From Chloroflexota bacterium (GTDB lineage Bacteria > Chloroflexota > Anaerolineae > Anaerolineales > Villigracilaceae): DNA of 21,380 bases. The translations under genes and the position numbers were made by a program. Below, in pieces: positions 1 through 21,380 of this stretch. The notes below the pieces were generated by a model that did not search any database, was not told the origin of the DNA, and saw nothing but the letters and a program-made list of their open reading frames with translations. Each line of letters opens with the position of its first letter. Within the stretch, counting starts at the first letter, position 1. The stretch spans positions 1 to 21,380 of the forward strand of contig JAJYOH010000032.1 in NCBI GenBank assembly GCA_021796315.1, written 5' to 3'.

Positions 1-2
1 GG

Positions 3-773
3 TCGCAGGCTGGCGAGGGACTTTATCAAAATGCCCGCTATGAAGACCTGCGTCCGGTTTCGCGCGACTATATCCACAAGTGTCATTTGCGTGTGAATCG
101 TTACATCGCCTCGCACGGCGACTTTTTGCTGGACGCCGGTTCGGGGCCTGTTCAATGGCCTGAATATTTAACCTACTCTGAAAATTATCGTTACCGCGTT
201 TGCCTCGATCTCTCGATCACGGCGTTGAAGGAAGCGCGCAAACGGCTCGGAGATAAGGGCCTGGTCGTTGTGGCGGACATTGCCAACCTGCCATTCAAAC
301 CGGATGCCTTCGATAGTGTGGTCTCGATGCACACCATTCACCATCTTCCGCTGACCGAGCATAAACGCGCCTACCTGGAATTGACGCGAGTTTTGAAAAT
401 GGGGCGGTCGGCGGCCATTGTCAATGGCTGGAATAATCCATTTTTGATGTGGGCGGCGGAGCCGCTGATTTTTATTACCAGCGCCTTGCGTGGACATCCA
501 GTCAAATGGAAAAGAGAACGTACCGCGATGAAGGAACATAAAGGCACATACATCGAAAAGATGACGCCGCGCTGGTTGAAGAAGGAATTGAACGGGGCGG
601 TCAAGTTCGAGATCCATCCCTGGCGCAGTCTCAGTCCGCGTTTCATGCGCTGGTTTGTGCGTCCGCAGTTGGGCGGCAAGACATATTTAAAATTTGTCTT
701 CTGGCTGGAGGAACACTTCCCGCGTTTCTTCGGCGAGAATGGGCAATATCCGTTGATCGTGATTAAGAAATAA
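3..773 (+). CDS. Class I SAM-dependent methyltransferase (5' partial)
   Basis: The reading frame is open from base 3, so the gene begins before the window. A TTG at 87 is only an internal codon: the upstream residues, including LYQNARYEDLRPVS, look like real protein. The glycine-rich SAM-binding motif I is DAGSG near bases 132-146. The acidic post-motif VVADIANLPF is followed by FDSVVSMHTIHHLP, the pattern of the Methyltransf_11 (UbiE-like) fold. The visible part is about 256 residues and ends in a basic, aromatic-rich C-terminal region. The acceptor cannot be told. Its place beside sugar-nucleotide genes suggests methylation of a glycan or lipid-linked sugar, which is inference. It is separated from the next gene by a repeat element, so it may end a preceding transcription unit. 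Confidence 0.85.
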   Translation, partial: SQAGEGLYQNARYEDLRPVSRDYIHKCHLRVNRYIASHGDFLLDAGSGPVQWPEYLTYSENYRYRVCLDLSITALKEARKRLGDKGLVVVADIANLPFKPDAFDSVVSMHTIHHLPLTEHKRAYLELTRVLKMGRSAAIVNGWNNPFLMWAAEPLIFITSALRGHPVKWKRERTAMKEHKGTYIEKMTPRWLKKELNGAVKFEIHPWRSLSPRFMRWFVRPQLGGKTYLKFVFWLEEHFPRFFGENGQYPLIVIKK

Positions 774-776
774 TCA

Positions 777-906
777 CGTCATTGCGAGGAGGAGCGGAGC
801 AACGACGAAGCAATCCCTCTTTATAATTGGAGATTGCTTCGGGCTGGGTCTCGATACGGGCGAGAAAAACACTCGCCCTACTCGACCATCAGTATTCGCA
901 ATGACG
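777..906. repeat. Composite palindromic repeat element with terminal inverted repeats
   Basis: The element has perfect 11-bp terminal inverted repeats, CGTCATTGCGA at 777-787 and TCGCAATGACG at 896-906. Inside lies a perfect 9-bp inverted pair, GAAGCAATC at 807-815 and GATTGCTTC at 832-840. A further hairpin sits in the right half, GGGCGAG at 858-864 and CTCGCCC at 872-878 with a 7-base loop. The arrangement looks like one palindromic repeat carrying a second one within it. It fills almost the whole gap between the methyltransferase and the dehydratase. It has no coding capacity and resembles REP or MITE-type non-autonomous repeats. A related half-element lies inside the coding gene at 9921. 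Confidence 0.8.
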
Positions 907-922
907 ACATATAGGAGAATTT

Positions 923-1933
923 ATGGACTGGAAAAATCAAGTTGTACTTATCACTGGTGGCACAGGTTCATTTGGAAAAAAGTTCACCAAAATTGTGTTG
1001 GAAGAAAAAAATCCGAAGAAGATCATCATCTTCAGCCGCGATGAATTGAAACAACACGAAATGCGTGTGGCCGGATACGATGATCCGCGTTTGAGATATT
1101 TCATCGGCGATATCCGTGACCGCGAACGACTGCTTCGCGCCATGCACGGCGTGGACATTGTGGTCCACGCCGCGGCGTTGAAACAGGTCCCAGCCTGTGA
1201 ATATAACCCGATGGAAGCGGTCAAGACCAACATTATCGGCACATCCAACGTGCTCGAAGCCGCGCTGGATGCGGGCGTGAAAAAAGTGTTGGCGCTCAGC
1301 ACCGATAAAGCCGTCAGCCCGGCAAATCTTTACGGCGGAACAAAACTCGTCGCGGAAAAATTGGTCATTCAAAGCAACGCCTATGCTGCCGGTTCAGCCA
1401 CGCGTTATTCGTGCGTTCGTTATGGGAACGTGGTCGGTTCGCGCGGATCGGTCGTGCCGCTGTTTCTCAAGCAGCGTTCATCCGGCAAAGTCACCATCAC
1501 CGACGATCGCATGACGCGCTTCTGGCTTTCGCTGGAGCAGGGCGTGCATTTCGTTATCAATTGCATCGAGCAGATGGAAGGCGGCGAAGTTTTTGTTCCG
1601 AAGATTCCAAGCACAAAAGTTGTTGACCTTGCGCGCGCCATTGCGCCCAATGCCCAAATTGATATCATTGGCATTCGCCCCGGAGAAAAACTCCACGAAG
1701 ATTTACTGTCAGTAGACGAGGCCCGCCACACGGTCGAGTTGGAGCGCATGTATGTCATCCAACCGGCGGAGGCGATCTGGTTCGGTTATTCGTGGCAAAA
1801 TAAAGGCAAGCCTGTCGCTGAAGGATTTTCCTACACGAGCGATAGCAACACTGAATGGCTGGATGTGGAAGGCATCAAAAAATATATCGCCCCGTTCGAG
1901 CAGGCGTTTTCAGACGGCAAGTTGGAAGGGTAA
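923..1933 (+). CDS. pseB: UDP-N-acetylglucosamine 4,6-dehydratase, PseB type
   Basis: This 336-residue extended SDR protein probably removes water from UDP-GlcNAc, inverting C5, to give a UDP-4-keto-6-deoxy-N-acetylhexosamine. It is the first step to pseudaminic acid and related sugars. The Rossmann motif GGTGSFG is at residues 12-18. The family signature STDKAV starts at 126, giving T127, D128 and K129, and the catalytic Tyr-Lys pair is Y137 and K141 in NLYGGTKL. The length equals that of characterised PseB proteins (about 333 residues). The start has a good ribosome binding site, AGGAG at 913-917, five bases before ATG. It is followed 9 bases later by an RmlD-like reductase. A CapE/FnlA-like role (UDP-L-FucNAc path) is an alternative, because that branch uses the same fold and also pairs with a reductase. 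Confidence 0.88.
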   Translation: MDWKNQVVLITGGTGSFGKKFTKIVLEEKNPKKIIIFSRDELKQHEMRVAGYDDPRLRYFIGDIRDRERLLRAMHGVDIVVHAAALKQVPACEYNPMEAVKTNIIGTSNVLEAALDAGVKKVLALSTDKAVSPANLYGGTKLVAEKLVIQSNAYAAGSATRYSCVRYGNVVGSRGSVVPLFLKQRSSGKVTITDDRMTRFWLSLEQGVHFVINCIEQMEGGEVFVPKIPSTKVVDLARAIAPNAQIDIIGIRPGEKLHEDLLSVDEARHTVELERMYVIQPAEAIWFGYSWQNKGKPVAEGFSYTSDSNTEWLDVEGIKKYIAPFEQAFSDGKLEG

Positions 1934-1942
1934 ATTTTTTAG

Positions 1943-2869
1943 ATGCGGATTTTGATCACCGGCGCAAGTGGATTGCTCGGCCTGAACCTGGCTTTGGATG
2001 CAGCGGCCGCGCATGATGTGATCGGCGTGGACCGCAACAAACTTGCGTCGGCGCCGCTCGATTTAATTCGCGCCGATCTTCTCGACCCGCAAGCGGTCTC
2101 GCGCGTTTTGAATGAAGCAAAACCTGAAGCCGTGATTCACTGTGCGGCGCTGGCGAATCTCGAAGCCTGCGAAACTGATCCCGACCTGGCTTATCAAATG
2201 AACGCCGAGCTTCCCGCGCAAATTGCGGATGCATGCGCGCGTCGCGGCATCAACCTTGTGCACATCTCGACCGATGCGGTTTTTGACGGTACAAAAGATG
2301 GTATGTACACCGAAGCAGACACGCCTAATCCGGTGGGAGTTTACTCGCAGACCAAGTTCGCCGGTGAACGCGGAGTTTTGCAAATGAATCCGCAGGCAAT
2401 CGTGGCACGCGTTAATTTCTATGGCTGGTCGTTGGATGGAAAACGCAGTCTGGCGGAGTTCTTCGTCAATAACCTGGGCAATGGTAAAAACGTCAATGGT
2501 TTTACCGATGTGATTTTTTGTCCGATGCTCGTAAATCATCTCGGAAAAATTTTGCTGGAGATGATTGAAAAAAAATTACACGGACTGTATCACGTGGTTG
2601 GGCCGCAGGCCATGAGCAAGTATCAGTTTGGCGTTGAAGTTGCGCGCAAGTTTGGGTTAAGGGAAAGCCTCATTTCGCCTCAATCCGTTGACAAGTCCAG
2701 TTTGACCGCGCATCGTTCCCACAACTTGTGGCTGTCTGTCCACAGGTTGTCCACAGATCTGGGACACGAACTTCCCAACTTTTCCACAGGTTTGGAGGAG
2801 TTTTATGCACAGTATCAGCAGGGTTATCCACAGAAAATCCGTAGTTATCAACAGGATAACGCGCAATGA
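1943..2869 (+). CDS. RmlD-like NAD(P)H-dependent sugar-nucleotide reductase (SDR)
   Basis: This 308-residue extended SDR protein belongs to the dTDP-4-dehydrorhamnose reductase family (RmlD_sub_bind). The nucleotide-binding motif GASGLLG is at residues 7-13, STDAVFDG at 109-116, and the catalytic YSQTK at 134-138 (Y134, K138). Family members reduce a C4 ketone on a nucleotide sugar. Here the obvious substrate is the 4-keto product of the preceding PseB-like enzyme, since no rmlA, rmlB or rmlC is present. That substrate is inference. No C-terminal cupin is present, unlike CapF/FnlB. The last 25 or so residues extend past the usual end of the fold and are encoded by a cluster of DnaA-box-like 9-mers, giving a YxQ heptad pattern. 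The stop codon overlaps the next start (ATGA). Confidence 0.82.
   Translation: MRILITGASGLLGLNLALDAAAAHDVIGVDRNKLASAPLDLIRADLLDPQAVSRVLNEAKPEAVIHCAALANLEACETDPDLAYQMNAELPAQIADACARRGINLVHISTDAVFDGTKDGMYTEADTPNPVGVYSQTKFAGERGVLQMNPQAIVARVNFYGWSLDGKRSLAEFFVNNLGNGKNVNGFTDVIFCPMLVNHLGKILLEMIEKKLHGLYHVVGPQAMSKYQFGVEVARKFGLRESLISPQSVDKSSLTAHRSHNLWLSVHRLSTDLGHELPNFSTGLEEFYAQYQQGYPQKIRSYQQDNAQ
2736..2853 (+). promoter_or_regulatory. Cluster of six DnaA-box-like 9-mers
   Basis: Six sites lie on the same strand: CTGTCCACA at 2736, TTGTCCACA at 2747, TTTTCCACA at 2780, TTATGCACA at 2803, TTATCCACA at 2824 and TTATCAACA at 2845. The fifth is the perfect bacterial DnaA consensus, and the fourth also fits TTWTNCACA. 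Start-to-start distances are 11, 33, 23, 21 and 21 bases, mostly whole turns of B-DNA. They lie in the 3' end of the reductase gene and stop 13 bases before the start of the membrane transferase. Such clusters occur at replication origins, DnaA-titration sites and DnaA-regulated promoters. No dnaA gene or clear AT-rich unwinding region is visible beside it. DnaA binding is therefore a prediction from sequence match and spacing. Confidence 0.6.
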
Positions 2870-4497
2870 CAAATCCGACCGGCCTGGACTCGAGGCGGAT
2901 TCAGAATTGGATCGCGCTGGCGCTGATCACATTTTTTGTCGTCTTCGGGATGTTGAGCGTTCAGAAAGTGTCTACAACGTTTGACGAGGATCAACATTAC
3001 CGGTACGGCAAAAATATTTTGAACTTGAACTCAACGCGCTTTGATGACAGCAAGATGCCGGTCTCAGCCTGGAATGCGCTGCCCGCTAAAATTGCTTCGC
3101 GCCTGCCCGATGGGTGGCTTAAAAACTTCCTCAGTGAATTCTTTGTTGCCCGCTGGATGACCATTCTTTTTTCGGCGCTGGTCGCCTATCTCGTTTTTCA
3201 TTGGGCTCGTGTTATGTACGGCTTTTATGCCGGTCTGGCGGCTCTGTTTTTATATATTTTCGACCCCAACATTATTGCCCACTCCCAGTTGGTCACGACC
3301 GATATTTATGTGACCGGCACAATCCTTTTTGCTTGTTACTGGGCCTGGAAATTTGCCAACACTCGAAGCCTATATGATGGGATGTCGAGCGCTTTTATGC
3401 TGGGCTTTAGTCAGCTTGCCAAATATACATCCATCGTTTTGCTGCCGCTGCTCCTGTTGGCGCTGGTTCTGCATGACCTTCCTGCCCAGATTTCTGCCTA
3501 TAAGGAAAAAGGTTATGCTGCCATTGCCCGCTACCTGGGACAACTTATCTTGTATACGGCTGCTGGCGGCATTGCCATACTCCTGCTGATCAATGTCGGT
3601 TTTTTATTCAATCGCCCTTTGGTGGCCTTGCATAAATATGACTTTGAGTCCGGTTTTTTTACATCGATTCAAAATATAAAAATCTTCCAGAATTTTCATG
3701 TTCCCGTTCCCTATCCTTATTTGCAGGGGCTGGACAGGGTCATGTTTAAAGAACGAATCAATGCAGGGAATGGCGCCAACTACCTTCTCGGACACCTTAG
3801 CGCTAAACAGGGTTTTCCCGGATATTATTTCATTGCCTCAGCGTTGAAAGTTCCCATTGCCACCCAGGTCATTCTCATTGCTGCTTTTGTCGCCTATCTT
3901 GTCAACAAACAGCGCAGAAAATCATTGCTTCAAAACGAGATATTCCTGCTGGCGCCGGTTGCGTTTTTTACCATCTACTTTAATTTTTTCTACAACGCGC
4001 AGATCGGAATTCGATTCTACCTGGTGGTCTTCCCCCTGATTTATGTTTTTGCAGGAAGCTTATTTGCAGGATGGCCGGGGTTTTCCAGGAATCAAAAAAT
4101 TGCAGTTTTTGCCCTGGCTGTTTATTTGGTCGCCTCTGTGTTGTCATATTATCCTTTCTATCTCTCATACTTTAATGAAATTGTCTGGGACCGAAAATAT
4201 GCTTATAAATATCTGGTTGACTCGAATCTGGATTGGGGTCAGGGACAATACTATCTTCGGGATTACATGACCTTGCACCCCGATGCGATCTATGAGCCGA
4301 AGCAACCGGTGAGCGGACTTCTCATCGTTTCGCCCAACGATCTGGTTGGCTCAACAACCTGGGATAACATTGATCACTACAAATGGCTGCGTGATAACTT
4401 CCAGCCGGTTACAACTATCGCGTACGAATATGTGGTTTATGATGTGTCCCCTCAGGCTTTGCAAAAAATTTGCGCCGGGACCACTGACTGTCATTAG
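2866..4497 (+). CDS. GT-C fold membrane glycosyltransferase (PMT/ArnT-like)
   Basis: This 543-residue protein has about 11-12 hydrophobic segments; the first is near residues 13-33. It is followed by an extracytoplasmic loop with the acidic motif TFDEDQHYRYG (D40, E41, D42), where GT-C enzymes such as PMT, ArnT and PglL-like proteins keep a catalytic aspartate. A soluble C-terminal part of about 110 residues includes LDWGQGQYYLRDY. GT39/GT83-type enzymes move a sugar from a polyprenyl-phosphate carrier to an acceptor on the outer face of the membrane. Donor and acceptor here are unknown. The start overlaps the reductase stop by four bases, so the two are probably translated together. The 3' neighbour, the nonulosonate synthase, follows after 17 bases. 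Confidence 0.78.
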   Translation: MTNPTGLDSRRIQNWIALALITFFVVFGMLSVQKVSTTFDEDQHYRYGKNILNLNSTRFDDSKMPVSAWNALPAKIASRLPDGWLKNFLSEFFVARWMTILFSALVAYLVFHWARVMYGFYAGLAALFLYIFDPNIIAHSQLVTTDIYVTGTILFACYWAWKFANTRSLYDGMSSAFMLGFSQLAKYTSIVLLPLLLLALVLHDLPAQISAYKEKGYAAIARYLGQLILYTAAGGIAILLLINVGFLFNRPLVALHKYDFESGFFTSIQNIKIFQNFHVPVPYPYLQGLDRVMFKERINAGNGANYLLGHLSAKQGFPGYYFIASALKVPIATQVILIAAFVAYLVNKQRRKSLLQNEIFLLAPVAFFTIYFNFFYNAQIGIRFYLVVFPLIYVFAGSLFAGWPGFSRNQKIAVFALAVYLVASVLSYYPFYLSYFNEIVWDRKYAYKYLVDSNLDWGQGQYYLRDYMTLHPDAIYEPKQPVSGLLIVSPNDLVGSTTWDNIDHYKWLRDNFQPVTTIAYEYVVYDVSPQALQKICAGTTDCH

Positions 4498-4514
4498 GTA
4501 CAAGGAGATTCATG

Positions 4515-5585
4515 ATGGACATAAAAATTGGTAACCGCATAATTGGTTCGAATCACCCCACTTATTTCATCGCCGATATTGCCGCCAATCACGATGGCGA
4601 CCTTGATCGTGCCAGGATGCTCATCCGCCTCGCGCGGGACGCCGGAGCGGACGCCGCTAAATTCCAGCATTTCCAGGCGCCGAAGATTGTTTCCGATTAC
4701 GGCTTCACGCACATGGATTCAAAGGTCAGCCATCAATCCGCGTGGAAAAAGTCAGTGACACAAGTTTATGCAGATGCATCCGTTTCGTGGGATTGGACTC
4801 CGATCTTGAAGGAAGAGTGCGATAAGGTCGGGATCGATTTCTTCACATCGCCGTACGATTATGATTCCATCGAACATGTCAACCCATATGTTCCTGCGTT
4901 CAAGGCTGGTTCCGGTGAAATTGACTGGATCGAATCTCTCGAACATATGGCATCCAAAGGCAAGCCGATGATCATTGCCACTGGCGCATCGGATATTGCC
5001 GATGTGCAGCGCGCAGTACATGCGATTTTGAAAATCAACAAGCAGTTATGTCTGATGCAGTGCAACACCAATTACACGGCCAGCCCTGAAAATTATGATC
5101 ACATTCATTTGAATGTACTGAAAACTTATGCCACGATGTTCCCCGATGTGGTGTTGGGACTTTCCGATCATACGCATGGCAACGCGACCGTGCTCGGTGC
5201 GGTGACGCTTGGCGCGCGCATGATCGAGCGTCACTTTACCGACAGCAATGACCGCGAAGGTCCCGACCATAAGTTTGCATTGAATCCCGCCGACTGGGCG
5301 CACATGGTCGAAGAGACGCGTTTGCTGGAGTGTGCGCTTGGTTCCGCCGATAAATTCATCACTGACAACGAACAGCAGACGAAAGTCGTTCAGCGGCGTT
5401 GCCTGCGCGCGGCGCGCGATATCAAAGCCGGAGAAGTTTTCACGCGCGGGATGATCGATGTTCTGCGTCCGGCCACGCCCGGCGCGATCAAGCCGTATGA
5501 AATTCCAAACGTGATTGGTACAAAAGCGCTGGCGGATATGCCGATGGGCAAGGAATTACGCTGGACGGATCTCGGTTCGGTTTAA
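4515..5585 (+). CDS. neuB: NeuB/PseI-type N-acylneuraminate (nonulosonate) synthase
   Basis: This protein of about 356 residues condenses phosphoenolpyruvate with a six-carbon N-acetylaminosugar to form a nine-carbon nonulosonic acid in the cytoplasm. The NeuB TIM barrel comes first, with FIADIAANHDGDLDRA near residue 19, AKFQHF near 49, FKAGSGEIDW and NTNYTASPENYDH in the middle, and RHFTDSNDREGPDHKFAL near 240. A C-terminal SAF (antifreeze-like) domain follows from about 295 with RRCLRAARDIKAGEVF. Tandem ATG codons sit at 4512 and 4515. AAGGAG at 4502-4507 lies 7 bases from the second and only 4 from the first, so I prefer 4515. Sequence alone cannot separate Neu5Ac, legionaminate, pseudaminate or other synthases. 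The neighbouring PseB-like gene argues for a 6-deoxy substrate rather than ManNAc. Confidence 0.88.
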   Translation: MDIKIGNRIIGSNHPTYFIADIAANHDGDLDRARMLIRLARDAGADAAKFQHFQAPKIVSDYGFTHMDSKVSHQSAWKKSVTQVYADASVSWDWTPILKEECDKVGIDFFTSPYDYDSIEHVNPYVPAFKAGSGEIDWIESLEHMASKGKPMIIATGASDIADVQRAVHAILKINKQLCLMQCNTNYTASPENYDHIHLNVLKTYATMFPDVVLGLSDHTHGNATVLGAVTLGARMIERHFTDSNDREGPDHKFALNPADWAHMVEETRLLECALGSADKFITDNEQQTKVVQRRCLRAARDIKAGEVFTRGMIDVLRPATPGAIKPYEIPNVIGTKALADMPMGKELRWTDLGSV

Positions 5586-5593
5586 AGGTTGCG

Positions 5594-5633
5594 GGTTGGA
5601 AGGTTTGAGCGTTCAACTTGAAACCTTCCAACC
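5594..5633. repeat. Intergenic inverted repeat, GGTTGGAAGG family, copy 1
   Basis: A perfect 13-bp inverted repeat, GGTTGGAAGGTTT at 5594-5606 and AAACCTTCCAACC at 5621-5633, flanks a 14-base loop. It fills the gap between the synthase and the GT4 gene. The same sequence recurs at 8243-8292, which marks it as a dispersed repeat and not a one-off terminator. No run of T follows the right arm. Confidence 0.75.
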
Positions 5634-5642
5634 TTTGAACTT

Positions 5643-6767
5643 ATGAAGATCATTTATTTTTCCAAAGATTATTCCCCTCATGACCATCGTTTCCTGGCAG
5701 CTTTATCGGAAACGGAGCATGAAGTTTATTATTTAAAACTTGAAAAAAATGTACGCCAGGTCGAGGATCGTCCCGTGCCGGAAAGTATTCAGCAAATCCT
5801 GTGGGCGGGCGGACAGGGTGAGTTTCGCTGGCGCGATGTTCCGCGATTGGTTTTCGATTTTAAGCGCGTCATCAAAGAAATTAAACCTGACCTGATCCAC
5901 GCTGGTCCGATCCAGACCTGCGCGTTCATTGTTGCGCTTTCGGGGTTTCGCCCGCTGTTGACCATGTCCTGGGGTTTCGACCTGATGGACGATGTCAATA
6001 AAAGTTCGTGGATGAAACGTATTACGAGATACGTATTACGTAATTCAACTTATTTTACAAGCGATGCAAATGTTACGCGCGACAAAGCTGTTGAATATGG
6101 GATGAACCCGGAACGAACCGTCGTGTTTCCGTGGGGTGTGGATTTAAAACACTTTAACTCTAAACAGTCAGCAGTAAAAAACAAAACGCAAAACACAAAA
6201 CGCAAAGCTTTCACGTTGTTTTGTAACCGAAGCTGGGAGCTGCGCTACGGCGTGGATGTTTTGGCAAAGGCTTTTGTCAAAATCGCTCAACAACAGGAGA
6301 ATGTAAATTTGCTTTTGCTTGGCGGCGGCTCACAGGGCAACATGCTCCGCAATATTTTCATGAATGGCGGCGTGCTCGACCGCGTCCAATTTGGCGGGCA
6401 GGTCTCGCAAACCGACCTGCCTCACTGGTATCATATGGCTGATATTTATATCTCGCCTTCGCACGTGGACGGCTCGTCCGTTTCGCTGATGGAAGCTCTC
6501 GCCTGCGGGTTGCCCGCGCTCGTTTCGGATATTCCCGCGAATAAAGAATGGGTGAGCGAAGGTGTCAACGGCTGGCTCTTTCCCGATGGCGATGCAGATG
6601 CGCTGGCGGCCAGAATTTTAACGGTGATAGCCCGGAGGAAGGAACTGCCAAAAATTGGCCGCGCCGCTCGCGGGTCCGCGCAGGAACGGGCCGACTGGAA
6701 AAAGAACTTTGCCAAACTGCTCGAGGCCTACGAACGCACCATCCAAATTTACAGGAGGTCCAAATGA
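5643..6767 (+). CDS. Family 4 glycosyltransferase (GT-B fold)
   Basis: This 374-residue cytoplasmic or membrane-associated protein has the two-domain GT-B layout. The N-terminal domain begins MKIIYFSKDYSPHDHRFL and includes IKPDLIHAGPIQTCAF near residues 80-95. The C-terminal nucleotide-sugar domain (Glycos_transf_1) begins near 190. Its signature SPSHVDGSSVSLMEALACG starts at 271, with D276 and E284 taking the EX7E positions. GT4 enzymes are retaining and use nucleotide-activated sugars; donor and acceptor cannot be told. The linker near residues 176-190 contains a 14-bp tandem duplication (6181-6208) that keeps the frame. The start lies directly after a repeat and has no clear Shine-Dalgarno. 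The stop overlaps the next ATG (ATGA at 6764-6767). Confidence 0.85.
   Translation: MKIIYFSKDYSPHDHRFLAALSETEHEVYYLKLEKNVRQVEDRPVPESIQQILWAGGQGEFRWRDVPRLVFDFKRVIKEIKPDLIHAGPIQTCAFIVALSGFRPLLTMSWGFDLMDDVNKSSWMKRITRYVLRNSTYFTSDANVTRDKAVEYGMNPERTVVFPWGVDLKHFNSKQSAVKNKTQNTKRKAFTLFCNRSWELRYGVDVLAKAFVKIAQQQENVNLLLLGGGSQGNMLRNIFMNGGVLDRVQFGGQVSQTDLPHWYHMADIYISPSHVDGSSVSLMEALACGLPALVSDIPANKEWVSEGVNGWLFPDGDADALAARILTVIARRKELPKIGRAARGSAQERADWKKNFAKLLEAYERTIQIYRRSK
6181..6208 (+). repeat. 14-bp tandem repeat inside the GT4 gene
   Basis: ACAAAACGCAAAAC at 6181-6194 is followed directly by ACAAAACGCAAAGC at 6195-6208, with one mismatch. It encodes a basic, low-complexity linker (KNKTQNTKRK) between the two GT-B domains, where length changes are easily tolerated. 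Confidence 0.6.
6753..6759 (+). promoter_or_regulatory. Strong Shine-Dalgarno deciding the start of the first LapA-like gene
   Basis: AGGAGGT at 6753-6759 matches the anti-Shine-Dalgarno core and lies four bases before ATG at 6764. It lies inside the 3' end of the GT4 gene and fixes the start of the small membrane protein at 6764. The frame is open far upstream (from 6548), but that extension would overlap the GT4 gene by over 200 bases. Confidence 0.8.
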
Positions 6768-7063
6768 TCATCAGCTTAATTCTTATGATCGTAGTCAGTA
6801 TCGTGGCTGTCATGTTTTCGCTTGAGAATGTGACCATGATCCACATCACGTTCTTCGGCTATCCGGTGGACGGCTCGTCTGGTCTGTTGATGTTGATCGC
6901 GTTGGGCGTTGGGATTTTGATCGGTGTGATCCTGATGCTCCCATCGCTCATCGGGAATAGTTGGGCGCTGATGCGGCATAAACGCAAACTTGCCGAGTTC
7001 GAACAGAACACACCCAGGCGTTCTGCAAAAAAGAAACAAACGCCTTCATCATCATCCAGTTAG
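6764..7063 (+). CDS. LapA-domain (DUF1049) small membrane protein, copy 1
   Basis: This 99-residue protein has two hydrophobic segments, at about 2-20 and 40-64, separated by a short loop VTMIHITFFGYPVDG. The cytoplasmic tail is basic and ends in five serines. The layout fits the lipopolysaccharide assembly protein A domain family (LapA_dom, DUF1049), usually 90-110 residues. In Escherichia coli LapA works with LapB in controlling LPS synthesis at the inner membrane. That role should not be assumed in an organism that may lack LPS. The start is set by a strong Shine-Dalgarno and overlaps the GT4 stop by four bases. The gene is followed 8 bases later by a paralogue, suggesting a tandem duplication. 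Confidence 0.75.
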   Translation: MIISLILMIVVSIVAVMFSLENVTMIHITFFGYPVDGSSGLLMLIALGVGILIGVILMLPSLIGNSWALMRHKRKLAEFEQNTPRRSAKKKQTPSSSSS

Positions 7064-7071
7064 GAGACACA

Positions 7072-7392
7072 ATGGCTATTTTCATTTTGATCCTTGCCCT
7101 GATCCTTGCAATAATTTCCGTTGTGTTTGCAATCCAGAATCCCTTCATCGTGACGGCCGCTTTGTTCGGCTTCAGCATGAAGGGCTCGCTGGCTTTGTTC
7201 GTGTTGATCGGAGTCGGCGTGGGTTTCCTGATTGGGATTTTGGTCATGCTGCCCAGCGTGCTGAAAGGCGCCATCAAAGTTTCGCAGCATCGCAAACAGA
7301 TCAGCGGCCTCGAGAAAACTTTGAACGCTCAGAAGGCGAAAGCCGTTGAAGCGGAAGCGCCTGATTCCGAAACGGTCTCAAAAGAACAATAA
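7072..7392 (+). CDS. LapA-domain (DUF1049) small membrane protein, copy 2
   Basis: This 106-residue paralogue of the preceding protein has hydrophobic segments at about 2-21 and 38-62, joined by NPFIVTAALFGFSMKG. It shares the pattern VGxLIGxxxMLPS with copy 1. The tail is charged and probably helical (HRKQISGLEKTLNAQKAKA), so a short coiled coil is possible; copy 1 has a Ser-rich tail instead. A Shine-Dalgarno, AGGAGA, lies just upstream of the ATG. Its stop codon is directly followed by the ATG of the cytidylyltransferase gene with no spacer, so the three genes are very likely co-transcribed and perhaps coupled in translation. A scaffold role at the membrane for glycan enzymes is possible but is inference. 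Confidence 0.75.
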   Translation: MAIFILILALILAIISVVFAIQNPFIVTAALFGFSMKGSLALFVLIGVGVGFLIGILVMLPSVLKGAIKVSQHRKQISGLEKTLNAQKAKAVEAEAPDSETVSKEQ

Positions 7393-8232
7393 ATGTCTGT
7401 TCGCGTCATTGCCATCATTCAGGGGCGGATGAGTTCATCACGCCTGCCTGGAAAAATTCTTGCTGATATTGCGGGCCAGCCCATGTTGCAGCGCGTCTTC
7501 ATTCGGACCTCGCGGGCGGCCACCGTTACCGAAACCATTTTCGCCACGACGACGGATCCCACCGATGACCCCGTGGCCGAGTACTGCGATTTCAGCGGAA
7601 TCCTGTTCACGCGCGGCAGTCTGTTCGATGTGCTGGATCGGTATTATCAAGCCGCGAAAAGCGCAAAGGCTGATGTAGTCGTCCGCATCACGGCAGATTG
7701 TCCCGTCATCGACCCGGCGTTGATCGACGATGTGGTGAATACGGTAATTGGTAAATTGGGAATCGGGAATCGGGAATCGGATTACGATTTTGCGGCGAAT
7801 CGACTCCCGCCTCCGTTTCATCGCACTTATCCGATTGGACTGGATGTGGAAGCCTGTACTTTCACGGCGCTTGAAAAAGCATGGAAGGAAACAACAGAAA
7901 CTTTTCATCGTGAACACGTGATGCCTTATTTTTACGAAAGTGTTGAACTGACAACTGTCAACCGCCAGTTGCAAACTGGAATTTCCCCGCGCGGATTCAA
8001 AGTTGCGCTGCTGAATCACACCACTGACTTCGGCGATTATCGCTGGACGGTGGATACGCCTGAAGATCTCGAATTCATGCGCCAGGTTTACAGCCGCTTC
8101 GATGGCCGCGATGATTTTTCGTGGAAGGAAGTTTTGGATCTGGTCCACGATGAACCCAAGTTGATGGAAATCAATGCGGGCATAAAACATAAAACACTCA
8201 AAGATATTGATAAGAGGGCGCTAAAGCGTTAG
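7393..8232 (+). CDS. spsF: SpsF-type cytidylyltransferase
   Basis: This 279-residue protein of the CTP_transf_3 (PF02348) family contains CMP-nonulosonate and CMP-KDO synthetases and the spore-coat protein SpsF. The nucleotide-binding motif QGRMSSSRLPGK is at residues 10-21. VVRITADCPVIDP near 97 is the conserved block that carries the metal-binding acidic residue. Further blocks are YPIGLDVE, REHVMPYFYE and DYRWTVDTPEDLEF. As the only nucleotidyltransferase in the window, it is the best candidate to activate the NeuB product with CTP, which is inference from context. The usual length is about 240-250 residues. Some extra length comes from an insert near residues 122-131 (GKLGIGNRES) encoded by three copies of a 7-bp repeat. 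Confidence 0.8.
   Translation: MSVRVIAIIQGRMSSSRLPGKILADIAGQPMLQRVFIRTSRAATVTETIFATTTDPTDDPVAEYCDFSGILFTRGSLFDVLDRYYQAAKSAKADVVVRITADCPVIDPALIDDVVNTVIGKLGIGNRESDYDFAANRLPPPFHRTYPIGLDVEACTFTALEKAWKETTETFHREHVMPYFYESVELTTVNRQLQTGISPRGFKVALLNHTTDFGDYRWTVDTPEDLEFMRQVYSRFDGRDDFSWKEVLDLVHDEPKLMEINAGIKHKTLKDIDKRALKR
7758..7778 (+). repeat. 7-bp tandem repeat (GGGAATC x3) inside the spsF-like gene
   Basis: Three perfect copies of GGGAATC are followed by GG. Three 7-bp units equal seven codons, so the frame is kept. The peptide GIGNRES lies between conserved blocks of the family, in a place that tolerates loops. Confidence 0.75.
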
Positions 8233-8242
8233 AAAGTTTGAA

Positions 8243-8292
8243 GGTTGGAAAGTTTACAAGTCCCAGCTTTTGAACCTGTAAACCTTCCAACC
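8243..8292. repeat. Intergenic inverted repeat, GGTTGGAAGG family, copy 2
   Basis: The left arm GGTTGGAAAGTTTAC (8243-8257) pairs with GTAAACCTTCCAACC (8278-8292) at 14 of 15 positions across a 20-base loop. It shares its core with the repeat at 5594-5633 and likewise fills the gap after a sugar-activation gene. Confidence 0.75.
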
Positions 8293-8306
8293 TGTAAATA
8301 TTTACC

Positions 8307-9287
8307 ATGCCATTAATCACACTTTTTTCTGCCCCCAAACCATTTACCAATCCGCACATTGCGACGATTCAACGCAACGCGATTCGTTCGTGGACTTTGC
8401 TGCCCGATGTCGAAATCATTCTACTCGGCGAAGAAACGGGTCTTGCCGAAGCGGCCAGGGAACTTGGTGTAAAGCACTTGCCAGATGTGGGACGCAACGC
8501 CAACGGCACGCCGCTGATCTCGTCCATGTTCGACCTTGTCCGTAAAAACAGCAACAGCGAATTGCTTTGCATCATCAATGCAGACATGATTCTCTTTCCT
8601 GATTTTGTCGAAGCGGCCAGACAAATTTTAAATCTGGAGTCCGGCAGCTTGCTGTCGAAAAAGCAGGAGCATACCCTATCGGGCACGCGAGCTCCCGCAC
8701 CCCAAAAAAAATTTGTTTTGTTAAGTCAGCGCTGGGACATGGATATTACTCAGCCTCTTGATTTCACTGACGGTTGGGAAAGTCGTTTGCGATCTGCGGT
8801 CAACGGTCAGGGCAAACTTCATAAACCCGCCGGAAGCGATTTCTTTCTCTTCCCAAAATCCTGCTACACGGATATCCCCGATTTCACGATTGGCCGCGGC
8901 GGCTGGGACAACTGGATGATCTACAAAGCCCGACGTGAAAAAATCCCTGTGATCGATTGCACGCCTTCGGTCATGATCGTGCATCAAAATCACGATTACA
9001 GTCACCTGCCTGGCGGACAGACTCATTATTCGCTTCCAGAGACTGACGAGAACATTCGCCTTGCTGGCGGACATGCCGCGATTCGTTACACTATTCTGGA
9101 TGCGACCCATCGTCTCGTCGGCGGCAAGCTTGCCCGTCCGGTGATGACGCGATTGCATTTTCTTCGCGGCGTGGAATTATTTCTGCGAGCCGTCTTCTTT
9201 TTCCTGCCTGAAGATATGATCGAAGAAGTTGCGCGTCCGAAACGATGGAAGAAGAGATTTCAGAAATTCGTAAATCGTAAATCGTAA
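8307..9287 (+). CDS. Putative GT-A fold glycosyltransferase
   Basis: This 326-residue protein is not one I can name to family with certainty. The N-terminal half looks like a GT-A nucleotide-sugar domain: MPLITLFSAPKPF, then ISSMFDLVRKNS, then LCIINADMILFPDF at about 88-100, where N91-A92-D93 sits at the usual DXD position. The second half has AGSDFFLFPKSCY, GRGGWDNWMIYKA and VMIVHQNHDYSH, typical of a substrate-binding lid. A C-terminal hydrophobic and basic stretch (LRAVFFFLPED, then KRWKKRF) could attach it to the membrane. Residues about 118-133 (KQEHTLSGTRAPAPQ) look like an unconserved insert. No Shine-Dalgarno is evident. The last codons lie in a 7-bp tandem repeat. Confidence 0.65.
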   Translation: MPLITLFSAPKPFTNPHIATIQRNAIRSWTLLPDVEIILLGEETGLAEAARELGVKHLPDVGRNANGTPLISSMFDLVRKNSNSELLCIINADMILFPDFVEAARQILNLESGSLLSKKQEHTLSGTRAPAPQKKFVLLSQRWDMDITQPLDFTDGWESRLRSAVNGQGKLHKPAGSDFFLFPKSCYTDIPDFTIGRGGWDNWMIYKARREKIPVIDCTPSVMIVHQNHDYSHLPGGQTHYSLPETDENIRLAGGHAAIRYTILDATHRLVGGKLARPVMTRLHFLRGVELFLRAVFFFLPEDMIEEVARPKRWKKRFQKFVNRKS

Positions 9288-9289
9288 AT
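9269..9289 (+). repeat. 7-bp tandem repeat (CGTAAAT x3) over a stop codon
   Basis: Three perfect copies of CGTAAAT span the end of the upstream glycosyltransferase gene. The repeat supplies the last residues (VNRK and S) and the TAA stop at 9285-9287. Degenerate copies continue to about 9299, just before the next ATG. Confidence 0.75.
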
Positions 9290-9301
9290 TGGAAATCGAA
9301 A

Positions 9302-10303
9302 ATGCGTAAAGGCCAAAACCCTGCCAAGTTCGTCAAAGACGTGGCCCGCCCCGAGCGGATCACGGTTGCGTTATTAAATTACATTCCCTTCCTGAGTGGA
9401 TTCTACGCCGAGACTCTCGAAGTATTGAAAGTCTCGCTCGAATCGATGCGCAAGGACGCAGGCTTGCCGTTTGACTTGATGGTTTTCGACAACGGCTCGT
9501 GTGCTGAAGTGCGTGACTTCCTTGTGAAAGAAAAAGATGAAGGACGAATCCAGTATTTGATTCTCGCTGAGAAAAACATGGGCAAGGGCGGCGCATGGAA
9601 CGTGATGCTGGCGGGCGCGCCCGGTGAAATTATCGCCTATACGGACAGCGACATTTTGTTTTCTCCGAAGTGGCTTTCGCGTTCCGTGGAAATTCTCGAG
9701 ACCTTTCCAAATGTTGGCATGGTGACCGCGCGTCCGTTCCGCACGCCGCCGGAATTTTACGAATCGACTCTCAAGTGGGCGCGTGAAAATGCGGCGCTTG
9801 AAGAAGGTCAATTCATTCCGTGGGAAACTTTTCTGGAATTCAATCTCTCGCTCGGGCAGACCGAAGAAGAGAATAAGAAAGTCTATGCCGAGACGGAAGA
9901 TTGGCGTATTACTTACGATCCGTCATTGCGAGGGCAAAGCCCGAAGCAATCTCCGTCGTTGCCAAGCAAAACTATTGTTGCTTTCACAGGTGCCTCGCAT
10001 TGGCAATTCACCGCGTACAAATCCACGCTTCAGCAGTTCCTGCCCTTTGACATGGACAAGCCCATGGGGCAAGTCCGCCAGCTGGATAAACGCATGAACG
10101 ACGCGGGTTTACTGCGGCTGATGGTCTCCGACCCGCTGGCGATGAACATGTCCAATACGCTGGGATATTTGAGAGGGGAGTTGAAAACGGAAGGCGCCAA
10201 GCGAAAAGCAGGTTTCGGGAAGCGCGTATTAGAGGTGGGGTTTATTAAGAAAACATTATTATCAATATATAACTTGATTTTCAGAGCATACTACGATAAA
10301 TGA
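9302..10303 (+). CDS. Family 2 glycosyltransferase (GT-A fold)
   Basis: This 333-residue protein begins its GT2 domain at about residue 19 with ITVALLNYIPF. It then shows DLMVFDNGSCAEVRDFL near 58-73, EKNMGKGGAWN at 90-100 and the metal-binding AYTDSDILFSPKW, where TDSD is 114-117. This is the standard order for an inverting GT-A enzyme that uses a nucleotide sugar. Downstream come FTGASHWQFTAYKS and a C-terminal basic, hydrophobic end that may touch the membrane. Donor and acceptor are unknown. Residues about 207-222 (PSLRGQSPKQSPSLPS) are encoded by a half-copy of the palindromic repeat seen at 777-906 and are probably an in-frame insertion. It follows the previous transferase after only 14 bases. 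Confidence 0.8.
   Translation: MRKGQNPAKFVKDVARPERITVALLNYIPFLSGFYAETLEVLKVSLESMRKDAGLPFDLMVFDNGSCAEVRDFLVKEKDEGRIQYLILAEKNMGKGGAWNVMLAGAPGEIIAYTDSDILFSPKWLSRSVEILETFPNVGMVTARPFRTPPEFYESTLKWARENAALEEGQFIPWETFLEFNLSLGQTEEENKKVYAETEDWRITYDPSLRGQSPKQSPSLPSKTIVAFTGASHWQFTAYKSTLQQFLPFDMDKPMGQVRQLDKRMNDAGLLRLMVSDPLAMNMSNTLGYLRGELKTEGAKRKAGFGKRVLEVGFIKKTLLSIYNLIFRAYYDK
9921..9967 (+). repeat. In-frame half-copy of the CGTCATTGCGAGG repeat within a coding gene
   Basis: CGTCATTGCGAGG at 9921 and GAAGCAATC shortly after it match the left half of the element at 777-815. A related GTCGTTGCCAAGC tail follows. No stop codon is introduced and the frame continues into conserved-looking sequence. Confidence 0.65.
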
Positions 10304-10315
10304 TTCGGCGATGAA

Positions 10316-11320
10316 GTGGATTGGTTTTTGGTTGTATCTTTGTTTTTAATGTTTTTGCCAATGGTCCTCGCTTTTGTTATTATTAAAAGCGGGAAAAATT
10401 TGGTTTATCGATTAATAGGCAAGTTTATTTTGAAGCTTGTAGTAGTTAACATTGTTTTTGTCGCGCTATTATTTATTCCAAGTCAATATATTGATACCCT
10501 TGTAAGCGATAATAAGTTCTTGTATGTGCTGTTAGGGCTTCAAATCATTTTTTCAATTATCCTTGTAATACGATCTAAAGCTACATTTTTTCGTTCTTGG
10601 GAACCCTGGCTTATTTTGTTGCCAGACGTATTATTTTGGTCAGCTATCTCTGGTGCGGTTAGTTGTGTGCCTGGAGAAGGTCTCGATTTTACTTGCTTTG
10701 CCGGGATGTTGATGTTATTTGCATTTTGGCCAATTATCTTAGTTGGATTATGGTTATTCCTTATGCTCGCCCTATGGGTTTATTCAAGAAAACAGAATAG
10801 AAAAGATTTGGAAATAAACAACCTCTTTAAGAGGGGTCAGAGCTTGGAAAATATTGCTGTTATCATTCTGATTCTTTTCACGCTAATTGTGGGTTACTAT
10901 TTCCCATTGGTTTTTCTGTTGGTAACTGGCATTTATATTTGTGTTGTTTATTCTGATAATAGATTGAACCAAATAGTTGGCATATTTGCTATCAAGTACG
11001 CCATAGCTTTTGTTTTCTATGTCTACTTACAAGCAAATCCTTTATGGGGGAATGATGTTCTCAGTTCTTATATTTCTATGCTATTGGGTGTTGCAATGTC
11101 TATAGCTGCGATCCTCTTTTTTGGAGATTTGAAATGGCCCCCACTCTTGAGATTGATATTGATCGGAGATGTTACTTATTGGCTTGCGGCTTCAATTGCT
11201 TATGAATTAACTGAGCTGCAAATTTCAAACCTTTTTCTATTCTTCTATCCAATCTTGGGAGTTGTATTTATAACCTGTAATTCAAGAAGGATGAAGGGAA
11301 ATTACTTAGTTGACAATTAA
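10316..11320 (+). CDS. Unknown polytopic membrane protein, AT-rich
   Basis: This 334-residue protein has about 9-10 hydrophobic segments and short polar loops. I do not recognise the family. A cysteine-containing loop (SCVPGEGLDFTC) and a polar cytoplasmic stretch (SRKQNRKDLEINNLFKRG) near the middle stand out. The start is GTG at 10316: the frame has a stop at 10301-10303 and no ATG between, and no good Shine-Dalgarno is visible. The DNA is clearly richer in A and T than all neighbours, with frequent ATT, TTA, ATA and AGA codons. This points to recent acquisition or different selection. Similar proteins in glycan clusters include polymerases and acyltransferases, but no motif here supports either. 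Confidence 0.65.
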   Translation: MDWFLVVSLFLMFLPMVLAFVIIKSGKNLVYRLIGKFILKLVVVNIVFVALLFIPSQYIDTLVSDNKFLYVLLGLQIIFSIILVIRSKATFFRSWEPWLILLPDVLFWSAISGAVSCVPGEGLDFTCFAGMLMLFAFWPIILVGLWLFLMLALWVYSRKQNRKDLEINNLFKRGQSLENIAVIILILFTLIVGYYFPLVFLLVTGIYICVVYSDNRLNQIVGIFAIKYAIAFVFYVYLQANPLWGNDVLSSYISMLLGVAMSIAAILFFGDLKWPPLLRLILIGDVTYWLAASIAYELTELQISNLFLFFYPILGVVFITCNSRRMKGNYLVDN

Positions 11321-11439
11321 ATACATTTGTTTTCTTATTGATACTTGGTCGCTATAAGGACTTTGTTAATGATAGCTAATCTCAAATCTCGCGCGAAGCG
11401 GAAAAATAAATCCATATAGATCGTGCATTAAAAGGCCTC
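11321..11439. other. AT-rich non-coding gap
   Basis: This 119-base gap has the same AT-rich composition as the membrane protein gene before it, and base composition returns to normal near 11440. I see no convincing promoter pair, hairpin or repeat in it. It may be the right edge of an acquired segment. Confidence 0.4.
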
Positions 11440-12939
11440 ATGACCAAACGTATCTTCATCTCTGCCGATCACGGCATGGCAATCATCTACTTCCTGCAAA
11501 GCGACGTCGTCCCGACGCTGCTGGCTGCGGGCGTTGAGATCGTCGTCCTCACCGACGACGACACCAAGGAAAAGATCGCCTCACGCTTCACGCAACACGG
11601 ATTAATCATCGAAGGTCTGCGATTGAAGCAGGCGAATGATTACGCAAAAAAAATCAGCCCGCGCCTGCAATCATTGCTCATCTACCTGCGCCGCGTCGGC
11701 GGCTCGCGCCGCATCAACACCGAAGCCATGGACAGCCACATCTGGGAAGTCTGGGCGGAGAACGGTTGGAAATTCCGTTTGGGCATTTGGATTCCCTCCG
11801 CGCTGATGATTTTCTTTTTGCGGAATTTTTCATGGGCGCGCAAGCTTTTAGTGCGGATGCAAAACCGCTTCACGCCCGACCCGGGAATCTATGCCGACCT
11901 CTTCGACAAATATCAACCCGATCTGGTCATCGCTTCAACTCCCGGCTGGCGCATGGACCGTTATCTTCTGCGTGAATCTGCCCGACGCGGAATCCCGAAC
12001 ATGACCGTCATCGTCGGCTGGGACAATTCGTCGAGTTACAACGTCTCAGGCGCAGATGTGCAGTGGGCGACGTGCTGGTCGCAGTTTCAAAAAGATGAAT
12101 TGGTTTACGGCTCGGATTGGAATCCAGAACATGTAAACATTGGCGGCATTCCATCTTATGATGGATATTTTCGCAAACAATGGCTGATGCCGCGCGACGA
12201 ATATTTCAAACTCCACGGACTTGACCCGAAGCGCAAGTTGATTTCGTACGCCAGCAGTTTTGTCCATTTTGCGCCAAATTATCCAAACATTGAAACATTG
12301 GCAAAATTGGTTTCCGCTGACTCGCTCGAATCGCCCGACTTGCTGAACTCGCTCGCAGAGCCTTCACAGTTGTTGATCCGCTTGCATCCGAGCCATTTCC
12401 AAGACAAGCCGAAAATTTTTGCGGACGAACGTAAACAGGTTTTTGAGCTGGAGAAAAAATACTCCAATGTGCATGTTGTCCAGCCGGTGGCTTTGGGCGG
12501 ATCGCTCGGCTACTACGGCGGCGAAGACATGGACGAGAAATCGTCCATGATGGCGTACTCGGATGTGGTGGTGACCGTCTATTCGACGATGCTGGTGGAG
12601 ACCGCTGTCCACGACACGCCGATGATCGCCGCGACGATCGATACGCCCGGCGGCTGGAATAAGAAAAATAAATTCTCATTGTCGCTGAAAGAGATCGGGG
12701 ACTGGCCGACGCACAAAAGATTCCGCGATGCAAAGGCGGGACGCGTGGCCGAGAACGAGAGTCAGCTTCGGGACGCGTTGAATCTTTATTTAACGAATCC
12801 CACTCTCGACGCGGCCCAGAGGCGGAAATTCGTCGAAGATGAGATCACATTCACTGATGGGACATCCGGTAAACGAACGGCGGAGTTTATCTTGAACGTT
12901 TTGGAGAAAATTAACCGCAAAGGCCGCGAAGAACGCTAA
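11440..12939 (+). CDS. GT-B-like transferase (glycosyl- or glycerophosphotransferase-like)
   Basis: This 499-residue protein begins with a Rossmann-like start, MTKRIFISADHGMAIIYFL. It continues with LLAAGVEIVVLTDDD, a hydrophobic stretch near 110-132 that may be monotopic, and YQPDLVIASTPGWRMDRYLL. The C-terminal half has RLHPSH at 314-319 and MAYSDVVVTVYSTMLVETA around 372-390. The latter resembles the nucleotide-binding end of GT-B enzymes such as CDP-glycerol glycerophosphotransferases and UDP-GlcNAc 2-epimerases. Which activity it has cannot be decided; a transferase in glycan assembly fits the setting. Its last residues (NRKGREER) are encoded by the left arm of a dispersed inverted repeat. 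It is probably the first gene after the AT-rich insertion. Confidence 0.65.
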   Translation: MTKRIFISADHGMAIIYFLQSDVVPTLLAAGVEIVVLTDDDTKEKIASRFTQHGLIIEGLRLKQANDYAKKISPRLQSLLIYLRRVGGSRRINTEAMDSHIWEVWAENGWKFRLGIWIPSALMIFFLRNFSWARKLLVRMQNRFTPDPGIYADLFDKYQPDLVIASTPGWRMDRYLLRESARRGIPNMTVIVGWDNSSSYNVSGADVQWATCWSQFQKDELVYGSDWNPEHVNIGGIPSYDGYFRKQWLMPRDEYFKLHGLDPKRKLISYASSFVHFAPNYPNIETLAKLVSADSLESPDLLNSLAEPSQLLIRLHPSHFQDKPKIFADERKQVFELEKKYSNVHVVQPVALGGSLGYYGGEDMDEKSSMMAYSDVVVTVYSTMLVETAVHDTPMIAATIDTPGGWNKKNKFSLSLKEIGDWPTHKRFRDAKAGRVAENESQLRDALNLYLTNPTLDAAQRRKFVEDEITFTDGTSGKRTAEFILNVLEKINRKGREER

Positions 12940-12979
12940 GAAAATCTTTAAACTTTTGCGCCCCTGGCGCTCTTCGCGG
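12913..12979. repeat. Dispersed inverted repeat overlapping a gene end (CCGCGAAG family)
   Basis: CCGCGAAGAACGC at 12924-12936 pairs with GCGCTCTTCGCGG at 12967-12979 at 12 of 13 positions. The left arm begins with AACCGCAAAGG (12913) inside the coding region and supplies the C-terminal residues and stop of the transferase. It is comparable in layout to the repeat at 15163-15230. Confidence 0.7.
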
Positions 12980-13028
12980 TTCAAAATCTTTTTGCTTTTC
13001 ATGGTAAAAATGGGGTCACGGAGAAAAA

Positions 13029-13625
13029 ATGAAAAGAAAAGTTTTGATAACAATTTCCATGCTCATCATCTTAACTCTCACAGCCTGCGGCGGCGGACCT
13101 GCGCCCACGCCCACCTTGGACCTGACTGCCGTGCAAAATGATGCCCTGACCCAGGCCTGGGTCGTGGTGACCATGACACAAGCCGCGCTGCCGACCAATA
13201 CTGCCACGCCGATTCCGCCCTCTCCAACACCTTTCCCGACTTTTTCGGCTCTTCCGACTCTGGCTCCGGTTGTTGCCACGGCTGTGCCGCCGACAAATCC
13301 GGCTGACGTGTGCAATCAGGTGCCGCCTCAAAAGCCGCTCGGCGCTGTGGTTCCAGTGCAATTTGTAAATAAATCGGGCGGACAAGTTAATCTTTCCTTT
13401 GGAATGAATACGCCCAACGATCAAGGAGAATGTGTTACCTATAGTTTTTCGTTGGGCACTACCCAAACGCTTCAAGCCACCGTCCTGGCCGGATGTTATT
13501 GGGGCTACGGATGGGTCTCCAAGAATCCTCCGACCACCTCGCGGACTCCCAGCCTAATATGCCTTAACGATCCAAGTAAGGTACCGCCGGTCTGGGTCGA
13601 AGCTGAAGTGATGTATCTGCATTAG
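13029..13625 (+). CDS. Predicted lipoprotein with Pro/Thr-rich linker
   Basis: This 198-residue protein has a clear lipoprotein signal peptide: basic MKRK, a hydrophobic core and the lipobox LTAC with the acylated cysteine at residue 20. A linker rich in Pro, Thr and Ala (about 23-95, including PTNTATPIPPSPTPFPTF) follows. A compact C-terminal domain of about 100 residues then begins near ADVCNQVPPQ. It contains four cysteines, in VCNQ, GECV, AGCYWG and LICLN, which could form two disulfides outside the cell. The repeated aromatic and Gly pattern (CYWGYGWV) suggests a small beta domain. I do not know the family. The start has GGAG at 13020-13023, five bases before the ATG. It could be a surface-exposed component linked to the glycan, but this is only suggested by position. 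Confidence 0.75.
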   Translation: MKRKVLITISMLIILTLTACGGGPAPTPTLDLTAVQNDALTQAWVVVTMTQAALPTNTATPIPPSPTPFPTFSALPTLAPVVATAVPPTNPADVCNQVPPQKPLGAVVPVQFVNKSGGQVNLSFGMNTPNDQGECVTYSFSLGTTQTLQATVLAGCYWGYGWVSKNPPTTSRTPSLICLNDPSKVPPVWVEAEVMYLH

Positions 13626-13659
13626 TTGTCTGCCGGGGTTGGGTGAAAGGATCACTTGC

Positions 13660-14109
13660 GTGGCTGGACCCAAATCCATGTTCCTCTTTTATTTTTCCAT
13701 TACGCTTGCCATCTGCTCCAGCGCGCTCTATCACTTTAGCGCCAAAAGCGTGCCATCCAATATCAACTTTGCGATTTCACTGGTTGTGACGTATGCAGTC
13801 GCGCTGGGGATCACGCTGATAACTGCGCTTCTTTTCCCCGCCCCAAACGGACTGGCCTTCGAGTTGAAGCAACTCAACTGGGCCAGTTTCCTGCTGGCCG
13901 TTGCCATCGTCGGGATCGAGTTCGGCTTCCTGATGGTCTATCGCTCCGGTTGGAATCTGGGAATCGCCGCAGTGCTGGTGAATGTGGTGGCTTCGTTGAT
14001 TTTGTTGCCGGTGGCGATTTTCTTTTTTAAAGATAAAATCTCGTGGGTCAACATTGCCGGGATCTTTGTCTGCCTGGCTGGTTTGATCATGTTGAACTGG
14101 AAAAGGTAA
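13660..14109 (+). CDS. Half-size EamA/DMT-type membrane transporter
   Basis: This protein of about 149 residues has four to five hydrophobic segments, beginning FLFYFSITLAICSSALYHFSAKS. It ends in a characteristic helix pair, ILLPVAIFFFKDKISWVNIAGIFVC then LAGLIMLNWK. That ending matches one EamA domain of the drug/metabolite transporter superfamily. Full EamA proteins carry two such domains (about 300 residues). Single-domain forms act as dimers, like EmrE and the ArnE/ArnF flippase pair. A role in moving a lipid-linked sugar is possible here but unproven. I chose GTG at 13660, which has GAAAGGA about 9 bases upstream. TTG 13639 and ATG 13678 are alternatives. Confidence 0.65.
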   Translation: MAGPKSMFLFYFSITLAICSSALYHFSAKSVPSNINFAISLVVTYAVALGITLITALLFPAPNGLAFELKQLNWASFLLAVAIVGIEFGFLMVYRSGWNLGIAAVLVNVVASLILLPVAIFFFKDKISWVNIAGIFVCLAGLIMLNWKR

Positions 14110-14126
14110 TTGGAGAACTTATAAAG

Positions 14127-15155
14127 ATGTTTTCTCGTTTCAGAACTGCCGCTCGCATTCTCCTCAAGGGCGACCCTCAAAAGAAAACCCGCAACCCTGT
14201 TCCTGCTATCACGCCCGAAGAAGTGGCGGAGATCAAGCAATTCTTTCCGCGCGAGAAATTCTTCATCTTCGGTCATGCCCGTTCAGGGACGACTCTGTTG
14301 ATGCGCCTCGCGCGCCTGCACCCCGAAGTTCATTGCAATTATCAAGCTCACTTCTTTACTCGCAAACCGTTGCTGAAATCGCTGGTCGATTCACCTGAAA
14401 TCGAAGAATGGTTGACGCGCAAGTCCAACCGCTGGAATCAAGGCCGCGATCTCTCGCCGCTTGTGCTGCGTGCGTCGGCGGATTTCATCATGGAACGCGA
14501 CGCGGCCCGCGAGGGAAAAATGATCGTGGGAGATAAAAGCCCTTCGTCCACCATCCACGGTCAGGCTGTGCGCGACGCGTATACAATTTATCCCGATGCA
14601 AAACTGGTTTACATTGTCCGCGATGGACGCGATGTGCTGATCTCGGAACGTTTCCGCAATTTCGTGGAAGAATCCAAATTTCTGAGCGCGGAGGATAAAC
14701 GCATTATTGAAGATTTGCGTAAAGATCAGACGCCCTTCACGAATGGCGCTCGCTCGATCTTCACTGAGACTTTTATCCGGCGCGTGGCAAAAGGCTGGGT
14801 CACTGATCTAAAAGAAACTGAAGATGAAGCGCAAAGACTTTATAGCCAAAATTATTTTGGTCTGCGCTATGAAGATTTGCTCGCGAAACCTTTCGATGAA
14901 ATGAGCAGGCTCTGGAAATTTCTTGATGTAAAAAAAATCAGCAAGTCGCTGGAGAAGGAAATCAAGGCCGAGATGTCATCCAATCCCGATGAAGAATGGC
15001 AGTCCAAACGCAACGGGGACATTTCTTCATTCCTGCCGAAGGGTCAAGCCGGAAACTGGCAGAGACTTTTCACTGAGCGCGATAAAGTGGTCTTCAAGGA
15101 AGTCGCGGGCGAGATGTTGGTCAAATGGAAGTACGAGAAAGGTTTGAATTGGTAA
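14127..15155 (+). CDS. PAPS-dependent sulfotransferase
   Basis: This 342-residue enzyme transfers sulfate from PAPS to a hydroxyl or amine on an acceptor. The 5'-phosphosulfate-binding loop is GHARSGTTLL at residues 49-58. The 3'-phosphate-binding motif is VYIVRDGRDVLISERF at 161-176, with the usual Arg165 and Ser173. Between them, MIVGDKSPS is also typical. A C-terminal block (LPKGQAGNWQRLFTE) matches the GxxGxWKxxFT element of the family. There is no signal peptide, so it acts in the cytoplasm, probably on a carbohydrate or lipid-linked precursor. The frame is open upstream to 14043, but that would overlap the transporter gene. ATG 14127 lies just downstream of GGAG and gives a normal N-terminus. 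The Sat-CysC gene downstream would supply its PAPS. Confidence 0.88.
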   Translation: MFSRFRTAARILLKGDPQKKTRNPVPAITPEEVAEIKQFFPREKFFIFGHARSGTTLLMRLARLHPEVHCNYQAHFFTRKPLLKSLVDSPEIEEWLTRKSNRWNQGRDLSPLVLRASADFIMERDAAREGKMIVGDKSPSSTIHGQAVRDAYTIYPDAKLVYIVRDGRDVLISERFRNFVEESKFLSAEDKRIIEDLRKDQTPFTNGARSIFTETFIRRVAKGWVTDLKETEDEAQRLYSQNYFGLRYEDLLAKPFDEMSRLWKFLDVKKISKSLEKEIKAEMSSNPDEEWQSKRNGDISSFLPKGQAGNWQRLFTERDKVVFKEVAGEMLVKWKYEKGLNW

Positions 15156-15162
15156 TTTTTTT

Positions 15163-15230
15163 AACCACGAAGGTCACGAAGGAACACCAAGGAAAAGATT
15201 TAAGCCTTACCCCTTTGTGTTCTTTGTGGT
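15163..15230. repeat. Dispersed inverted repeat (ACCACGAAGG ... CTTTGTGGT)
   Basis: AACCACGAAGGTCACGAAGG begins at 15163, and CCTTTGTGTTCTTTGTGGT ends at 15230. The arms are imperfect inverted repeats with a roughly 9-10 base internal periodicity (ACGAAGG, ACGAAGG, CCAAGG). The repeat fills the gap before the oxidoreductase gene and shares its layout with the repeat at 12913. Confidence 0.7.
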
Positions 15231-15242
15231 AAAGAAGGTTTT

Positions 15243-16271
15243 ATGAAATTCTTAATAGCTGGCTTGGGTTCTATTGGAAGAAGACATTTTCGCAACCTGA
15301 TCGCCCTCGGCGAAAAAGATATTATCCTTCTGCGTTCTCATCGCGCGACTTTGCCAGATGACGAACTGGCTGGTTATCCCGTTGAAACTAATTTGATAGA
15401 GGCATTGAAAACGCACAAGCCTGATGCGGTGATCATAGCGAATCCAACGTCGCTGCATCTCGATGTCGCCATTCCTGCCGCCGAAGCAGGCTGTCACATT
15501 TTGTTGGAAAAACCGGTTTCAAATTCCTTGGATCGGCTGGACGTTTTGCAAAAAGCCGCGCAAAAAAGCGGCAGCAAAATTCTGGTTGGTTTTCAGTTTC
15601 GCTATCACCCAACTCTCAACAAAGCCCGCGAATTGATTCGGCAAGGCGCACTCGGAAAAATCCTGACCGTCCACGCGCATTGGGGTGAATATCTGCCCAA
15701 CTGGCATCCGTGGGAGGATTATCGTCAGGGTTACGCTGCGTGCGCGGACCTGGGCGGCGGCGCAATCGTCACGTTGACTCATCCGCTCGATTATTTACGC
15801 TTCATGCTGGGCGATGTCGAATCTTTGTGGTCATTTAATGGGCATATTTCGCCGCTGGAAATTGACGTCGAAGATACAGCCGAGATCGGTATAAAATTTT
15901 TTGGCGGCGCAGTTGGCAGCGTGCATTTGAATTATGTTCAAAGGCCGCCGGTTCATCGCCTGGAAATTGTCGGAACGCGGGGCACGTTTCGCTGGGATAA
16001 CGCTGATGGCATCCTGCACTTTTTTAAAATGCCGGCGGAATTTGGAACATGGAGCGATAATCCGCCAGCAACAGTGGTCGAGCAGTACAAGCTTTCAGAT
16101 GGGTTTGAACGGAACCAGCTTTTCGCGGCGCAAACGCGTCATTTTATAGAGGTCGTTCGCGGCGAGTCCGAACCGGTTTGCAGTCTGGATGATGGGATTC
16201 AGGCTCTGCGCCTTGCGCTGGCGGCAAAAGAGTCGTCCAAAGATGAAGTTCTTGTGCATTTGAATCCTTAG
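15243..16271 (+). CDS. Gfo/Idh/MocA family oxidoreductase
   Basis: This 342-residue NAD(P)-dependent sugar dehydrogenase-type protein has the Rossmann motif GLGSIGRRH at 7-15. IIANPTSLHLDVA at 64-76 and LLEKPVS at 87-93, with the conserved EKP, follow. The C-terminal alpha/beta domain contains EYLPNWHPWEDY and GGGAIVTLTHPLDYLRF, with the family's catalytic-region His. Members oxidise or reduce hydroxyls of sugars and inositols, often nucleotide sugars. Subfamilies with this NWHPWEDY segment are often found near NeuB and SpsF genes, as here. Its substrate is unknown; it may act on the aminosugar or nonulosonate precursor, or on another sugar of the glycan. The next gene starts 8 bases after its stop. 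Confidence 0.82.
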   Translation: MKFLIAGLGSIGRRHFRNLIALGEKDIILLRSHRATLPDDELAGYPVETNLIEALKTHKPDAVIIANPTSLHLDVAIPAAEAGCHILLEKPVSNSLDRLDVLQKAAQKSGSKILVGFQFRYHPTLNKARELIRQGALGKILTVHAHWGEYLPNWHPWEDYRQGYAACADLGGGAIVTLTHPLDYLRFMLGDVESLWSFNGHISPLEIDVEDTAEIGIKFFGGAVGSVHLNYVQRPPVHRLEIVGTRGTFRWDNADGILHFFKMPAEFGTWSDNPPATVVEQYKLSDGFERNQLFAAQTRHFIEVVRGESEPVCSLDDGIQALRLALAAKESSKDEVLVHLNP

Positions 16272-16279
16272 GATAAATT

Positions 16280-18307
16280 ATGGAAAAAGCGAAAACTTTT
16301 TTTAGATCAGAACTTTTTATTTCGATCTCTTTGCTTGTCCTGATTTCAGCGATGGCTTACTTACCATTCGTTGGACATTTTCGTTATTTCAACGATGACT
16401 GGTATGAAATTTATTCAGCCAATGCGCGCGGGCCGATGATCTTTCAGACGATTTATAGCATTGACCGTCCGATCCGTACGTTGGTGATGGCGCCAGCTTA
16501 TATGTTGTTCGGTGGAAATTCGCTTTACTACAACTTGAGTGCGTATTTCTTTAGGGTCCTGAGCGCGCTCGGCTTGTTGTGGCTGGTCAGGATGTTGTGG
16601 CCTCGACAACGCACAGCCGGCACCTTGATGGCATTGTTGTTTCTGGTCTATCCGGGTTTTCTGTCGCAGGTTGAGGGAATAGATTATCAATCGCAAATGG
16701 TCAGCCTGGCGGCCGGTGTGTTTTCGATTGTGCTGCTGGTACGTGCAGCACAATCCACAAAGTTGGCCGCGAAGTTTGCGTTGTATGCAGTCTCTATTTT
16801 GTTGAGCTGGTTCTATTTGGGATTGGTTGAATATTTTATTGGATTTGAAGTTGTAAAGTTCGCCTGCCTGGCGATATTTGTTTTAAGGGAACGCTCGAGC
16901 TGGCGGGCGAAATTCCTGCAGGTGTTACGCGGCTGGCTGCCTGCCTTTATTGGTTTGTTCCCGTTTTTGTTCTGGCGCATCTTTATTTTTAAGAGTGAAC
17001 GCGGCGCAACGGACATCGGAGCGCAGTTGGGGGGACTGGTCGGATCCCCGCTTTCGCTGATAGCGCATTGGGCGCTTAATCTCTCCCAGGACTCGTTAAA
17101 AGTATTTTTGACGGCGTGGACAACGCCATTCGAACAGTTGGCGCTCCCTCTGAATTTTTGGGATTCCATGCTGGTCATTGTAGCGGGGTTGATTTCCATT
17201 ACATTGACGATTCTTGCGTTGAAGCGGATCGAATCCGTGCAGGGAGTTGCCGGGAATGACGATCACGATTGGAAGCGCGAGGCATTTTGGCTGGGGTTGG
17301 CCACGGTTGTCTTTTGTCTTCTTCCAATAACGATTGTTAATCGGCAGGTGGTATTTCCAGAGTATTCCCGTTATACGCTGGCTGGTTCCGTTGGCGTTGC
17401 GATGGTCCTGATCGCCATTTTGTTTTCTTTCTCAAAAACGATTTTTCGTTGGGTGGGTATTTCCATCCTAATTCTGTTGGCGGTTATGACGCATTTTGCC
17501 AACGGACTTACTGCGGCTCGCAGTTCAGATGCCATGAGCGCTTTTTGGTGGCAGGTATCATGGCGCATTCCGCAGATCGAGAAAAATACCACGCTGATTG
17601 CGAATTATCCGGTTACAGCGGCGGCAGAGGATTATTTTGTGTGGGGGCCTGCAAACATGATCTATTACCCTGAAAGTCAAAATGCGCGCTATATTCAGCC
17701 GGGGGTCTTTGCTGTTGTGCTCGATCATTCAGCCGTCATCAAGGTGCTGACTGGCCTGAAACAACCGTATGTAAAACGACGCGGCATTGTTTCATATCCC
17801 AATTATCGAAATATTTTGATATTAACCCAACCCTCAACGCAATCCTGTGTGCAGGTTGTAAATGGGGCGCAGCCAGAGTTTTCTCCCCATGAAGATGAAC
17901 GCATTATGCAGATCTCGCCATACTCGCAAGCCGGGCGCGTCCTTCCGGGACGGGATTTTCCCGTTCCGCCGTACCCCGCATTCGGGTCCGAGCCGACGCG
18001 CGGATGGTGCTACTATTACGAGAAAGCCGCTTACGCGCGTCAAATTGGCGATTGGTCCGAAGTCTTGCGTCTGGCCGATGAAGCAGCAAAGTTGGGGTTT
18101 GCTCCATCAGATCCGATCGAGTGGATGCCCTTCGTGCAGGCTTATGCATTACTTGGCAACGTATCTAAATTAACAGAGTTGGCCCCGTCCGTTGTTGCCG
18201 ATCCGTTTGTTGCCCAGCAGGCCTGTCACATTTTGGGTGGAATGCCGAATCTAAGCGCTTCTGTAACCGAGGTTATAAATAAGTTGTATTGCGCCACAGG
18301 GAACTAA
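16280..18307 (+). CDS. Large polytopic membrane protein, GT-C-like
   Basis: This 675-residue protein has about 11-12 hydrophobic segments over residues 10-410 and a soluble C-terminal region of about 240 residues. After the first segment comes HFRYFNDDWYEIYSA, with D39 and D40 in the place where GT-C transferases hold their catalytic acid. A second polar element is SIDRPIRTLVMAPAY. The soluble part contains VWGPANMIYYPE and, near the end, helical repeats (ARQIGDWSEVLRLADEAAK) that look TPR-like. I read it as a probable lipid-linked-sugar-using glycosyltransferase or related glycan membrane enzyme. A non-catalytic relative cannot be excluded. It is the last gene of the run before an intergenic region with a promoter. 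Confidence 0.6.
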   Translation: MEKAKTFFRSELFISISLLVLISAMAYLPFVGHFRYFNDDWYEIYSANARGPMIFQTIYSIDRPIRTLVMAPAYMLFGGNSLYYNLSAYFFRVLSALGLLWLVRMLWPRQRTAGTLMALLFLVYPGFLSQVEGIDYQSQMVSLAAGVFSIVLLVRAAQSTKLAAKFALYAVSILLSWFYLGLVEYFIGFEVVKFACLAIFVLRERSSWRAKFLQVLRGWLPAFIGLFPFLFWRIFIFKSERGATDIGAQLGGLVGSPLSLIAHWALNLSQDSLKVFLTAWTTPFEQLALPLNFWDSMLVIVAGLISITLTILALKRIESVQGVAGNDDHDWKREAFWLGLATVVFCLLPITIVNRQVVFPEYSRYTLAGSVGVAMVLIAILFSFSKTIFRWVGISILILLAVMTHFANGLTAARSSDAMSAFWWQVSWRIPQIEKNTTLIANYPVTAAAEDYFVWGPANMIYYPESQNARYIQPGVFAVVLDHSAVIKVLTGLKQPYVKRRGIVSYPNYRNILILTQPSTQSCVQVVNGAQPEFSPHEDERIMQISPYSQAGRVLPGRDFPVPPYPAFGSEPTRGWCYYYEKAAYARQIGDWSEVLRLADEAAKLGFAPSDPIEWMPFVQAYALLGNVSKLTELAPSVVADPFVAQQACHILGGMPNLSASVTEVINKLYCATGN

Positions 18308-18317
18308 ATTAGCTTCT

Positions 18318-18357
18318 AAAATTCAGTGATTGAATTTTGAATAAACTGCGCTATAAT
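18318..18357 (+). promoter_or_regulatory. Predicted sigma-70-type promoter with overlapping inverted repeat
   Basis: TTGAAT at 18330-18335 and TATAAT at 18352-18357 are separated by 16 bases. They lie 52 bases upstream of the sat-cysC start, whose Shine-Dalgarno is GGAG at 18401-18404. A perfect 8-bp inverted repeat, AAAATTCA (18318-18325) and TGAATTTT (18331-18338) with a 5-base spacer, overlaps the -35 element. It could be an operator, or a weak terminator for the gene before it. Confidence 0.55.
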
Positions 18358-18409
18358 TGGGGCTTGCATTTGAGCAATCATCCTGCAATTCTAATTTCAT
18401 GGAGTAAAC

Positions 18410-20140
18410 ATGTCGAAAGCTAAATTGATTACCCCCTATGGCGGAAAGCTGGTGAGCCTGGCGCTGACCGGTGCGGAACGTGACGAGCAACTTGCACGCG
18501 CTTCGAAACTCCCCTCGATCAAGATCACAATGCGGAATTTGTGCGACCTGGAGTTGATCGCCACTGGCGGATTTTCCCCGTTAGATCGCTTCATGGGCAA
18601 GGCGGACTATGAGCGGGTTCTGCACGAGATGCGACTCAGCGACGGGACGCTTTTTCCGCTTCCCATCACGCTGACGGCGGATCCGAAAGATTTGCCGACT
18701 GTTGGCGAAGATATTGTTCTGCGCAACTCGAACAATGATGTGATCGCGGTTATGACCCTCGATGAAGTCTATCACTGGGATGCCGGGACCGAAGCGGCGC
18801 TGGCTTACGGTTCGACAGATGCCAAGCACCCGATGGTTTCAGAGATGGCGCGCTGGGGAAAAGTTTGCATCTCCGGCCCGATGAAAGTTGTCAACCTGCC
18901 GAAGTATCATGACTTCAAGGAATTACGCCGCACGCCTGCCGAAGTCCGCGACCTGCTCGAGAAGATGGGCAACGATAACGTGGTTGCTTTCCAGACGCGC
19001 AATCCATTGCATCGCATCCATGAAGAATTGACCAAGCGCGCCGCCGAAGCGGTGGGTGGCAGCCTGTTGATTCATCCCGTGGTTGGCATGACCAAGCCCG
19101 GCGACGTGGATCACTTCACGCGCGTCCGCATTTATAAAGCGTTGGTTGAAAAATATTACGACAAAAATAAAACTGTTTTATCTTTGCTTCCGCTTGCAAT
19201 GCGCATGGCGGGACCGAAGGAAGTTCTTTTACATGCCATTATCCGACGCAATCATGGCGTGAATCATTTGATCGTCGGGCGCGATCACGCGGGGCCGGGA
19301 AAAGATTCTACGGGCAAACCGTTCTACGGTCCGTATGACGCGCAGGATAACATGCACAAGTACGAGCACGAAATTGGCGTCAAAGCCATCCCGTTCGAGG
19401 AACTTGTTTATCTTCCCGATGAAGATCGCTATGTTGAAAACAAGGATATTCCCGCCGGCGCGAAAGTTTTGAATATTTCCGGCACGCAGGTGCGCGATGA
19501 TTATTTGGCGAAGGGCAAACTTTTGCCGCCGTGGTTTACGCGCCCTGAGACCGCCGAGATTCTGCGACAGATGTATCCGCCGCGTCACACGCAGGGTGTC
19601 TGCATTTGGTTCACCGGCTTGAGCGGATCGGGCAAGACCGCCACCACTGAAGTGTTGACCGCGCTGATGCTCGAACGCGGACGCGAGATCGCCATTCTCG
19701 ACGGCGATGTGGTTCGCACGCATCTTTCAAAAGGTTTGGGCTTCAGCAAGGAAGACCGCGATACAAATATTTTGCGTATCGGTTTTGTGGCTGGTGAGAT
19801 CGTCCATGCCGGCGGCGTTGTGATTTGCGCGGCCATCAGTCCGTATCGCGCGGCGCGCGAGGAAGCTCGCAAGATGGTCGGCGCGGACAACTTCGTGATG
19901 GTTTACATGGACACGCCCGTTGAAGTCTGTGAACAGCGCGATGTGAAAGGTTTGTACGCGAAGGCTCGTCAGGCCATGGCTGACGGACATCCGATGGGCT
20001 TCACCGGCGTGGACGATCCGTATGAGCCGCCGATCGATCCTGAGATCACTTTGCAGGGCAGCGGCATCACGCCCGAAGAAAATGCGCGCAAGATCATCGC
20101 GTATCTTGAGCAGCAGGGTTTCGTTCTCCCTCAACAATAA
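18410..20140 (+). CDS. Bifunctional sulfate adenylyltransferase / APS kinase
   Basis: This 576-residue fusion makes PAPS from sulfate and ATP. The N-terminal sulfate adenylyltransferase part (about 1-390) has QTRNPLHRIHE starting at residue 195, which holds the sulfate- and ATP-binding Gln, Arg and His residues. GRDHAGPG is at 290-297, and ISGTQVRD comes near 364. The APS kinase part (about 395-570) has the P-loop GLSGSGKT at 403-410, DGDVVRTHL, FSKEDRDTNILRIGFVA and ISPYRAAREEAR. All key motifs of both halves are intact. The order (Sat then CysC) is that of the Aquifex-type fusion. PAPS output and a nearby sulfotransferase argue for sulfation of the glycan; assimilatory use is the alternative. 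It has its own predicted promoter. Confidence 0.93.
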   Translation: MSKAKLITPYGGKLVSLALTGAERDEQLARASKLPSIKITMRNLCDLELIATGGFSPLDRFMGKADYERVLHEMRLSDGTLFPLPITLTADPKDLPTVGEDIVLRNSNNDVIAVMTLDEVYHWDAGTEAALAYGSTDAKHPMVSEMARWGKVCISGPMKVVNLPKYHDFKELRRTPAEVRDLLEKMGNDNVVAFQTRNPLHRIHEELTKRAAEAVGGSLLIHPVVGMTKPGDVDHFTRVRIYKALVEKYYDKNKTVLSLLPLAMRMAGPKEVLLHAIIRRNHGVNHLIVGRDHAGPGKDSTGKPFYGPYDAQDNMHKYEHEIGVKAIPFEELVYLPDEDRYVENKDIPAGAKVLNISGTQVRDDYLAKGKLLPPWFTRPETAEILRQMYPPRHTQGVCIWFTGLSGSGKTATTEVLTALMLERGREIAILDGDVVRTHLSKGLGFSKEDRDTNILRIGFVAGEIVHAGGVVICAAISPYRAAREEARKMVGADNFVMVYMDTPVEVCEQRDVKGLYAKARQAMADGHPMGFTGVDDPYEPPIDPEITLQGSGITPEENARKIIAYLEQQGFVLPQQ

Positions 20141-20149
20141 TCGACGGTA

Positions 20150-20172
20150 GGGGCGCGGCATTGCCGTGCCCC
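20150..20172. repeat. Short perfect-length hairpin repeat (GGGGCGCGGCA family)
   Basis: GGGGCGCGGCA (20150-20160) pairs with TGCCGTGCCCC (20162-20172) around a single central base, with one G-T wobble. The preceding GGTA and GC-rich core resemble dispersed hairpin repeats. There is no following T run, so it does not look like an intrinsic terminator. It sits 7 bases before the next ATG and could hinder ribosome loading. Confidence 0.65.
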
Positions 20173-20179
20173 AACAAAA

Positions 20180-21380
20180 ATGAATCGCACAACCATCCTC
20201 CGCATCGCCTCATTCGTGACCCTCGGCCTGCTGGCCGCTCTCGGAGTTTTTCTCATTCTGAAAGCGACTCCAGAAGGTCTTGGTCTCTCGGACGATTCCG
20301 TCGGATACATCGCAGGCGCGCGCAGTATTTTGGCGGGACACGGTTATCGAGAAGCGTGGCTCGCCTCCAACGGGCCTGTAACGCATTTCCCGCCGGCCTT
20401 TCCGTCTGTGTTGGCGTTCATCGGATTGTTCGGACTCGACCCGTTGCGCGGCTCACGTTTTCTCAACGCGTTGTTGTTTGGCTTGAACACCGGTTTGCTG
20501 GGCATCCTCGGCTGGCGCATGACGAAAAAATTGACCGCTGGATTAATTCTCGCGGCATTGTTCGTGACCAATGCACAGCTTTTACAAGTCCATGCAGTGG
20601 CGATGAGCGAGCCGCTCTTTATTTTTTTGAGTCTGCTCGCTTTTTGGGCGTTTGATCTTTACTTCGAGCGCGACCAGCATTGGTTGTGGCTGGTGCTGAC
20701 GGCGTTCTCCGCTGGCGCGGCATATCTGACTCGTTATGCGGGCCTGGCGCTCGTTGCTACATTTGTCGTGGCGCTTTTTGTTTTGCATGATTCGTGGCGC
20801 AAACGTTTTATCAACTCAGGTATTTTTATCGTCAGTTTTTTGCCGTGGGCATTGACCTGGGCCATTCGCAATGAAGTTGTCGGCGGGAATATCGCCAATC
20901 GCAACCTGATCTGGCACCCGCTCAATCCCGATAATCTGAGGCTTGGTCTTTCAACCGTCGCGGAATTTTTCATTCCAACCGAAACCTTGCGCCAGACTCT
21001 GGTCAAGGCTGGAGTGTTTCAAATCGTCATCGCCCTGATCCTCGGCGCGGTTTTGATCTGGATGGTGTGGAAGGGTTGGAAAAAATTCTTAACGCCTCAG
21101 CAGCCAACTCGTCCGGAAATTATCGCGTTCACGAACGGGCTGTATTTTCTCGGCTATCTGGCGTCCATCGTTGCCACGATGTTATTGTTCGACGCATCCA
21201 CAAAATTCCAGGTCAGAATCCTCGCGCCGATGTACGTCTCGTTTTTTATTTTGTTGACTGCTTTGGGAATGTGGCTGTGGAGCAAACGCCGTGAAGCTGT
21301 CATCGCGCTCACGGTTTTTGTTTTGGCCGTTTCAATCTATGGTCAAACGCTGGCGGTTCAACAACTTGAAAAAGGCGGCA
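20180..21380 (+). CDS. GT-C membrane glycosyltransferase (GT39/ArnT-like), 3' partial
   Basis: The frame from ATG 20180 (MNRTTILRIASFV) is open to the end of the window, about 400 residues, so the gene is cut. The first hydrophobic segment is at about 10-28. It is followed by LGLSDDSVGYIAGARSILAG, where the SDD acids sit in the GT-C catalytic loop, and by THFPPAFPSVLAFIG. About nine further hydrophobic segments follow, with a polar loop IWHPLNPDNLRLG. This is the pattern of PMT_2 / GT39 transferases that use polyprenyl-phosphate sugars on the outer face of the membrane. The gene follows sat-cysC by 39 bases across a hairpin repeat and is probably co-transcribed with it. Donor and acceptor are unknown. 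Confidence 0.75.
   Translation, partial: MNRTTILRIASFVTLGLLAALGVFLILKATPEGLGLSDDSVGYIAGARSILAGHGYREAWLASNGPVTHFPPAFPSVLAFIGLFGLDPLRGSRFLNALLFGLNTGLLGILGWRMTKKLTAGLILAALFVTNAQLLQVHAVAMSEPLFIFLSLLAFWAFDLYFERDQHWLWLVLTAFSAGAAYLTRYAGLALVATFVVALFVLHDSWRKRFINSGIFIVSFLPWALTWAIRNEVVGGNIANRNLIWHPLNPDNLRLGLSTVAEFFIPTETLRQTLVKAGVFQIVIALILGAVLIWMVWKGWKKFLTPQQPTRPEIIAFTNGLYFLGYLASIVATMLLFDASTKFQVRILAPMYVSFFILLTALGMWLWSKRREAVIALTVFVLAVSIYGQTLAVQQLEKGG

What the first reader, a model, noticed from the sequence alone, without database searches (positions are those of the whole stretch)
2736..2853. Helically phased cluster of six DnaA-box-like sites inside a sugar-reductase gene
Six TTNTNCACA-like 9-mers lie on one strand within 118 bases; one is the perfect consensus TTATCCACA. 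Their spacing is 11, 33, 23, 21 and 21 bases, mostly multiples of a helical turn. A single perfect 9-mer is expected about once per 262 kb per strand in random DNA, so the cluster is unlikely to be chance. Possible roles are a datA-like DnaA titration site, a secondary or mobile-element origin, or DnaA control of the downstream glycan operon. Placement in coding DNA far from any dnaA gene is unusual.
Basis: partly seen in the sequence, partly recalled or inferred. Interest (0 to 1): 0.72.

Follow-up and report, generated by a model that had tools for sequence, protein, structure and literature searches.

The report
DnaA-box array inside a sugar-reductase gene
The end of a sugar-making gene in a group of Chloroflexota bacteria doubles as a conserved row of likely binding sites for DnaA, the protein that starts chromosome copying, perhaps to hold DnaA back after each start; this ties an enzyme's protein sequence to replication control.

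Summary
The cluster is real and far beyond chance. The window's nearest relatives are Anaerolineales (Chloroflexota). In 68 orthologous rmlD-like genes (67 loci plus the window) the last 56 codons hold 3.24 DnaA boxes on average, against 0.27 when synonymous codons are shuffled; 11 more distant orthologues hold none. Synonymous sites are more conserved in the tail than in the gene body, and some amino-acid changes keep the box. In 67 loci the boxes lie 416 to 2 on one strand, helically phased; in 42 of 63 two or more boxes follow the stop codon. About 1.06 Mb of flanking DNA holds no such cluster.

It is probably not the origin. A separate three-box site occurs in 42 of 54 genomes, with a DnaA-trio element in 10 of 24 fetched loci, and is the likely oriC. 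In the 9 genomes with both on one contig they are 56-417 kb apart. When genes come between rmlD and neuB, the boxes stay with rmlD.

Best reading: an origin-proximal DnaA-sequestering array that works like E. coli datA or B. subtilis clusters, written inside coding DNA. DnaA binding and effect on initiation are inferred, not shown.

The parts
1943..2869 (+). RmlD-family (SDR) sugar-nucleotide reductase gene whose 3' end carries the array
   Evidence: Pfam RmlD_sub_bind E 2.4e-65 over residues 1-292; the 120 listed homologues are 69-99% identical (6617 found)
2715..2723 (+). Weak, phased DnaA-like site GTTCCCACA (putative box 0)
   Evidence: Sequence; its codons are unusually conserved, S259 TCC 46 of 53, H260 CAC 39 of 42; that it is a box is inference
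2736..2744 (+). Box 1, CTGTCCACA (weak)
   Evidence: one mismatch to TTNTNCACA; its conservation was not counted (the ranges cut it short)
2747..2755 (+). Box 2, TTGTCCACA (codes LST)
   Evidence: full box in 37 of 67 rows, one base off in 26; S270 TCC 62 of 62, T271 ACA 51 of 60
2780..2788 (+). Box 3, TTTTCCACA (codes FST)
   Evidence: full box in 24 of 67 rows, one base off in 27, more in 16; S281 TCC 64 of 66, T282 ACA 40 of 60
2803..2811 (+). Box 4, TTATGCACA (codes YAQ)
   Evidence: full box in 38 of 67 rows, one base off in 23; relatives use TTATACACA, TTTTACACA or TTATGCACA
2824..2832 (+). Box 5, TTATCCACA, perfect consensus (codes GYPQ)
   Evidence: full box in 59 of 67 rows; P296 CCA 65 of 66 against a background of 0.15
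2845..2853 (+). Box 6, TTATCAACA (codes SYQQ)
   Evidence: full box in 61 of 66 rows; Y302 TAT 61 of 61, Q303 CAA 52 of 52; relatives also TTATGCACA, TTATTCACA, TTTTACACA
923..1933 (+). Upstream neighbour: Polysacc_synt_2 dehydratase
   Evidence: Pfam E 1.6e-101; a frame with the same N-terminal motif lies upstream in at least 15 of the 20 loci listed
2866..4497 (+). Downstream overlapping gene: PMT_2 glycosyltransferase between rmlD and neuB
   Evidence: Pfam E 2.2e-10; the ATGA overlap leaves no intergenic DNA
4512..5585 (+). NeuB-family synthase, conserved downstream partner of the array gene
   Evidence: Pfam NeuB E 4.2e-67; a neuB motif found downstream in 60 of 68 rows

Best explanation
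The 3' end of this rmlD-like gene is a dual-use sequence. Besides coding for the enzyme's C-terminus it is a one-strand, helically phased array of DnaA boxes (about six here; up to about ten in relatives, where it often runs on past the stop codon). Shown: selection at the DNA level on these 9-mers across a clade, strongest on boxes 5 and 6; regular spacing; identity of the 9-mers with the boxes of the clade's likely oriC; a place separate from that oriC and, in the 9 genomes where it could be measured, 56-417 kb from it. Inferred: DnaA binds the array as a head-to-tail row on one face of the helix. Because the array lies near the origin it is copied soon after initiation, its dose doubles, and it takes up free (ATP-)DnaA, so preventing a second start, as datA and the B. 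subtilis / Streptomyces clusters are reported to do. Six of six genomes searched show no IHF-alpha match, so plain sequestration is more likely than IHF-driven ATP hydrolysis.
For: Codon-shuffle test: 3.24 boxes against 0.27 in 68 rows, 65 of 68 at p<=0.05, 55 of 68 at p<=0.01; 11 outgroup rows 0. Tail synonymous-identity excess 0.285 against 0.076 in the body, best 40-codon body window 0.108, 67 rows. Amino-acid changes that keep boxes 4 and 6. In 67 loci 416 boxes on one strand and 2 on the other; common spacings 21, 23, 33, 43-44, 53-56; R = 0.85 at period 11, n = 343, not independent because the loci are related. At least 3 same-strand boxes in 62 of 67 array regions and no such cluster in 1.06 Mb of flank. 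The same 9-mers and 21-bp step mark the separate oriC-type site. Distances of 56-417 kb in 9 genomes, two of them single-contig chromosomes, G189 228 kb and G131 237 kb. DnaA signature GGRDH(T/S)TV in 7 of 8 dnaA loci (that this is the box-reading motif is recalled). datA: essential boxes in one direction, map positions 3.92 and 4.39 Mb for oriC and datA, dose effect (PMC5742627, passages).
Against: No binding data. No IHF-alpha match in 6 of 6 genomes, so the known datA hydrolysis mechanism is unlikely. L046 keeps 1 box, and the pair search of its genome gives one widely spaced pair only, so the array is dispensable at least there. Box 3 is a full box in only 24 of 67 rows, box 2 in 37, box 4 in 38. 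GC skew is weak and pointed to the oriC-type site in only one of four genomes sampled. [quoted passage not shown] subtilis (PMC5295017), which weakens that parallel.
Confidence: 0.6

Rival explanations
1. DnaA bound at the array controls transcription of the glycan operon, as a repressor or a roadblock between rmlD and neuB, so that envelope glycan synthesis follows the cell cycle.
For: A neuB motif lies within 700 nt downstream in 37 of 68 rows and further down in 23 more. Many boxes lie after the rmlD stop and before neuB. DnaA is a known transcription factor (PMC4447404, start of abstract only).
Against: When other genes come between, the boxes stay in rmlD; 22 of 23 displaced neuB genes have no box in the 400 nt upstream (L043 has one), and 6 of the 37 adjacent ones have none there either. 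In the window the array is entirely inside coding DNA. Outgroup genomes G029, G030 and G031 have same-strand arrays in other places.
Confidence: 0.2
2. A second or former replication origin.
For: Box number and 21-bp phasing resemble those of the oriC-type site; arrays of relatives run into the DNA after the stop codon.
Against: No TAGTAGTAG/CTACTACTA within -400 to +1500 of the stop in any of 79 rows, as far as the contigs reach. A separate three-box site exists in 42 of 54 genomes, with an adjacent trio element in 10 of the 24 loci tested by strict pattern. In contig C2 of G001 the skew turns at that site and not at the array, which lies 359 kb away. In the window the array abuts overlapping coding DNA.
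Confidence: 0.05
3. A reactivation site (DARS-like) that helps ADP-DnaA exchange its nucleotide, rather than holding DnaA.
For: A non-oriC DnaA-box cluster is also what DARS1 and DARS2 contain (PMC5742627, passages).
Against: Position near oriC fits datA better; the long same-strand arrays do not look like the three-box DARS core described in the passage (no sequence test done). IHF, part of DARS2, has no IHF-alpha match in 6 of 6 genomes.
Confidence: 0.1
4. Chance, or a by-product of a conserved protein tail with biased codons.
For: The tail residues LST, FST, YPQ and YQQ are conserved and can be coded by box-like DNA.
Against: Shuffling synonymous codons removes the boxes. Boxes continue past the stop codon with the same spacing in 42 of 63 loci. 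Residues change while boxes stay.
Confidence: 0.02

Closest known systems
datA of Escherichia coli
   Same: Non-oriC DnaA-box cluster, essential boxes in one direction, near oriC (about 0.47 Mb by the map positions in PMC5742627, passages)
   Different: datA is described as non-coding and needs an IHF site; here the array is largely or wholly inside a gene, has more boxes, and 6 of 6 genomes show no IHF-alpha match. No sequence homology claimed.
DnaA-box clusters (DBCs) of Bacillus subtilis and the Streptomyces cluster
   Same: Non-oriC clusters said to be analogous to datA and to repress untimely initiation (PMC5742627, passages); removal of six in B. subtilis gave early initiation (PMC5295017, passages)
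   Different: In B. [quoted passage not shown] here one main array per genome. The primary papers were not read (PMC3245932 not held).
oriC with the basal unwinding system (DnaA-boxes plus DnaA-trios)
   Same: Same 9-mers and a 21-bp step as in the clade's own oriC-type site
   Different: No DnaA-trios found, and boxes on one strand almost only, at the array
DARS1 / DARS2 of Escherichia coli
   Same: Non-oriC DnaA-box clusters that regulate DnaA
   Different: Box number and layout; no IHF-alpha match in 6 of 6 genomes

Membership tests
Non-oriC DnaA-box cluster (general kind) | Several consensus DnaA boxes clustered beyond chance | tested here: met
Non-oriC DnaA-box cluster (general kind) | Separate from oriC | tested here: met
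   Oriented three-box oriC-type site found elsewhere in 42 of 54 genomes; that this site is oriC is itself inferred
Non-oriC DnaA-box cluster (general kind) | DnaA binds it | not testable with these tools
   Needs gel shift or ChIP-seq
datA | Essential boxes in one direction | tested here: met
   416 against 2 boxes by strand in 67 loci; which boxes are essential is unknown
datA | Located near oriC so that it is copied early | tested here: inconclusive
   56-417 kb in 9 genomes with both on one contig, two of them single-contig; 29 further genomes have the two on different contigs
datA | IHF as partner | tested here: not met
   No match to the IHF-alpha model TIGR00987 in 6 of 6 genomes, while the model rings in 9 of 14 control genomes; IHF-beta and binding sites not tested
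datA | Represses untimely initiation | not testable with these tools
   Needs genetics
oriC | Unwinding element (DnaA-trios) beside boxes | tested here: not met
   No TAGTAGTAG/CTACTACTA near the array in any of 79 rows, as far as the contigs reach; degenerate trios not tested
oriC | Coincides with the GC-skew minimum | tested here: inconclusive
   Away from the array in G001 contig C2; unclear in G002 and G003; in G189 the 200-kb sampling cannot separate the two sites
DARS | Promotes ADP release from DnaA | not testable with these tools
   Biochemical property

The most novel reading that the evidence does not exclude
A replication-timing element written in overlapping code with an enzyme: in this Anaerolineales clade the C-terminal residues of a sugar-nucleotide reductase are kept largely because their codons spell a DnaA-sequestering array, so replication control has shaped a metabolic protein's sequence across the whole clade.
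Probability: 0.5. Interest if true: 0.75.

Novelty: new variant of a known kind. Interest (0 to 1): 0.66.

Why it matters
Non-oriC DnaA-box clusters have been studied in a few model bacteria; the passages read describe datA and DARS as non-coding. A one-strand, phased array kept inside an enzyme gene across a deep Chloroflexota clade, with its own separate oriC-type site, suggests that initiator sequestration near the origin is wider than those models and can live in coding DNA. It gives a clear sequence test (silent recoding) for initiator titration in a phylum for which searches brought up no paper on such an element, and shows that conserved protein tails may be read as DNA elements.

Tried and rejected
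Plasmid collection: no match to the array DNA. GC skew: informative only in G001 contig C2; G002, G003 and G189 did not separate the two sites. Chance and codon bias were rejected by codon shuffling. neuB promoter control was tested by asking whether boxes follow neuB; they do not. Hda search: DnaA itself and weaker hits, none over the cut-off. The strict 30-bp motif in 301 genomes of the order found 39, a lower bound, since genomes with arrays by the looser search (for example G015, G019, G026) do not match it. Two of the 80 loci (L059, L068) were dropped because their match is cut off before the tail; L071, whose reading frame stops early at codon 272, was counted, left out, and not mended. 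Box 1 was not properly counted: the ranges cut it short. Three papers listed and one hold the search words; I did not open them.

Full report
Observation. Four match TTNTNCACA strictly, two (2736, 2845) differ by one base, and a weaker phased site, GTTCCCACA, lies at 2715-2723. They fill the last ~45 codons of an RmlD-family reductase gene (1943-2869; Pfam E 2.4e-65) in a glycan gene cluster. Among the 120 homologues listed of 6617, those whose name gives an organism are Chloroflexi, several of them Anaerolineales. The next gene overlaps the stop codon, so there is no intergenic DNA at the array in the window. In the window as a whole, matches to TTWTNCACA with up to one mismatch are as frequent as expected (41 against 40); it is the cluster that is unusual.

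DNA-level conservation. The protein tail is strongly conserved (35 sequences aligned, the window plus 34 of the 120 listed), so the question is whether the DNA is conserved beyond it. One scan of GTDB species genomes returned 80 loci, the best of 154. Two (L059, L068) end before the tail; the other 78 were read. Sixty-seven of them, at 60-80% protein identity, form the ingroup; 11 (L069, L070, L072-L080; 52-56%) form the outgroup. With the protein and codon usage fixed, 1,000 synonymous shuffles per gene give 0.27 boxes on average in the last 56 codons; the ingroup plus window (68 rows) has 3.24. 65 of 68 reach p<=0.05 and 55 of 68 p<=0.01; L046, L064 and L071 do not. All 11 outgroup genes have none. 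Synonymous identity above background is 0.285 in codons 266-306 against 0.076 in the body, where the best 40-codon window is 0.108 (67 rows, L071 left out). Rare codons are near-fixed at box positions: P296 CCA 65 of 66 (background 0.15), S270 TCC 62 of 62 (0.15); also Y302 TAT 61 of 61 and Q303 CAA 52 of 52. Box 6 is TTATCAACA, TTATGCACA, TTATTCACA, TTTTACACA or TTTTGCACA in different genomes: the residues change, the box stays. Box 4 moves by two bases between TTATACACA and TTTTACACA. The boxes are not equally kept. Counted over 67 rows (66 for box 6), full boxes number 37 (box 2), 24 (box 3), 38 (box 4), 59 (box 5) and 61 (box 6); a further 26, 27, 23, 7 and 5 are one base off. Box 1 was not properly counted.

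The array is larger than the coding tail. Of 63 loci with at least 200 nt of DNA after the stop, 42 (L071 among them, whose frame stops early) have two or more further boxes and 16 have none. In the 67 loci 416 boxes point one way and 2 the other, and 343 neighbouring spacings under 90 bp are close to multiples of 10.5-11 bp (R = 0.80 at 10.5, 0.85 at 11; related loci, so not independent). The same 21-bp step after the stop codon shows that it does not come from the protein. At least three same-strand boxes occur in 62 of 67 array regions (66 loci plus the window), and no such cluster occurs in 1.06 Mb of the same loci outside them. A tree of the protein body (78 rows, tail and L071 left out) puts the 11 no-array genes and the 67 others on two sides of one branch (support 98/99; midpoint root). 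One ingroup gene, L046, keeps only one box.

A separate origin. A box-pair search of 33 whole genomes of relatives gives a few hits per genome, typically the rmlD array and one other site, with some isolated pairs; the reversed control pattern gives 0 or 1. The other site has a fixed triple, TTNTCCACA-20-TTWTCCACA-21-TTATCCACA, found in 42 of 54 genomes, four of the six outgroup genomes (G028-G033) included. In inverted orientation, roughly 240-320 bp away, it often carries TAGTAGGGGCTGTGGATANTGTGGATA-like sequence, which fits the DnaA-box/DnaA-trio basal unwinding element described in PMC8287927 (passages). A strict pattern finds it in 10 of 24 fetched loci; the 24 include several outgroup loci that hold arrays and not origins. 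No TAGTAGTAG run occurs near the rmlD array in any of 79 rows, as far as the contigs reach. In contig C2 of G001 the sampled cumulative GC skew turns at about 0.735 Mb, next to the triple at 0.746 Mb and well away from the array at 1.105 Mb; the other contig was not sampled. In G002 and G003 the skew is unclear, and in G189 sampling at 200 kb cannot tell the two sites apart. I therefore take the triple site as oriC with good but not complete confidence.

Position. In nine genomes both sites lie on one contig: G001 359, G002 198, G003 73, G008 62, G025 56, G131 237, G189 228, G234 107, G250 417 kb apart. G189 (3.97 Mb) and G131 (4.13 Mb) are single contigs of chromosome size; the distance is 5.7% of each. 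The boxes point away from oriC in seven of nine (not G025, G234). In the other 29 of 38 array-bearing genomes with the triple the two lie on different contigs, so the sample is biased towards short distances.

What else it could be. A neuB motif lies downstream in 60 of 68 rows, within 700 nt in 37 and at 0.7-3.9 kb in 23; in 22 of those 23 there is no box in the 400 nt upstream of neuB. In 8 rows neuB was not found, five of them on contigs that end within 500 nt. So the array belongs to rmlD, not to the neuB start. Operon-level control is not excluded. Outgroup genomes G029, G030 and G031 have same-strand arrays, apparently outside genes by ORF listing only, 1.8, 20.6 and 23.3 kb from their own oriC-type site and not at rmlD. 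This suggests that an array near the origin, rather than the glycan operon, is the common element; G028, G032 and G033 did not show one clearly. DnaA keeps GGRDH(T/S)TV (recalled as the box-reading signature) in 7 of 8 loci; the eighth was not resolved. No IHF-alpha match was found in 6 of 6 genomes and no Hda above its cut-off.

Mechanism and comparison. E. coli datA has a DnaA-box cluster with all essential boxes in one direction, lies near oriC (map 4.39 and 3.92 Mb), acts by dose and with IHF promotes hydrolysis of DnaA-bound ATP; clusters in B. subtilis and Streptomyces are called analogous (PMC5742627, passages). Removal of six clusters in B. subtilis gave early initiation, but the same review says elsewhere that clusters with significant roles have not been identified there (PMC5295017, passages). 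The Anaerolineales array shares direction, regular spacing and (where measured) place with datA; it differs in being largely inside a gene and in the missing IHF. It works most likely as a titration array and is not filed as datA. Literature searches for such an element in Chloroflexi or in coding DNA brought up none by their listings; the four papers listed were not opened, and most subscription papers are not in that library.

Shown: real cluster, DNA-level selection, phasing, one-strand order, separation from the oriC-type site. Inferred: DnaA binding, sequestration, effect on initiation.

Noticed in passing
L089-L092, L157-L167: Likely oriC of Anaerolineales: fixed three-box module plus inverted box pair next to TAGTAG DnaA-trios, and not next to dnaA (in G001 dnaA is 413 kb away on the same contig).
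   Followed up: partly
L167:4360-4668, L169:2527-2578, L170:2730-3356: Outgroup genomes G029, G030 and G031 have same-strand DnaA-box arrays (9, 3 and 10 boxes) 1.8-23.3 kb from their oriC-type site, not at rmlD.
   Followed up: partly
G269:C21:26086 and 86232: One genome has two oriC-type triples 60 kb apart on one contig, in opposite orientation; duplication, mixed bin or two origins.
   Followed up: no
Genomes G001-G008: Single TTATCCACA sites outnumber the reversed control pattern genome-wide in all 8 genomes, from 36 against 2 in G001 to 58 against 30 in G006.
   Followed up: no
L071: The rmlD frame stops at codon 272 while the array DNA follows (frameshift or assembly error); not mended.
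   Followed up: no
window 14043-15155 and 18410-20140: A sulfotransferase-family gene and a fused ATP-sulfurylase/APS-kinase gene in the same cluster suggest a sulfated surface glycan.
   Followed up: no
window 10316-11320: A stretch of low G+C (0.36-0.39 against about 0.50 around it) with a hydrophobic ORF, perhaps recently acquired.
   Followed up: no
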